Of a DNA stretch of 64,000 bases, positions 1-64,000 are shown piece after piece. Position 1 is the first letter of the stretch. Each line of letters opens with the position of its first letter. Where the stretch lies: the NCBI GenBank assembly GCA_902384795.1, contig CABMDC010000017.1, positions 1-64,000 of the forward strand, in the 5' to 3' direction. The translations under genes were made by a program, and so were the position numbers. The DNA comes from Candidatus Gugararchaeum adminiculabundum. GTDB lineage: Archaea; Micrarchaeota; Micrarchaeia; Burarchaeales; Gugararchaeaceae. The notes below the pieces were generated by a model that saw only the letters and a list, made by a program, of their open reading frames with translations, did no database searches and was not told where the DNA came from.

Positions 1-2
1 AA

Positions 3-536
3 TTGGGATGGCACAAGAGGAATGACTGGAACTTGACCGAGGCGGATTATTTCAAAATGGCTGGCGGAAAAACAGGGGCGCTGATTGCGGCAGCTGCCGA
101 AGTTGGTGCGTACCTTGGAAATGCCAATGGAGATGTGCAAAAAGCGATGAAGAGTTTTGGAATGAATGTTGGCATTGCATTTCAAATACAAGATGATGTG
201 CTGAACCTGGTTGGCGAGGAGGAGAAGTACAAGAAGGAGATTGGCGGGGACATTACCGAGGGAAAAAGAACCCTGGCTGTTTTGCACGCAATGGCCAAAT
301 TGGGAAAGAATGACGCCCAGGAACTGAAGAGGATTATTGATTCCAAGAGCAGCGACCAGAAGCAGATTCTGAAGGCGATCGAATTGATGAACAGGAGCGG
401 TTCGATTGAGTATGCGAAATCAAAGGCAAAGGAGCTGGTTGTGAAAGCCAAGGAAGAGCTGAAGAAATTGCCCAGGAACGCTTCTGCTGAAAAGCTGAAT
501 ATGCTGTCTGATTTTCTGATTGAGCGGGAGTATTAG
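3..536 (+). CDS. Polyprenyl (geranylgeranyl/farnesyl) diphosphate synthase, C-terminal part; truncated by window edge
   Basis: FQIQDDVLNL..GGDITEGKRTL resembles the second Asp-rich motif and C-terminus of trans-prenyltransferases; ORF open to the window edge. Confidence 0.85.
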   Translation: MGWHKRNDWNLTEADYFKMAGGKTGALIAAAAEVGAYLGNANGDVQKAMKSFGMNVGIAFQIQDDVLNLVGEEEKYKKEIGGDITEGKRTLAVLHAMAKLGKNDAQELKRIIDSKSSDQKQILKAIELMNRSGSIEYAKSKAKELVVKAKEELKKLPRNASAEKLNMLSDFLIEREY

Positions 537-1042
537 AATTCTTTTTTCATAAATTCAATGAAATCCGCGAGCGAGCGCTTCTGCTTTAAAGTGATTTGGT
601 TCCATTTTTCAATTGCTTTCTTGTAATCTTCCAGTTGTTGCTGGTAGGCTCGCGCATCCTGCAGATACTGTTTTGCTTCCTCCCCTTCTGGGAACCATTT
701 TTCCTTGCATGCGCGGGAAGGGAGCGAAACTAATTCGCCTTTTTCATTTGCACTGAAGGGATAGACGCGGCAGAGGAACGGGCGTGCTGCGTGCACGCTG
801 CACCCTTTTCCATTGAAGAGAATGCATGAATTGTTCATCTGTTTTTGGAGAACCAGGAGTTTTTCTTTGCCATTTAAAATGAAGGCTGGCTCTCCGCGCT
901 CGCGCTCCTTCCGGTCATCAATAACATCCAGGAATAGAACTGCTGAGATGCCTGTTTCTTTTTCCACTCTTGCCGCATCCTGCGGAGTAACGAGAATCAG
1001 GTGATTGGTGCAGCATTTGTTGCATCTTTGGCAGGAAGTCAT
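533..1042 (-). CDS. YkgJ-type CxxCxxCC cysteine-cluster protein
   Basis: MTSCQRCNKCC N-terminus, later C..GCSVHAARPFLCRVYPF; internal ATG at 1042 overlaps the thiC stop (ATGA). Confidence 0.8.
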   Translation of the reverse strand: MTSCQRCNKCCTNHLILVTPQDAARVEKETGISAVLFLDVIDDRKERERGEPAFILNGKEKLLVLQKQMNNSCILFNGKGCSVHAARPFLCRVYPFSANEKGELVSLPSRACKEKWFPEGEEAKQYLQDARAYQQQLEDYKKAIEKWNQITLKQKRSLADFIEFMKKEF

Positions 1043-2280
1043 TTTTTCACTTGAGGTGAATGCGTAGCGTGGATTTTTGCCATTTCCTTTTCGCTGATTT
1101 TCCGCGAAGCTGCCATGGGGCAGAGCGCGAGGCACATGGTGCACGGTGCCTTGTCCTTTACATTAACTGGAACCTGGGGAATTGAAAGCTTGTTTTGCGT
1201 TGTCCAGTCCAGATTGAAGCGCGCCTTTGCCATTTCATTTTCCTTTTCCATGAACCCCTTGCGCTTTTTCACAACATCCGCCGCAGTGGCGGCGATTTTG
1301 AATGCTATTACTCCGTCGCGGATTTGCTCCAAATTCGGGAGCGACCAGTGCTCGCTGGGAGTAAGAACGCACAGGAATTCTACGCCGGAAATTGCCGCCT
1401 GGGTGGCGCCAATCGCCGCATTGATGTGGTCATAGGGCATGGCGCGGTCAGTGACCAAAGGGCCGAGAACGTAATAGGGCGCATTGTGCTGCACTTTCTT
1501 CTGGAGCTTCATGCATTCGTCAATTTTGTCAAAGGGCATGTGGCCCGGGCCTTCGCAGAATACGGGAACTTTCCGTTCCCTGCTTCTTAAAACTAAATCG
1601 CCCTGAACTTTCATTTCCAGAAGCATCGCCTCGTCCATGGAATCTGCCAAACAACCGGGGCGCAGGGAATCTCCGATGCTCAGGGCGCAGCCAGTGCCGG
1701 ACATAATGTCTAGAATTTGATCGAAATTTCTTAGGAGAGGGTTTTCTTTTCCTGTTTCACTCATGTATCGCGCAAGAATGCCTCCTCCGCGTGAAACTAT
1801 TTTCGTGATGCGCTTTCTTAGGGCGAGCTTGGCTCCCTCTTGCGTGATGGCTGCGTGAATTGTGAGGAAAGATGCGCCGATTTTCACATGGTCTTCAATT
1901 GCCTTTAGGAACGGCTCGTCGCTGGTGGCATCTGAGCAGTTGTAAATCGGAACAGTTCCCACTGGCACGCTTGAATAGTCGAGGATTGCCTGCAGGGTTT
2001 GGTTGGTGTCCTTGGTTGAAAGATCCATCACCGTGTCGGTTCCGTGCAGTTCGGCCACCCGGACTTTTTGCAGTTCCTGCTCGAGCGGAGAGGCTAAATT
2101 CACCCCCAAATTGGTGTTTAGTTTGGTTGAAAGATTGTAGCCAAGCAGGACCGCATGCTCGTTGCCCTTGTGCTTTAGAGGGATTACGCGGCCGCTTGCA
2201 ATGTCATTTTCCAGTTGCCTGAGATCGGCCCCTTCCCTGGCAGCGAGCTCGGCAAGGCTCAGTTTAACCATAGTTACCAT
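1039..2280 (-). CDS. thiC: Phosphomethylpyrimidine synthase ThiC
   Basis: FCEGPGHMPFDKI, YYVLGPLVTDRAMPYDHINAAIG, C-terminal CTMCLALCPM Fe-S motif. Confidence 0.97.
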   Translation of the reverse strand: MVTMVKLSLAELAAREGADLRQLENDIASGRVIPLKHKGNEHAVLLGYNLSTKLNTNLGVNLASPLEQELQKVRVAELHGTDTVMDLSTKDTNQTLQAILDYSSVPVGTVPIYNCSDATSDEPFLKAIEDHVKIGASFLTIHAAITQEGAKLALRKRITKIVSRGGGILARYMSETGKENPLLRNFDQILDIMSGTGCALSIGDSLRPGCLADSMDEAMLLEMKVQGDLVLRSRERKVPVFCEGPGHMPFDKIDECMKLQKKVQHNAPYYVLGPLVTDRAMPYDHINAAIGATQAAISGVEFLCVLTPSEHWSLPNLEQIRDGVIAFKIAATAADVVKKRKGFMEKENEMAKARFNLDWTTQNKLSIPQVPVNVKDKAPCTMCLALCPMAASRKISEKEMAKIHATHSPQVKK

Positions 2281-2343
2281 TTTATACTACGCAATAATAA
2301 AAGGGTATATCAGGCGATTGGACCGAGGGAAGAGGAAGGCGAA

Positions 2344-2883
2344 ATGATACCATTGGCACTAAAGGGCGGGCTTCAGACACCGTGCGATTCGTGCAACGGA
2401 AAATGCTGCAAGCACTATGCCATTACGCTAAGCGCACATGATTTGGCGCGCCTTTCAAAAACCCTGAACATGCACCCCAGGGAATTCACCCGCGCGATTG
2501 AGGCGGAGAAGATTAACACCAAGGTATTCCCGGCAGTGATTAACGGGAAATATATGCAGCTGTTCCTGGCGAAAAAGGAAAACGGCTATTGCACTTTCTT
2601 TTCCGAGGAAACTCAAAAATGCAGGATTCACGCGCACCGGCCGCTCGCCTGCAGAGCCTACCCATTTACCCGGGAGAAATTCGTGGTTAAGAACAGGAAG
2701 AACTCCATCTGCCCTGCGAAATGGCGGGCGAAGCATGTGGAAAGGGGCAAGGTGCTCCATGACCTGGTGAGGCTGGAGGAAGAGCTGAAGATGCACGATG
2801 CGGCAGTGATGAGGGTGAATATCCGGACAGGGGGCAAGGCGGATTTGGGCAGATTCCTCGAAGAACTCGTCAGTTCGGTCTAA
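2344..2883 (+). CDS. YkgJ-type cysteine-cluster protein (second copy, divergent from thiC)
   Basis: MIPLALKGGLQTPCDSCNGKCCKHYAITLS; CRIHAHRPLACRAYPF; ATG at 2344. Confidence 0.8.
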   Translation: MIPLALKGGLQTPCDSCNGKCCKHYAITLSAHDLARLSKTLNMHPREFTRAIEAEKINTKVFPAVINGKYMQLFLAKKENGYCTFFSEETQKCRIHAHRPLACRAYPFTREKFVVKNRKNSICPAKWRAKHVERGKVLHDLVRLEEELKMHDAAVMRVNIRTGGKADLGRFLEELVSSV

Positions 2884-2899
2884 CTTTTTAAAGAGTGAA

Positions 2900-4516
2900 T
2901 TATCTTTGCTCGTCGTTCCATAAACCAGTATGCAGCAATCCAGCAGGACTGTTCTCAAACGCGTCTTGAATTTTCTCCAGTTCTCCTTTGCGGCCCGTGG
3001 CGCGCACTGTGAACCAGCGCATGGCGAAATAGTCCGCATCAAGCCCTTCTTTTGATAGATCAACCTGGATTTTGGCTGAAGCCCCGGATTTATCAAGTAG
3101 GTAACTGCCAAACCGCTCGATATTGTCTCCGTCCCCATAATTGGCGATGAATTTTCCGTAAGAACCTGCGTTTAGCAAGGTTGTAAGCCAGTAATTTGCA
3201 TCCTCGCCTGGCTCGTCTTTTCTTAGAATTGTGATTATCCTTAGCTGCATCTCAGTGTTACTAATCCACTCGCAGGGAAGAGGCTGCAAAATAATCTTGA
3301 ATGGATTTTTACTTTCCCAGGATTTTAGCGCAGGGTTTTTTACGTCGCTTAGAAACTCTCCGAGCTTTTCCATGTTTTCCAGGAACATGTTCATAAAATC
3401 TGCAAGGCGCCTTGTCTCGAGTGATTCCTCTAATTCAATGTAACCTTTTTTGATTCTGATGCTGAAGCCTACGTTGGATATTATGATGCGGGGATCATCA
3501 TAGATATTAACCCCTCCGAAAGAGCCGAAGTTTATGTTTGTATTGATTCCTGGCAGAAAAACTAAGCTCGCTTCTCCCGTTGCAGAGAATTCAATGCCTG
3601 CCGCTTTTAGGAAATCCAGGGCTATTTTTAGAAGGTCTGGGTCGGCTATTGCAAGGGGCCTTACCCTGTCGCTTGACATTTCCAGGAAGAGTACGTCGGC
3701 GTTCGTTGTTCTTAGGAGAGGTGAAAGGCGCTTAGATCCTTCAGCTTCCAGAAAGATTGGAATTATATGTGTTTTTACAGGAGCTTCTGGGCCTAATCCC
3801 TCACTTATATCGACTGCTAGATTGTTTGAACCGCTTGCATTCACGTAAGTGAGCCACATTTTTTCTGCGTTGCTCAAACGCTTAGGATTGAGTTTCGCAA
3901 GTTTTGCAAGAATGGAGGGATTTTCAGGGGCCGTAATTGCCCCATGCACAGGGACCAGGGCGGTAGTGGAAACAGGAGGAAGTTGCGCTTCTTGAACCCC
4001 TGAAAGTTCGGGAGTGTCTTGGGGAAGAGCGAATGATTTTGGGAGATTGAAGGCAGCTGCGAGCCTTAGAAGATTGGAATAACCGCATCCTTTGAATTTT
4101 TCGAGTATTTCGAGCGGAACCGCATCAAACTGGCGAGTTTCGACATGGTGGCTGTCCAAAACGAATCTTTTGGTTCCAACAATCCCATGGCTTGACCCCT
4201 GGTCCTGAATTTCGCCCATCATGTAGAAGAGAGGAGTGTCGATTATGTTGGTGTTTGAAGCAAAATACATCTCAATTCCCCTGCGGCCGCCGTATTCAAC
4301 CACTCTTCCGCCCAGGTAAATTGTTCTCCTGCTTCTTTCTACCCCGACCTGGAAACGATTAAGAAGCGCGTTGACTGGGAATTCGCCATTCAGAAAGAGT
4401 ACTCTTCCGGTTGAAATTGAAGCATCCGCCATTCTATTTAGCACATGGTTCAGAGTAGGGGCATTGCCTTTAGTATCTCCTCGGGGAACTAGTTTTCCGA
4501 CCATTTGCTTACCCAC
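2900..4516 (-). CDS. Hypothetical protein, 538 aa
   Basis: Long ORF, no recognised family; promoter-like AT-rich sequence upstream. Confidence 0.7.
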   Translation of the reverse strand: MGKQMVGKLVPRGDTKGNAPTLNHVLNRMADASISTGRVLFLNGEFPVNALLNRFQVGVERSRRTIYLGGRVVEYGGRRGIEMYFASNTNIIDTPLFYMMGEIQDQGSSHGIVGTKRFVLDSHHVETRQFDAVPLEILEKFKGCGYSNLLRLAAAFNLPKSFALPQDTPELSGVQEAQLPPVSTTALVPVHGAITAPENPSILAKLAKLNPKRLSNAEKMWLTYVNASGSNNLAVDISEGLGPEAPVKTHIIPIFLEAEGSKRLSPLLRTTNADVLFLEMSSDRVRPLAIADPDLLKIALDFLKAAGIEFSATGEASLVFLPGINTNINFGSFGGVNIYDDPRIIISNVGFSIRIKKGYIELEESLETRRLADFMNMFLENMEKLGEFLSDVKNPALKSWESKNPFKIILQPLPCEWISNTEMQLRIITILRKDEPGEDANYWLTTLLNAGSYGKFIANYGDGDNIERFGSYLLDKSGASAKIQVDLSKEGLDADYFAMRWFTVRATGRKGELEKIQDAFENSPAGLLHTGLWNDEQR

Positions 4517-4607
4517 CTATATTTGGAAGTCTGACCTTATAAGCTTACACACCGGTTAACATAGATTACCATAGCCTTATTAATCGATTTTCCCATAATT
4601 TAGGCAT

Positions 4608-5369
4608 ATGCCCGGATATGTGGACTTGGAGCGGACTATAGAATCATACCAAGACAGCAGGATAGGCTCGGATGAACTGCTTCAATGCGTTCGTTCCCAA
4701 CCGGATCCGGCTCCACCTAAAATCCATGAGGATATTGTCAGGGCTTACGCCCTTATCGCGCAAAAAGAGCCTGGAAGGCTCTTGATTGATGAAATGAAGT
4801 GGGCGTTCACGTTAATCATATCCTATTTGCGTGTTGCAGAGGAAACATGGGGCTTTGCAAATGAAACGTATTCGATGCTTCCGAATCTGGTTGAGGCTGG
4901 AATATGCTGCAATAACGAGTTTGTTAACAATGCGGTTGCAATGTTCCTTTTTGAAATAATGTTTGACGGAGCTGACACGGGTTTCCGCATAACCCGGGGA
5001 ATAGTTGATGCAGTAAAAACAAAACCAGAAGACTCCGTTGTTGTTTCGATTTGTTCTGCGGCGATATTGGAACATAATGAAAGGTTCGAAACCTGCTTTG
5101 AGGTAGAAAACGAATGCAACCTGACCAAATTTTTAGGAGTTGTTTCGGTTTTGGATTCACTGCTAGAGCAAGCGCAAAAATTCGGACTTAAAAGCAGGGA
5201 GGTAGAAGCAGCCTCCGGGATAATGTCGGATACCCGCGCCTTGGCAGTGCCTGGAGCTGAAATTAACAATTTCAAGATTCTGGAAGTCATAAAACGCGCG
5301 CAATCCGTTCTTCCAGGGTTAAGTAAAGGAGTTTCCAGCGCCAGAAAAAACTACCTCCCTTCAAATTAA
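4608..5369 (+). CDS. Hypothetical protein, 253 aa, helical
   Basis: Long ORF, TATA-like sequence upstream. Confidence 0.65.
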   Translation: MPGYVDLERTIESYQDSRIGSDELLQCVRSQPDPAPPKIHEDIVRAYALIAQKEPGRLLIDEMKWAFTLIISYLRVAEETWGFANETYSMLPNLVEAGICCNNEFVNNAVAMFLFEIMFDGADTGFRITRGIVDAVKTKPEDSVVVSICSAAILEHNERFETCFEVENECNLTKFLGVVSVLDSLLEQAQKFGLKSREVEAASGIMSDTRALAVPGAEINNFKILEVIKRAQSVLPGLSKGVSSARKNYLPSN

Positions 5370-5452
5370 CTTAAGTGCAGAGTAGTCGAGTTTTTGTCCT
5401 GATAGACCCGAAATGATTCAGCTTTTTAAAGGCTAGAGTCCAAAGTATTTGC

Positions 5453-6463
5453 ATGAGTGGGGAGACTGATTTTTCATACGCAAAAGCCGGGGTAAATGTT
5501 GCTACCATAAGGCAGATGCAGAAAAAAATAAACAAGTCGATTGCTTCAACTAAAAACGAATTCTCAATGCCTGTTTACGGGCACTATGCCGGAATGTTCA
5601 AAGCTGGGAAAAATACGCTGGCTGTTCACTGCGACGGGGTTGGAAGCAAAGTGCTGGTGGCCCAGGAACTTGGGAAGTACGATACGGTTGGGATAGACGC
5701 AATTGCCATGAATGTGAATGACATGGTGTGCATTGGCGCCCAGCCGGCTGTCTGCGTTGACTATATTGCGCTGGAAAGGCAGGATGATGTGCTTGTTTCC
5801 GAATTGATGAAAGGGCTGATTAAGGGAGCGAAATACTCGAATTGCGCGATTGTTGGCGGCGAAACCGCAATAATGCCTGATGTGATCAAGGGAATTCAAG
5901 ATAAAACTGGATTTGATTTGGCAGTAACGTGCGTCGGGTTTGTGAAAGGAAGATTAATCACTGGAAAGGACTTGAGAAAAGGCGATGTGCTGGTTGGGCT
6001 TGAGGCGAGCGGGATTCATTCCAATGGCTATACGCTTGCTAGGAGATTGTTGCCTGCTGATGAGTGGGGAGAAAAAATGTTAACTCCGACTCGAATTTAT
6101 GTGAAGCAGGTACTGGAAATGATTGGCAAGACCAATGTTCATGGAATTGCGCACATTACTGGCGGCGCGTTTTCGAAATTGACGCGCATTGGAAGGCAGG
6201 CGCGCGTTGGCTTTGTTTTGGATTCCATGCCCAGGGCGCCTGAGATTTTCCAGGAAATGGGCAGAAAAGTGAATGATGAGCGGGAGATGTATCGCACTTT
6301 CAACATGGGAGTTGGCATGGTTATCGCGGTTGACAAGAATGAGGCTGAGACTATTATTGGAATTGCGCGCAAGAATGGGACAAGGGCGAGCGTAATCGGG
6401 GAAGTTGTGCCCAAGCAGGGAGTAATTCTGGAAAAGCAGGGGAAGAAAATCAGGTTGACTTGA
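5453..6463 (+). CDS. purM: Phosphoribosylformylglycinamidine cyclo-ligase
   Basis: DGVGSKVLVAQELGKYDTVGIDAIAMNVNDMVCIGAQP; IVGGETAIMPD; GIHSNGYTLARRL. Confidence 0.97.
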   Translation: MSGETDFSYAKAGVNVATIRQMQKKINKSIASTKNEFSMPVYGHYAGMFKAGKNTLAVHCDGVGSKVLVAQELGKYDTVGIDAIAMNVNDMVCIGAQPAVCVDYIALERQDDVLVSELMKGLIKGAKYSNCAIVGGETAIMPDVIKGIQDKTGFDLAVTCVGFVKGRLITGKDLRKGDVLVGLEASGIHSNGYTLARRLLPADEWGEKMLTPTRIYVKQVLEMIGKTNVHGIAHITGGAFSKLTRIGRQARVGFVLDSMPRAPEIFQEMGRKVNDEREMYRTFNMGVGMVIAVDKNEAETIIGIARKNGTRASVIGEVVPKQGVILEKQGKKIRLT

Positions 6464-6483
6464 GTTAGTTGGATTAACTAGAT

Positions 6484-8016
6484 TTAGAGCGTGACTTTTC
6501 TCTTTTTCTTGAATTCTTTTATTTTGTCAGCTACTTCGCTTAATTTGATTCTCTCCTGTTTTCCGTCGTTCCTGAAGCGGATTGTGCAGTCGCCTTTTTG
6601 CAAAGAGTCGTAGTCAATTGTTAGCGCATAGGGGACTCCGATTTCATCCGCCCGTGCGTACCTCTTGCCAATGCTGCCTGTTTCTGAGTAGAATGCTTCG
6701 ATTCCCTGCTCTAGGAGTTGTTGGTAAAGCTCCTCTGCTTTTTCAGACAAACCGTCTTTTTTCATTAATGGAAAGATTGCGCAGTCATAGGGAGCGATAA
6801 CTGGAGAAAAATCAAACCAGGCCCAGTCTCTTCCTTCAATGTCCCCTTTGCCGCCGTTTCTGTAGGCTGTTTCAAGAATGCACCAAAGAAGCCTGTCAAC
6901 TCCGAATGATGGCTCGACTACGTATGGGAGAATTTTTGCTTTCCTTTCTTCTATGAAAACTGACAAATCTTGCTTGCTCATTTCAGAGTGAGATTTCAAA
7001 TCAAAATCTGTTCTGTAGGCTATGCCAATGGTTTCAATCTTTCCGTAGCTTGTGACAAATTCCAAATCAAAGTTGCCTCCGGAATAGTGGGGAGTTTCAT
7101 TCTGCCTCAAATGCCTGAACCAGAATTTTTCCTGTGGAAGCCCAAGATGTAAATAGAACTGAGTGGCGCGCGCAATGAAGTATGCCTGGATTTCGTTTGG
7201 AATCGTCTTGTCCTTTACGAAATCTTCGGCTGTTTTTTCTGTGATTTTTCCGCTTCCTTTTTCCCCTTTCTCCTGCTCAGCCCTTGTATAAATCCTGATT
7301 TTCTGTTTTGCGATTGAAGCGAAATTCTCCATTTTTGGAGCTGTTGGGTCAAAGAAGTACTCTAGTTCCATTTGCGTGAATTCGCGTAATCGCACTAATC
7401 CTTGGCGAGGGGAGATTTCATTCCTAAAGGATTTGCCGATTTGCGCAATTCCGATTGGCAATTTTGAACCGTAGTTGCGGAAGATGCGCGGGAAATCCAG
7501 GAAAATTCCCTGCGCTGTTTCCGGCCGGTTGTATCCCGCATTGTCTGCAACAGGGCCGATGTTGGTTTTGAACATGAGATTGAATGCCGCAACCTGTTCG
7601 AGCTTGCCTTTGCAGTTTGGGCAGGCGACTTTTTCATGGACTAACTGCTGGGCGAGATCGTCTGGCGGGAGCCCATCGTAATTTTTGCCTGTTTTTTCTT
7701 CAAGCAGCTTGTCTGCGCGGAATTTTCCCTTGCATTTTACGCAGGTGACAATCGGGTCTGTGAAGTGCGAAACATGGCCGGATGCCTTGAGCACTATTTC
7801 CGGCAGAATTAGTGAGGTTTCAATCTCGTGGAACCCGTCGCGCTGGATGATGAATTTTCTCCATTCGTGCTGAATCTTCCTTTTGATGGCAGCGCCGACC
7901 GGGCCATAGTCGTAAAACCCGCCCGTGGTGCCGTAGATTTCATTGGAAGGGATGAGAATGTTCCTTTTGAGGACTATTTCCAGGATTTCGTTTCTTTCCT
8001 CTGAATTGCCTGCCAT
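6484..8016 (-). CDS. glyS: Glycyl-tRNA synthetase (archaeal/eukaryal alpha2 type)
   Basis: GFYDYGPVGAAIKRKIQHEWRKF, PETAQGIFLDF, SFRNEISPRQGLVRLREFTQMELEYF. Confidence 0.97.
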   Translation of the reverse strand: MAGNSEERNEILEIVLKRNILIPSNEIYGTTGGFYDYGPVGAAIKRKIQHEWRKFIIQRDGFHEIETSLILPEIVLKASGHVSHFTDPIVTCVKCKGKFRADKLLEEKTGKNYDGLPPDDLAQQLVHEKVACPNCKGKLEQVAAFNLMFKTNIGPVADNAGYNRPETAQGIFLDFPRIFRNYGSKLPIGIAQIGKSFRNEISPRQGLVRLREFTQMELEYFFDPTAPKMENFASIAKQKIRIYTRAEQEKGEKGSGKITEKTAEDFVKDKTIPNEIQAYFIARATQFYLHLGLPQEKFWFRHLRQNETPHYSGGNFDLEFVTSYGKIETIGIAYRTDFDLKSHSEMSKQDLSVFIEERKAKILPYVVEPSFGVDRLLWCILETAYRNGGKGDIEGRDWAWFDFSPVIAPYDCAIFPLMKKDGLSEKAEELYQQLLEQGIEAFYSETGSIGKRYARADEIGVPYALTIDYDSLQKGDCTIRFRNDGKQERIKLSEVADKIKEFKKKRKVTL

Positions 8017-8185
8017 AGGAGGGCATTTGGGCGCTTAAAATTATTAATGGTTGATGAATGCCTGGACGAAAGGCTTAAATACATTAAAACCCATAATAAA
8101 TAACATAAGCTAAAAATCATCAGTTTGTTTAAAAAGTATTTCATACAGAAGATAAAATGGTAGAGAAATTTAGTGGTGGGGTAGA

Positions 8186-9466
8186 ATGAATATTGAGTTG
8201 AAACAGGGACCTAGACCTAGTGCTAGCAAACCCAAGGGCGCGTATTTTGAAAAAATCGCCTCGCAGGTCCAGAACACGCTGAACATGGTTGAAGCGATTG
8301 TTTCGGATTTTGCCGAAAGGGATGCTGGCCGCGGGAATTACGGGACCAACAGGATTTTGGCGAGCGTTAGCAGGATGGTATCGTTTACTTACGAGAAGCT
8401 GGATGAGCCAGGAAGCGAGCATGCGCGGAAAACCGTGGCGAGCAGCCTGCACAGGATGCTGAAGGAAGTGTTTGCGCTTGTGGAAGAGAAAAAAGGCGAA
8501 AGCAACGAGGACCTGCGGAACAATGCCGCTGCCCTGGAAATGCTGGCGCAAATGCTGGGGAATCTGGCCTCAAAGCTTGAAAAGGAAGAGCCGCAGGGGC
8601 CTGACCAGGACAATGGGTTCCGGAAACACATGCTTGAAACAGTCAGGAGAATCAGGAGCGAGCCGAGCTATGCCGCAAGGCTGAGGCATGACCTGTTTGA
8701 CCTGTGCGCCAATATCCACACTGCCACCAGCCTGGTTTCTGTGGAAGGGGATGCCCTGGGGGAGAAAATGAGAACAGGGCTTCTTGCGGAATACGAAACG
8801 CTTCATGGTGCGGTAAAAACAGGCTTGAATGAAAAGAGCAGCGACGACGACCTGCTTAGGCTTGCTGGCATGCTTTTGGAGTACAAGAGGAAATATCTGG
8901 AATTCGCGAAAGCATGTGAATCCCCTGGGAAGAGGGGGAAGGCGGTATTGCGCGCTGAAAGGCTGGATCTGTACATAGCTGAGCTCAAGGGCGAAAGGGA
9001 CAGGGAACACGTGCCCATTGACTTGACAGTGAAGCTGACCGAGCTTATCAGGATGAGGGACGGGAAAGTCTGGCTTGTGAATCGTTTGGAACAGGGGCTT
9101 TGGGTCAGTGTGAGCGAGTTTGGGCTGAACAGGACTTTGGATAACTTGATTTCAAACGCATTGGAAGCAGCGCGAAAAACCGGGGCTGAAACAGCGATGG
9201 TTGTGCTTTCGCGCGAAGGGGATTATGCGGTCGTAAAGGTGAAGAATGTTGCAATTCTAGATGAGGAAGCCAGGGAACTGATAAATTCGGGCAGAATATT
9301 TGAAAAAGGGGTTTCAACCAGTGAGGGAAAGGGGCATGGCTATGGATTGCTGACTGCCAGGGTGTTTGCGCAGAAGAACGACGCCAGGGTTCGCTCAGGA
9401 GTATTGGACGGGGATATTGTGGAGATTGAAGTGAGGATTCCTGTTTGCGAGCCGCCAGCCGCCTAG
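8186..9466 (+). CDS. Atypical soluble histidine kinase-like ATPase
   Basis: N-box DNLISNALEAARK, FEKGVSTSEGKGHGYGL (HATPase G-boxes), upstream LRHDLFDLCANI resembling a divergent H-box; no obvious TM segment. Confidence 0.7.
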   Translation: MNIELKQGPRPSASKPKGAYFEKIASQVQNTLNMVEAIVSDFAERDAGRGNYGTNRILASVSRMVSFTYEKLDEPGSEHARKTVASSLHRMLKEVFALVEEKKGESNEDLRNNAAALEMLAQMLGNLASKLEKEEPQGPDQDNGFRKHMLETVRRIRSEPSYAARLRHDLFDLCANIHTATSLVSVEGDALGEKMRTGLLAEYETLHGAVKTGLNEKSSDDDLLRLAGMLLEYKRKYLEFAKACESPGKRGKAVLRAERLDLYIAELKGERDREHVPIDLTVKLTELIRMRDGKVWLVNRLEQGLWVSVSEFGLNRTLDNLISNALEAARKTGAETAMVVLSREGDYAVVKVKNVAILDEEARELINSGRIFEKGVSTSEGKGHGYGLLTARVFAQKNDARVRSGVLDGDIVEIEVRIPVCEPPAA

Positions 9467-9504
9467 GGCTAGCGGTTCGTTTTAAAAGGATTAGAGTGCT
9501 AACT

Positions 9505-10260
9505 ATGACCATGGCTTTTAGGGATAACTCCAAAGGTAGCTTTAGGGATAAGCGCAGCGGAATGATGCGCAGGACCAGGGACAGGCTCAGGCTCGCCTAT
9601 TCGAACGAGGATAAGCTGGTTGGCCAGGTAGTGAATGCAATCGAGGATTCCGATAGGACCGTGAACCTGTTTTCCGAGAGGCTACGCGAGTGGTATGCTG
9701 TTTATGACCCGGAGCTCAAGAACGCGGACAATGTGAAGTATGCGAAAGCCGTTCTTGAGGCAAAGGAAAGGGAAGAGGGAACCGTTGGCGGAAAAGTCAA
9801 GCTCGAGGACGTGGAAGTGATGAGAACGCTTGCACGCGAGATTGTTTCGCTTTCTGAATTGCGCTCAAGCCTTGAGGCCTACCAGAAGCAATTGGCTGAA
9901 AGGATTTGCCCGAATGTTTGCCAATTGACCGAGGCGGCCGTGGCTGCCAAATTGATTGCCAATGCTGGTTCCATGCAGAGGCTGGCGACATTGCCTGCCA
10001 GCACCATTCAGGTGCTTGGGGCTGAGAAGGCGCTGTTCAAGCATTTGAAATCAGGCTCGCCTCCTCCGAAGCACGGGATTATTTTCCAGCATGCGTACAT
10101 CTCCACTGCGCCCAAGAAGCAAAGGGGAAGGATTGCGCGCGCGCTGGCTACGAAGATTGCAATTGCTACTAAAGCGGACTTTTTCACCAAGAATAACATT
10201 GCGCCAAAATTGCGCGATGATTTTGAAAAGCGCGTAAGGCAGATTAGGGAAAAAGGATGA
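9505..10260 (+). CDS. nop5: Nop5/Nop56-like C/D box RNP core protein
   Basis: Nop-domain: ICPNVCQLTEAAVAAKLIANAGSMQRLATLPASTIQVLGAEKALFKHLKSGSPPPKHGIIFQHAYI. Confidence 0.93.
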   Translation: MTMAFRDNSKGSFRDKRSGMMRRTRDRLRLAYSNEDKLVGQVVNAIEDSDRTVNLFSERLREWYAVYDPELKNADNVKYAKAVLEAKEREEGTVGGKVKLEDVEVMRTLAREIVSLSELRSSLEAYQKQLAERICPNVCQLTEAAVAAKLIANAGSMQRLATLPASTIQVLGAEKALFKHLKSGSPPPKHGIIFQHAYISTAPKKQRGRIARALATKIAIATKADFFTKNNIAPKLRDDFEKRVRQIREKG

Positions 10261-10904
10261 ACAAGATTCTTGCATTCGCAGACACGCATGCAGACGAGCT
10301 ATTTCTGGATAGACTGAGGCAAAGGGTAGCGAAGCACAAATATGATTTCTTTTTGGTGGACGGGGATTTGACTGCGCGCGGGCCGGTTTCCTATGCACTG
10401 GAGATGATTGAGATTCTCGGAGCTGAGAAAACTTTTGTTGTGCATGGGAACATGGATGACAAGAAAGTGATTGATGCCATTGAAAATGTGAGCGTGCATG
10501 CACGCAAAAAACAATTGGGAAAACTGGGCTATGAGATTGCCGGGTTTGGTGGAAGCAATCCCACTCCGTTTGGAACTCCGAGCGAGTATGTGGAGGAAGG
10601 AATTGCTTCAGCGCTTGAGGGGCTGAATATTACTCCGAAAACTATTTTGATGACGCACGCGCCGCCCTATGGCTATTTTGACGAGGTGCGCGAGAATTTG
10701 CATGTGGGAAGCAAAGCGATTCTGAAAATTATTGAGGAGAAGATGCCGATTCTGAATGTGTGCGCGCACATCCATGAAACTGAAGGTATTGAGAAATTAG
10801 GTCATACTACTATTGTGAAATTGCCGCACGGGGAGAAATATAGGGCTACGGATATTGCGCTGGAATTTCCGGCTAAAGTGAAAGTGGGAATGGTGAAACT
10901 TTAG
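10257..10904 (+). CDS. Calcineurin-like metallophosphoesterase
   Basis: FADTHAD, DGDLTARG, VHGNMDD, MTHAPPYG, CAHIHE. Confidence 0.88.
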   Translation: MNKILAFADTHADELFLDRLRQRVAKHKYDFFLVDGDLTARGPVSYALEMIEILGAEKTFVVHGNMDDKKVIDAIENVSVHARKKQLGKLGYEIAGFGGSNPTPFGTPSEYVEEGIASALEGLNITPKTILMTHAPPYGYFDEVRENLHVGSKAILKIIEEKMPILNVCAHIHETEGIEKLGHTTIVKLPHGEKYRATDIALEFPAKVKVGMVKL

Positions 10905-13225
10905 TCTTGACTATTTCCGCATTTCGGGCAAAACTTTGCATGGGGTTTTATCGCCGCTCCACAGTGAATGCAGTGTTTGTAGTCTCGCTCTTCTTTTACT
11001 TCTTCCTTCGGCTTTTCAATCGGTTTTTCCTCTGATTTTTCTTTTTTAGGCTGCTTTTGGATATGGCGTAAAAGCAAAATGCCCCCTATAGCGACCATCC
11101 CGATAAGGATTATGATGCCTGTCCCCGCATAGATATAAAACTGGCTTCCATCCACTCGTTTCCCTTCGCTTATGGCAGCATTCTTCGCACTTGAGGCCAT
11201 AGTCAGTGCCTTGTCTGGATTTGAATAAGCAAGGCTTTGCGCAGTCAATAAATCTGCCTTTACTTTGCTCAAATCAGGGCTGGCAATCAGGGTGCTCTTG
11301 GTAGAAGTTTCATTCACAGTGTTTTCTGCATCTGCGATAGCTCCCAATGCTTGGTCAATCTTGGTTTTCTTTTCGTTTAGAGAGTTTTGGATGTTAGCGA
11401 GCTCGTTTTTGGCCTGGATGATGTAATCATCTGTGCAGTTGTAGTCTAATTTTGACAAACAATTTTCTGTTGCAGTGTTCAAATCTAAGGTTACGGGTGT
11501 CGTCGTCAGTTCTTGCTTGTATTGGTTTGCCAGATTGGATACACTGGTCAAGTCATCGTTGACTTTCAGAATTTTACTAATTTCATCTTTTGTTTTCCCA
11601 ACTTCTGTGCTATAGTTTTGGTAAGATGTCAGAGCATTGGCGAAATCTTTTTTTTGGATATAGTTTTCTGTAGTAGAAGCCATTGTTTTAAGGGCAGCCG
11701 AGCTGAAGCGAAGATTGAGATTATTGACTAAAGTCTCTTGTGCCGAAAGAATGGAATTGGTATTGTTGAGTGATTGCTCCAATCTGGAAGTAACCAGTGG
11801 TTCCAAAGTATCTGCGCCACTTGTTGCCTTACTCTTGGCAAGCAGAGCATTTGATGAAGCGCCGGAATAGTCTCCAGAACCACAGGAAGAATTCGCCAGT
11901 GTATAGTAATCCTCGGAGGCAGAAATCAAAGTAGAGGCATCTGGAGAGTTGACGTTTATCTGTCCAGAGACAATCAGCAATGTTCTGGCGCGATTCAAGG
12001 CTTGAGTAGCATTGTTAACATCAGATACGGCGGCTCCAGCTTTTGCCGTTGCATCATTAATCAAATCGAGAGCTTTCTGCCCATGGCTCCTGGCCTGGTT
12101 GATTAGGTCATTCGCTGAATTTGCCAAAATTTGAGCATTTTGATAGTCACCTTGTGAAAAAGCTCCTCTAGCGTCATTCTCCAATTTCGACTGTGCAGTA
12201 TCCATAGTTTCAACTGCAGTTTTAAACTCGGACAATGCTTCAGTTGTTGATATACATTGCATATTCATTGTGTTAGTATAAGCAGTAGCTACTACGCTGC
12301 CTGTACCTTCAGAACCTTCACCAATAAGAAAAGTTTCAGTGCTATTGTAATTATCCTCGGCTTGGGCGATACTACGTTGAGCAGTTTGTTTAGCTTGTTC
12401 TAATGCAGCGGCTTGTTGTGCTGCATTTGAAATGCAGCTTTCGGCAGCAGATTTTGCTGCGTTGAATGAACTTTTGGCAGACGAAGCTGCATTTTGAGCA
12501 GCATTGGCATCCGAGATGGCGCTTTGATAGCTTCCAGAACTATAATACGAATCTGCACTTGATTTTTTTGAAGTTGCAGTGCTCAGGTCAGTTTGACCTT
12601 GTGTCCAAGAAGATTGTGCCTGTGTGCAGGTTGAACCCGCTTGAGTAACCTCTGAAGAAGCTGCAGAGTTTGCATTCTGTGCCTGGCTTATCGCTGAAGC
12701 AGCGCTCGAAATAGCATTTTGGGCATTCTGTTGGTTTGATGTCGCACCAGAAATTGTAAAAGAACAAGTAGCTACGGATGTTCGCAATTGCGACTCAAAA
12801 CTGCATCCATTCCACGCGCATGCTTCGTTATAACCGGATATTGTTATTGAATAAGAGTATTGACCTGCCGGAGTGTTTGGGTCGATACTTAATGATGAGA
12901 ACGAAGTTGTTGTGGAGGTGGATACTGCTCCAGAGTTTCTGCTAAAACATCCGCTATCTCCTGAGTAACAGACGATTGTGTTCAGAGTTCGTGAAGTAGG
13001 AGACGAGGTCGCAACATACGAGGGCACGTTTATAGAAACTGATGTAAATTGTACGCCGCCGCCCTGAGCGGTGTTTGAATTAGAGAATGTGGCCCCTAAA
13101 TTTATGGTTCCACCTGGCGCAAAGGAACCGCTGCCGACACAGGCAGCAGTTAAATCTCCCCAACCAGCAGATACACTCGATACGAAAATAGTCAAAACTA
13201 AGGCGACTAACAAAAGACGATTCAC
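10901..13225 (-). CDS. Secreted/membrane-anchored coiled-coil protein with C-terminal TM helix and zinc ribbon
   Basis: GTG start at 13225 with GGAGGGTGG Shine-Dalgarno-like sequence; signal peptide NRLLLVALVLTIFVSSVSAG; long Ala/Ser/Asn/Gln helical repeats; TM FYIYAGTGIIILIGMVAIGGILLL; CIHCGAAIKPHAKFCPKCG. Confidence 0.8.
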   Translation of the reverse strand: MNRLLLVALVLTIFVSSVSAGWGDLTAACVGSGSFAPGGTINLGATFSNSNTAQGGGVQFTSVSINVPSYVATSSPTSRTLNTIVCYSGDSGCFSRNSGAVSTSTTTSFSSLSIDPNTPAGQYSYSITISGYNEACAWNGCSFESQLRTSVATCSFTISGATSNQQNAQNAISSAASAISQAQNANSAASSEVTQAGSTCTQAQSSWTQGQTDLSTATSKKSSADSYYSSGSYQSAISDANAAQNAASSAKSSFNAAKSAAESCISNAAQQAAALEQAKQTAQRSIAQAEDNYNSTETFLIGEGSEGTGSVVATAYTNTMNMQCISTTEALSEFKTAVETMDTAQSKLENDARGAFSQGDYQNAQILANSANDLINQARSHGQKALDLINDATAKAGAAVSDVNNATQALNRARTLLIVSGQINVNSPDASTLISASEDYYTLANSSCGSGDYSGASSNALLAKSKATSGADTLEPLVTSRLEQSLNNTNSILSAQETLVNNLNLRFSSAALKTMASTTENYIQKKDFANALTSYQNYSTEVGKTKDEISKILKVNDDLTSVSNLANQYKQELTTTPVTLDLNTATENCLSKLDYNCTDDYIIQAKNELANIQNSLNEKKTKIDQALGAIADAENTVNETSTKSTLIASPDLSKVKADLLTAQSLAYSNPDKALTMASSAKNAAISEGKRVDGSQFYIYAGTGIIILIGMVAIGGILLLRHIQKQPKKEKSEEKPIEKPKEEVKEERDYKHCIHCGAAIKPHAKFCPKCGNSQD

Positions 13226-13312
13226 ACAGACCACCCTCCACGCTTCATTGGTATCATATACGCATGATACACTTATATGCATTAATAAGAAGGGATAAAA
13301 ATATTACGTAGC

Positions 13313-13489
13313 ATGCCTACGCATGAAACACTTAACCTCAGCACGAAGAAAGTCGTGAAATGGGGGCCGGGATTGGTCGTATTCATCAACAAAGAAGCCA
13401 AAATGCTGGGTTGGGATGAGAAAACTAAGATAACCGTAGAATTGGCAAAGGACAAGAAAGGAGAAGCTATTGTTGTAAGGAAAATCTAG
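13313..13489 (+). CDS. AbrB/SpoVT-like (swapped-hairpin) DNA-binding protein, 58 aa (not in supplied ORF track)
   Basis: Translated by hand: MPTHETLNLSTKKVVKWGPGLVVFINKEAKMLGWDEKTKITVELAKDKKGEAIVVRKI; matches the KVVKWGxxLxVxIxKExxKxLG pattern. Confidence 0.75.
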   Translation: MPTHETLNLSTKKVVKWGPGLVVFINKEAKMLGWDEKTKITVELAKDKKGEAIVVRKI

Positions 13490-13516
13490 TTTTGAAAAAA
13501 GTGAAAAAAAGAAGAA

Positions 13517-13626
13517 GAAAACGAGCGAGTGAACTTGTTTCGCGAGTCTCGTTTTCGAGGTTAACCCTGTTTCGCTCTGGATGTTGAACGCGTAGAGCGG
13601 CTCTAGTCGTACAGTGTGCGCTCTAC
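13517..13626 (+). repeat. Hairpin repeat element, copy 1 (A+B parts)
   Basis: GAAAACGAG/CTCGTTTTC arms, then TTTCGCTCTGGATGTTGAACGC, then GTAGAGCG/CGCTCTAC stem (13592-13599/13619-13626). Confidence 0.8.
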
Positions 13627-13667
13627 AGAAGAAAAGAAAAATGAAAGTAGTTCTTGTTTTTAACGAG

Positions 13668-13997
13668 TTATCCGCCTAAAAAGGAAGTGTCCATTGCCTC
13701 TTCCTGGGGCGCGAATCTCGGTGCCATGCCAGCTGGTCCGCCCGGGGTTGCGACCGGCTTGCCGGCTGCTGCAACCACAACAACGTCCTCAACTGAGCGG
13801 ACACTCTTGAACAGAACACTCTTGTCCTTAAGGATCCTCTTGGCCTCTTCCCTTGAAGTGGAGGTCAATGGCTCCATTGTTATCCTGACAACCTCGCCTT
13901 TTTCAAGGTCGATTATCAGGTCGTTTACGCGGCCAAGGAACTTTCCGTTATCCGTGTAAATGTCCATTCCATACATTTTTGATAGTCTTACGCTCAT
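13668..13997 (-). CDS. PRC-barrel domain protein
   Basis: SVRLSKMYGMDIYTDNGKFLGRVNDLIIDLEKGEVVRI. Confidence 0.85.
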   Translation of the reverse strand: MSVRLSKMYGMDIYTDNGKFLGRVNDLIIDLEKGEVVRITMEPLTSTSREEAKRILKDKSVLFKSVRSVEDVVVVAAAGKPVATPGGPAGMAPRFAPQEEAMDTSFLGG

Positions 13998-14107
13998 CAC
14001 ATCACCTTCTATAGTCTATAGCGTTTAAGCTTGCGAATCGATTTTGTCTGGGGCTTTTTATAAAGCTTTCCACAGAATTGGGGGTTTCGGCGACTTTTTA
14101 GGCGTTA

Positions 14108-14193
14108 GCAGCAGCACAAGCAACTGCGGCGCGCCTCTCGGGAGGCGCGGGCAGCTTTCCGAAAGCTGCCCTGGAGCCGCGCTGTGCTGCTGC
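14108..14193. other. GC-rich multibranch inverted-repeat structure (ncRNA or DNA cruciform candidate)
   Basis: 11-bp outer stem GCAGCAGCACA/TGTGCTGCTGC; inner CGCGCCTC-TCGG-GAGGCGCG and GCAGCTTT-CCG-AAAGCTGC hairpins. Confidence 0.65.
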
Positions 14194-14298
14194 GAGTCGA
14201 GGTTTTGAGTGTGGGGGCAGGAGAAAGAGTTATATACTCAAATCGGCATAAATTATAACAACAAATGTTATTGATTGCTAATAGACTGAGGCACGATT

Positions 14299-15348
14299 AT
14301 GTCGAATCGGTATGAACGGATCAAAAACAGGGTAGTAACGGTGGATGATCCGAGGCCTGCGCAGAGACGGGTCAGTATTGCCCTCATGGCAGCGGTTGTC
14401 TTTTTTGGCGGCCGCTATGCATGGATGAATCCTAAAATACACGGGGAAACCCTTGCTGTTAAAAATGCATTTTTCCACGAGCTGAAGGATGATTGGAAGG
14501 AATTGAGGAATGACCTGAATTGGAAACAATTGGAGAAGGATTTGAATTGGAAGCAGTTTAAGAATGATTTGGGCATTACAAACGAAAAACAAACAGGCGG
14601 AGCTGCGGCTTCTGCCAGCACTTCAGAAGAGCGGATAAATGATGCGAGAACGCTTGACCAGAAGGCAGCGGTTTTGGGCGATGACCCGCTCCTGAAATAC
14701 ATAAGGGAGATGAAGGGGGCAAAAGCCGCGATTGACCAGCTGGCTTCGCAGATTAAGGGAATGATGAATGAATCAAGGCCTGTTCTTGAGATTATTCCAA
14801 AAATAAGAGCCATTGAGGCAAAGGCAGCGGCATTGGAAAATGCCAACGAGGGCATGGAAAGGGAGGCAAGGGCTGCGCTTGCCAGGAAAGGGCTGGATGA
14901 GGGGCTCAGCTCGGCGTTCTGCCTGGACATGTACGATTATTTGGAAATCCCCAGGAATACGGTCAGCCAGATTGCCGGAAACTGGGGAGATTATTTAGGG
15001 CAAAAACTCGGCCAGGGCAACCTGTTCGCAGTGCTCAAGTTCATAATGAACGGAAATGCTGATGGAAAGAAGGCGGTTGCCGCTTACAGGAACGGAATGG
15101 GAATGCTGTACGGGAATATTTCACGGCTGGGCAAAATGAGATTTGGAATTAATAATTATGACGCGCGCACCAGGTTAGGGGAAAAAATTATGAAAGAATT
15201 CGACCGGGTGTATGAAAGCCAGGAAAAATTGAAAGAAAAAGTCGGGCACGCTAATGCTGATAATAATCTTAAGGAGCGCGTTAATGACCTGATTGATGAA
15301 AAAACGCGAAAAGCCCAGGATGCCTTTTCCAGGGTCCTGAGCCGCTAG
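14299..15348 (+). CDS. Hypothetical protein with N-terminal TM helix and 9-aa tandem repeats
   Basis: VSIALMAAVVFFGG hydrophobic segment; repeats DLNWKQLEK/DLNWKQFKN; promoter-like ttatatactc upstream. Confidence 0.65.
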   Translation: MSNRYERIKNRVVTVDDPRPAQRRVSIALMAAVVFFGGRYAWMNPKIHGETLAVKNAFFHELKDDWKELRNDLNWKQLEKDLNWKQFKNDLGITNEKQTGGAAASASTSEERINDARTLDQKAAVLGDDPLLKYIREMKGAKAAIDQLASQIKGMMNESRPVLEIIPKIRAIEAKAAALENANEGMEREARAALARKGLDEGLSSAFCLDMYDYLEIPRNTVSQIAGNWGDYLGQKLGQGNLFAVLKFIMNGNADGKKAVAAYRNGMGMLYGNISRLGKMRFGINNYDARTRLGEKIMKEFDRVYESQEKLKEKVGHANADNNLKERVNDLIDEKTRKAQDAFSRVLSR

Positions 15349-15402
15349 GCGGAATTGAAGCAGTTGGCAGTGGTTTAATTATTTGCCATGTGAATTCTGT
15401 CC

Positions 15403-16077
15403 ATGGAGCTCACAATTGTCCCCGTGGCACACCTGTCGTCCAAGAGCGTGGAATTGGTGCGCGAGACCATTCTTGCTGTTCGACCTGATTTCATAGCCAT
15501 TGAATTGGACCGGAGCAGGCTGGAAGCGCTGATGACCGGCAAAAGGCCACGGATGAGGGATTCTCTCCGCTCGCCGTTCTTCTTCATGCTCTACCTGCTC
15601 CAGCAGGCGCTGGGAAGGGTGTTTGCCATCAAGCCAGGAAGCGAGCAATTGGAAGCGGTGAAGCTGGCGCGCGAGCACAAAATCACGCTGGTGCTAATTG
15701 ATATTACGGGGCAGCAGATTGCAATGGGATTCAAGAGAATTCCTTTCAAGGAAAAACTCGGGCTCTTCCTGGAGGCGCCGAAATCGCTTTTCAGGCCAAA
15801 GAAGAAATTTGACATGGACAAAATAACGAGCGAGGAATTCCTTGAGAAGTTCATGGCCGAGTTCAAGGAGAAGTTCCCGGTTACCTATGACACGATTGTA
15901 ACCCAGAGGAACGAGCACATGGCGCGGGCGCTCATGCAGCTTGATTTAAATAATCCGGGAAAAAAAGTCGTAGCAGTGCTCGGGGCAGGCCATGTGGCTG
16001 GCATAAGGTCAATACTCGAGCATGTGGAGCCGTTGCAGGGGAATGTTTCCATAAAAGTGAATGTTGTTCATACCTGA
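15403..16077 (+). CDS. TraB/PrgY-family protein
   Basis: VPVAHLSSKSVELVRETILAVRPDFIAIELDRSRLEAL ... VVAVLGAGHVAGI. Confidence 0.85.
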   Translation: MELTIVPVAHLSSKSVELVRETILAVRPDFIAIELDRSRLEALMTGKRPRMRDSLRSPFFFMLYLLQQALGRVFAIKPGSEQLEAVKLAREHKITLVLIDITGQQIAMGFKRIPFKEKLGLFLEAPKSLFRPKKKFDMDKITSEEFLEKFMAEFKEKFPVTYDTIVTQRNEHMARALMQLDLNNPGKKVVAVLGAGHVAGIRSILEHVEPLQGNVSIKVNVVHT

Positions 16078-16079
16078 AG

Positions 16080-16430
16080 ATGAATTCTATGGTTAAGGAA
16101 TTGTTCGTGCGCGCAAAAACCTACAAAATGTTCCTGCTTCTAAAGGATGGAAGCAGGCAGTGGTTTGGCTCGAATTTGGCAAGGGAAAGCGGCTTGACCT
16201 ATGTTTATGTCACCCAGGTGCTCACGAAATTGGGGAACGCCGGGTTGGTCAGGTTTGAGTCGAGCGGAAGAACCAAGTATGTGAGATTGACTGAAAGCGG
16301 GGCGAGCCTGGCTTCGTCCCTGGAGCCGGTGCAAAAGGCGCTGGATAATTTGGAAACGCAGCTCGCAGCAGGGGCTGAACTGGAAAAGAAAAAAGCTGCT
16401 GAAGAGGAGAAGGAAAAAACTAAAAATTAA
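16080..16430 (+). CDS. Winged-helix DNA-binding protein
   Basis: GSNLARESGLTYVYVTQVLTKLGNAGLVRFESSGRTKYVRLTESG. Confidence 0.75.
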   Translation: MNSMVKELFVRAKTYKMFLLLKDGSRQWFGSNLARESGLTYVYVTQVLTKLGNAGLVRFESSGRTKYVRLTESGASLASSLEPVQKALDNLETQLAAGAELEKKKAAEEEKEKTKN

Positions 16431-16434
16431 TTGA

Positions 16435-17718
16435 CTAGGAGCGCGTGAGATTGTTCCTGCTCAATTCTTTCCCAGAGCCGTTGGAAGCAAGGATTTCGCC
16501 TTCGTCAAAAACTAATTCGCCGCGCAGGAAGACTTTTTTCACCCTGCCTTTCACGCTCCAGCCCTCGTAGGGGGTCCATTTGCATTTGCTCTTGGATTCG
16601 TCTGCCGTGATTTTCCATTCCTCGCGCAAATCGATTACAGTGAAATCAGCGTGCTTGCCAAAAGTTAAATCGCCCTTTTCGCGCAGGCCGAAAAGCTTGG
16701 AAGGATTTAGCGAAGTGAGCGAAACCACCTGTTCCAGGGTGAGATTCTTTTTGTTCACTTCATTCAACAGAAGCGGAAGCTGGTGCTCAACCCCTGGGAA
16801 TCCTGCTGCGCCCTCTTGTTTTTCCTTTGGAAGGTGCGGAGCATGGTCGCTGGCAATGCAGTCTATTTTTCCTGACTGGAGCGATTTCCAGAGGGCGAGC
16901 CGGTCTGGTTCGCTGCGCAGGGCGGGATTCACTGCATCCATTCCCTTTAGCTCTTTTTCGTTTTTGGATGAGAGGAAAAGGTAATGCGGAGCGGTTTCAC
17001 ACGAGCAGTTTTTGGAAGCGCGGACTATGTCGGCTTCTTCGCTTGTGGAAATGTGGGAGATGTGCGCACGGGTGCCGAGTTTGGTGGCGATTTCGCACAC
17101 TTTTCTTGCGCCGGTTATGCCTGCCTCTTTTGGCCTTTTCTGGGAATGCGTCTTCTTTCCCTCGTTTTTCTTGAGAATGTCAAAGTCCTCGGCATGCACG
17201 CAGGCGATTGTTTCTTCTGAAAGCGCTGAAAGCACTTTCTGGAATTTCTTATAATCATTAATGCCTAGCTCTCCTGTGCTGTGCGCTAAATAGAGCTTCA
17301 CTGAAGGCGGGGAAACTTTTTTCACTTCAGCCATGTTGTCTGCTGTTGCGCCGAAATGGAATGAATAGTCGCAAACTGATTTGTGGGCAGCGATGGCGCG
17401 CTTTTCGCGCAGGGCTTCAAAGGTGATTGTTGGAATCGGATTGTTGGGCATGTCAATTATGGAGGTGTAGCCGCCTGCGAGCGCTGCGCTGGAACCTGTG
17501 GTGAAGTCTTCCTTTTGGGTGGCGCCAGGGTCGCGGAAGTGCACGTGCACATCAATCGCCCCGGGGATTATGATGGCGCCCTTGAGGTCATAGGTGGAAT
17601 CAGAATCGGTTTCGCGCGTCTTTTGGGTGATGAACCCGTTTTCGCACTCTAATTTAGTGAGTGAGGAGAGCCCTTTGCTAGTGAAAATTCTGCAGTTTTT
17701 TATTATCAGATGAGACAC
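16435..17718 (-). CDS. pyrC: Dihydroorotase
   Basis: GAIDVHVHFRDPGATQKEDFTTGSSAALAGGYTSIIDMPNN; CIASDHAPH. Confidence 0.95.
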   Translation of the reverse strand: MSHLIIKNCRIFTSKGLSSLTKLECENGFITQKTRETDSDSTYDLKGAIIIPGAIDVHVHFRDPGATQKEDFTTGSSAALAGGYTSIIDMPNNPIPTITFEALREKRAIAAHKSVCDYSFHFGATADNMAEVKKVSPPSVKLYLAHSTGELGINDYKKFQKVLSALSEETIACVHAEDFDILKKNEGKKTHSQKRPKEAGITGARKVCEIATKLGTRAHISHISTSEEADIVRASKNCSCETAPHYLFLSSKNEKELKGMDAVNPALRSEPDRLALWKSLQSGKIDCIASDHAPHLPKEKQEGAAGFPGVEHQLPLLLNEVNKKNLTLEQVVSLTSLNPSKLFGLREKGDLTFGKHADFTVIDLREEWKITADESKSKCKWTPYEGWSVKGRVKKVFLRGELVFDEGEILASNGSGKELSRNNLTRS

Positions 17719-17732
17719 CTTCCAAATAATTG

Positions 17733-18488
17733 CTATTTCTTTTGTGGCGAGCCAAACTCTTTAACCCCAAGGGCTTCGTCCCCTGTGAAAACAGGGCCTT
17801 CGCAGCAGCATAATTTTCCGTCAACTGAGCAGGAGCCGCATAGCCCTATGCCGCACTTCATAATCCGTTCCAGGGAAACTTGGCAGGGGATTTTGTTTTG
17901 CTTGCAAATTTCTGCGACTTTTTTCATCATTAGTTCAGGGCCGCAAGCGTAAACAGCGTCTGGAGTGGAGGAGTTGTCTGCGAGCAAATTTGTGAGCGCA
18001 TCGGTGGTGAAGCCTTTCTGCCCCTCACTTCCATCGTCTGTTGTGATTATTGTTTCACAAATCTTTTTGTCTGGAGAAGCCATGAGTTCGCCCTTTGTTT
18101 TGGCGCCCATTATTAATTTCACGCTGATTTTCTTTTTTGCAGCTGCGGACGCGAGAAAGCGGAGAGGCGCTACTCCGTAGCCTCCTCCTACCAAAACTAT
18201 GCGTTTGTAGCTAGATTGGAAGGTGAATGGCTTGCCCAGAGGGCCTCTGAAGAAAATCCTGTCTCCAACTTTTTTGGAGTGGATTGATGCGCTCACTTTG
18301 CCAACGTTTGCAATGGAAAGGGTGAGAGGATTGGCACCTGCGATGCTCATGGGCCTTTCGCCGGATTCGGGAATCCAGAGCATCAGGAATTGCCCCGGCT
18401 CTGTCTTCAGGTCGCAGTCAAGAATGAAAGTTTTGACGCGCGGATTCTCCTCTGATATTTTGGAAATTTTGGCGTGCTGGTAAAACAT
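17733..18488 (-). CDS. pyrK: Dihydroorotate dehydrogenase electron-transfer subunit
   Basis: PGQFLMLWIP, GGGYGVAPLRFLA, C-terminal 2Fe-2S cysteines CGIGLCGSCSVDGKLCCCEGPVF. Confidence 0.93.
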   Translation of the reverse strand: MFYQHAKISKISEENPRVKTFILDCDLKTEPGQFLMLWIPESGERPMSIAGANPLTLSIANVGKVSASIHSKKVGDRIFFRGPLGKPFTFQSSYKRIVLVGGGYGVAPLRFLASAAAKKKISVKLIMGAKTKGELMASPDKKICETIITTDDGSEGQKGFTTDALTNLLADNSSTPDAVYACGPELMMKKVAEICKQNKIPCQVSLERIMKCGIGLCGSCSVDGKLCCCEGPVFTGDEALGVKEFGSPQKK

Positions 18489-18497
18489 GTTCCCACT

Positions 18498-19418
18498 CTA
18501 CTCCTGAAAACGCAAATCAGAAATTTTTGAGCATCCGTTTTCCTTCATCACTTTTTCCAATTCTTCGGCGATTAGTTTGAAGGAATTTCTCCGGTAGTAG
18601 AATGCGCTGCCTACCCCTACTGCGCTGGCGCCTGCAACCAGCATTTCCGCTGCATCAGAGCCGGTGATTATGCCGCCAGTCCCTATGATTGGAATTTTCA
18701 CTGCGCGGGAAATTTCATAGACGCATCTTAGGGAAATTGGCTTGAGCGCAGGTCCGCTCATGCCCCCAACCTTGTTGGTGAGGATTGGCCTGCGGGCAAT
18801 TGGGTCGATTGCCATTCCTGGCATTGTATTAATGGCGGTGATGCAGTCTGCGCCAGCATCTTCCGCAGCTTTTGCCAGGAGCGAGAGGGAAGGGACATTG
18901 GGCGCGAGTTTCACTGAAATGGGAATTTTTGTCGCATTTTTCATGGCGCGAGTAACTGCTGAAACCGATTCCGGCTTGTCTGAGAAAAACGTCTTGTTCA
19001 TGGTGTTTGGGCAGGAGATGTCTGCTTCAATTAGTGCGGGCTTTGCCTCTGCAACTATTTGCGCCGCCTCTGCGAATTCCTCTGCTGATTCTCCGAAAAC
19101 CGAGGCAATGACTGGAACTCCGAGCTTGGCGCATTCTTTCACTGCGAGCGCGAGCTCATCGCGCATTTTTTCAGCGCCCGGGTTTGGAAGTCCCATGGCA
19201 TTCAAAATGTAATGTTCGTTGGAAATCAGAACTGGGGGATCGTGACCTTTTCTTCCCTTCACATTGCAGCTCTTGCTTGTGACAGCGCCTGCGCCGTCCT
19301 TTGCACCGCGGATGAGCGAGGCTGCGTTGCTGTCGTTTATGCCCGATGCGAGAATGAGCGGATTCTTCAGTTTCAGCAGCTTTCCGAGATTTGTTTCAAG
19401 AGAGGGCATTGGCATCAA
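18498..19418 (-). CDS. pyrD: Dihydroorotate dehydrogenase catalytic subunit
   Basis: LKNPLILASGI, CPNTM, VKLAPNV, GTGGIITGSDAAEMLVAGASAVGVGSAFYY. Confidence 0.95.
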   Translation of the reverse strand: MMPMPSLETNLGKLLKLKNPLILASGINDSNAASLIRGAKDGAGAVTSKSCNVKGRKGHDPPVLISNEHYILNAMGLPNPGAEKMRDELALAVKECAKLGVPVIASVFGESAEEFAEAAQIVAEAKPALIEADISCPNTMNKTFFSDKPESVSAVTRAMKNATKIPISVKLAPNVPSLSLLAKAAEDAGADCITAINTMPGMAIDPIARRPILTNKVGGMSGPALKPISLRCVYEISRAVKIPIIGTGGIITGSDAAEMLVAGASAVGVGSAFYYRRNSFKLIAEELEKVMKENGCSKISDLRFQE

Positions 19419-20967
19419 CTACGTTTCGAAGGCTGTATTTTTCTATTCTTCGCTTCCTCTGGATGGCCGCCCAGCTGTAGGCTGCGAGGAACCCTGCGCC
19501 CAGCCCTACCACCAGGAGCGGGTTGAAAACGAACACCGGGAATTTGAGAACAAGCACGCCTATGCCGTCAAGGATTGCGGACACGTTGAAAACTATGTGC
19601 AGCGCTATGGCAAGAAAAACCCCGGGGATTATGCCGAGCTGGGAGTGGTTGCTGAACTTGGGCAGGCTCTTCATGTAGCCGATCACCCCTCCGGTCGCGG
19701 ATGTGAAAACTCCGTGCGCAAGGCAGTTGAAGAACGAGCGGTAGAGCATGAGCGAGAACCAGGCAAGGATTCCGAGCTTGAACGGGTCTGCGCGCGAGGC
19801 GAAGTAGAACCAGTTCTCAACCAGGGAAAACCCAAGGCCGACTGCGAACCCGTAGAGAAGCCCGCTGGTGGTGTCCTTGAATTCATGGTGGCCTGCCAAA
19901 ATTGCCACTCCGATTCCCTTTGCAATCTCCTCTATTATTGGCGCCATGAGCGCGGTGCTCACGAAAAGGAAAGTGACGTCATTGGAAGCGCTGGGAGTTG
20001 ACTTCAGGTACTGGGTTAGGAGCGTGCTTCCGAAACTGTTGAGCAGGAAGGCGAGGAATGCCGCGAAAAGCCCCCAGCAGAACATGGCGACCGGGAAGCG
20101 GAGCGGGCCGCGCTCGTAAAGATCGACAAGCCAGTCAATTATCAGATAGACCAGTGGCATGCAAATTGCGCCGGCTGCCGCGACCATGAGCACGCTCCAG
20201 CCGGTTTCATTGCCCAGAACGGTGATGTCATAGTCGTAAATCACAGTGCCCAGGACCAGGGCTGCGATGATTTCAAAAATCCAAAAAACAGGGTTGACCA
20301 GAAGGTCTGCGATTTTCTCGCTGCCCGGCCTGCCTCTTAGTTTTGGAAAGAAAAGCGACTGGGCGGTGTATTCGCGGAAAATTATCCCTTCGCTGTGGCG
20401 CAGATGGGCGAGGTCGCCTACAACGAACAATAAGATTCCCAGAAGGACTGCGATGATAGGAACCGCGATTGCGTAAGTCCTATTCAGGAGCTTTTTCACA
20501 TTTAGCTCATAGGCCGACCAGTCCTCCTGCACATAGAACGAGGAGCCGGAATAGCCGCTGTTTCCTGTGCCAATGATTGCGTATTTGGAAGCATGGCTTG
20601 CGTCACCTGCGTAGTTCATGGGGATTTCAACTGAAAAGGAGGAGGTTGCGCCCGGCGACAGCTTGCCCACTGCCTGGATTATGAGCCAGCCGTCGCTCTG
20701 TTTTTTTGCAAGGAATATTTCCGCTTCCGCGCTGGATGGGTTGGTTATTCTCATCTCAAACGGCAGGGTGATTCCGGAGCTTTCAGAGCTCACGTTTTGC
20801 GGGATGTTGCTGGTAACCTTGAGAGTGCCTTCCTGAAAAACATTCAGCGGAAGCTTTGACTGCCCTGTGCCAGTGCCGGAATCCTGGGCAAAAAGAAAAA
20901 GGCCCGAGAAAACCGCAAGCAGGAAAAAGAATAGGATTGGCATTGCAAGCTTGCGCATGAATATCAC
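19396..20967 (-). CDS. PrsW-family intramembrane metalloprotease-like protein with N-terminal secreted domain
   Basis: TM-rich; EEIAKGIGVAILAGHHEFKDTTSGLLYGFAVGLGFSLVENWFYF; RSFFNCLAHGVFTSATGGVIGY; signal peptide at N-terminus. Confidence 0.82.
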   Translation of the reverse strand: MIFMRKLAMPILFFFLLAVFSGLFLFAQDSGTGTGQSKLPLNVFQEGTLKVTSNIPQNVSSESSGITLPFEMRITNPSSAEAEIFLAKKQSDGWLIIQAVGKLSPGATSSFSVEIPMNYAGDASHASKYAIIGTGNSGYSGSSFYVQEDWSAYELNVKKLLNRTYAIAVPIIAVLLGILLFVVGDLAHLRHSEGIIFREYTAQSLFFPKLRGRPGSEKIADLLVNPVFWIFEIIAALVLGTVIYDYDITVLGNETGWSVLMVAAAGAICMPLVYLIIDWLVDLYERGPLRFPVAMFCWGLFAAFLAFLLNSFGSTLLTQYLKSTPSASNDVTFLFVSTALMAPIIEEIAKGIGVAILAGHHEFKDTTSGLLYGFAVGLGFSLVENWFYFASRADPFKLGILAWFSLMLYRSFFNCLAHGVFTSATGGVIGYMKSLPKFSNHSQLGIIPGVFLAIALHIVFNVSAILDGIGVLVLKFPVFVFNPLLVVGLGAGFLAAYSWAAIQRKRRIEKYSLRNVVDANALS

Positions 20968-20973
20968 AAAACC

Positions 20974-22692
20974 CTAGATTATGTTCGGAATCGGCAGGTA
21001 GAGCGGGATGTTTCTCATTACCCATTTGTAAATTTTGTAATACAGCTTGTTGTTCTTCTTGATGACATCCAGCAGCTGCTTGAACTGCTCCTTTTCAGCA
21101 GGCCCGAGCTTGCTTTCGCTTATTTTCACGTGCTCTTTTCCGTCGATTATTGAGCGCTCCTCGATATTGCCGATTTGCTTGTTTGCCTGCGCGTACCAGG
21201 GGGGCAGGGTGGATTTTTTCTTCTTCAGCGAGACGATGAAATCGCGCGTGACCACCGGGCGCTCGTGCCCTGTTTTGAATGCCTCGCGCCAGGGAATGGA
21301 TGCAGCCTCGTCTACAATCGCCTTCAGATCTGCCGAGGAGAAGCCAATGGTGCAGCGGGCGATTCTCCGGAAATCGATTCTTCCGGTCGGCCGCTTCTTG
21401 CAGTTGAGTTTCAGGATTGCTACGCGGGATCTGAAATCAGGCTCTGGAACGAAAAGGGATTTGCCGAACCTTCCGGAACGCCTGAGGGCAGGGTCCACGT
21501 CCCAGGGAGCGTTGGTTGCGCCGATCACGAGAACGTTTTCGTTCTTTGCTTCGACTCCGTCCATTTCATACAGGAGCGCGTTGACTGCCATTTTCAGATA
21601 TTGCGCAGAGCCGCCCATGTCCTCCCTTCTTCCTCCCAGGGCTTCCATTTCATCAAAGAATAAAATGCAGGGCGTGTGCTTTCTTGCGCCCTCAAAGATT
21701 GCGTGCAGGTTCTTTTCCGTGTTGCCCACATACATGTCCAGGATGTCCGAAATTTTCGCATTGATGAATGTGACCTTTGCCTCGCCTGCTGCCGCCTTCA
21801 TGATGAAAGTCTTACCGCAGCCAGGAGGGCCGTAGAGCATGATGCCCCCTCCTCCGAGCTTTCCGTATTTTCTCGCAAGCTCTGGCTGCATCAACGGGTA
21901 GACAATTGCCTCGCGTAATTCTTCCTTTAGTTTTTCCATGCCAGCGACATTGGTGAAATTCGCGTTTGATTTCACAATCAATTTTTCCACGTTGACCGTG
22001 CCCTGCCCCTGCTGGGGCGCGCCGCCTGTAGCGTCAGTACCGGGCGCGCCTCCGCCTGCATCCGGGCCGCGCTCCTTCTTTGCTTTCGCGAGCTCGCGGT
22101 GATTTATTGCTTCTGTGAAATTCGGATTGAGCTCGATTGCCTTGTCATAATTTTCTATTGCCTTGTCATAGTTCTGCATGTAATCGTATGCTAATCCGCG
22201 GATGTGCCAGGCCTCGGAGAAATTGGGGTTGAGCTCGATCACTTTGTCAAAATCTTTTATTGCCCGCTCGTAATCCTGCTGGCATGCGTAGGCCAGGCCG
22301 CGGTTGTAGAATGCTTTCAGATAGCGGGGATTGAGCTTGAGCGCGCGGTCATAGTCAACAATCGCCTTGTCGAATTCCTGCTTCCTATAATAGGCATCAC
22401 CGCGGTTGTTGTAAATGACAGGATTTCTCGGGTCAAGTTCCGCTGCGCGAGCGTAGTCCTCGATGGATTTGTCAAAGTTCTTTTTGTTGTAGTATGCCAG
22501 CCCGCGGTTGAAATAGGCCTCGGAGAAATTGGGGTTGAGCACTATGGTCATGTTGTAATTTTCAATGGCCTTGTCGTAGTTGCCCTTCTCGTAATAGGCG
22601 TTGCCCTTGTGATAATAGGTACGCGCATCTGTTGGATTGGGTTTGCCCTCGTCGCCTGCTGCCATGAAAATCACTGGAAACTGAATATTCAT
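20974..22692 (-). CDS. TPR-repeat domain fused to AAA+ ATPase
   Basis: Six TPR units (AYYEKGNYDKAIENYNMTIVLNPNFSEAYFNRG...); Walker A GPPGCGKT, Walker B ILFFDEMEAL, GATNAPWDVDPALRRSGRF. Confidence 0.93.
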   Translation of the reverse strand: MNIQFPVIFMAAGDEGKPNPTDARTYYHKGNAYYEKGNYDKAIENYNMTIVLNPNFSEAYFNRGLAYYNKKNFDKSIEDYARAAELDPRNPVIYNNRGDAYYRKQEFDKAIVDYDRALKLNPRYLKAFYNRGLAYACQQDYERAIKDFDKVIELNPNFSEAWHIRGLAYDYMQNYDKAIENYDKAIELNPNFTEAINHRELAKAKKERGPDAGGGAPGTDATGGAPQQGQGTVNVEKLIVKSNANFTNVAGMEKLKEELREAIVYPLMQPELARKYGKLGGGGIMLYGPPGCGKTFIMKAAAGEAKVTFINAKISDILDMYVGNTEKNLHAIFEGARKHTPCILFFDEMEALGGRREDMGGSAQYLKMAVNALLYEMDGVEAKNENVLVIGATNAPWDVDPALRRSGRFGKSLFVPEPDFRSRVAILKLNCKKRPTGRIDFRRIARCTIGFSSADLKAIVDEAASIPWREAFKTGHERPVVTRDFIVSLKKKKSTLPPWYAQANKQIGNIEERSIIDGKEHVKISESKLGPAEKEQFKQLLDVIKKNNKLYYKIYKWVMRNIPLYLPIPNII

Positions 22693-22717
22693 GGTCTATA
22701 TATAAATAAATTCCCTA

Positions 22718-22822
22718 GTAGAGCGCACTTTGCCTTAACAGAGCCGCTCTACCCTTTCAGTATCCGGAGCGAAACTGGAACTGCTTCGGATGAAGCGCTC
22801 GCGATTGCTCGCTCGCTTTCAT
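22718..22822 (-). repeat. Hairpin repeat element, copy 3 (reverse orientation, A+B parts)
   Basis: Core GCTCGCGATTGCTCGCTCGC at 22797-22816 (reverse complement of GCGAGCGAGCAATCGCGAGC); B stem 22718-22725/22745-22752. Confidence 0.85.
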
Positions 22823-22902
22823 TCTCCACCGCTCGACTGAAACTGCTGTAATTTAAAATTTGAGGGGCAAAAGAGAATCCTGCCTTCTCGAGGTTAGGTT
22901 AT

Positions 22903-24075
22903 ATGCTGAAAATCACGGACAATGTCGCAAGCCTGGAAAGTCCCATCAGGGACGTGGTGCTAAAGGCAGCGGAGCTCGAGAAAAAAGGCAGAAAAATAAT
23001 CTACCTGAATATCGGGGATCCTGCGCTCTATGATTTTGACATGCCCCAGCAGGCAAAGGAAGCGGGCGCAAGAGCGATGATGGACAAAAAGCCGATTTAT
23101 CCGACGAGCGAGGGGATCATTGAACTGAGAAGCGCGATTGCGAAAAGGGAGAATTCGGTTGCCGAGAATGTGCAGGTGACCAATGGAATCAGCGAGGGGA
23201 TGATTTTCCTTTTCTCCTGCCTGCTGAACACCGGGGAAAACATCCTGATGCCCTCGCCCAGCTATTCGCAGTACGTTGGCATGAGCAAGCTGTGGAGGGG
23301 CGAGGACAATTACTACTCATGCGATGAGCAGGCGGGATGGATTCCTGACATGGATGATGTGCGGAAAAAGGTCAACAAAAAGACAAAGGCGATTCTGCTC
23401 ATCAACCCGAACAATCCGACCGGCGCAGTGTATCCGCGGAATATTGTGAAGGAATTCTGCGACATTGCCGCTGAAAACAAATTGCCGTTGATAAGCGATG
23501 AAATTTATGAGAAGATTGTTTACGAGGGGAAATTCGTCTCGCCAAAAGAGTTTGCAAAGAACGGGGAATTCCCGCTAATAGTCACCAATGGGTTTTCCAA
23601 AACCTATGCCTCGCCAGGAATGAGGGTCGGCTATTTCGTTTTTTACCCTGGAACAGAAGTGCTCAGGGACGGGGTTGCAAAACTTCTGAGGTTGAGATTG
23701 TCCATGAACATTTACGCCCAGTATGCGGCGCTCGCAGAGCTCGAGGGCCCGCAGAATCATATTCCGGGAATGATTTCCAAACTGAAAAAGAGGGGGGAAT
23801 TCGTTGCCCGAAGGCTGAACGAAATTCCTGGGCTGAGCTGCGTTCCGCCCAAAGGAGCATTCTATGTCTTCCCGAAAATCTCCTCGAACAAATGGAAGAA
23901 CGACCGGGATTTTGTCTACGAGCTTTTGGAGCAAAAGGGAGTGCTCACTGTTTTCGGCTCCGGGTTTTCGCCGGTGCTGAAGGAGAAATATTTCCGCATC
24001 GTCTATTTGGCGCAGGAAGAGATTTTGGAAAAGGCGATGAACGGGATTGAGGAGTTTGTAAGGAACAAGAAATAG
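22903..24075 (+). CDS. Class I/II PLP-dependent aminotransferase (Asp/Ala type)
   Basis: NPNNPTGAVY, SDEIYEKIVY, TNGFSKTYASPGMRVGYFVF. Confidence 0.93.
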   Translation: MLKITDNVASLESPIRDVVLKAAELEKKGRKIIYLNIGDPALYDFDMPQQAKEAGARAMMDKKPIYPTSEGIIELRSAIAKRENSVAENVQVTNGISEGMIFLFSCLLNTGENILMPSPSYSQYVGMSKLWRGEDNYYSCDEQAGWIPDMDDVRKKVNKKTKAILLINPNNPTGAVYPRNIVKEFCDIAAENKLPLISDEIYEKIVYEGKFVSPKEFAKNGEFPLIVTNGFSKTYASPGMRVGYFVFYPGTEVLRDGVAKLLRLRLSMNIYAQYAALAELEGPQNHIPGMISKLKKRGEFVARRLNEIPGLSCVPPKGAFYVFPKISSNKWKNDRDFVYELLEQKGVLTVFGSGFSPVLKEKYFRIVYLAQEEILEKAMNGIEEFVRNKK

Positions 24076-24140
24076 TGCCTGCTTTAATTTGCTTGTTTTT
24101 TTCTTGATTTGCTTATTTTACTTTTACTATTTTTTTATTT

Positions 24141-24626
24141 TTATTTGACCCTGAGCTCGATTACGCTTTTTCCCGGGTTGAACGGATCCGCTTGCACCGA
24201 TGCCACGATAACGAAATAATTGCCGGGATACTCGATGTCCAGGAATCGGTTTGCCAATGAGGGATCCACATGGATGTGATTTTCAGCGCGGGCGGAGTAT
24301 TTGATTTTTTTCACTATCTGGGTCGGGCCGTGCGAGGTCTGAAGCTTGAAAACCAGCTCATTGTTGTTCACCGTTATTCCGGTGATTAGCTGGGGGATTA
24401 CCAGCTCGGTTGTGATGCTTGAATTTATTCCCGAGGCGCCGACCACTTCGATGGTGCGCGCGAGCCTGCTTGCGGTCTGGTCCGCCTGTATCACCGCGAG
24501 CTTTTCCTGCGATTCCCCAAAGGTCATGAAAATCTGCACCAGGGTGGGAACTATGAGCAGGACTAGGAAGCCGATTATGACGATTATTTCAAGCGCCACC
24601 TGGCCGCGCCTTGTTTTTCCTTGCAT
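24141..24626 (-). CDS. Class III signal-peptide (archaeal pilin-like) protein
   Basis: MQGKTRRGQVALEIIVIIGFLVLLIVPTL: (R)G-QxxLE plus hydrophobic stretch. Confidence 0.7.
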   Translation of the reverse strand: MQGKTRRGQVALEIIVIIGFLVLLIVPTLVQIFMTFGESQEKLAVIQADQTASRLARTIEVVGASGINSSITTELVIPQLITGITVNNNELVFKLQTSHGPTQIVKKIKYSARAENHIHVDPSLANRFLDIEYPGNYFVIVASVQADPFNPGKSVIELRVK

Positions 24627-24668
24627 GAAGGATTTGGGACTGGCTTTCAATTTAAAGGTTGCCTCAAT

Positions 24669-25316
24669 TTAACCCAGTTTTTTGAGCAGGATTTTCTGCC
24701 TGAAAGCCCGCACCGCACCCTCCACATCATCCGAGCCGACCGTTGCGGTGATTGCGCAAACGCTGCGCGCGCCTGCATCCAGCACCTGGTCCAAATTTGC
24801 CAGGTTGATGCCGCCTATGCAGGTGAACGAGATTTTCAAATTCTGGGAGAACTGCTTTACCAGCGCCACCCCGCCTGGCTTGTCCAGGTCGGATTTTGTC
24901 TGGGTGAAAAAAACAGGGGAAGCGCTCACATAATCTGCGCCGGATTTTTGCGCTTCCAGCGCGCCTGCAAGCGAGTTTGCTGAAATGCCGATTATTTTTT
25001 CCTTTCCCAGAAGCGCCCGCGCTGTTGCATAGGGGAGGTCTTTTCTTCCCAAATGCACCCCGTCCGCGCCAACTGCGAGCGCAATGTCAACCCGGTCGTT
25101 CACAATGAAAAACGCCTTGTGTGATTTGCATAGTTTCGCAAGCTCGAGCGCTGTCGAGTAAATTTCGCGCGTTGCAAGGTCTTTTTCCCTGTACTGGATT
25201 ATTCTGCAGCCGGCTGCCAGTGCCGCGCGCACATCCGCCAAATCGCCCTGGCGCGAGACCTTCCGGTCAGTAACAAAATAGAAATCAAAATCAAGTTTTG
25301 GCCTGGCGCTGCTCAT
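24669..25316 (-). CDS. thiE: Thiamine-phosphate synthase
   Basis: QYREKDLATRE, FIVNDRVDIALAVGADGVHLGRKDLPYATAR, GADYVSASPVFFTQTKSD. Confidence 0.95.
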   Translation of the reverse strand: MSSARPKLDFDFYFVTDRKVSRQGDLADVRAALAAGCRIIQYREKDLATREIYSTALELAKLCKSHKAFFIVNDRVDIALAVGADGVHLGRKDLPYATARALLGKEKIIGISANSLAGALEAQKSGADYVSASPVFFTQTKSDLDKPGGVALVKQFSQNLKISFTCIGGINLANLDQVLDAGARSVCAITATVGSDDVEGAVRAFRQKILLKKLG

Positions 25317-26125
25317 AGGCTAGATTTTACTCGCGACATCCTTTTTATCTTAGCCTCGCCCAGGTTTGCGAGCTCGTCGAAAAGGCTTTGCTTGAAAGAT
25401 CCTGGACCTTTGTTGCCTGCGCTTTTTGCCGCGAGCTCGCCGGCTATTCCATAGCAGCAGAGGGCCGCTGCGCTCGCTTTTGCGTAATCGCGCTCAACTG
25501 CTGCGAAGCTTGCAATTACACTTGCTGCCATGCAGCCAGTGCCGACTATTTTGCCCATTAGCTCGTGGCCATTGTCAACCAGGTAAACCTTGCCGCCTGC
25601 ATCCGCAATTATGTCCTGCTTTCCTGTGATTACAGCTATGCAATTGTTCTCTTTTGCAACGCGCTTCGCGATTTCAGTCCTGTCCCCGCTCACGGAAACG
25701 CTCTCTACCCCGCGCACCTGGGATTTCACGCCTGCGATGGTGGCGAGCTCTCCTGCGTTCCCTTTTACGATGTCAATGCGGATGAAATTGAGCAGCTCCT
25801 TTGTTTTGTCAGTCCTGAATTTGGTTGCGCCTGCGCCAACCGCATCGAGAATCACCGGAATTCCTTTTTTGTTTGCCGCCTTTCCTGCGAGAACCATTGA
25901 ACCGATAAGTTCGCGGGTGAGCGTGCCTATGTTCAAAACGAGCGCGTCGGAAATGCCGGCCATCTGCTCAACTTCCTCTGGCGCGTGCGCCATCACCGGA
26001 AGGGCGCCGATGGTGCGCGTCACTTGCGCGCAATCGTAAATAGTGACCCAGTTGGTGATGTGATGGATTAGGGGTTTCTCATCGCCAACCAGTTTGTAGA
26101 CCGCATAAGCATTGATTTCTGCCAT
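25313..26125 (-). CDS. thiM: Hydroxyethylthiazole kinase
   Basis: PLIHHITNWVTIYDCAQVT, GALPVMAHAPEEV, GKIVGTGCMAASVIASF. Confidence 0.95.
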   Translation of the reverse strand: MAEINAYAVYKLVGDEKPLIHHITNWVTIYDCAQVTRTIGALPVMAHAPEEVEQMAGISDALVLNIGTLTRELIGSMVLAGKAANKKGIPVILDAVGAGATKFRTDKTKELLNFIRIDIVKGNAGELATIAGVKSQVRGVESVSVSGDRTEIAKRVAKENNCIAVITGKQDIIADAGGKVYLVDNGHELMGKIVGTGCMAASVIASFAAVERDYAKASAAALCCYGIAGELAAKSAGNKGPGSFKQSLFDELANLGEAKIKRMSRVKSSL

Positions 26126-26218
26126 GGGAAAGAAAGGGAAAAGAAAAGATAAAAAGAGAGCGAGTGCGAAGCGCGCTTAGAGTGCGAAGAGTTTGCTATT
26201 CATTGCATGCGCCCGAAA

Positions 26219-26749
26219 TTAGCCCTCGAAGCTGAACCTTTTCGCGTGCGCATCGATTAGCAGGTAGGGCCCGAAAACAGGCATCACCTTGTACCAGTAC
26301 ATTTTGTATTCAGGGGATTCCTTTGCGCCTGCAATGAAAATCTGCTGGATGAACTCCAGTTCCCTCCAGGCCTCGCGCTTGAGATTCTTGCCCGGATTCT
26401 TGCCTGCGTAGAATTTCTTGAGAACGCGGTTCGCTTCGCTTTCGCAGAAAACCAGGTCGCGCAGGAGATGGATGAGCGCCTCGATGCGCGGAACCCGTGA
26501 TTGCGGGAGAGATTTGGTGTTGACCACGATTTTCGGGCCCGGGTCCACGTCCATTTCATGGACCAGGCGCGCAACCGAGCGCAGGGCGTCAAGCGTGATG
26601 TTCTTGGGGCTGGAATCGATGAATTCAAGAAGGTCAAAGAGGAGCGAACCGAGCGCGTCAATTTCCGGCTCAGGCAAAAGAATCTTGGTTAGGTAATCGG
26701 CATCTGCTAATTTGGCTGCGTCTGCTTTTCCTGCCATGGGAATCACCAC
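26219..26749 (-). CDS. Hypothetical protein, 176 aa
   Basis: ORF with no recognised family. Confidence 0.55.
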   Translation of the reverse strand: MVIPMAGKADAAKLADADYLTKILLPEPEIDALGSLLFDLLEFIDSSPKNITLDALRSVARLVHEMDVDPGPKIVVNTKSLPQSRVPRIEALIHLLRDLVFCESEANRVLKKFYAGKNPGKNLKREAWRELEFIQQIFIAGAKESPEYKMYWYKVMPVFGPYLLIDAHAKRFSFEG

Positions 26750-26782
26750 TAGAATAAGCTGGGGAGGTTAATAAAATAATAG

Positions 26783-26855
26783 TGGGGGCGCCGTGATTTG
26801 AACACAGATCGCTAGGTCCCAAACCTAGAAGCATACCAAGTTGGCCCACGCCCCC
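26783..26855 (-). tRNA. tRNA-Pro (anticodon UGG)
   Basis: Acceptor GGGGGCG/CGCCCCC, anticodon arm CTAGG-TTTGGGA-CCTAG, T arm CTGTG-TTCAAAT-CACGG; no intron. Confidence 0.93.
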
Positions 26856-26894
26856 GCGCGTGAATTATAGATTTGGCTGCGCGAATTTAAAAAA

Positions 26895-27767
26895 TCAGGG
26901 TTTCAGGATCCCAGAAGCCAGGAGTAGTTTTTCGCGCTCTTCCCGCTCCCAAAGCATTGGTTTTCGCAGGTGAAATGTCCAATGGCCGTTTCCTTCCATG
27001 CTGATTATTTCATAAAACTGTTGGTGATTTTCAGGCCTTAGCAGATCAGGAGGATTGGCTGCGGTCATGCCCGTTATCACGGCTTCGCCCCCGGGGCGGA
27101 GCACGTGGAGTATGTTTTCAATTGCTTCCGCTTCCTGATAATAGATTCCGATATGGGAAACAACCAGGTCAAAAAAGCCTTCATGAAAAATCTCGTTGAG
27201 CTCTGCAGCGCTGCATAGGGTGACTTTGCCGATTAGCTCGGGGTGAAATGAATGCATGGTAAGCGCTGTGCCATAGAATTCGATTCTTCCCTCATTTTCC
27301 TTTAGAAATTCGATCCACTGCTCTCCTGTTCCGATGCCCAGGTCGAGAACTTTCAGAACCTCCCCTTTTGCTTCAGCTTCTGCGATTTTCGCAAGCAAAA
27401 AATCCTTGAACTTAAGGCGGCTCCCGTTGAATTTTATGCGCCGGCGTGCAGAATAGTCTTCCAGAGGAGTGCTGATGCGGCCCCAGGCGTTGTCCAGGCC
27501 GTATTTCTGCTCGTTCATGAACGAACCTTTGAAAACCTCTGGCGGATTGAAGGCGTCCAGGTACTTTTCCCCGAAGATATAGCCTCTCCTGAATGTTTTC
27601 TTGAAGAGGGCGGATTTGATATCTTGCCCGGTTTCTTTGGCAAACGGATTGCCAGCCAAGGCTCGGTTTGCAGCAGGGAAAATGTTATGGAAAAACGGGC
27701 CTGCCCGTGGGGATTCGTGAAAGAGCCTTTCGCTTCCTGCGTTGTTAGCCGTAGTTTTGAGAAGCAT
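26895..27767 (-). CDS. SAM-dependent methyltransferase
   Basis: VLDLGIGTGEQWIEFL, FFDLVVSHIGIYY, VLRPGGEAVITG. Confidence 0.8.
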   Translation of the reverse strand: MLLKTTANNAGSERLFHESPRAGPFFHNIFPAANRALAGNPFAKETGQDIKSALFKKTFRRGYIFGEKYLDAFNPPEVFKGSFMNEQKYGLDNAWGRISTPLEDYSARRRIKFNGSRLKFKDFLLAKIAEAEAKGEVLKVLDLGIGTGEQWIEFLKENEGRIEFYGTALTMHSFHPELIGKVTLCSAAELNEIFHEGFFDLVVSHIGIYYQEAEAIENILHVLRPGGEAVITGMTAANPPDLLRPENHQQFYEIISMEGNGHWTFHLRKPMLWEREEREKLLLASGILKP

Positions 27768-27830
27768 GGTTTGACCTTCGGTAAATAGTGGTAATATAGT
27801 TATAATTGTGGATATTTATAAGCCTTTGCT

Positions 27831-27920
27831 AAACTTCCTTGCCGAGCTTCTCTGCCGCCTTTTTTGGCTAGTAAATAATAAGGTCGACGCTCGGCCGGCT
27901 TGTCAAGCGCGTTTGTTTTC
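27831..27920 (-). pseudogene. Degenerate duplicate of the 3' end of the Mre11-like gene (28467-28560)
   Basis: Near-identical aacttccttgccgagcttctc.gccgccttttt.ggct...ggcttgtcaagcgcg...ttgttttc; in-frame stop and indels. Confidence 0.75.
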
Positions 27921-27929
27921 AACCAAATT

Positions 27930-28424
27930 TTATTTCTTTGATTTTTTCCTGGCCTTTACCTCTTCTTCGGGTTCAGGAGAAAGCTTGATGCCCCAGGTGG
28001 TTTCCTTGTCGACCGTCTCGGAAGCGGTTTGGAACCCCTTGCCTTCCTCAATCAATGGCTTGTCTTTTGACTTCTTCTGCTTTCCCGTTGGTTTCTCCGC
28101 TTCTTCCCGTTCAGGCGGGAAGGATGCGAGTGGCGATTTCTCATATCTCTTCCATGCCTCGGCAGTGATCGGGTCGGCTGGCTTTGCCATTGCCGCGTTC
28201 TTCTTTTGCCAGGCTACGTAGTTGTCGAGATCTTTTCCGTGTAAAGTGGACATTTTGTCTTCGATTCGTTTCTGGGCGTCGGCGACCTTTGGCGATAGGT
28301 AGATTGTCACTCCTGGTTTGGTCATTCTAGGCGGCTCTGTCTGCGGCTGCGCCTTCTGAATTTCCTCTGGCTTTTTCTTTTTCCAGAATACCAATTTCTG
28401 CGCAAGTTCTGCTATGTCAGACAT
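27930..28424 (-). CDS. Hypothetical charged protein, 164 aa
   Basis: ORF between the Mre11-like gene and its duplicated 3'-end fragment; Lys/Glu-rich. Confidence 0.5.
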   Translation of the reverse strand: MSDIAELAQKLVFWKKKKPEEIQKAQPQTEPPRMTKPGVTIYLSPKVADAQKRIEDKMSTLHGKDLDNYVAWQKKNAAMAKPADPITAEAWKRYEKSPLASFPPEREEAEKPTGKQKKSKDKPLIEEGKGFQTASETVDKETTWGIKLSPEPEEEVKARKKSKK

Positions 28425-28464
28425 ACAAAATCACCTTTTAGTGTTTTAGGGAATTTCCCATATA

Positions 28465-29619
28465 TTAAACTTCCTTGCCGAGCTTCTCGGCCGCCTTTTT
28501 CGGCTCGTCAACAATCAAATCAAACAGCTCGTCGGGCTTGTCAAGCGCGCACTTGTTTTCTGCCAATCTTTCGCGTAGAATGTTCATGCCCAATTCCTTC
28601 ACGCTTGCCTGGGACTCGCGCAGGCCGCGGAGAATGTCAATCTTCTGCTGCGCCAAATCCCCATCGAATTGCTTGTCAATTTCAAGGTGGCACCCGGTAA
28701 AATTCAGGCACGCGTCCACATCGCAGGAATTGGTGCCTTTAGCCAAAGTTCCCTTGAGTTTTATTTTAATCAGCGGGTTGCACTTGCCGGCAGGGGTTGC
28801 CATAGTTTCATCGACCAGGGAACGGATGCTGTTTTCTATTTCCGAAAGCTTGGCATCGGTGAACTCTAATTCCCTGTAAATGAATGGGCGCGAATCGATT
28901 TCAACGAATTTGTGGGAGCGCTGTTTTGTATCGTATAAAATGAAGCCTTTCTTCTGCTGCTCCTCTTCGCGCAGCTGCGTGACAACGGTGCTTCCTGGAA
29001 TCAGGAGCTTGCCGTCAAGCAGGGATTTGCGCCCGTGGATGTGGCCGCACAGATAGAGGTCAAACCCCTGCGGCAGATTTTCAAGCGAAGCGAGATTGGG
29101 AACTTGCGGGGTGAATTCCTGAAGTGTTTGGTGGAAAATGAAGATGTTGAAAGAATCAGGGGCTGGAGAAAAATTCAGCGCCGAAAGCGCGCTTTTGAAA
29201 TATTCGTCAGGAACTCCGCCAATTCCTACAATGGAAACGCGCTCCTGGTTTTTCTCGACCAGAACCGGAGAAGCGTGCACATTTACCAGGAGGCTTGCTT
29301 TTTCCAGCAACTGGATTGGGTTGATGGTGTCCTTGGTCCTGCGCTCATGGGTCCCGTGGATTGCGAAAACCGCTGGGAATCCGTTTTCCTTTTGCGGGTA
29401 TTTCACTTCCCATTTCCTTGCCTTTGCAGGAGTGAGAAGCTCGATTGCCTGGGCGAGAATCTCCGGCGCAGGGACTTTGGAATCAAAAATGTCGCCTCCG
29501 AGAATTATGCAGTCGGCTGATTCCAGCGCCTTCTGGAAAGCCATTTTCGCCTGCTCAAACGCATCCTCGCGGAATTTCTGCAGCCCCAGATGCGTGTCGG
29601 CGATGAACGCTATTTTCAT
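28465..29619 (-). CDS. Mre11/SbcD-like DNA repair metallophosphoesterase
   Basis: FIADTHLGLQKFR, ILGGDIFDS, FAIHGTHERRTKD, FHQTLQEF, CGHIHGRKSL. Confidence 0.88.
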   Translation of the reverse strand: MKIAFIADTHLGLQKFREDAFEQAKMAFQKALESADCIILGGDIFDSKVPAPEILAQAIELLTPAKARKWEVKYPQKENGFPAVFAIHGTHERRTKDTINPIQLLEKASLLVNVHASPVLVEKNQERVSIVGIGGVPDEYFKSALSALNFSPAPDSFNIFIFHQTLQEFTPQVPNLASLENLPQGFDLYLCGHIHGRKSLLDGKLLIPGSTVVTQLREEEQQKKGFILYDTKQRSHKFVEIDSRPFIYRELEFTDAKLSEIENSIRSLVDETMATPAGKCNPLIKIKLKGTLAKGTNSCDVDACLNFTGCHLEIDKQFDGDLAQQKIDILRGLRESQASVKELGMNILRERLAENKCALDKPDELFDLIVDEPKKAAEKLGKEV

Positions 29620-29648
29620 AGGTTAAATTAGGGAGGGAAAGATTATAT

Positions 29649-30107
29649 TTGAAACCAGTTAAATCAGGGATTATGCAAATTCCCCAGCTTGATTGGAAAG
29701 TGGCATCCATTGCCCTGCTCGCGGCGCTTACGGTCTATAACGTGCTCGTGAAACTGTACACAACCGAACTGAGCACAGGCAGGGAGGACATACGCTCGTT
29801 TTACCCGGTAATCATAGTGATCGGGCTGGTGGCATTGGCCCTGTTCCTGTACAATGGCCAGGGGGCGAAGATGACTGAAAAAACGCCCCTGTGGATTTTC
29901 GTAATTCTCGTGCTGCTTGGTGCCACCTATTACCTTACGTTGGTGGCGTTCAACGGGCCGCTGAGCGTGGTGGTGCCGATAATCGGCCTGTCCGCTGCTG
30001 CCAGCGCGGTGATAGCCGTTCTTTTCCTAGGGGAAACGTTCACCATTGCCAAGGGGGCGGGAGTGCTCCTCGGGCTGGCGAGCATTTACCTGCTTTTAAA
30101 GGGATAA
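29649..30107 (+). CDS. EamA-like half-transporter (4-5 TM)
   Basis: Hydrophobic; YYLTLVAFNGPLSVVVPIIGLSAAASAVIAVLFLGETFTIAKGAGVLLGLASIYLL. Confidence 0.75.
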   Translation: MKPVKSGIMQIPQLDWKVASIALLAALTVYNVLVKLYTTELSTGREDIRSFYPVIIVIGLVALALFLYNGQGAKMTEKTPLWIFVILVLLGATYYLTLVAFNGPLSVVVPIIGLSAAASAVIAVLFLGETFTIAKGAGVLLGLASIYLLLKG

Positions 30108-30164
30108 ATACCATAATGCTTTATATAGTACCACAGCCATAAAATATGTGGAAACGTGGTACTT

Positions 30165-31319
30165 ATGGCAGCTAGGGATTCTAATGTCAAAATAATCAGG
30201 CTACCAACGGATGGGGCTTTTTTCAGGAAGAAAGGGCAGCCGGTTGAGTTTAGGGTGCCCTGGAAAGTTCTTTTTGGAGAATTGGACAGCAACAAAAATG
30301 CCCTGTTCCAGGAGAAGGTAAGGAACCTGATTGTTTCAAAAGAGAATATAATTCCGATTTCCCCGCACCAGGCGGCGGATTATGCGGCAGTTGCCCGCGA
30401 GACCAGTTCGCTGGATGCTGCCAAAAAGGCCGAGGGGGATAAGGCCGAAACTGCATTTGCGAACGCCAAGCCGGCTGAATCTGATTATGGCGCCTTGGCG
30501 GTTTACCAGAAAATAGATTGGATGGTCAGGCAGATCAAAGTGTTTCTTATTGACAGGAACAACACGAAGAAGGAACACATAAAAACGATTAACCAAAATG
30601 AAACCGATGATGAAACTTACTTGAAAAATGTGAAAACAGGGGAGAACAGCTTTGGAAAGATCAAAAACTGGATGAAGGCTATTTTCACTTTTGCAGCGCC
30701 TGGCGCTGCCGTGGCTGCCTGGCTGAAAGACCCGAAGCTGGTGCAGGAGATTGTTGAAGCGGTGCCGAAACTCAAGATTGTCGCGCCCATGCTGCCCGTG
30801 TTAATTCCGTTCGCCCTGGCAATCGCGGCCTGGGAGCTCCTGACGCTCGGAGAAGGAGTGGTCGGAATTGCGATTAAGAAAGTGAGACTAAGCGCGCAAA
30901 GGCGCAGGGAAAAAGAGGACAGGAAAGTCGAGCGGGATGCGATAAAGTGCAAAGCCTCTGCGTTCTACTGGACAGCGAAATATCTGGCAACCCAGGACAA
31001 GCTCAAGGATTCCATGAAGGAAACGCTTCCTGAAGCTGAATTCGTCCTTGAGAATTACGGGCCCCTGAACTGGGACAGGTTTGTCGCGCTGCAGGCGGAC
31101 GCCTATGCAAGGGGGGAAATAGGCCCGTATTTCGTGATAACCAGCGAGAACAAGGATATTGCCGGGGTGGACTGGAACGGGTGGCAGAAATTCCTGGTTT
31201 GGGCCAGGGTTCTGAAGCAGCCGAGAAAAATAAGGGTGAATTATACTCCGCCCTTGGCGCACACTGATGTGATTGTAATACAGCCGGCGCCGATAGTAGT
31301 TGGCCAGCCAGTGAATTAG
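30165..31319 (+). CDS. Hypothetical protein, 384 aa, two central hydrophobic segments
   Basis: Long ORF, TATA-like tttatatag upstream; AIFTFAAPGAAVAAWL and APMLPVLIPFALAIAAWELL. Confidence 0.65.
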   Translation: MAARDSNVKIIRLPTDGAFFRKKGQPVEFRVPWKVLFGELDSNKNALFQEKVRNLIVSKENIIPISPHQAADYAAVARETSSLDAAKKAEGDKAETAFANAKPAESDYGALAVYQKIDWMVRQIKVFLIDRNNTKKEHIKTINQNETDDETYLKNVKTGENSFGKIKNWMKAIFTFAAPGAAVAAWLKDPKLVQEIVEAVPKLKIVAPMLPVLIPFALAIAAWELLTLGEGVVGIAIKKVRLSAQRRREKEDRKVERDAIKCKASAFYWTAKYLATQDKLKDSMKETLPEAEFVLENYGPLNWDRFVALQADAYARGEIGPYFVITSENKDIAGVDWNGWQKFLVWARVLKQPRKIRVNYTPPLAHTDVIVIQPAPIVVGQPVN

Positions 31320-31340
31320 GTTTTGGCCTTTGTTTTAGAT

Positions 31341-31784
31341 TCAGGCCTTTACTTCTTCTTTTACTTCAGCAGTGGTTCGTTCGCGGAGCATGGAAACCAC
31401 CTGTTTTGATTTCCAAATGTCCTTGGGAAATTCCCTTCCGCGCGCGAGCAGATTTTTCTCATACTTCTTCACTTCCAGGCTGGACTTGATCAGCTCGACC
31501 GCATCGTCCACATTGAAGTCCTTGCAGGAGAAGATGTCCACGCTCGCGTAGTTCTTTTCAGGAAAAGTGTGAATTGAGATGTGCGATTCGGCAATCAAAA
31601 CCACGCCGGAAATGCCCCAGTCCTCGGGCTTGACTCCGTGATAGGTGAAAGTATAGGGGGGCATTATCTTGGTCATGCCTACCAGGCCAGGAAAAGTATC
31701 CAAGAAGTTGTAGATGAACTCTATGTCCTTCAGCTTTCTTTTGTTGCATCCGTAGCAATCCATCATTAAATGCGGTCCAAACAT
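31341..31784 (-). CDS. speD: S-adenosylmethionine decarboxylase proenzyme family (SpeD)
   Basis: AESHISIHTFPEKNYASVDIFSC (pyruvoyl cleavage site ESH|S). Confidence 0.9.
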   Translation of the reverse strand: MFGPHLMMDCYGCNKRKLKDIEFIYNFLDTFPGLVGMTKIMPPYTFTYHGVKPEDWGISGVVLIAESHISIHTFPEKNYASVDIFSCKDFNVDDAVELIKSSLEVKKYEKNLLARGREFPKDIWKSKQVVSMLRERTTAEVKEEVKA

Positions 31785-31899
31785 TTCTTTTTTTCCCCCA
31801 CAATGAAAATTGTGTGCAATTATTTTGTTTGCGCTATTTATAAACTTTATTTCAGCTGGGAAAAATCAGGAAGGAAAAAAATCGCGGGAATTGTGGGAA

Positions 31900-32481
31900 T
31901 TAGGCTGAAATTGTTTTCAGCAAATCGGCCTTGGTGACAATGCCGATTATTTTTTCCTTGCGCACGATCAGGACCGCCTTGGAATGGGCGAGCAGGCTGC
32001 CCAGAAGAGACGAAGGAGTGTCCTCGGTCACCCTGGGAAAAGGCTCGTCCATCACATCGGAAATCTTCAGCTTGGAAAGGTCTTGCTGCTTTCCTGTGCG
32101 GCCGGTTGATTCGTCCACTGAGGAAATCTTTTCAAGTATTGTTTCTTCGGTGATCGAGCCGACAACGTTTTCACCTGAAAAAACAGGAAGCTGGGAAATG
32201 TCGTGCTTTTTCATCAGGCCGATTGCATGGGTGAGTTTCTCGCTTGCGTTAACGGAAATTATGTTTTTGGTAAGGATGTCCCTGGCAGTGAGCCTCTCGC
32301 CGTGCTCCTGCTGCTCAAGCGCCTCGAAAATCTGCTTGGTCTTGGAAAAGCTCGGGTCTATTTTGCCGGACTCGATTTTTGCAATCATGGACTGGCTCAC
32401 CTGCGCCAGGCGCGCCAGCTGGGCCTGCTTGAGCCCGAGTTTTCTCCTTCGCTTTCCAATTTCCGTTAGTTCTGGCAACAT
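31900..32481 (-). CDS. XRE-type HTH fused to CBS domain pair
   Basis: IGKRRRKLGLKQAQLARLAQVSQSMIAKIESGKIDPSFSK; two CBS repeats (LTHAIGLMKKHDISQLPVF, SSLLGSLLAHSKAVLIV). Confidence 0.92.
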   Translation of the reverse strand: MLPELTEIGKRRRKLGLKQAQLARLAQVSQSMIAKIESGKIDPSFSKTKQIFEALEQQEHGERLTARDILTKNIISVNASEKLTHAIGLMKKHDISQLPVFSGENVVGSITEETILEKISSVDESTGRTGKQQDLSKLKISDVMDEPFPRVTEDTPSSLLGSLLAHSKAVLIVRKEKIIGIVTKADLLKTISA

Positions 32482-32521
32482 GATAGGTATTAGGGAGTTA
32501 CAGGAATATAAAGGCTTTGTT

Positions 32522-32539
32522 TTATTCTGATTAGAATAA
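32522..32539. promoter_or_regulatory. Palindromic operator candidate 1
   Basis: TTATTCT-GATT-AGAATAA just upstream of the TATA-like ctttatattcc (reverse strand) of the HTH-CBS gene. Confidence 0.6.
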
Positions 32540-32569
32540 GAGTTTCATTGGGATTCGGGAAGCGTGCAA

Positions 32570-32585
32570 TATTCCGATTGGAATA
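32570..32585. promoter_or_regulatory. Palindromic operator candidate 2
   Basis: TATTCC-GATT-GGAATA; same layout as site 1 with a symmetric T.A to C.G change. Confidence 0.6.
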
Positions 32586-32659
32586 AAATTGTCATTAAAT
32601 GATTTAATAGGAAACTGAGGAATAAATGGTGAGTGCGGTGGGGCAATCGCTCTAGGGTA

Positions 32660-32769
32660 GGATGAGGGCGAGCGAGGAATCGCGAGCCTTTCATCCGCGA
32701 TAGTTCCAGTTCTATTCTGGATTTTGAAACTCATAAGAGCGGCTTAGGGAAAACAATATGCGCTCTTAT
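32660..32769 (+). repeat. Hairpin repeat element, copy 4 (A+B parts)
   Basis: GGATGA/TCATCC arms around GCGAGCGAGGAATCGCGAGC (32668-32687); B stem ATAAGAGCG/CGCTCTTAT (32733-32741/32761-32769). Confidence 0.85.
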
Positions 32770-32780
32770 TAGGTGAAACT

Positions 32781-34028
32781 GTGACAAAACCATCGAAATT
32801 GGTATGCAAGGAATGCGGCGAGGAATATCCAGTGGAACTGAGGACCGCGTGCGAAATCTGCTTCGGCCCGCTGGACGTGCAGTATGATTACGAGGCCATT
32901 GGGAAGCAGGTGACCAAGGAGAAAATCGCAGGCAGGGAGAAAACCCTTTGGAGGTATATTGAGCTCCTGCCGATTGAGAACAGGAATAATATTGTGAACC
33001 TGCATCCTGGTTTTACTCCATTGAAAAAAGCAGACCAGCTGGCGAAGAAATTGGGATTGCGGGAATTGTATGTGAAAGATGACACCGTAAATCCCACCTA
33101 TTCGTTCAAGGACAGGCCGAGCTCGGTTGCTGTTTCCAAGAGCGTTGAATTCGGGCTTGAAGCCGTGGGATGTGCAAGCACTGGAAATTTGGCAGGCGCA
33201 ACCGCTGCCCATGCTGCCAAGGCGGGATTGCCTTGTTACATTTTCATTCCAGCTGATTTGGAGCAGAGCAAGGTGCTTTCAGCGCAAATCTATGGGCCGA
33301 ATATCATTGCGGTTGAGGGGACCTATGATGATGCGAACAGGATTGCGAATTTGGCTGCGAACAAATACAAGTGGGGGCTGGTGAACATCAACATCCGCCC
33401 GTATTACACAGAAGGAAGCAAAACTTTGGCCTACGAAGTGTGCGAGCAACTGGGATGGCAGACGCCTGACAGGGTGATTATTCCGCTGGGAAGCGGGGCA
33501 TTGCTTTGCGCAATCAACAAGGGGTTCAATGAGCTGGTGAAACTTGGGTTCGTCTATGAGAACAAGGTGAAAATCTGCGGCAGCCAGCCGGATGGATGCG
33601 CGCCCATTGCCAATGCCTATGATGGAAAGAGTGACATAATCCCGATTGAGAAGCCAACAAGCATTGTGAAATCACTGGCGATCGGAGACCCGGCATCTGG
33701 TCCTGAAGCTCTTAAAATAATCAATGAAAGCAGAGGATTCGCTGATTCGCCAAATGACCTGGAAGTGGTTGAAGGGCAGAAGCTGCTTGCGCGCACCGAG
33801 GGGATTTTTGCAGAGCCTGCTGGCGGAGTTGTTATTGCAGCGCTCAAGCGGAAAGTTGAGGCCGGAGAAATTGACAAGAATGAAAGGGTTGTTGTTTACA
33901 TTACAGGGAACGGGTTGAAAACTCCGGATGTGCTGTTCGGGAAATTCCCTGAGCCGACAAGGGCAAAGCCGAATTTCGAGGATGTGGACAGGGCGATTAC
34001 TGAGCTGAAGAGGAAAGGAAGCAAATAA
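32781..34028 (+). CDS. thrC: Threonine synthase
   Basis: N-terminal CKECGEEYPVELRTACEICFGPL; YSFKDRPSSVAVSK; CASTGNLAGATAAHAAKAGL; GTG start. Confidence 0.94.
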   Translation: MTKPSKLVCKECGEEYPVELRTACEICFGPLDVQYDYEAIGKQVTKEKIAGREKTLWRYIELLPIENRNNIVNLHPGFTPLKKADQLAKKLGLRELYVKDDTVNPTYSFKDRPSSVAVSKSVEFGLEAVGCASTGNLAGATAAHAAKAGLPCYIFIPADLEQSKVLSAQIYGPNIIAVEGTYDDANRIANLAANKYKWGLVNINIRPYYTEGSKTLAYEVCEQLGWQTPDRVIIPLGSGALLCAINKGFNELVKLGFVYENKVKICGSQPDGCAPIANAYDGKSDIIPIEKPTSIVKSLAIGDPASGPEALKIINESRGFADSPNDLEVVEGQKLLARTEGIFAEPAGGVVIAALKRKVEAGEIDKNERVVVYITGNGLKTPDVLFGKFPEPTRAKPNFEDVDRAITELKRKGSK

Positions 34029-34121
34029 ATTGCAGGCGGGGATATTCCGCAAAGAATAGGATTTTCACGAGGCAATATAAGGAATGGAAAGGAAACGATA
34101 CTCAGGCAAGAGGTGTTGTGA

Positions 34122-34400
34122 ATGGTAAAAGTAAGATTTTCAAGTGCGATTCAGGCTGCTGCGAACAATGAGATTGAGACCACGGTTGAATTCCATGGGA
34201 ACGTTGAAGCCCTGCTCAAGAAGCTTGTTGAAAAATATGGCGAGAACTTCAAGAAAAGGATTTATGACGACCAGGGGAAGCCGCGCAGGTTCATCAATAT
34301 TTATGTGAACGGCAAGGACGTGCGGTTCGTGAAGCAGCTTAACACTGAAATCAAAGCCGGGGACGTTATTGATTTGATTCCGGCAGTCTCAGGCGGCTAA
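34122..34400 (+). CDS. MoaD/ThiS-like ubiquitin-fold protein (SAMP-like)
   Basis: VKVRFSSAIQAAANNEIETTVEFHG...INIYVNGKDVRF..GDVIDLIPAVSGG with C-terminal GG. Confidence 0.88.
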   Translation: MVKVRFSSAIQAAANNEIETTVEFHGNVEALLKKLVEKYGENFKKRIYDDQGKPRRFINIYVNGKDVRFVKQLNTEIKAGDVIDLIPAVSGG

Positions 34401-34427
34401 AGAGCCATAGGCGTATTTTATCTATTA

Positions 34428-34586
34428 GCGGAGGAGGAAGGCGAGCGAGTAATCGCGAGCACCTCCGCATAGTTGCGGAGGCATTTTCGGCCCGCAGGCC
34501 GAAACATGTTTCATCTGGAGCAGTTTTTGTTTCGCTGTGGATATTGAACGCGTAGAGCGGCTCTGTTAAGGCAATGTGCGCTCTAC
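34428..34586 (+). repeat. Hairpin repeat element, copy 2 (A+B parts with extra hairpins)
   Basis: Core GCGAGCGAGTAATCGCGAGC at 34441-34460; arms GCGGAGG/CCTCCGC; extra TTTCGGCC-CGCA-GGCCGAAA; B stem 34552-34559/34579-34586. Confidence 0.87.
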
Positions 34587-34637
34587 AAATCTATTTATAT
34601 TGCGACTTAGTGAAACCATCAACAGTTGGTGATTCTA

Positions 34638-35186
34638 ATGGCTGAACTTATGGCAGAGCTCGGAGTAGGGATTCTCAAATTCATCATAGCGGCGGTGCTG
34701 GCTATTTTCTCGGTCTATTTCGGCATAAGGGCCTATGACCGGATGACCGAGGGAATCGAGGAAATGCGCGAGCTCAAGAAAGGGAACGTGGCCGTAGGAG
34801 TCGTGATGGCCGCGGTGATTTTGATTATTGCGTTCGTGACGCGCGCCACGGTTATGGAGATGAACACGAACATGAAGGTCGGCATGAGCGCGAGTTTGCT
34901 TGGAATAATCGTGCTTGTGGGAGTTGTGAAGCTGGCGTTCGCCCTGCTGATTACATTGTTTGTGATTTACATCGCCCTGAATGTGCTGGCAATGGTCACC
35001 AGGGACATTGACGAGATCGAGGAGCTGAACAGGAACAATGTGGCGGTCGGGCTCATGATTGCAGGCGTATTGCTCGCGGTCGTATTGGTCACCATGACGA
35101 GCCTGGAAAGCATTGCGGCCAGCCCGGCGGTTTCTGCGCTGGAAGTGGCGAAGAACATGGGGATAACCGCTGCGGCTCTGATTTAG
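34638..35186 (+). CDS. DUF350-like integral membrane protein (two internal repeats)
   Basis: Repeated YFGIRAYDRMTEGIEEMRELKKGNVAVGVVMAAVILI / YIALNVLAMVTRDIDEIEELNRNNVAVGLMIAGVLLAV. Confidence 0.8.
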   Translation: MAELMAELGVGILKFIIAAVLAIFSVYFGIRAYDRMTEGIEEMRELKKGNVAVGVVMAAVILIIAFVTRATVMEMNTNMKVGMSASLLGIIVLVGVVKLAFALLITLFVIYIALNVLAMVTRDIDEIEELNRNNVAVGLMIAGVLLAVVLVTMTSLESIAASPAVSALEVAKNMGITAAALI

Positions 35187-35216
35187 TTTTGCTGGTCGCT
35201 TCTTTCTCCCGCGCGC

Positions 35217-35600
35217 TTAGCCTTCCCATATTTTTTCGTTTGAAACGTATAGCCTGATTGTGCCTGCGGGAAGCGCGAGACTTTCGCTATAGCTGCAGAG
35301 CGTTTCGGCTGATTTGCTTTTTCCTCCAACTGAAACCGTGAGATTTTTTCCGCTGGCCGAGATGTTCGCCGGAAACGGAAGGCGCAGTTCGACCGGTTCT
35401 GTATTGCCAGCGCCAAGCACGCAGGCATTGTCTGCCGCGCCCTGGAGCGCGTAGGCCGCCAGTTCGGCATAGCGCTTGCCTGAAAGCGACTGCTCGAGCG
35501 CATAGGAGTTGTAAAGAAGCGGGAGGATCAGGGCGAGCACTGCTAGGAAGGCTGCGAAAACCAAAAGGAATTCAAGCGAAACTTGCGCGCGCATGAGCAT
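35217..35600 (-). CDS. Class III signal-peptide pilin-like protein
   Basis: MLMRAQVSLEFLLVFAAFLAVLALILPLL. Confidence 0.75.
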   Translation of the reverse strand: MLMRAQVSLEFLLVFAAFLAVLALILPLLYNSYALEQSLSGKRYAELAAYALQGAADNACVLGAGNTEPVELRLPFPANISASGKNLTVSVGGKSKSAETLCSYSESLALPAGTIRLYVSNEKIWEG

Positions 35601-35603
35601 TAA

Positions 35604-35894
35604 CTAGGGTTTGTCCTGGCAGGTGTTGTCAGAAGCGCAGTAATCGCTGGCGCAGTCACTGGATTTGATGCAATCTGTGCCCACCTTCTTGCCGGTACCT
35701 ATTGAAGTGTCAAGAGACTCGATTTTGGAAGTTACGGCCCCGGTCTGCTTTTCGGCGGATTTGGTTGCATCGTTCGCCTGTTTTTGCAAGGAGGTGATTA
35801 CCAGAATTGCGATTGCCAATACCGCTGCCAATAGAATGATGATTTCGATTGATATCTGACCTTTTTTCTTTTTAGAGCCAAACACGCGCACCAC
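35604..35894 (-). CDS. Class III signal-peptide small Cys-rich protein
   Basis: KKKGQISIEIIILLAAVLAIAILVI; CIKSSDCASDYCASDNTC. Confidence 0.75.
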   Translation of the reverse strand: MVRVFGSKKKKGQISIEIIILLAAVLAIAILVITSLQKQANDATKSAEKQTGAVTSKIESLDTSIGTGKKVGTDCIKSSDCASDYCASDNTCQDKP

Positions 35895-35973
35895 CCGCTG
35901 AAAAATGGGAAATCTTGGTATATATTGCTATTGGTGTCGCTTGAAAAGAAGCCGCTAATGGAAGCCGCTAACA

Positions 35974-37848
35974 TTAACTGGTGCAGGGGTCGTTCGCATC
36001 GAAAGTCTTGCAGGTTATGTCGTCAACTAAATAATTGTCGATGTGGTCGGTGCTAAGCCCAAATTGGCCGATGGGGGTTTTGGTATCGTCGGCGCTGCAC
36101 TGCAACTTATTCTTGCATCCTGGCATTCCCCTAAGCCAGTTGTCGCTGGTCGTTCCAATTGACAAACGGGGAGTTACTAAATAGCCGTGGTCTGTCCTGT
36201 CCAGTGTGCTGTCTTTTGCCCATTCTCCGATCACGAATGATTCAATTCCCAGATCGTCTGCATGGTGGGAGAAGTGCGTCGGGCCCATCAACCGGTCAAG
36301 GAAGCTTGGCGCATCGTTGTTTTGCACATAATAGCCGCAGATTGCCGCATCGCGCATATTGTCCAGGATGTAAAGGTAATGGCGGTCCGGGGTGCAGTCA
36401 TTTGCCAGGCCATAGTTGTCAATGAGCACCGACTGGTTTCCCAGGGAATCGATGCCTGCTTTCAATGAATTGGTTGGCTCAGGACCGCGGAGGTAAACAT
36501 CCGGCTGGGTGGCGCTATCTACGCCATTTCCATTCCATGCGAAAAGGTCTGAAGGGCCTCCTCCTGCGAGCGTTGGCCGGATGACAAATGGGACTGCGAT
36601 GGGGTTTAGCCCGTAGGGTGTTGACTTGTCCAGGGCGGTTGCATCAACAGTACACTTGCCTTCGACGTATGCTCGAAATGCCGGGTCAAGGTCTATATCT
36701 GGTTGTGGATTTCCGTTGCCGCTGGTATCGGAATATAGTATGAGGGTTGTGCCAGGCTCGCAGCCTCCGGTGAATTCAAGGCAATCGACACACTTGCCAA
36801 TTTCACGTGTCCGCTCATACTTGCAGGTTGCCGTGCAGGTTCCTTCGTAGTGAACACTGGTGCCGGAAACCGAAGTGGTGTAATCGTAAGAGATGGGCGG
36901 TTTGGGAGCAGTGGTAAGGATGGCCGGGGGGGATTCCAATTCTGGCTCTTCCATCAGAATCAGGCCCGCATAGCCATCTGCCTGAAGATTAAGCCCGTCA
37001 TAATATTTTTTTGAGAATAGGATGTATTTGGCGCGCTGGTTGGGAGGAGTGTCGACTGGGAGAGTTTCGTTCAAAACCAATGGGCCGAACACCCAGCCCT
37101 TGCCCCGGGATCCTTCGAATTGTTTTGGCTTCAGGTCCGCTGGTTTCGCATAGCCATCGCGGAAATAGATTTGGCGGACTGCACCCCGGGTGGTGGGAGT
37201 GGAGGTTTTGTCGAATACCATCAGGTCGATCATTCCGTCAATGGAGAAATTGGAGGTCACGTTTATGCCCTTTTCAGCGACTTTCGTGCCGTCCAATTCG
37301 CTTAGGTAAATGGTTGCGTTGTAGGAAATGCTGATGTTCTCATAGTCAACCTGCTTCACTAGGAAGAAATTGTCAACGCCGTCATCGTTTATTTTCGCAT
37401 CAAACGCGAATCCGAACTGGTTTGCCGTGTCGTCCATTTTCTTGACCCAGCTGTTGAAAGTGTATTTCGCAGGATCACAGTCATTGACCGAAACCGCTGT
37501 CTGGCCTGGCCCGAGGGTGCAGTCCAGGAACATGTACTTGTATTGGGTTTGCAGATCATCGGCGTTCGTAGCGGGGAATTGCTGGTTGTTCTTTATGTTC
37601 AGCACATAGCCGTTCATGGCGCTGAGCCCTATAATGGAGGTCATGGAATTCATCTTGTCCTCGGAAACCGAATCGATCATCTGCTTCATGGCATTGGTCT
37701 TGAATTTCTCAGGCACGATGATCTCCTTCTGCTCCAGGGTCGTGACATAGAAGCTCACGGTGATTAGCATGAAGCCGAGTATGATGAGCATTAGCAAAGT
37801 GAACAGGAAACCGCGCGTGCTGCGTTCATTTTCGTTTTTGTTTTTCAT
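35974..37848 (-). CDS. Large membrane-anchored extracellular protein
   Basis: N-terminal TM GFLFTLLMLIILGFMLITVSFYV then long extracellular-type sequence with Cys pairs. Confidence 0.75.
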   Translation of the reverse strand: MKNKNENERSTRGFLFTLLMLIILGFMLITVSFYVTTLEQKEIIVPEKFKTNAMKQMIDSVSEDKMNSMTSIIGLSAMNGYVLNIKNNQQFPATNADDLQTQYKYMFLDCTLGPGQTAVSVNDCDPAKYTFNSWVKKMDDTANQFGFAFDAKINDDGVDNFFLVKQVDYENISISYNATIYLSELDGTKVAEKGINVTSNFSIDGMIDLMVFDKTSTPTTRGAVRQIYFRDGYAKPADLKPKQFEGSRGKGWVFGPLVLNETLPVDTPPNQRAKYILFSKKYYDGLNLQADGYAGLILMEEPELESPPAILTTAPKPPISYDYTTSVSGTSVHYEGTCTATCKYERTREIGKCVDCLEFTGGCEPGTTLILYSDTSGNGNPQPDIDLDPAFRAYVEGKCTVDATALDKSTPYGLNPIAVPFVIRPTLAGGGPSDLFAWNGNGVDSATQPDVYLRGPEPTNSLKAGIDSLGNQSVLIDNYGLANDCTPDRHYLYILDNMRDAAICGYYVQNNDAPSFLDRLMGPTHFSHHADDLGIESFVIGEWAKDSTLDRTDHGYLVTPRLSIGTTSDNWLRGMPGCKNKLQCSADDTKTPIGQFGLSTDHIDNYLVDDITCKTFDANDPCTS

Positions 37849-38552
37849 TAAACATACACCGTCAATCTTACTGCTGCCGGTCCGATTATTTCGCCGGGGT
37901 TTGAATTGGTTGCCGTGGGAGGCGCGCAGGGAACCGATTTAGGGTCTGCGGTCTTGCATAGGAGAGCGTCGTTATTGTACTCCGGAGCTCCGGTTGCATC
38001 GTAGCCCGTGAAGCCATGGCAGGTTATTGCGCAGTAGGGTGATTCGCCCGGCTGCGCCGGGATCGCATAGGTTGTGACCACGCGCACTGCGCTGGCGCTC
38101 ACTTTTGTTTGCGCATTGGCGATCTGCGGCTCGCGCTCGTAAATCAGTTTCCATTTGCTGTCCTGGGTATCGTAATATTCCAGGGAATAGCCGAACTGCT
38201 TCGGAATTGTTGCACCGAGAACTCGGTCATCGGCTATTTTTCCGCATTTTGGGCTGCTCTTGCAGTCGTTCGGATTCTGACCGTCATGGCTTGCGAAATC
38301 CTGGACCATTGTTTCCAGAAGCGTGAGGCGCGAGCTGGGGTCGTATACGTGGTAGAGATTGTTTGCCGCAGGGTCGCTCACTTTCGTAGAATCAAGGAAT
38401 GCTATGCCGTCGCTTGCCAGGTCATAGGCCTGCTCGTAGCTCGAGAAATAGGAGTGCGGGATGTTCACCAGCAGGTAGAGCGTGAATATCGCTAGTATTG
38501 CCACAAACAGGGAAGTAAACCCGTCCAGAGAGAAAATGAAAGCACGCCTCAA
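37848..38552 (-). CDS. Membrane-anchored extracellular protein, 234 aa
   Basis: N-terminal TM LFVAILAIFTLYLLVNI; TAATG overlap with the next gene. Confidence 0.72.
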   Translation of the reverse strand: MRRAFIFSLDGFTSLFVAILAIFTLYLLVNIPHSYFSSYEQAYDLASDGIAFLDSTKVSDPAANNLYHVYDPSSRLTLLETMVQDFASHDGQNPNDCKSSPKCGKIADDRVLGATIPKQFGYSLEYYDTQDSKWKLIYEREPQIANAQTKVSASAVRVVTTYAIPAQPGESPYCAITCHGFTGYDATGAPEYNNDALLCKTADPKSVPCAPPTATNSNPGEIIGPAAVRLTVYV

Positions 38553-38604
38553 ATTAAACCTCCTAAGCTTCTTCGTCTATTATCATATTTCCAGCCCTTA
38601 TATA

Positions 38605-39021
38605 TTAATTTGTTAGTGTGCAGTCGCCCCAGCCTGTTCCGCAGGGATTGCAGACTTTTGCGCCATAGCTGCAGGTTTCGTCCTGGGTCGCGCAGCTGAC
38701 CCTGTTGCCAGGAACGCAGATTTTGGGAACTGCGCAGCCTGACCATCTTCCCTTGTAGCAGGAATGGGTGCCTGGGCATGAATCACTTTCGCGCGTGCAG
38801 TTTTCTACCGCGCCTTCAGTGCACGCTGGAGCGGAAGGTGGGGGAGATGAATTTGATTTTGTTCCGGATGTGAGGCCGGGCTGCCATTGGCCACCTAAGT
38901 CCTGGGCAGGGGCGAAGGTGAGAAAATGGTAGACGATTAGGGATAGGAAGGCTAGCACTAGCAAAAGTGAGATGTAAAAGAAAACGCCCATTGCCCTGAT
39001 TCCCCTGGAGCTTTCCATCAA
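38605..39021 (-). CDS. Membrane-anchored Cys-rich repeat protein, 138 aa
   Basis: TM VFFYISLLLVLAFLSLIVY; repeated C..G...C..G.W..C pattern. Confidence 0.7.
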   Translation of the reverse strand: MMESSRGIRAMGVFFYISLLLVLAFLSLIVYHFLTFAPAQDLGGQWQPGLTSGTKSNSSPPPSAPACTEGAVENCTRESDSCPGTHSCYKGRWSGCAVPKICVPGNRVSCATQDETCSYGAKVCNPCGTGWGDCTLTN

Positions 39022-39053
39022 GGATTATAAGCTTCCGCAGATTAAAAAAATCC

Positions 39054-39593
39054 ATGGTCTCCTACCAGGCGCAAACCGAGCTGCTTATGCTCATTGTGTT
39101 CGTGTTCCCTTCCTGGATAGCAAACGCGGTGCCGGTGATATTCGGAGGAGGCACACCCATGGATTTCGGGAGGAAATTCAAGGATGACACAAGGATTCTT
39201 GGGGACGGGAAAACCTGGCGGGGATTTTTGGCTGGGGTTTTGGGAGGAGCGGTGATGGGGGTTATTGCGGCCTATGTTTGCCCGAGCCAGTGGAACATTT
39301 ATGCGAACAGGGAAAGTTATTACATCAGCGGAGTGCTCATGGGAATTGGGGCGATGATTGGGGATTCGCTTGGCTCATTCATAAAAAGAAGGATGAGGGT
39401 TGACCAGGGAAGGCCGATTGTGCTGCTGGACCAGCTGACATTTTTGTATGTGGCGATTGCTTTCTCCATTGCGGCTGTGCCGTTTAATTTGGACTGGTTC
39501 GCGGTGCTGTTCCTGACGGTTGTCACCTATGCCATACACGCGTTCTTCAATTTCCTGTCGCACCAAATCGGGCTGAAAAAGGTCCCCTGGTAG
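39054..39593 (+). CDS. carS: CDP-archaeol synthase (CarS-like)
   Basis: FPSWIANAVPVIFGGGTPMDFGRKFKDDTRILGDGKTWRGFLAGVLGG. Confidence 0.92.
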   Translation: MVSYQAQTELLMLIVFVFPSWIANAVPVIFGGGTPMDFGRKFKDDTRILGDGKTWRGFLAGVLGGAVMGVIAAYVCPSQWNIYANRESYYISGVLMGIGAMIGDSLGSFIKRRMRVDQGRPIVLLDQLTFLYVAIAFSIAAVPFNLDWFAVLFLTVVTYAIHAFFNFLSHQIGLKKVPW

Positions 39594-39658
39594 GGAGTAA
39601 TCGTTTATTAATTTCTTGCGAGCAAATAATTGGTGCAGAGGTTTTGAGTTCAAATTAT

Positions 39659-39731
39659 AGCCCCGTCGTCTAGTGGTCAAGGATCGGAGGCTCTGAACCT
39701 CTTGACATCGGTTCGAATCCGGTCGGGGCTA
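39659..39731 (+). tRNA. tRNA-Gln (anticodon CUG)
   Basis: Acceptor AGCCCCG/CGGGGCT, anticodon arm GGAGG-CTCTGAA-CCTCT, T arm with GGTTCGAATCC. Confidence 0.93.
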
Positions 39732-39741
39732 TAGTTTTTTT
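39722..39741 (+). repeat. Direct repeat left copy (tRNA-Gln 3' end)
   Basis: GTCGGGGCTATAGTTTTTTT. Confidence 0.7.
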
Positions 39742-39756
39742 ATGCGAACTAGTTTA

Positions 39757-39792
39757 GGAAAAAAGAGAGCGAGTAATCGCGAGCTTTTTTCC
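39757..39792 (+). repeat. Hairpin repeat element, copy 5 (A part only)
   Basis: GGAAAAAA-GAGAGCGAGTAATCGCGAGC-TTTTTTCC. Confidence 0.8.
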
Positions 39793-39862
39793 CGCGGTTT
39801 CAGGTTTTGCATTTTATGATGAGGGGTGTGGGGCTTTGAATGTAGAACATGGTTGGCCCTGC

Positions 39863-39882
39863 GTCGGGGCTATAGTTTTTTT
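39863..39882 (+). repeat. Direct repeat right copy of tRNA-Gln 3' end
   Basis: GTCGGGGCTATAGTTTTTTT, 141 bp after the left copy. Confidence 0.7.
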
Positions 39883-40013
39883 TTGCTGTGCGCAAGCATG
39901 GCTCTTTTCTCTGTGTTTTTCCATGTTTTTAGGTGATTATAAGTGTCCTTATGCGGAAAGCTTTATATAGCGCTTCGGGCATAATACAATGAAACACACT
40001 GTCAGTGATATCT

Positions 40014-41087
40014 ATGGGAGAGATAGTCGAAGCAAATTTTGGAGCGAAGAGAAGGAGCGGGCAGCTAGACTATGCCATGGCGCGCAGGGCTTTTTTTAGG
40101 AGCAGCATTTTGGAGGGAAGGCCTTCCGGGCTGGAACTTGGAATGGTGAGGAGGCTTGCGTGCCTTGAAAAGGACAGTGAAACGAAAATCAACGAGGAAT
40201 TTGCGACTGGAAACAAAAAGCCAAAGGAGATTATGGAGGCCAATGGGCTGGACCCTTTGCGCGCCGCGAGGGTTTCTGAAATAAGCTTGTTTGAAAAATA
40301 TGCTAAAAGCTTTCTTGATGTTCCAAAACGGGGGGAAAGCGCTTTGGAAAGCCTCATTAACGCGTTCGACAGTTCTTCTCCCCATTGCGAGGATATCTTT
40401 TCCTCGGCAAAAGAAACGCTGGAGCTGCTGGACAGGATTCGCTGGGGTAGGGGAGAAACCCATGATATTCTTTATTTTATCCTTTTGGAAAACCTGGAAT
40501 TTTTCAAGAACATGCAAAGCGATTCGTTTGTAAAAATCCATGCGCTTGCGCTGGACAATGGATTTGACGGGTTTATTACTTCGGAGCTCGAGGTTAGTGC
40601 AGTGTCTCCTTTTTTCTTGCTCACTGGGACTGAAACAAAAACTCTTTTTGCAAGGACCGTGGCGCATGTGTTTGAAGCATTTGAATTCCTGGAGAGAAAC
40701 GACCCTGCATTTCTGGCAATTGCCATTAATTCGCATTTTATGGAAAGGGGTTCCAGGCTTGAGGCGGCCCTGAACGAGACGGCCATTTTAACTGAAGAAG
40801 AGGTTCACACCTTATGGTTTGACAGGATGGAAAGCGGCCTGAAAGGAAGGTGGCGGGAGAATGGGGTGCTGAAAGATTCGCCAATGGCGCGCATGATTGC
40901 AGCTGCCGAGGCTTTTGAAACTTTTATTGTGAAAATTGAAAAGGGAGAGCTGGGAACCTATTCTGCGGATATGGAGGAGGTCGTAGAAACCTATAGATGG
41001 CTTCCACCTGCGAGTTTTGAAAGCATAGCTGAAGCCGTGGGAAATATGCTTGAAAGGGTAGGAAAAGCAATGCAGAACTGGAGCTGA
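40014..41087 (+). CDS. Hypothetical protein, about 357 aa
   Basis: Long ORF; TATA-like gctttatatagc upstream. Confidence 0.65.
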   Translation: MGEIVEANFGAKRRSGQLDYAMARRAFFRSSILEGRPSGLELGMVRRLACLEKDSETKINEEFATGNKKPKEIMEANGLDPLRAARVSEISLFEKYAKSFLDVPKRGESALESLINAFDSSSPHCEDIFSSAKETLELLDRIRWGRGETHDILYFILLENLEFFKNMQSDSFVKIHALALDNGFDGFITSELEVSAVSPFFLLTGTETKTLFARTVAHVFEAFEFLERNDPAFLAIAINSHFMERGSRLEAALNETAILTEEEVHTLWFDRMESGLKGRWRENGVLKDSPMARMIAAAEAFETFIVKIEKGELGTYSADMEEVVETYRWLPPASFESIAEAVGNMLERVGKAMQNWS

Positions 41088-41186
41088 ATTCGCAAATAGA
41101 AGTAGTTTAGGTGGTTCTGAATTTTAGCCGGCTTTTGGCGGTTCCAGGGAAATCTCTTCTTCGGCAATTTCTTCCTCGACCTGCTC

Positions 41187-43403
41187 TTAGGTTTCCTCTT
41201 TTTCCTCGGGTGCTTCGTCTTCGAGCGGTGGTTCCTTGGGCTTTTCTTTTTTCTCTTCTGCGGGTTTGGATGCTGTTGCCTTGGCATCGGTTGTTGCGGA
41301 TGCTGTTCCGGCAGCGGGCGTTATGGTGGTGGTTGTGCCGTCTGCATTTTTCTTAATGTAAGGGTGCTTTCCCCAGTTCTCCTTGCTCTTGCAGCCAACG
41401 GTGATGCACATGTCGAATGGGCGCTTGCCCCTGCGGATGACTTTTATCATGGGCGCGTGGCAGAATTCGCACATTTTTCCAAGCGGCTTTATCAGCGCCA
41501 TTTGCGGGACAGGATAGGTGTTGTGGCACTCGGGATAGCCGGTGCAGCCAACGAACGCCTTTCCTCCACGCATGATTATCAGGCGCAGCTGCTTGCCGCA
41601 CTTGTTGCATGGCCCGAGCAGGCTGGCTTTTTCCTTTGCTTCGCGAATCGCGACTGAAAGCTCTGCGCCAATCTCTATTTCCTTTTCCTTGAACCCGGTG
41701 AGAATTTCACTAAGAACGTCCTTTCCTTCCTGGATGATTTCCTCTTTTTTCATCCCGCCTTCGCTGATCATTTCCAGCTTCATTTCAATATTCCGGGTGA
41801 GGACATCGTCCATGATTGCCGGGGAATATTTCTCGAGCACCGAGGAAACGGTCATTCCGAGTTCGGTGACATGAATCTGCTTTTCCTCCACATAACCGCG
41901 CTTGTAGAGTGTTTCCACGATGGATGCGCGCGTTGCCTTTGTTCCCAGCTGTAGCTTCTCCAGCTCCTGCACAACGCTGGCTTCGGTGTAGCGCTTGGGC
42001 GGCTGGGTCATCTTGTCCAGGATTTCAAATTTGTCGATGTAGGCGTTTTCTCCCTGCTTGAAATCAGGCAAAGTTGTTTCCTTGAAATCCGCATAGGGCT
42101 TGTAGAATGAAATCCAGTTTTCCTCAATCGTGCGCCTGCCGCTAAGGGTGTATTTCTCGGTTCCTGAAAGAAGCGCGACCTTCAGCTCCTCGCGCTTGGC
42201 AGGAGTGGCAAAGCAGGCAAGGAAGCGCTTTGTTATCAAATCGTAAAGTTTTTTCTCCTGCGCACCCAGCGACTTGGCTGGGATTTTCCCGGTTGGGAAA
42301 ATTGCAGGGTGGGCGGCATCTTCCTTTTTGCCCTCGTTGGGCTTGAATAGCCGGTCATGAATCAGCTCGTTTGCAAGATGCGCGTACTCTGGGTTTTTGG
42401 CAATCTCCTTGATTATTTTCTGGAGGTTTAATCTCTCTGGCAATTTTTGTGAAGCGGTTCTTGGGTAGGAAATTAACGTCCCTTCGTAAAGCGTCTGCGC
42501 AATCTCCAGCGTCCTGCTGGGCGAGTAGCCGAATGCCGCGTAGGAGTCGACCTGGAGCGTGGTCAAATCAAAGGGGAACGGGGAAGGAGTGGCAAACACC
42601 CTTCTTTCAACTTTTGAAACAGTGGAATTTTTGGAGCTCTTGTCCTTTGCCTCGTCCGCGTCTTCCTTTGCCTTGAACCTGCGCGTTTCGTGCTGGAATT
42701 TTACTCCCTTGCAGGAAGCATACAGTTCCCAGTAGGGCTCGGAAATGAATTCTGCGATTGATTTTTCCTTCTTGACCAGGATGTTCAGCGAGGGGCCCTG
42801 CACCCTGCCGATGGACATGATGCGGAATGAACCCGAGGTTTTGATCGCCTGCATCAGCGCGCGCGAGAGGTTGATACCCCAGAGCCAGTCAAGCATGTGG
42901 CGCGCCTCGCCTGCTTCCACGTTTGTCTTGTCCAGGGGCATGCGGTTGTCATAGGCCTCAACGAGGTCTTCGTCGGTGAGCGCGGAGAATTTCATTCTTT
43001 TTATTTTGGATTCGTCAGTGTTGCCGCAGGCAAAGCGGATTGCATTGTAGCCGATTACCGAGCCTTCCAGGTCAAAGTCGCAGGAGTTGATGTATTCGGT
43101 TATGCCCTTCTTTTTCCCGAGCTTGGTGAGATTGTCCAGGTATGGTTTTGTGAACGCCGCTTCTTTGGAGGACTTGTGCGAGGGGCCCCAGGTCACGTCG
43201 AATACGGGATAACCTTTTTGTTTTGCTGTCTGCACAATGGTATACAGGTGGCCGACCGCAGGGGCGATCAGCATTTTCTCGCCATCGCGCTCGATCTCGA
43301 AATAGGTTATCTTGCCTGATTTCTTGGCCCCATTGACTCCCTGGGAAAGCGCCTGCGCTACGCGGCTCGCAACGCTTGGCTTTTCGCACACTATGAGTTT
43401 CAT
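41187..43403 (-). CDS. topA: DNA topoisomerase I (type IA)
   Basis: MKLIVCEKPSVASRVAQALSQG, SYPRTASQKLP, zinc-finger CNKCGKQLRLIIMRGGKAFVGCTGYPEC; acidic tail. Confidence 0.95.
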   Translation of the reverse strand: MKLIVCEKPSVASRVAQALSQGVNGAKKSGKITYFEIERDGEKMLIAPAVGHLYTIVQTAKQKGYPVFDVTWGPSHKSSKEAAFTKPYLDNLTKLGKKKGITEYINSCDFDLEGSVIGYNAIRFACGNTDESKIKRMKFSALTDEDLVEAYDNRMPLDKTNVEAGEARHMLDWLWGINLSRALMQAIKTSGSFRIMSIGRVQGPSLNILVKKEKSIAEFISEPYWELYASCKGVKFQHETRRFKAKEDADEAKDKSSKNSTVSKVERRVFATPSPFPFDLTTLQVDSYAAFGYSPSRTLEIAQTLYEGTLISYPRTASQKLPERLNLQKIIKEIAKNPEYAHLANELIHDRLFKPNEGKKEDAAHPAIFPTGKIPAKSLGAQEKKLYDLITKRFLACFATPAKREELKVALLSGTEKYTLSGRRTIEENWISFYKPYADFKETTLPDFKQGENAYIDKFEILDKMTQPPKRYTEASVVQELEKLQLGTKATRASIVETLYKRGYVEEKQIHVTELGMTVSSVLEKYSPAIMDDVLTRNIEMKLEMISEGGMKKEEIIQEGKDVLSEILTGFKEKEIEIGAELSVAIREAKEKASLLGPCNKCGKQLRLIIMRGGKAFVGCTGYPECHNTYPVPQMALIKPLGKMCEFCHAPMIKVIRRGKRPFDMCITVGCKSKENWGKHPYIKKNADGTTTTITPAAGTASATTDAKATASKPAEEKKEKPKEPPLEDEAPEEKEET

Positions 43404-43461
43404 AGGGCAGGTATTTTACTAAGGGGGTTTAAAATAGGAATGGAAAAAACGCGATTCTCAT

Positions 43462-43499
43462 TACGCGCATACGCGCGTACGTGCGCGCACGCGCGCGTA
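43462..43499. other. Perfect alternating pyrimidine/purine tract (Z-DNA-prone)
   Basis: TACGCGCATACGCGCGTACGTGCGCGCACGCGCGCGTA, 38 nt without a break in YR alternation. Confidence 0.9.
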
Positions 43500-43555
43500 G
43501 GAAGATACTGACGAAGAAAAAAATTAGGGAAAAATGGGAAAAATAAGTGAAAAAT

Positions 43556-44881
43556 ATGGAAAAGATGGCATTTTTGTCAAAAATCCCCGGCATTGGGGGA
43601 ACACTCAAGCAGAGCGCAGAGGACTTTCGCGTAGAGGAGATAATGGCGGACGGAACCGTGCTTGAGGCAGGCAAAAGGGAGTATGCTGGTTATACTAATA
43701 TTAGCGCGAATGGGGGAGGGTCAGGAGGAACCTCAAACTGGGGAGGGGGCGACCCCCTCCGCGGTTCGGACTTCACCTGGTTTGTGCTGGAAAAAAAGAA
43801 CTGGAACACGATGCAGGTGATTAGGGAAATCAGCAGAAGGTGCGGGTCCGGGGTGAAGCGGTTTTCCTACGCCGGCACCAAAGACAGGAATGCACACACA
43901 ACGCAGCTGTGCAGCGCGTGGAAAATTCCCTGCGAGAAATTGATGCAGGTGAAAATAAAGGATGTGCAGATTAATGCGTGCTGGAGCGCGAAGGATAAAG
44001 TTTCCATGGGAGGATTGGCGGGCAACAGGTTTTACATTAGGGTAAACGGGGCGGACGAAGGCGCGGGGGAAATTGTGGAGAAAATCAGAAGCGAGCTGGC
44101 GAGTGAAGCAAGCCAATTTCCGGTTGTGCCGAATTATTTTGGGGAGCAGAGATTCGGGAGCGCGCGCATGAACACGCACCTGGTGGGCAGGCATATTTGC
44201 AAAGGCGAATTCAAGGAAGCTGTTGAAAATTATTTGTTTTACACTGATGAGGGGGAAAGGAACCAGCAGGCGGTTGAGGCAAGGAAAAGGTTGGGGGAGG
44301 AAAGGGATTACAAAAAAGCCCTGGAATATTTCCCAAGAATCCTGGACTATGAGATTATGATGCTAAGGCATTTGGCAAACAATCCTACAGATTATGTGAA
44401 TGCCCTGCGGAAAATTCCGCGCGGGCTTTCGCTCATGTTTGTGCACTCGTACCAGTCCTATTTGTTCAATAAAATTCTGGAGAAAAGGGTGAGGGAGAGG
44501 AATTTTGACGAAGCAATGGAGGGAGAATACTATTGCGAAATCGGAGCCGGGGGATTTCCCGATAGTGAGATTAGAGTGGAGGCAGGAACGGAGTCTGGCT
44601 TTAGTTTTGTTGTGACGCAGATTCCGGGCTATGAGACCGAGAAATTGAATGAAACTGAAAAAGAGGTTTTTGAAGAGGAAGGGATTACGCAGAAGAATTT
44701 CCACATTAAGAGCTTTCCTGAAATCAGCGCCAAAGGGTCGGTGAGAACCTTGATGACTCCGTTGGTTTCATTTGAATTCAACGGGAATGGGGGAAAGAAC
44801 GAATTCAGGTTTGATTTGCAGTCAGGCGCCTATGCGACTGTTGCGCTCAGGGAATTCCTGGAAAAGGAGAAAGAGAATTAG
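43556..44881 (+). CDS. truD: tRNA pseudouridine synthase D
   Basis: SAEDFRVEEI, FVLEKKNWNTMQVIREISRR, FSYAGTKDRNAHTTQ, PNYFGEQRFG. Confidence 0.95.
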   Translation: MEKMAFLSKIPGIGGTLKQSAEDFRVEEIMADGTVLEAGKREYAGYTNISANGGGSGGTSNWGGGDPLRGSDFTWFVLEKKNWNTMQVIREISRRCGSGVKRFSYAGTKDRNAHTTQLCSAWKIPCEKLMQVKIKDVQINACWSAKDKVSMGGLAGNRFYIRVNGADEGAGEIVEKIRSELASEASQFPVVPNYFGEQRFGSARMNTHLVGRHICKGEFKEAVENYLFYTDEGERNQQAVEARKRLGEERDYKKALEYFPRILDYEIMMLRHLANNPTDYVNALRKIPRGLSLMFVHSYQSYLFNKILEKRVRERNFDEAMEGEYYCEIGAGGFPDSEIRVEAGTESGFSFVVTQIPGYETEKLNETEKEVFEEEGITQKNFHIKSFPEISAKGSVRTLMTPLVSFEFNGNGGKNEFRFDLQSGAYATVALREFLEKEKEN

Positions 44882-44887
44882 AAAAAC

Positions 44888-46471
44888 CTAATTGCGCTTG
44901 AATAAGCGCAGGAAAACTATTCCTGCCAAAATTGAGGCAAGCAAAACAACTGCTATTATAGGAAGAGTTGAACTATTGGAAATTCCACCCAGCAGGCGGT
45001 AGGAGATTTTCAATTCCTCTATGGGATATTTGCCTGCTGGCAGAAGCAGCCCGGGGCGGCCGTCTTTTGGCTCCAGGCGCTGGAAGTGATCCGAAGAGCT
45101 GAGAATCTGCGAATCCTTTGGAAGGAGCACCGTGAGGTCGGAAGTGTCGAACTGGGTTTCATTCTGAGCTGAAAGCGAGGCCAGGTCAAAAACCCAGGCA
45201 TCTCCTTGCTTTTTTGCATGGTTTGAAAGGTTCATGTCAATGGAAACTGCTGTCTCGTTTTCATTCATCCATATTTTGGCAGAGAGTGACTCCAGGCTCA
45301 CCGGGCTCCTTAGTTCTGAAGCGGACATGAGCCGCAGGAGCGTGTCCAGGTTCCTGACCCCGCTCATGTTTCCTGTGAGCTCCATTTTTTCATCCTTCAA
45401 GGTTAGCTCTGCGAAAAGCGATGAATAGCTGAGCTGAGCTGCGGGAGTGGGAGGGGCGGAGATTAGCGAATCAAAGGAAGCGCTTGCCCCTTGCTCTGTG
45501 GTGGAAAAATTAAATGAGATGAGGTCAAAGGAGACCTTGCTATAGTAGTCCTTGTCCCGCTTTCCCAGGAAAAGCTCGCGCAACTGGCTCGAATAGGAAT
45601 TGCTTGGGAACCCGAGGCCTGCCTCAAAATCATCCTGCCTGAGCGCCTGCGCGAAATAGTCGCTGGCATTGGCCCAGGTCAGGTTTGCGCTGATAAGAAA
45701 CTGATCGCCTTCCTGCACCGCTAGGCTGTTGATCCTGAATCGCGCGCTGGTTTCAATTTTAGTGGACTCGTTTAATGCTTCTGCAAATGCCCTGTTCAGG
45801 GAGTCTTCTGCCGAGGAAAGCACTGAGCTGTTTGACTGGTATTCCGCTATCTGTTTTGAAAATGAGTGGAGATCGTCTGCGCATTTGGGGGTGCAGTTGG
45901 ACGAGCAGTTGGATGAGCAGTTGAAATAATCGGCTTGCGCATAGCAGCCCGAGGAGCAGTTGTAAACGCATTCGGCTTCGCAATTTTTGAGGTATAGGTT
46001 TTTTGGAAAGCCGAAACCCGCAGAGATCAGCTGGTCTTTGCCAGAGGCGCGGGAATTGATTTGCATTAGCAACCCGGCGTAATCCTCGAAAATTAGCCGG
46101 TAGGCTGCGGGGTAAATGAGCGAAGCGCGGAATTTGGTTGCCTCCGAACCTGAGATGTTGTTTTGAATGCTTAGCAGGGCATAGGCTTGGGTATCCCCGG
46201 TTTCAAGGCCGTCCATGGAACCGTGGAAAGTGATTTCAGAAAGGGAATTCGCGGCATTTATTTCGAGCGAGAAATTCGCGGGCAAGGAGGCGCTGGGGGC
46301 GGTCGAGTAGAAGGAATATTCCGCTGAGCCGTCCTCGTTCAGCTGGACCGTGGTGAGCGTGCCATCTGCTGAAACAAAAACTGAGAATATTAGGGCGAGG
46401 GAAATTGAAACGAAAAAAAGAAACGAAAAAAAGGATGGAAATTGAAGCTTCATGCAAACTGCCCCGCGCAA
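44888..46471 (-). CDS. Secreted Cys-rich protein with signal peptide and C-terminal TM anchor
   Basis: FFSFLFFVSISLALIFSVFVSA; CEAECVYNCSSGCYAQADYFNCSSNCSSNCTPKC; TLPIIAVVLLASILAGIVFL. Confidence 0.72.
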   Translation of the reverse strand: MRGAVCMKLQFPSFFSFLFFVSISLALIFSVFVSADGTLTTVQLNEDGSAEYSFYSTAPSASLPANFSLEINAANSLSEITFHGSMDGLETGDTQAYALLSIQNNISGSEATKFRASLIYPAAYRLIFEDYAGLLMQINSRASGKDQLISAGFGFPKNLYLKNCEAECVYNCSSGCYAQADYFNCSSNCSSNCTPKCADDLHSFSKQIAEYQSNSSVLSSAEDSLNRAFAEALNESTKIETSARFRINSLAVQEGDQFLISANLTWANASDYFAQALRQDDFEAGLGFPSNSYSSQLRELFLGKRDKDYYSKVSFDLISFNFSTTEQGASASFDSLISAPPTPAAQLSYSSLFAELTLKDEKMELTGNMSGVRNLDTLLRLMSASELRSPVSLESLSAKIWMNENETAVSIDMNLSNHAKKQGDAWVFDLASLSAQNETQFDTSDLTVLLPKDSQILSSSDHFQRLEPKDGRPGLLLPAGKYPIEELKISYRLLGGISNSSTLPIIAVVLLASILAGIVFLRLFKRN

Positions 46472-46474
46472 TTT

Positions 46475-47254
46475 TTACCGGATGTAGGAAAGGCCGGAAT
46501 CCTTGCCCAGTGATTCTGCGAGCTTTTCCTGCTTCTGGGTTTCCTGCTCCATTTTCTTCATGAACTCCTCGCTTTCCTTGGCGCGCGAAACTATCTTGTC
46601 CAAATTGACCTTGATGTCCAGCGCCTTGCAAAGGACTTCGAGCATCGCCTGCGCGGATTTCGCATCCACATAGCCGCCATGGGTCTCGCCCATGAGGCAC
46701 ACGCCCTGCATTTTCCTGAGCTTTCCGAGCCCTAGGAGCAGGCCTGCCGCTCCGATGATGGAGCCCTGGGACTGGCCGAAAACCACTCCGTATTTCTCGT
46801 GCTTTGGAATCAGTTCTTTGTGAGTGGCTGAACCGAGCACGCGGGGCTTTTCCAAAACAGTGCCCATGCCATAGCCTCCTAAAGTGTAAATGAAACTGCC
46901 GCCCTGGTGGTGGAAGAAATCAAGCATTGCGCCGCAGATTTCGTACTGCGCCTCGCTGGTGACTGCCTGCACATCGCCCACTAGGATGAGAAGGTCATTG
47001 CCGTTCTTCTTGGGATTTCTCCAGGCATAAAAACGGTTCTTGAGCATTCTGAGAGTGCCTTTCTTTTGCATGATCACCTGGTGAGGGAAAGAGGGCGAAT
47101 AGAGCTCTGCGACCTTTTCGGCTTTTAGTTCCTTGATCAGGTGATCTGCTGCGAGCTTGCCCACTAATCCGATGCCAGGCAGCCCTTCAATCAGAATCGG
47201 CTTCTTTAATTTCAGCTTCTTTTTGTGAAAAATGGTCGTGTGTTTCATAAGCAT
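46475..47254 (-). CDS. PAC2 family (proteasome assembly chaperone-like) protein
   Basis: LIEGLPGIGLVGKLAADHLIKELKAEKVAELYSPSFPHQVI; GGYGMG; GAAGLLLGLG. Confidence 0.9.
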   Translation of the reverse strand: MLMKHTTIFHKKKLKLKKPILIEGLPGIGLVGKLAADHLIKELKAEKVAELYSPSFPHQVIMQKKGTLRMLKNRFYAWRNPKKNGNDLLILVGDVQAVTSEAQYEICGAMLDFFHHQGGSFIYTLGGYGMGTVLEKPRVLGSATHKELIPKHEKYGVVFGQSQGSIIGAAGLLLGLGKLRKMQGVCLMGETHGGYVDAKSAQAMLEVLCKALDIKVNLDKIVSRAKESEEFMKKMEQETQKQEKLAESLGKDSGLSYIR

Positions 47255-47260
47255 AACCTG

Positions 47261-47407
47261 TTAGAGGCCCTTTGCCCTGCGCCTGTATTCCGAGTATTTA
47301 TCCTCGATGGAATATTTTGGAGGGTGCGCGGTCACTGTGGCTGCGCTGCAATGGGTTTGATTCAGCGTGTATTTAAAACACACCGAACATTTGCGTAGGT
47401 GCTTCAT
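47261..47407 (-). CDS. nop10: H/ACA RNP protein Nop10, 48 aa (not in supplied ORF track)
   Basis: Hand translation MKHLRKCSVCFKYTLNQTHCSAATVTAHPPKYSIEDKYSEYRRRAKGL; ATGA overlap with aIF2-alpha stop. Confidence 0.93.
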   Translation of the reverse strand: MKHLRKCSVCFKYTLNQTHCSAATVTAHPPKYSIEDKYSEYRRRAKGL

Positions 47408-48174
47408 TTGCTCTCCTGTTCAACAGCGACTGTTCCCTTTGCGGGCGCGATTGTTTTTTCAACCTGCTCGAGAATTTGGGCAATCGCTTTCTCCGCTTTT
47501 TTGTAATCTTCCGCAGTCACTTCGATGGAATAGTGCGGCGCCCCGAAATAGTGGATCTTGGCTTCTGCGCCAGGAGTTTGCTTGTAGGAAGTGAGCGCGC
47601 TTCGCAAAAGGACCACTCCGTCCCCGCTGGGGACGCGGATGATGAATTTTCTCTTGATGCTTACATTGGAGTGCTTGATGTTGGTTGTTGCAGTTTCAAG
47701 AAGTGCCTTTCTCCATGCCTCACTCAGGTTGGTCTTGTCAAGCGCTGATACCCCTTTGTCGCTGAGCTCTTCCAGTGCCGCGTAGGGATGAGTGAATGCA
47801 GCCGAGAGTGAATTGATGACTTCCTGGGATTCCTGCTGCTTTCCAATCTTTTTTGCAGCTAGCTCGATTAATTTCTCGGCCCTGCGCGCGAGCCTGAAGT
47901 CCTCCATTTTCCTTTTCTTTTCAGAATCAGTCACGCGCTTGAGCGAAAGGTCAATCTGGTTCTTTTCCAGGTCCAAGCGATAGACAATGGCCACTAATTT
48001 TTGGCCTTCCTTTAGGAACTCGTGGATATTTTTTACCCAGCGCGGGGCGACTTCTGAAATGTGCAAAAATGCCTCCTTTCCCCCGTATTCGTCCAGGCCG
48101 CAGAACGCGCCGTAGGGGAGGATTTTTTTGACAGTAGCCAAAACGTAGTCGTTCTGCTTTGGCGTGCCTTCCAT
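47404..48174 (-). CDS. Translation initiation factor aIF2 subunit alpha
   Basis: GAFCGLDEYGGKEAFLHISEVAPRWVKNIHEFLKEGQKLVAIVYRLD; ATG at 48174. Confidence 0.95.
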   Translation of the reverse strand: MEGTPKQNDYVLATVKKILPYGAFCGLDEYGGKEAFLHISEVAPRWVKNIHEFLKEGQKLVAIVYRLDLEKNQIDLSLKRVTDSEKKRKMEDFRLARRAEKLIELAAKKIGKQQESQEVINSLSAAFTHPYAALEELSDKGVSALDKTNLSEAWRKALLETATTNIKHSNVSIKRKFIIRVPSGDGVVLLRSALTSYKQTPGAEAKIHYFGAPHYSIEVTAEDYKKAEKAIAQILEQVEKTIAPAKGTVAVEQESK

Positions 48175-48176
48175 TT

Positions 48177-48335
48177 TCAGAGCACCTTTGTTACTTTTCC
48201 TGACACCCTGGCGCGCGAGCCGGTTGGCTTTGCCAGGACCGCCTTGCAGCTGCTGCAGTGCACTGTGCGCGAGGCGTTGCCGAAAATATTCTGCTCGTTT
48301 CCGCACTCGCATTTTACCTTCAAAAATTTGCTCAT
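48177..48335 (-). CDS. Ribosomal protein S27e, 52 aa (not in supplied ORF track)
   Basis: Hand translation MSKFLKVKCECGNEQNIFGNASRTVHCSSCKAVLAKPTGSRARVSGKVTKVL. Confidence 0.95.
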   Translation of the reverse strand: MSKFLKVKCECGNEQNIFGNASRTVHCSSCKAVLAKPTGSRARVSGKVTKVL

Positions 48336-48364
48336 AAGTTCACATCCATTTTCATTCAGCTAAC

Positions 48365-48646
48365 TTAAGCCTTGATTTCGATTTTCTTCTTTGTTCTGGA
48401 ACCAACAACCAGTTCGTGCTTCTTTTTGCATTCCTTGCAGGTGAGCATCACTTTCTGGCGCTTGCCCTGCTTTCGCACGGATTTTTCACCTGCAACTTTT
48501 CCTCCGTAGCCCGTGAGTTTCCGTTCGTGCTTCCTCTGACCCATGGCCAGGGCGCGGGCCTTGCCCTTGCTCGCCACCTTTGCAGTATGAACCGTGTGCT
48601 TGTTGCACTTGGGGCAATGCTTGTTCACTTCTTTCGGGAATTTCAT
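48365..48646 (-). CDS. Ribosomal protein L44e
   Basis: MKFPKEVNKHCPKCNKHTVHTAKVASKGKARALAMGQRKHERKLTGYGGK. Confidence 0.95.
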   Translation of the reverse strand: MKFPKEVNKHCPKCNKHTVHTAKVASKGKARALAMGQRKHERKLTGYGGKVAGEKSVRKQGKRQKVMLTCKECKKKHELVVGSRTKKKIEIKA

Positions 48647-49212
48647 TGTATCACTTCCGCAATTTTTTGCCTTAACATGACTTCGGCTTCAGTTTCCGGA
48701 AGCAGGGCGTTTTCACCCTGCTTGAACGGACCATACTCGCGCGCATCCACGCCCACAAAGCGCGGGATGTCTGCGAGCAGCTTGAGCCTGAGTTTCCTGT
48801 CATTTCCCCCGTTTGAGCCCGAACCGTTGCCGTTTCCGCCGTTTCCGTTGGCGGGCCTTGCGGCTAAAAGGTGCTCTAGCACCATTTTTTGGTCGTTCAA
48901 AATCGAAAGGACTGACTTGAAAAGCTTCTCCTCGTTCTCAGCCATTTTCTGGGGCGATGCGCCTGTGCGCGATGCCCTTAAAGCCATTAGAAGAATTTTT
49001 TCCTCTCTCCTTTCATATATGTCGCGAAGTATTTTTAAAGTGTTCTCGTATTCGCGGGCGAGCTCGAGGGTGAAATCGGACTTCAATTTGCCCTGGGTTT
49101 CCTTGAGCGCGGTCTCGACCGAGGGGTAGAAATCGTCCGGCAGCTGGGTCGGCAGGGAACTATCGCGCTCCAGGCGCTGGATTTTCCGCAACTCGTCGTA
49201 TGTTATGTCCAT
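48643..49212 (-). CDS. GINS complex subunit (Gins15/51-like) with Gly/Asn linker
   Basis: DDFYPSVETALKE..; linker NGNGGNGNGSGSNGGN; C-terminal LLADIPRFVGVDAREYGPFKQGENALLP; next to priS. Confidence 0.85.
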   Translation of the reverse strand: MDITYDELRKIQRLERDSSLPTQLPDDFYPSVETALKETQGKLKSDFTLELAREYENTLKILRDIYERREEKILLMALRASRTGASPQKMAENEEKLFKSVLSILNDQKMVLEHLLAARPANGNGGNGNGSGSNGGNDRKLRLKLLADIPRFVGVDAREYGPFKQGENALLPETEAEVMLRQKIAEVIQ

Positions 49213-49237
49213 AATCGCACCGAATCGAACTTATTCG

Positions 49238-50374
49238 CTAATCGGAGAGTAATGCGGCTTTCTTGCACAGCAGATACATGGCAGCGTGCAATGGAAGCTC
49301 GCGCTTCTCAGCCTTGAATGGGCCGAATTCCTCCTCCCGCGACAGGAATTTGGGCGCTTCAACTATATTAAGCGTTACAGTTTCCGAGGAGGAGAATGCC
49401 AGGGCGTCTTTTCTTGGGTCGAAGGACTGGAGCTGGGAAAGCGGGAAGGTTTTGGCGACCCAGCCGGAATCGCCGTGGAGCGAGTCTGCCATGCGAATTA
49501 GTTTGCTGGTGTCAATTGTTACGTTTTGGTCTATCTGGTCGCCCATGTGGACTCCGACCTTTTTGCCGAGATCGCCCCATACGGTTTCCTTATTGGCAAT
49601 TCTCACCTTGTCCCAGTTTCCTTCCTTTACCCCCTGGGTGAAAAGCGGGAATTTCTTTTTCTGTACTTCTTTTGGAAGATGGGCAATGTTTGCAGGGTCG
49701 ATGGCAAATCTGGCGATTCTGCCGCCCCAGCCAGGGTCTGTGGGTTTTGGGCCCATGTTTTGCAGCTGGCGCTTAACCCGGTCGTTTTCCATCCAGCTTT
49801 TTTCCTTTGCCCTGAAGAAATTTTCAATTGATAGGCCTGTGCCGCCGATGTAATCCACCAAATCGCGGCGGGCCTCGCGGTCAAGCTGCTTTACTTTTTC
49901 GGATTCAACTCTAACGTGAAAGCCGCGGTTGCCTGAGAAATTGACTGAAATTTCATTGGAAGAGAAGCCGAAATCTGGCATTAGGAATTCCTCTATGAGC
50001 TTGATGGCTTCGGATTTGGTTTTGCCAAAGCAGGTGTCGCAAATCCAGCCTTTTGCATGATTGGGGCATTCGTCTGCGTCCAGATCAAAAACCAAATCTC
50101 CGCCGAGCCAGTTTTTCCTGGGCATGGGCCTTCCTGTGGGGAATTCATAGTAGGCAATGGAATGGGAAATGAAAAATGGCGCGTTCATTACCAGGTATTT
50201 CCTGAGGTCTGCCTTGGTTGGAAAGGCGGCATGGCGGGTTTCAATTTTCCTTTCCCAGGAACCGAAACCGAATTCACGCTGGCCGATGGAAGAAGGGCCC
50301 ACCTCGGACTGGGCAGTATAGAAGTCTGCGAATTTCCTTCGCACGAATTCCACTGTCCGTTCCAAATCAGTCAC
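49238..50374 (-). CDS. priS: DNA primase small (catalytic) subunit
   Basis: DLVFDLDADEC, ISVNFSGNRGFHVRV, SLHGDSGWVAK. Confidence 0.95.
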   Translation of the reverse strand: MTDLERTVEFVRRKFADFYTAQSEVGPSSIGQREFGFGSWERKIETRHAAFPTKADLRKYLVMNAPFFISHSIAYYEFPTGRPMPRKNWLGGDLVFDLDADECPNHAKGWICDTCFGKTKSEAIKLIEEFLMPDFGFSSNEISVNFSGNRGFHVRVESEKVKQLDREARRDLVDYIGGTGLSIENFFRAKEKSWMENDRVKRQLQNMGPKPTDPGWGGRIARFAIDPANIAHLPKEVQKKKFPLFTQGVKEGNWDKVRIANKETVWGDLGKKVGVHMGDQIDQNVTIDTSKLIRMADSLHGDSGWVAKTFPLSQLQSFDPRKDALAFSSSETVTLNIVEAPKFLSREEEFGPFKAEKRELPLHAAMYLLCKKAALLSD

Positions 50375-51411
50375 TGGATTTCACCCTGCTCCTGGTCGCG
50401 CTTTTGATTCGCATCGCGCTCGCGCCTGTCCCTTTCAACTTTCTTCCCGTGGTATGCTGCCTTGAATTGCAAGGGATTTTTTGTGCCGCATTCGGCAACG
50501 CACAGGCCATAGCTGTCAATGGAATCGCAATTAGGGACGGAGTAAGTTTTCTTCACTAGATAGTCAATCTGATAGCGCGTGGTCTCCTCATTGTAATCCG
50601 GAGCGTCCTTGAAAATTGCCGCTATTTCTTCGGGCTTTACGCCTGCTTTAAGTAAATAGGTGGCAAGGAACCAGCGCGCCGTGTGCGGCAAATTTTCGTG
50701 CATGTGCATGTCCTGCAAAAGCTTGACTATGCAGGGCGGGAAATTCTCGCTGGGAATTTTTGTGATTACCACTGATTCTTCGCGCGGGAGGAGCTTGTCG
50801 ATTTCCTTTGCTGCCTTTAGAATTTCCTGCGGGTAGTCTGTTTTGGGAATTTTCAATGGAAGCGAGTTTTGAATCTGGATTTTGATTGCCTCTTCCGCAA
50901 TCCTGCAGACCTTGTGCCAGGTGAGGGAGCGCACAAATCCTCCTGAAACATTTTGGTTGATGAGCTTGTAGTCAACTGAGCGCGGGGCGAAACGCAAATA
51001 CTCAAAAACCGGGACATCGGCGATGAAATCCGGCTTTTCAGAAACTATTTTTGCATGGATTCCGAGCCCGCCTAGAACCAGGAGCGAGTCCTGGAGGCCG
51101 GATGATTCGCGCAAAGAAGATTCAAGGAGAGAAGAGGCGCGCTTTGCCTCTGCGATTGCGTACCTATTAATGTGGAACCTGCTGAATTGGGAAATTATCA
51201 TGCGCGCGACTGCATAGCTGTAGACCAGCTCTTTTGCATCAAGCACTACCGCCTGCTTGGGAATTTCGCCCTTGAGAAGTGCGGAAAGAATGCGCTTTTG
51301 GCCGAGCTCGATTAATGGCGGGGAGATTTGTGGCTTGTTTACGGAAACAAAGGCTTTTGCTTCGCTAGTGAAGGGGTATTTTGCGCATAAATTTAGATTG
51401 TAATCGACCAT
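50371..51411 (-). CDS. priL: DNA primase large subunit
   Basis: FPPCIVKLLQDMHMHENLPHTARWFLATYLLKAGVKPEEI...; Cys positions; ATGA overlap with priS. Confidence 0.92.
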   Translation of the reverse strand: MVDYNLNLCAKYPFTSEAKAFVSVNKPQISPPLIELGQKRILSALLKGEIPKQAVVLDAKELVYSYAVARMIISQFSRFHINRYAIAEAKRASSLLESSLRESSGLQDSLLVLGGLGIHAKIVSEKPDFIADVPVFEYLRFAPRSVDYKLINQNVSGGFVRSLTWHKVCRIAEEAIKIQIQNSLPLKIPKTDYPQEILKAAKEIDKLLPREESVVITKIPSENFPPCIVKLLQDMHMHENLPHTARWFLATYLLKAGVKPEEIAAIFKDAPDYNEETTRYQIDYLVKKTYSVPNCDSIDSYGLCVAECGTKNPLQFKAAYHGKKVERDRRERDANQKRDQEQGEIQ

Positions 51412-51524
51412 GACTCCTCCCGCTAGGATATGGGTGAAATAAGTTAAAAGAGGATGCGGACACCTGGTAGAGAGAGTACTCCCTGGAAAAGGGTTATAAA
51501 CATAAAACGCCTAAAAATGGTAAC

Positions 51525-52409
51525 GTGTGGAAACGAAAAGAGATGCCTTCGGATACGAGGCAATCTCGGCAAATTGAGAAAGTTGCTGCTGTTTATGCGC
51601 GCGCGATGACTGCGTTCAATAGGTTTTTCCACAAAAACAGGCCTGTTTATGAAACTCCGGGGAGTAACAGTTTTTTTGAAAGAAATGAGGGTTTGAAGGT
51701 ATACGAGGCTTCGGCAGAACTCGTGAATTCGATTGCAAAGACAGCAATGAACGAGACAGAAATAAAGAAGAAACTTAGGGAGATTAGGGGGGGAGTAGTT
51801 AATGAGAAAGCTTTCCGGAGAATTATGGAAACCCATTTGCTTCCGTTAATCCGCGAGAAATACAAGAAAGCTAAATTTAATCAACATTTTATGGAGGAAC
51901 GGATCGTAGCTGGTCCGCAAAAAGAAGAACCAGGGTATGTGGAATCGACATGGATTACAGAACATACTGAAAAAAAATACAAATATGCAGATGAGGCGGA
52001 TTGCGGGCACGGTCTTGTGGAAGATGGGGTGGAGATTGTACCAGGACATTATGATGGAGAGATTTGGCATGATGGCATAGATCTGACACCCTATGAAGAA
52101 TTTAGATATCCGGCACTGTGGGGCGAAGAAAATAAAACCCGCCTGGTAATTCTTGTATTATACGTAAAGCAGGCACTTGGAGAAAATAGTGAGAGTGAAG
52201 TGAACTCAAAAATAAATGAAATTGAACAAAAGGAGAACCAACTTATTTCAAAAAAGGAGCAGATTGACAGTGAAATGAGAGCGTTGAGGAAAATGAGCTA
52301 TGCGCATCGTGAGTTTGGCGAGAAAATTCGGGGGATACGCGGGGAGATAGTAGAATTGAACCAAATGAAGGGCGGGTTTGAAAAAGCTGCGGAAGCGATT
52401 ATTTTTTAA
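51525..52409 (+). CDS. Hypothetical coiled-coil protein
   Basis: Long ORF with C-terminal EIEQKENQLISKKEQIDSEMRALRK. Confidence 0.6.
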   Translation: MWKRKEMPSDTRQSRQIEKVAAVYARAMTAFNRFFHKNRPVYETPGSNSFFERNEGLKVYEASAELVNSIAKTAMNETEIKKKLREIRGGVVNEKAFRRIMETHLLPLIREKYKKAKFNQHFMEERIVAGPQKEEPGYVESTWITEHTEKKYKYADEADCGHGLVEDGVEIVPGHYDGEIWHDGIDLTPYEEFRYPALWGEENKTRLVILVLYVKQALGENSESEVNSKINEIEQKENQLISKKEQIDSEMRALRKMSYAHREFGEKIRGIRGEIVELNQMKGGFEKAAEAIIF

Positions 52410-52965
52410 CCGAAGAATACTGCACGCCCTGCATGGATTTGGCAGTCACTTTGTAAGCGATGTCAAAGGAGATTAGCGAAAGGACCAGGATTGCGTTATT
52501 GGTGGCGATTGCCGCAATGATGGTGGCGACTTCCAGAAATAAACGGTTTTCAACTGCGTAGGCCAGAAATTTTGGGAAGCGAGAGGCTGGCTGTTCATCT
52601 GAGTAGGAAGCCAAGGAAAGGAAAACTAAGAGGATGAGCGGGGCTAGAGTGATTGCAGGCTGGGTTCCTGGCGCTGCTGTGAGATAGAAAAATAGGAATA
52701 GAACGATGAATGTTGCCAAACCGATGTAATGGAGAATGTGGTCGATTTTTCCAGCTGCAAAGACTCCGATTGTCAATGCTAAAAAGACTGGGAAAAGTTC
52801 AGCTCTTGTGGCAAGCCAGGCAAGGATGAATCCATAGCCCACTGCGAAAACTTCGGCTCCTTTCAGGTTCACGTGATTGTCCGCAAGCTCGTCAACTAGC
52901 TTCATGACGACTGCGCATACAACGCTTGCAAGCAGAATGTAGGACAGAGGTTCAGCCAAGCTCAT
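52399..52965 (-). CDS. Integral membrane protein, multi-TM
   Basis: Several hydrophobic segments. Confidence 0.65.
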   Translation of the reverse strand: MSLAEPLSYILLASVVCAVVMKLVDELADNHVNLKGAEVFAVGYGFILAWLATRAELFPVFLALTIGVFAAGKIDHILHYIGLATFIVLFLFFYLTAAPGTQPAITLAPLILLVFLSLASYSDEQPASRFPKFLAYAVENRLFLEVATIIAAIATNNAILVLSLISFDIAYKVTAKSMQGVQYSSVKK

Positions 52966-53881
52966 CCACCAATAACTTGTAAAGTTTCGGGAATTCTTTA
53001 ATGTAGTCCCCTTTCAATGTCGCGAGGGTAGCGCTTTCGCTTGCCTTTCCCCAGCTGATTCCTTCCTCTAATTTTGCGCCTGAAAGAGAGCCGTCTTTTT
53101 CATCGGATGAACAAATATTAATTGCATAATCGATTCCGCCGCGCAGCACGTTTACGCCCAGGGTGTAATGCTTGAAATAACCGCCACCAAGAATTATGGC
53201 TCCGACTTTCTTCTGATCGTGCAGGGTGTTGAATAAAGGCATCATGTCGGCAGTTGAATCAATGATTAGCTTGTGGTCCTGATTGAAAATTGCAAGCTGC
53301 AAGCCCAGCATGGAATCCTGGAATGCGGGGGAATAGACGCGCACATTTTTCTCTGCGCAGGCTGCCAGGAAGCTTTTGCCTTTTGGAAGGCGCTTGCCGA
53401 TTTCGTACAAGAAATCTGAGATGGAAAGTTTGCAGCCTTGCTTTGCCTCGTCTTTTTGTTTGTAAATGTCCTTGAAAATTTCCGTGATTTTCTTTTCGAA
53501 CAATGCGAAGTATTTCATTTCAACGTAAACCGCGCCCATTCTTCCAAACCCTTGCTTGTGGAGCTGGATGTCGTTGGCTGCGAATGTGCCTGCCACGTGC
53601 TTTCCGCCGTAGGATTCGATTAAATCATGGACCACTGTGGCGCCGCTGGTGACTACCGCGTCGGCTGCCCCGCGCTGGATGTAATCGATGAAAAGTTCGC
53701 GCATGCCATAGGCGATTGCCGGGCCGCTGAAGGAGAAGAATTTGAAGCATTCTTTGTCTGCGAGGATTTTCTTGGAAACAGCGAGAGTTTTGGCGAGCTT
53801 CTTTTTGTCAGCTGCGCTCACGGATTTGGGTAATGCTGCTGATTGAACGAACTCTGGTTTTGGCATAAAATCACAAATCAT
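52952..53881 (-). CDS. Deoxyhypusine synthase
   Basis: ADAVVTSGATVVHDLIESYGGKHVAG; VYSPAFQDSMLGLQLA; GAIILGGGYFKHYTLGVNVLRGGIDYAINI; GAKLEEGISWGK. Confidence 0.95.
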   Translation of the reverse strand: MICDFMPKPEFVQSAALPKSVSAADKKKLAKTLAVSKKILADKECFKFFSFSGPAIAYGMRELFIDYIQRGAADAVVTSGATVVHDLIESYGGKHVAGTFAANDIQLHKQGFGRMGAVYVEMKYFALFEKKITEIFKDIYKQKDEAKQGCKLSISDFLYEIGKRLPKGKSFLAACAEKNVRVYSPAFQDSMLGLQLAIFNQDHKLIIDSTADMMPLFNTLHDQKKVGAIILGGGYFKHYTLGVNVLRGGIDYAINICSSDEKDGSLSGAKLEEGISWGKASESATLATLKGDYIKEFPKLYKLLVDELG

Positions 53882-54131
53882 AGATGTTTTTACGATGACC
53901 TATCCGCTGGATTTGCACTGTATTGTCTGAATGATTTAAAAATACTATAACGCGATAATCGCCTATGCGCAATTTGTATTCTTCCCTGTCAACAAGGCGT
54001 TTGAAATAATGGGCAGGATTCTGGGCCGCTTGCTCAATCTTTTTGGTAATTTGAATGGCAACTGCTCTGTCTAGATTGCTGAATTCTCTTGCAGCCAGAG
54101 GAGACCATCTTAATTTCCATTTTAAATTCAT
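53871..54131 (-). CDS. RelE-family toxin
   Basis: WSPLAAREFSNLDRAVAIQITKKIEQ...YFKRLVDREEYKLRIGDYRVIVFLN. Confidence 0.88.
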   Translation of the reverse strand: MNLKWKLRWSPLAAREFSNLDRAVAIQITKKIEQAAQNPAHYFKRLVDREEYKLRIGDYRVIVFLNHSDNTVQIQRIGHRKNIYDL

Positions 54132-54186
54132 TGGGCAACAGTCGGTTTTTTTGCTTAATATACTTTGCGATTATCGTCGCTAGAAT

Positions 54187-54426
54187 TTATAGGCCGAGTT
54201 TTTTCTTTACATCCTCGTGGGAGATGAAACGCCCTGCCATTGTATCGAGCCGGGCATTTAGAAGACCGATTCTAAACTCTTGGGAATACTTGCCTTCATC
54301 GTCTCCTTCTGGCACTAGACTAAGAAATTTGTTGATTAGGTCGTCGTAAGTCTCTCTTCTTTCCTTCAGGCGGGAAAGCTTCTCCCGTGTTTTCGGGTTT
54401 AGCTGGATTGAAGTGTATTTAACCAT
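54187..54426 (-). CDS. Putative antitoxin (ribbon-helix-helix/VapB-like) partner of RelE
   Basis: KYTSIQLNPKTREKLSRLKERRETYDDLINKFL immediately upstream of relE. Confidence 0.75.
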   Translation of the reverse strand: MVKYTSIQLNPKTREKLSRLKERRETYDDLINKFLSLVPEGDDEGKYSQEFRIGLLNARLDTMAGRFISHEDVKKKLGL

Positions 54427-54507
54427 AGAACCACCATAGATGTTCTATAGATTGATGTATAAAAGGCTTTCTGGCAGCGAGAAAGAGTGAATAAAGAAAA
54501 GGAAAAA

Positions 54508-56766
54508 TCAGACCAAATCGCAGCTTCCGCCTGCGCACGCGAGCTCCTTCGCGCCCTGGGTTTCGTCGTTCTTTTCGTAAAGGAGTATGTGCGAGAAATC
54601 AATGCTCGGGAATTCCTTAACCAAACGTTCGTATTCCTCTTTGGTCACCTCTTCGTAAGGTGCGAGCGTGTAGGAGTGGGTTTCTTTTGGCAAAAATGAC
54701 AATCCTCCGAGCATGTTCCAGTTCTTGTAGAGCCAGTGCGCGACTTCCAGCCATTCCTCTTCTCCGATGGAAATTGTCACGGATGGATTGTGCTCAGTGT
54801 AATTCTCTTTCACCATTTTCCAGTATTCGAGCTGCTCAATCGCTCCAACGCTGTTTCGGAAAATTGCGTCCTTGGGAGCCTTGACCGGGAATTCCAGAAC
54901 GAAAGTTGTGGCATTGTAAATGGTCTGGCTGACCTCCGGAACATAGGGAACTTTCTGGTCCCTCATCATCCGGAATAAACTGTCAGTGGTGGAAATCCTC
55001 ACCCTCCTGATGTAATAGGGCGAATAGCGCTGGTGCATTCCTGAAGCAGCATCAACCAGCTGCGAAACGGTTCCCGAGGGCTTTACGCAGGTGACTGCCG
55101 TTGCCCTATTTATTCCGAATCTCTTTGCGTATGCCTCGTTTGCCTCAACCGCATGGTCGCGCAGTTTCCTCATGGTCTCTGCATTGCGCGCAGCAGGGCA
55201 GTCCCATTGGCCGGTGATAGAAACCCCGAGCAATGATTCCTCTTCGCAGTTCTTTCTCCATTCCTGTGAAAGGTAAGGGAAGTTGGTAAGCGTTGCCTGG
55301 AATGTGCCGAGAATTGTGGCGATTTTTATTTTCTTGAGAAGGGATTCTTCTGTGTCATCCGGCCTTGCGACCACTTCTGAAAGGTTGCAGAATTGCTTTG
55401 AGCGGAGGATGATTTCACCGCAAGGGTTGATGCCCACATTGGAAATGTGATCCTTGAGGGTTTTCCACCTGCGCTCCGGAACCTGGTATTGCAGGCCGGC
55501 TCGGTTGAAAATTCCGCGCTCTCCTGTTCCGGATTTTGCGAGTGCTAAAAATTCATCCAGGAATTGGGCTGCGCTGGGCTTTTCATTGTAGGTTGCCGAG
55601 TTGTTGGCCATGCTTCGCTGGGGTTCTGATAAATAGAATTGCCCTGTCTTGGCATAGCGCATGGCATGGTCGTCCAAATCCGAGAGCGAGATGAGCGCTG
55701 TCCTGCGCACGCCTCCCATCACCACTACTTCGCCGATTTTGCAAATAATGTCATGAACGTCGATTGTTGCAAGCCGTCTGCCCTGCTTGGCAAGGACTTT
55801 GGAGCGCGTGAATTCCAAAACAGCGCGCAATGGGCCAGGGCCCGAGCTTCTGCCGCCCATGGTTTTTAGTCTTGCTCCGCGTGCGCGGAGATTGGAGAAA
55901 TCGAAATCAACATCTTCCCCGTTGTACCAGGTCTTCAGCCCATGCACCAGGGCATTGGACCAGCCTTCCTTGCTGTCCACAACCAGGTGGGTTGGCTGGT
56001 GCCTGCCAGTCTGCCTCTTGATTTGCGGAAGCTGCTGAACGCTTTCCTCCTCGACCGAGAATCCGACCCCAGTGCCGCACATGCACAGGTACATGATTTC
56101 CCCGAAATCCTGGAGGATTGAGGGGGCGATATAGGAGCAGTTGTAGGCTGCCACATTGGATGCTTCGGCCGCCTTGCCTGCGCACCAGAGAAGCCTCATG
56201 GAAGGCATTACTTCCTGCCTGAGAATCGCGTGCTTGATGTCATTGTATTCTGCTTCGGTGAGCTTGTTGCCGAGCCTGAATTTCATGTATTCCAAATAGC
56301 GGCCTACGGTCTCGACCCAGGTCTCGCGCCTGTTTTCCTCGTCAATCCATCTTGAATAGGAGCGGTAATAGACGAATTCGCAGAGCGGGGAGCGGAAGTA
56401 TTGCTTGCTTTCATCGGCGAGCTTTTTCACGTGCTCTGGGATGGCTTTTTCCATTGCCCTGATGCGGGCGCGCTCCTGCCTGTATAGTATATAGGCCTTG
56501 GCGGTTGCCGCATGGCCGTCCTCAATCAGAACTTTTTCAACCACATCCTGAATTTGCTCGACCGTGGGAATTGTGTGGCCGTCGTACTTCTTGTCCAGCG
56601 CAATGGTCACCTGCTTGGCGAGCTTTGCCGCAAGGTCCCGGTTCCTGCCTCCTATGGACTTCGCTGATTTGAAAATGGCGTTTATGACCTTCTCCTCATC
56701 GTAGGGGAGAATTCTGCCATCGCGCTTGCGGATCTGCTTGACCTGAGTTGAGTTGGAATCAGCCAT
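54508..56766 (-). CDS. nrdJ: Ribonucleoside-triphosphate reductase, adenosylcobalamin-dependent (class II) with ATP-cone
   Basis: ATP-cone KRDGRILPYDEEKVINAIFKSAKS; NPCGEIILRSKQFCNLSEVV; CVKPSGTVSQL; C-terminal CAGGSCDLV. Confidence 0.88.
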   Translation of the reverse strand: MADSNSTQVKQIRKRDGRILPYDEEKVINAIFKSAKSIGGRNRDLAAKLAKQVTIALDKKYDGHTIPTVEQIQDVVEKVLIEDGHAATAKAYILYRQERARIRAMEKAIPEHVKKLADESKQYFRSPLCEFVYYRSYSRWIDEENRRETWVETVGRYLEYMKFRLGNKLTEAEYNDIKHAILRQEVMPSMRLLWCAGKAAEASNVAAYNCSYIAPSILQDFGEIMYLCMCGTGVGFSVEEESVQQLPQIKRQTGRHQPTHLVVDSKEGWSNALVHGLKTWYNGEDVDFDFSNLRARGARLKTMGGRSSGPGPLRAVLEFTRSKVLAKQGRRLATIDVHDIICKIGEVVVMGGVRRTALISLSDLDDHAMRYAKTGQFYLSEPQRSMANNSATYNEKPSAAQFLDEFLALAKSGTGERGIFNRAGLQYQVPERRWKTLKDHISNVGINPCGEIILRSKQFCNLSEVVARPDDTEESLLKKIKIATILGTFQATLTNFPYLSQEWRKNCEEESLLGVSITGQWDCPAARNAETMRKLRDHAVEANEAYAKRFGINRATAVTCVKPSGTVSQLVDAASGMHQRYSPYYIRRVRISTTDSLFRMMRDQKVPYVPEVSQTIYNATTFVLEFPVKAPKDAIFRNSVGAIEQLEYWKMVKENYTEHNPSVTISIGEEEWLEVAHWLYKNWNMLGGLSFLPKETHSYTLAPYEEVTKEEYERLVKEFPSIDFSHILLYEKNDETQGAKELACAGGSCDLV

Positions 56767-57057
56767 GTTAACCACCATTGCAGCCTCGCTCTCCACCATC
56801 CCACACACCTGTAATTAACGGAAAATTTTCGCCCGAAGAACCGTCTGGCATCAAGGACAATACGGTGTTCGAAAGCAGGCTAAAATATTGCTGCGCTTGT
56901 TTTTAAGGGTTGTGAATTTTATTGTAAAAAGAGGGGAAAAGGGGGCCCGAGAGAGGGCGTTTTTGGTTAATACATAAATACACTAAATACCACAAGGTAT
57001 ATAAACCTCTAAAATCATATAATACGTTAGAATATACGCTTAAAATGGGTCATAAAT

Positions 57058-58281
57058 ATGGCACCTGACAAAATGTTTAAACCGGCTGATGCGATGGCTA
57101 AATGGAGGAAGGAGATTGAAAAGGGGAAAGAACCAGAGCCGCAGCCGGAAACATGGAGAGATTATGTGAGGAGAACCCTGCGTGAAATGGAAGCGCTGAA
57201 AAGAATGCAGGAAGGGAAAGCGCCGGCTGAAGTTGTTAGGATTGATGAATCCCCGGATGAAAAATTGAAGAGGATTAGGGGGGGAGCTAAGTGGGTGGAA
57301 AAAACCGAGCCAGCTGTTCTGATTAATAGGGAAAAACTGGATAGAGTCAGAAAAATGCTCCTGGATAGCGGCAAGATGAAAGAGAAGCTGCATATTCCCA
57401 GAAGGCCGAAAGGAATGGAAGAAACGTTTGAGGAAAAAAACAGGGCAAAAGTAAAGGAAATGCAGCCTGGGGAATGGTTCTTTGGTGGAATTGGGTTTAG
57501 TTTGATGTGCTTCGGCTACAAGGGAAACGCCAAAGCTCCCGAGTATGAGAAGCCGCTGCCCAGTAAAAAAAGCCCTGAAACTCCTGAAAAAAAGGATTGG
57601 CTTGAAACCGCGCTGAAACTGGTGGTTACGGCGGGCGCGATTGCTGCGCTTTTGCTGTTTTTTAACAAGGGAAAGGAACTGATTATTAGGGGTGCCTGGA
57701 AGGATGTAACGTCAAGGCCGGTTGCGCACGAAACTTTTGAAAAGGGCTTTGCAAGAATTTGCGCTGAAAAAAACGGGGCCTGGATTTTCGCCAATGAATT
57801 TTTTTCCAGGGACATTCTGAATATTTCCACTTATCTCAAGTACATGGAAATTAAATCCGCAAAAATTGTTTACAGGACCGGCACTGGGAAAGAAAGCGAA
57901 ACAGAGCCCACTGGCACTAATTACACGATTTGGTTCAAGGCAGTGATGAAAGACGGAAGCAGGATTAGCAAGCAGATAACTGGAGAAATTAGAAATGGAT
58001 TGAATGGGCCTGACAGGAGAGCCATTGAAACACTCTTGAAATTTATAAACACTGGAATTGGCGGGCAGAGGAGCAAGCAGAAGAAAGAACCTGAGAAGAA
58101 CGATCAGAAGGGAGGGAGGCCTCCGCCCTGGCGCAATTATTACAACTACAGTGGAACAGAGCAAGCAAGAATTCCCGATGGCTTGCAGAACTGGAGAACC
58201 GTGATGAAGAAGGCAGAAGTGCCGGGAAAAGGTATACCTCCAGGAACAGGAAACCGCACTAGGACAAGAGGCACGTGCTAG
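57058..58281 (+). CDS. Hypothetical protein with one central TM helix
   Basis: LVVTAGAIAALLLFFNKG; TATA-like aggtatataaacc upstream. Confidence 0.65.
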   Translation: MAPDKMFKPADAMAKWRKEIEKGKEPEPQPETWRDYVRRTLREMEALKRMQEGKAPAEVVRIDESPDEKLKRIRGGAKWVEKTEPAVLINREKLDRVRKMLLDSGKMKEKLHIPRRPKGMEETFEEKNRAKVKEMQPGEWFFGGIGFSLMCFGYKGNAKAPEYEKPLPSKKSPETPEKKDWLETALKLVVTAGAIAALLLFFNKGKELIIRGAWKDVTSRPVAHETFEKGFARICAEKNGAWIFANEFFSRDILNISTYLKYMEIKSAKIVYRTGTGKESETEPTGTNYTIWFKAVMKDGSRISKQITGEIRNGLNGPDRRAIETLLKFINTGIGGQRSKQKKEPEKNDQKGGRPPPWRNYYNYSGTEQARIPDGLQNWRTVMKKAEVPGKGIPPGTGNRTRTRGTC

Positions 58282-58308
58282 GCAGTCCTATAGATTTTCT
58301 AATTTTAT

Positions 58309-59340
58309 TTAGTTTATTCCAGGCCGAGTGGTCACTGTAAATGTGTAGGGGTCAGTGGAATAGGCGGCATAGCCCGGGTCTCCTTTTTCTCCGGAGGTTA
58401 TGTAGAAAATTGCCCAGCCGGGGGTGACCGGAGCTGAGAACTTCAATGGCGCGCCGAAGCCAGAAGTTGCGGAAACGTGCTCAATTCCGCTTGGCGAGAT
58501 GATGCCGATTTTTACGCTTGTCCCTTCCGGGACAGTGGAAACATCAACTATCAGGTTTCCTCCTGTTGAAACCTTTACCTTGTAGTAATCGACATCCTTC
58601 CTTTCCTTCAGGTCTGGCAGCGAGCTGAAGCGCGGAGGAAAGAGATACGCTTTCTGGGGCTCTCCAAGCGAAACAGCCTTTGCATAGGAGGCGTCATTGT
58701 TCGGCTCGAACTCGTCCGGGGTCGGAACGTATTCGAGCAGGATTTGGAATGCCTGGCCTTCAGGCCCGCGGATGGCAATCGGGACATTTCCGTCAAGCAC
58801 TGAAACAGTGGCTTCCAGGAGCTGGCCGGCGGTGCCGTGGGTGGAGATTGAACTCCCCTGGCTTGCGGTCAGGCTGAAATTGCGTGCATTGGATGTGGAG
58901 AACGCAATGCGCAAGAATCCGGAGGACGGGGATTTGAATGAAAGGTATTGATCTGAACCTGTTGCTATTCCGGAAATAAGGGTGCATTCGCTTGTTGGAA
59001 GGGTGGAATCTTCAGAGGAAGCGAATGTGAATGTGGATTGGGTGAGCACTGAAGTGCAATACTCCGGCTCGATTTTTGGGGCCGGAAGAACTTCCACTGG
59101 AGTTTCGATTGGAAGGTTTGACAGGTCTAGGGTATCATTGCCGGCGGGTGTTGGTTGATTCGTGTTGTCAGCAGGTGTGCTTGGAGGCCGGGTGTTGGTT
59201 GCGGGCGCAGGGGTGTTGTTGATTGAATTGTTTTCCGTTGCAGGAGGCTGGCCTCCGCCCAGGATGTTTGTGCAGCCGAATGAAACGATTAATGCCAGGG
59301 TTAGGAAATAGACAAGAATTGGTTTGCGCAAATGAACCAC
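58309..59340 (-). CDS. Lipoprotein-like secreted protein with PPC (pre-peptidase C-terminal)-like domain
   Basis: VYFLTLALIVSFGC lipobox-like, Pro/Thr/Asn linker, DEFEPNNDASYAKAVSLG...DVDYYKVKVSTGGNLIVDVS. Confidence 0.72.
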   Translation of the reverse strand: MVHLRKPILVYFLTLALIVSFGCTNILGGGQPPATENNSINNTPAPATNTRPPSTPADNTNQPTPAGNDTLDLSNLPIETPVEVLPAPKIEPEYCTSVLTQSTFTFASSEDSTLPTSECTLISGIATGSDQYLSFKSPSSGFLRIAFSTSNARNFSLTASQGSSISTHGTAGQLLEATVSVLDGNVPIAIRGPEGQAFQILLEYVPTPDEFEPNNDASYAKAVSLGEPQKAYLFPPRFSSLPDLKERKDVDYYKVKVSTGGNLIVDVSTVPEGTSVKIGIISPSGIEHVSATSGFGAPLKFSAPVTPGWAIFYITSGEKGDPGYAAYSTDPYTFTVTTRPGIN

Positions 59341-59376
59341 CGGACGGATTAAGGCTGCCGGGGTTTAAAAGTTTAT

Positions 59377-60120
59377 TTAGTCTGCGTCAATTCTTGGTGC
59401 GAGGTAATAGGTCAGATCCGCGTCCTCAATCTTGTAGTTGATTTTTATCGGGACGTTGGTGCGCAGGCTCAGCTTGATTTCATTCTTGTCAGCGCAAGCC
59501 TTCACAATGTCGTCCAGGTATTGGAGCGGGAAAGTCGCCTTCACGGGCTTCTTGGTTGTGATGCCAGCGACCGCGCCGCCCTTGGCCATTTCCGAGTGTA
59601 AATCCGCATTGTCTCCTGCGACTCCGACCGAGAACGCGTGCTCGGTTGCCTCCAGAGTCAGGTGCGAGGAAACCAGCGCCGCATCGCGCAGCATTTCCTT
59701 GAAAGAGCCTGCGAGAATTTTCACTTCCGCATCGTGCTCGATTTTCGGCTCTTTCTGCACTCCGCCCTGCAGATCAATAAGCGGGATTTTGAACGAGCGC
59801 TTGGAACCTTCTCCGGAAAAATGAAGCACGAACTTGTTTTCTTCCTGGGACATTTCCAGCTTTTCCTTGCCCCTTGTCCTGCTGAGGATTTTCGCGAGGT
59901 TTTCGAAATTCAATCCGACACGAACAGTGCTTTCAACTTTGTAGTCTGAGAAGGCGGATTTCGGGATGTTGAAAACCACCATGGCGATCTGGCTCGGGTC
60001 CATGGCGCGCAGGGAAATGCCTTCCTTGGAAATTTCCAGTGAGCCCTCGTCAATCAGGTTGACTATGGCGTCTATGCAATCCTTCCAATAGTGTGCATCA
60101 GATACGGTAATGTTGAACAT
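59377..60120 (-). CDS. pcn: DNA polymerase sliding clamp PCNA
   Basis: ISKEGISLRAMDPSQIAMVVFNIPKSAF; TYYLAPRID; ATG at 60120. Confidence 0.95.
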   Translation of the reverse strand: MFNITVSDAHYWKDCIDAIVNLIDEGSLEISKEGISLRAMDPSQIAMVVFNIPKSAFSDYKVESTVRVGLNFENLAKILSRTRGKEKLEMSQEENKFVLHFSGEGSKRSFKIPLIDLQGGVQKEPKIEHDAEVKILAGSFKEMLRDAALVSSHLTLEATEHAFSVGVAGDNADLHSEMAKGGAVAGITTKKPVKATFPLQYLDDIVKACADKNEIKLSLRTNVPIKINYKIEDADLTYYLAPRIDAD

Positions 60121-60209
60121 GTGTCCACCTCTCCACGAACTTATCACTTTTCGCCAGGATAGTTATTAATTGTTTTTACAGAAGCGGCGACACCCGCAAA
60201 ACAGGTAAC

Positions 60210-60365
60210 GGCAGCTGCGCCAATAGGGGCGACGCGCCCAGCGCAGCCGCCAAACGACGCGGCGGCTCCCGAGAGCCGGTCGCCTCGTGGCGACTTGGCG
60301 CCGAAAGCGCCAACCGCGGGCGCGGCGCTGGTAATGGCGGCGTCGCCCTTCGAGGCGCAGCTGCC
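60210..60365. other. GC-rich nested multibranch inverted-repeat structure (ncRNA or DNA element candidate)
   Basis: 12-bp closing stem GGCAGCTGCGCC/GGCGCAGCTGCC, two nested 7-bp long-range stems and at least three hairpins. Confidence 0.72.
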
Positions 60366-60527
60366 TGCGTGAATGTTGAAGCTCGCACAGCTGTAAGAAA
60401 AAGTTTGATGGTTGGAACCGCGTGGGGTTGCTGCGAAAATTGTGGCGCGGCGCACAGCTGCGTTGAGAACAGATGGCTTTCGGAAGTGTTATAAAATTCG
60501 ATTGCGAGAGATTAACTCGGTGGTTCT

Positions 60528-61166
60528 ATTAAGAAACTCATATTGCTTTCCATCGTTGTGTTTGTTCTATTTCTTGCAGGATGCAGTTCACAGTCAAAAT
60601 CCACAGATGGGACCAATGAAAGCGGAGGATACGCGAGTCAAACTTGCAACGAATTGAACAGAAGCCCTGGGTGCATGGTAAAAATGGCAATCGCCAACAA
60701 TGACCCGAATGCTTGCAGCGCTAGTAATGACATTGAAAACTCAAGCCAGTGCTACTACCAAGTTGCATTCGCCCTTAAAAATTCGTCTTTATGCGGGCGA
60801 GTGATAGGCAATAGCACAATAGCTAGGTGCTACTATAGTTTGGCGATAGAACTCAATGATTCAGGGGTGTGCAACTCGGCACAAGACAGTGCAATAGCTA
60901 ATGGGTGCTATTACTTGGTAGCTGAAGATCTCGGGAATCCGGAGATATGCAAATCGATAAAAAATAACAGCCAGCAGACGGATTATTGCTATTACCACAT
61001 AGCCTCTGAACTCAAAGATCCTGCCACATGCGGCTTAATACGAAGTAATGGGGATGCAGATATTTGCTATCTTGAGTTGGTTAAGTCTCCTAAGGACTTG
61101 GCTATTTGTGATTTAATAAAATTCAACAAGACAGCAGAATATTGCCGTGGCCAATTCGATAAATAG
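60528..61166 (+). CDS. Lipoprotein-like protein of tandem 26-aa two-Cys repeats
   Basis: Frame opens IKKLILLSIVVFVLFLAGCSS (ATT at 60528 or TTG at 60543); repeats CYYxxAxxL....C...... Confidence 0.78.
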   Translation: MKKLILLSIVVFVLFLAGCSSQSKSTDGTNESGGYASQTCNELNRSPGCMVKMAIANNDPNACSASNDIENSSQCYYQVAFALKNSSLCGRVIGNSTIARCYYSLAIELNDSGVCNSAQDSAIANGCYYLVAEDLGNPEICKSIKNNSQQTDYCYYHIASELKDPATCGLIRSNGDADICYLELVKSPKDLAICDLIKFNKTAEYCRGQFDK

Positions 61167-61185
61167 TTGATTTTGTTTTAGTTTT

Positions 61186-62169
61186 TTAGTTGGTTGTGAA
61201 AGTGCTGTCGCAGCCTTCCCCGCCAGAGAATCTTCCGAACAGAAACATTTTGAAATAGCCCAGGTACGGATGGCGCGCAATCATTTTTCCCTTGTAAGCC
61301 ATGCTCGGAGCCAAATTGTTGCCCAGTTCATAGGATGAGGAAAACGCCTGCAAATCAAAAATCGGGTTGTTGTCTCCTTTTGTCAAATAATAGGTGCTGC
61401 CGTTCTCTGTTTTCAATTTCACAATCACGCGGTGGATTATGTCGCCCTGCGCCCCGAATAATTGGTCGCGCGGAGCGTTGTAAACAATCACGCTGGTGGA
61501 AAAATTGGTCTTGAATTCCATCGCGTTTATGGAAACCGTGCGCGTGCATGGGATGAGATAGCGAGTGTTGTTGAAATTAATCCTTTCGCACGCCTCGAAC
61601 TTGAAATCCAGCGGCCCGCGGTGCTCAATGATTTGTTCTGGGTGGGTTGTGAACAGGATGCAGATGGGCTTGTTGTAATTGGCAATGTTCGTGCAGTAGG
61701 GGTAAATGCCATTGGGGACACCCAGCGTGCCGATTCCTGGCGCAGAAACAGTAACCGCTAAGCGGTCGTTTATTTTTGCAATGGCTGAATCGGAAATTTG
61801 CGCAACCGGGGCGCTGGGCTCCCCGCCCTGCAGAAGAATCATGTCCCCGACCTGCAGTTCAGGAAGCATGGAACAGGAAACCACTGCGTTCAATGGGGAT
61901 GGAACGCTGAGGATGAACGATGCGCCGAACCAGATCACCACTGCGATCAGGAGCGCGATGGCCGTTTCCTTTAGTTCGTTCTTCACTCCGCCGCGCTGAA
62001 GGCCGACATAGATTTCAGCGATTAAACCGAGAAGAAGGAAAATTGCGGTTAGAATTCCGAACAGGCTGCTCTTTAGGAAAAGAGCCAGAAGAAAAGAAAT
62101 TGCGAGCGCGATGTAAAGTGCCTTGGAATCGACTAGCCAGGAAAAAACAGAGTAAAGCTCTTTTTTCAT
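61186..62169 (-). CDS. Signal peptidase I (S26 family), multi-TM
   Basis: SCSMLPELQVGDMILLQGG; DIIHRVIVKL...YYLTKGDNNPIFD. Confidence 0.85.
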   Translation of the reverse strand: MKKELYSVFSWLVDSKALYIALAISFLLALFLKSSLFGILTAIFLLLGLIAEIYVGLQRGGVKNELKETAIALLIAVVIWFGASFILSVPSPLNAVVSCSMLPELQVGDMILLQGGEPSAPVAQISDSAIAKINDRLAVTVSAPGIGTLGVPNGIYPYCTNIANYNKPICILFTTHPEQIIEHRGPLDFKFEACERINFNNTRYLIPCTRTVSINAMEFKTNFSTSVIVYNAPRDQLFGAQGDIIHRVIVKLKTENGSTYYLTKGDNNPIFDLQAFSSSYELGNNLAPSMAYKGKMIARHPYLGYFKMFLFGRFSGGEGCDSTFTTN

Positions 62170-62211
62170 TGATGGTTTTTCTTCCAGCTTTCACACCCGC
62201 GAGCAGCTGAT

Positions 62212-62484
62212 TTATTTCTTGGAAATGGCCGATTCAAATTTCTTCAGCCTGTCCTTGAGTTCCTTTACCGCTGCCTTGAGCGCCTTTTTCGGGTCGCCCT
62301 TCTTTGTGCGGATGATTATCTTGGGCTGGCCGACCAGCGGGTGGTCAAGCACATAGGCCGCGAACGTGACATCCTTGTCTTCCATGAGTATGTCGCGCAG
62401 CATGTTCGGGAAAGTGTGCTCCTCCCCGGTTAGTTGAACCTCCAAATAGTTGTCCTCGTCCTTCAGGTATTTGACTTCCATCAT
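62212..62484 (-). CDS. rpoL: DNA-directed RNA polymerase subunit L
   Basis: MMEVKYLKDEDNYLEVQLTGEEHTFPNMLRDILMEDKDVTFAAYVLDHPL. Confidence 0.95.
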   Translation of the reverse strand: MMEVKYLKDEDNYLEVQLTGEEHTFPNMLRDILMEDKDVTFAAYVLDHPLVGQPKIIIRTKKGDPKKALKAAVKELKDRLKKFESAISKK

Positions 62485-62538
62485 ATCACTCTCCAAAATC
62501 ATAATCGATTAAATTTATTCTTGCGCTCCTCGCTCCAC

Positions 62539-63000
62539 TTATGAACCACGTTTCTTTAGCACTCCGAAGCCCGGGTCTGCGGTGGACAAATAGGTTTCTT
62601 CCGGGGTTACCTTGGAAACTTTTGCCTTTATCACATCGCCGATGCGGAGCACTTCGCGGATCTGCTTCAGGTATCCTTTCTTTATCTGTGAAACGTGAAG
62701 AACGCAATAGTTCATGTTGCTTACATGGCGCAAATGGCCTTCGTGCATTGGGCCGATGCGGACCAGGGCTATGGGGTCTGAAATGAGCTCGACCATGCCG
62801 ACCACGGTCATTCCAACCGTGAGCAGTTGCGGGGTTGTTTTCTTCGGGGTTACCGAGAGTGTTTTGTCTGCAGCTATATGAAGCATCCCCTGCAATGTGG
62901 CATAGATGACGCCATGCTTGTCAGCGAATGTCCCTGAGCCGACCAGGTATTCCTCCTCGGTCCCCAATAGTTCGCCGGGTAAAACAATTCTTTCTTCCAT
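62539..63000 (-). CDS. csl4: Exosome RNA-binding subunit Csl4 (S1 domain), apparently without the usual C-terminal zinc ribbon
   Basis: VLPGELLGTEEEYLVGSGTFADKHGVIYATLQG; S1-like VGMTVVGMVELISDPIALVRI...; ATG at 63000. Confidence 0.88.
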   Translation of the reverse strand: MEERIVLPGELLGTEEEYLVGSGTFADKHGVIYATLQGMLHIAADKTLSVTPKKTTPQLLTVGMTVVGMVELISDPIALVRIGPMHEGHLRHVSNMNYCVLHVSQIKKGYLKQIREVLRIGDVIKAKVSKVTPEETYLSTADPGFGVLKKRGS

Positions 63001-63070
63001 GAAAATCACAAAATAAGCTTGGTTGTTGGCTATATTTGGGGATATAAGATTTATATGGATATCAGGGGCG

Positions 63071-63922
63071 TCAGACAAGAGTCGATAGCATCGGGTCATG
63101 GATAAAGACCTGCAGAAGGACCCGCTCACCATCGTCTATGAATTGGGACTTGAAGGAATAACTGAGAAACATCGCTTCCCTGTTTATGTGCAGTATGTTG
63201 CTGTATTGGAGCTGAAGCAAATCCGCCAGGAAACGCCTTGTGGCGAAGCGGTGATTCACCTCTAGAGTCATGTCTGAGATTTCTGAGATGTCTGAAGGCA
63301 GTTCCCCGTAAAAGCCGATTTTTAATCCTAGGGAATAGTTCTGGCCAAAATCAGGCCTTGGGCACATGATAGTTGCGGGCAGTTGCAGCATGAACTGGAA
63401 TGGAAGGTTCGAGTGCAGATCAGATTCGAACTGTGCTAATTGCACAAAAACAATGTTTGGGAAAAAGAGCTGCAGCCCGAACCCGGGCGGCGCTCCGGGA
63501 GGGATTGCTATGGAATTTTCTGGGTCGCCCCCTGTTTTTTCGCACGCCTCTTGGAAGCGCCCTGAAATCAGGTTGTAGGCGCGATTTTCAGCCCTTACAA
63601 GCTGGGGCAGGGATACTTTCTCGATCAAAGTGAAAGGAAGCGGAGAACCGGTTATCTCGATCTGGGATTGCGGGATTAGGGAGTTCCCGGTGCGAACTGA
63701 GTTCACGTATTTTGCGTATTTTTCATTCCGTCCTTTTTTGTTTCGCGTTACAATCGCATTGAAAATTTCCTCATGAAGGGGGTGTATGCTTTCAAGGAAA
63801 GAAATTAATTTTTGTCCGTAAGGAGTGGCGATTTTTACAGTTGGGTCGCTAATCCCGTCCTTTCTCACCAGGTCGCTCTTTTGCCATTGCCTTGGCGTGA
63901 GCATGTTCAGGAATTCTGCCAT
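63071..63922 (-). CDS. Hypothetical protein, 283 aa
   Basis: Long ORF, no recognised family. Confidence 0.65.
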   Translation of the reverse strand: MAEFLNMLTPRQWQKSDLVRKDGISDPTVKIATPYGQKLISFLESIHPLHEEIFNAIVTRNKKGRNEKYAKYVNSVRTGNSLIPQSQIEITGSPLPFTLIEKVSLPQLVRAENRAYNLISGRFQEACEKTGGDPENSIAIPPGAPPGFGLQLFFPNIVFVQLAQFESDLHSNLPFQFMLQLPATIMCPRPDFGQNYSLGLKIGFYGELPSDISEISDMTLEVNHRFATRRFLADLLQLQYSNILHINREAMFLSYSFKSQFIDDGERVLLQVFIHDPMLSTLV

Positions 63923-64000
63923 TTGTGGTATTTTGTCGGAAAAGGCATAAATAGAGTTGGTGGGACCTGCGGACTAGTTGGATTTTTGGCTTTTGGGCTT

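Follow-up and report, generated by a model that had tools for sequence, protein, structure and literature searches.

The repeat copies in the window

The window, that is, the whole stretch of 64,000 nt that was analysed, carries archaeal genes, among them those for an archaeal topoisomerase I and a CdvC/CDC48-like ATPase, and five copies of a repeat of ≈ 115 nt, in which two hairpins, A and B, are joined by a partly conserved linker (Table 1). The protein encoded at 20974-22692 on the minus strand matches both TPR-repeat and FtsH/CDC48/CdvC-type AAA ATPase models and may be a fusion. The 20-mer GCGAGCGAGNAATCGCGAGC, by which hairpin A had been recognized in a preliminary description of this DNA, is present at 34441-34460, 32668-32687 and, on the minus strand, 22797-22816, and with one change at 39765-39784; dinucleotide shuffles yield a mean of 0.02 matches. 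The B part was likewise found at the positions assigned to it in that description, and the outer arms read as quoted there (GCGGAGG/CCTCCGC, GGATGA/TCATCC, ATGAA/TTCAT, GGAAAAAA/TTTTTTCC, and GAAAACGAG/CTCGTTTTC). The copy at 39757 had been taken to consist of hairpin A only; it does continue into hairpin B at ≈ 39825-39864, the sequence of which is of a second type (GGGGC../..GGCCC), and the same two-hairpin plan is thus present in all five copies, which are also the matches of the covariance model in the window. The apical loops had been described as GNRA, which is correct for the copies with GTAA, GGAA, and GCAA; GTTA and GCCA occur as well, hence the looser formula GNNA, and other copies have longer apical loops, such as ACTTGTT. 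The insert of ≈ 50 nt in copy 4 recurs identically in one other copy, located on contig 7.

Table 1. Hairpins, insert, and flanking direct repeats of the five copies in the window.
Feature	Position	Strand	Remarks
Copy 1, hairpin A	13517..13556	+	Outer stem GAAAACGAG/CTCGTTTTC, GA/GA loop, variant apical loop; model match 13511-13629, 77.9 bits
Copy 1, hairpin B	13592..13626	+	GTAGAGCG/CGCTCTAC
Copy 2, hairpin A	22788..22826	-	GCAA loop; model match 22715-22830, 108.9 bits
Copy 2, hairpin B	22718..22753	-	Lies just 5′ of both a TATA-like box and the minus-strand gene start (gene 20974-22692)
Copy 3, hairpin A	32660..32695	+	GGAA loop; model match 32654-32771, 113.4 bits
Copy 3, hairpin B	32732..32769	+	ATAAGAGCG/CGCTCTTAT, stem altered yet complementary
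Copy 4, hairpin A	34428..34468	+	GUAA loop, alternative outer stem GCGGAGG/CCTCCGC; model match 34427-34589, 57.3 bits
Copy 4, extra two-hairpin insert, ≈ 50 nt	34462..34510	+	Identical in the copy at G000:C7:140082-140244 of the source genome
Copy 4, hairpin B	34552..34586	+	
Copy 5, hairpin A	39757..39793	+	GUAA loop, A/T outer stem; model match 39751-39865, 89.9 bits
Copy 5, hairpin B	39825..39864	+	Type 2 (GGGGC../..GGCCC)
Copy 5, direct repeat, left	39722..39745	+	tRNA-Gln 3′ end and T-run
Copy 5, direct repeat, right	39863..39886	+	Begins where hairpin B ends; 23/24 identical to left

Fold and covariation

In an alignment of 43 matches (A2), 92.9% of the stem cells pair, compared to 73.2 ± 0.9% with the 3′ letters re-dealt and at most 51% when slid, and two-sided changes occur at 20 of the 23 stem pairs, pairing counts that are biased towards the covariance model to which A2 was fitted; in a MAFFT alignment made without the model, two-sided changes are already present at 13 of 23 pairs. 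The covariation score amounts to 0.526, compared to 0.180 ± 0.011 after shuffling and at most 0.118 when slid. Significant covariation, on which the preliminary description had staked its proposal of a structured RNA, is therefore present, with most stem pairs changed on both sides and none of 500 shuffles equal to any pairing or covariation measure. The stem of hairpin B ranges from GTAGAGCG/CGCTCTAC through ATAAGAGCG/CGCTCTTAT and TACAAGCG/CGCTTGTA to CGGGGCC/GGCCCCG. Variation in hairpin A extends to the outer stem, the apical stem, and the loop and leaves the tandem GA/GA loop near-constant; it is this internal loop, and not a GNRA loop, that represents the constant feature of the hairpin. 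The repeat family thus provides a clear example of extensive compensatory change within the genome of one small archaeon.

Among the stem cells, G-U outnumbers A-C by 38 to 13 with two poorly paired positions excluded and by 47 to 35 with them included, a comparison whose p-value is a guide only, because the stem cells are not independent. In view of this excess of G-U, the plus strand is likely the folding strand. Folding energy alone separated neither the two strands nor all copies from their shuffles (z from -4.0 to -0.3), and a search for a further helix in the linker by covariation did not establish one. The element belongs to no RNA-family library; in Rfam 15, no family reaches the gathering score or E ≤ 1 with it, the search returning just tRNAs and one weak match over a tRNA.

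Distribution within and beyond the source genome

The genome that holds the window (1.47 Mb, draft, 93% complete) contains the 20-mer of hairpin A 25 times within two mismatches, compared to zero for the reversed control. A covariance model built from 20 copies finds ≈ 40 copies in this genome at E < 1e-4, scattered over many contigs and in both orientations, such that further copies, for which the preliminary description had proposed a search of this kind, do exist. The closest pair of copies is only 86% identical (median 58%), and a recent burst has thus not taken place.

Sure copies were found in only one other genome, G122, which belongs to another family, among 148 relatives and then 296 genomes of the class, a set that contains no other member of the source's own family; the same-order relatives searched gave no match. 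G122 (84% complete) holds three divergent copies, the count having been raised to three by a pattern search, and the element is present in this distant genome either independently or by transfer. Weak model matches in G120, G023, G032, G060, G092, and G124 were dropped on account of poor stem match or single low scores, and one plausible A hairpin near a tRNA-Ser in G095, lacking B, was not counted as a sure copy. The exact 20-mer gave three single matches across the genome collection, all in unrelated bacteria and taken as chance. Searches of viral contigs, plasmids, and phages gave no match. In the literature on DPANN archaea and Micrarchaeota, a search found no such repeats.

Two further repeats were noticed. 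A second family consists of double-hairpin inserts of the form GATTT-stem-AAATGCGCCCATTT-stem-AAATCGGG, the stems of which differ per copy (L097:3940-4060, L101:≈ 4063, L110:≈ 1450-1530, L108:4360, and L090:4299); those in L097, L101, and L110 are nested within copies of the A-B element. Hairpins of the form GGRTTCGACCAGCCTTTTCTTT..AAAGAAAAGG, located near tRNA or tRNA-like 3′ ends (L083:3990, L090:4244, and L108:4308), represent a third repeat.

Junctions with genes and flanking direct repeats

The right end of the element is exact and is located at the base of hairpin B. For 12 of the 13 convergent protein genes that adjoin the B end, the stop codon (TAG or TAA) falls within the final bases of the B stem (p ≈ 2e-5 under random reading frames), and for the CorA and LSM genes found at this end, the matches reach the end of their Pfam profiles. 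Several copies directly adjoin tRNA 3′ ends, and of the three copies in G122, two adjoin tRNA 3′ ends and one a GTPase stop codon. A bias of position, the lack of which would have counted against the preliminary description, is thus present in the form of a bias to gene 3′ ends. The orientations of the flanking genes are mixed (12 '--', 12 '++', 9 '-+', and 5 '+-'), as derived from simple gene calls made for this analysis, with distances to starts less certain than those to stops. In addition, tRNA-like 3′ halves that were not called by ARAGORN were noticed in L109 beside the element at 282-399 (contig 22) and, in L097 and L090, beside B ends; in the one in L109, the T loop seems to be interrupted by an insert, which may be an intron.

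In 9 of 43 copies, the left flank matches the right one with a score of at least 9, compared to 0.38 expected from mismatched flanks, and the sum of flank matches was reached by none of 2000 derangements; one of the nine, L083, is probably due to chance, as its left repeat copy lies 111 nt away. In the convincing cases, the right repeat begins no more than 2 nt from the B end. In about eight copies, the flanking direct repeat starts immediately past B and frequently represents the duplicated 3′ end of a tRNA or a gene; the repeats vary in length (≈ 8-33 nt), as does the distance on the A side, and in four tRNA cases they begin at about one point, the junction of T arm and acceptor stem as read from the sequences. 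The gene end MQAVDALRFE* at C1:14909 is present twice, with differences at 7 of 33 bases, as is MKPIGTAK at C1:124824, with differences at 3 of 24; all of these differences are synonymous. Had the right copy become non-functional immediately, its changes would not have been confined to synonymous ones; hence, either a divergent allele later replaced the gene body by exchange, or the element brought the gene end with it. Target duplications were sought at the copies adjoining convergent genes and none were found. The B end is often fused to a gene 3′ end in one of two ways, with the stop codon within B or with the gene end duplicated across the element.

Mobility or host function

The preliminary interpretation was that of a structured or RNA-capable repeat, possibly a non-autonomous mobile or a regulatory element. 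Its first two parts agree with the covariation, the dispersal in both orientations, and the flanking direct repeats; a regulatory role draws no support from position, the flanking-gene orientations being mixed. According to the best reading of these data, the repeat is probably a mobile element that is bounded by hairpins, lacks autonomy, and has its insertion sites at gene 3′ ends. Its mobilization would occur in trans, in the form of a folded single strand. Mobility is favoured by the dispersal, the mixed orientation, the flanking repeats, the derived ≈ 50-nt insert common to two unlinked copies, and the patchy distribution, with two sure genomes among ≈ 300 of the class. The element of ≈ 115 nt would have multiplied within the source genome by means of an enzyme supplied in trans, which would recognize the folded plus strand, namely the GA/GA loop of hairpin A, and hairpin B, as single-stranded DNA or RNA. 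The B end would then be joined to DNA at gene 3′ ends, and the need of active copies to fold in order to move would account for the covarying stems. On the other hand, near-identical copies are lacking, direct repeats of varying length occur in a minority of copies, and the synonymous-only differences do not fit a simple target-site duplication unless a later allele exchange or an imported end is invoked.

An autonomous partner was not found either, in searches for RVT_1, Y1 transposases, and recombinases. The RVT_1 search of the draft genomes G000 (the source), G122, and G095 (84-93% complete) gave no match. The source genome has one Y1_Tnp gene (C1:140020), in a 3.3-kb locus without a match to A or B, and no Y1 transposase was found in G122, the draft being 84% complete. 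One tyrosine recombinase, XerA-like and encoded at C7:54335, reaches 110 bits with the XerA model (cut-off 220) and 53 with the integron integrase model (cut-off 265).

Because the copies are not near-identical, a function at the RNA level of the host has to be considered, albeit as an unlikely alternative. The repeat would then be a 3′-end or intergenic structure, such as a terminator, a stabilizer, or a protein-binding site, selected at each locus, and covariation and gene-end position would reflect a present function. Strong covariation among old and divergent copies, a folding strand that is the plus strand, an element end that in two lineages exactly adjoins stop codons and tRNA 3′ ends, and the near-invariant GA/GA loop, a putative binding site, are all in line with such a role. 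It is difficult to reconcile with the inconsistent orientation to flanking genes, including nine copies between divergent genes, with gene-end duplications at the flanks, which are unexpected for a static element, and with the lack of a match in the same-order relatives searched and in Rfam.

As to the route of a mobile element, it is quite improbable that a small DNA carrying a gene 3′ end together with A-B recombines into the same gene in the manner of tRNA- or icd-type integration, the imported end restoring the gene and displacing the resident one. The duplication of tRNA and protein-gene ends directly after B would be explained, the exclusively synonymous differences look as if the left copy came from another lineage, and the sole tyrosine recombinase is nearest to the archaeal XerA and integron integrase models; yet its match stays under the model cut-off, most copies lack a duplication, and an element of ≈ 150 nt that is otherwise shared would have to carry a different attachment sequence for every target. 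Eukaryotic SINEs are small structured-RNA elements with an exact 3′ end and flanking duplications of variable length. A SINE-like retroelement, an RNA of ≈ 115 nt on which target-primed reverse transcription starts at the 3′ (B) end, predicts a 3′ end that is exact, a 5′ end that is ragged, and variable target duplications, which are seen in ≈ 8 of 43 copies and not in the others, and would accommodate the tolerance of G-U on the plus strand and a B-only remnant at C1:161067. It is very improbable, since few copies lack A, no duplication was found where the B end adjoins a convergent gene, and no RVT_1 reverse transcriptase was found in the drafts of the source genome and the two relatives; the element also differs from SINEs in the lack of any recognized promoter or tail.

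Comparison with known repeats and implications

The element works like the small structured repeats of bacteria (bcr1, REP), yet it is not assigned to any of the REP, attC, MITE, or SINE groups, of whose defining features those examined are absent or present only in part. An attC site keeps its fold while its sequence is free, and stands in one-orientation arrays near an integron integrase, whereas the present element has two hairpins, a variable base of hairpin B with no constant recombinase box, and copies on many contigs in both orientations. It resembles integron attC sites, including archaeal ones (PMC9668308), in a folded single strand that is kept while the sequence varies, in its place at gene 3′ ends, and in the presence of a XerA-like recombinase. 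REPs are palindromes of 20-40 bp with a GTAG (or CGTC) tag at one end, and some of the associated RAYT genes lack flanking REPs (PMC3733652); like them, the element is a short extragenic hairpin repeat of many copies, and the type-1 B stem starts with GTAG. This GTAG is paired within the stem, however, and is replaced in other copies by different bases, such as ATAA and GCGG, and the only Y1_Tnp locus of the genome lacks the repeat. The ends of the element are two different hairpins and not mutual inverted repeats, and its flanking repeats vary in length, in contrast to the terminal inverted repeats and fixed target duplication of a DDE-type MITE. The bcr1 repeats have a short fixed duplication, whereas the present element is archaeal, has an unrelated plan, is fused exactly to gene 3′ ends at one end, and carries flanking repeats of variable length. 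In its dispersal in tens of copies with a common fold, it resembles bcr1 and similar bacterial stem-loop repeats of 70-170 nt (surveyed in PMC2267715); a paper cited in that survey describes bcr1 with characteristics of mobile elements.

Two observations, namely that the element joins stop codons and tRNA 3′ ends exactly and that duplicated gene ends show synonymous-only differences, point to an insertion route that is not shown by the small repeats compared here. Within the reading as a non-autonomous mobile element, the repeat may tentatively, and with considerable doubt, be regarded as a new kind of archaeal mini-element, which would move as a folded single strand, fuse its B end exactly to gene or tRNA 3′ ends, and carry or copy the gene 3′ end such that the target stays intact. 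The ≈ 40 junctions represent a defined test set for how a tiny element spreads in a compact genome without breaking genes.
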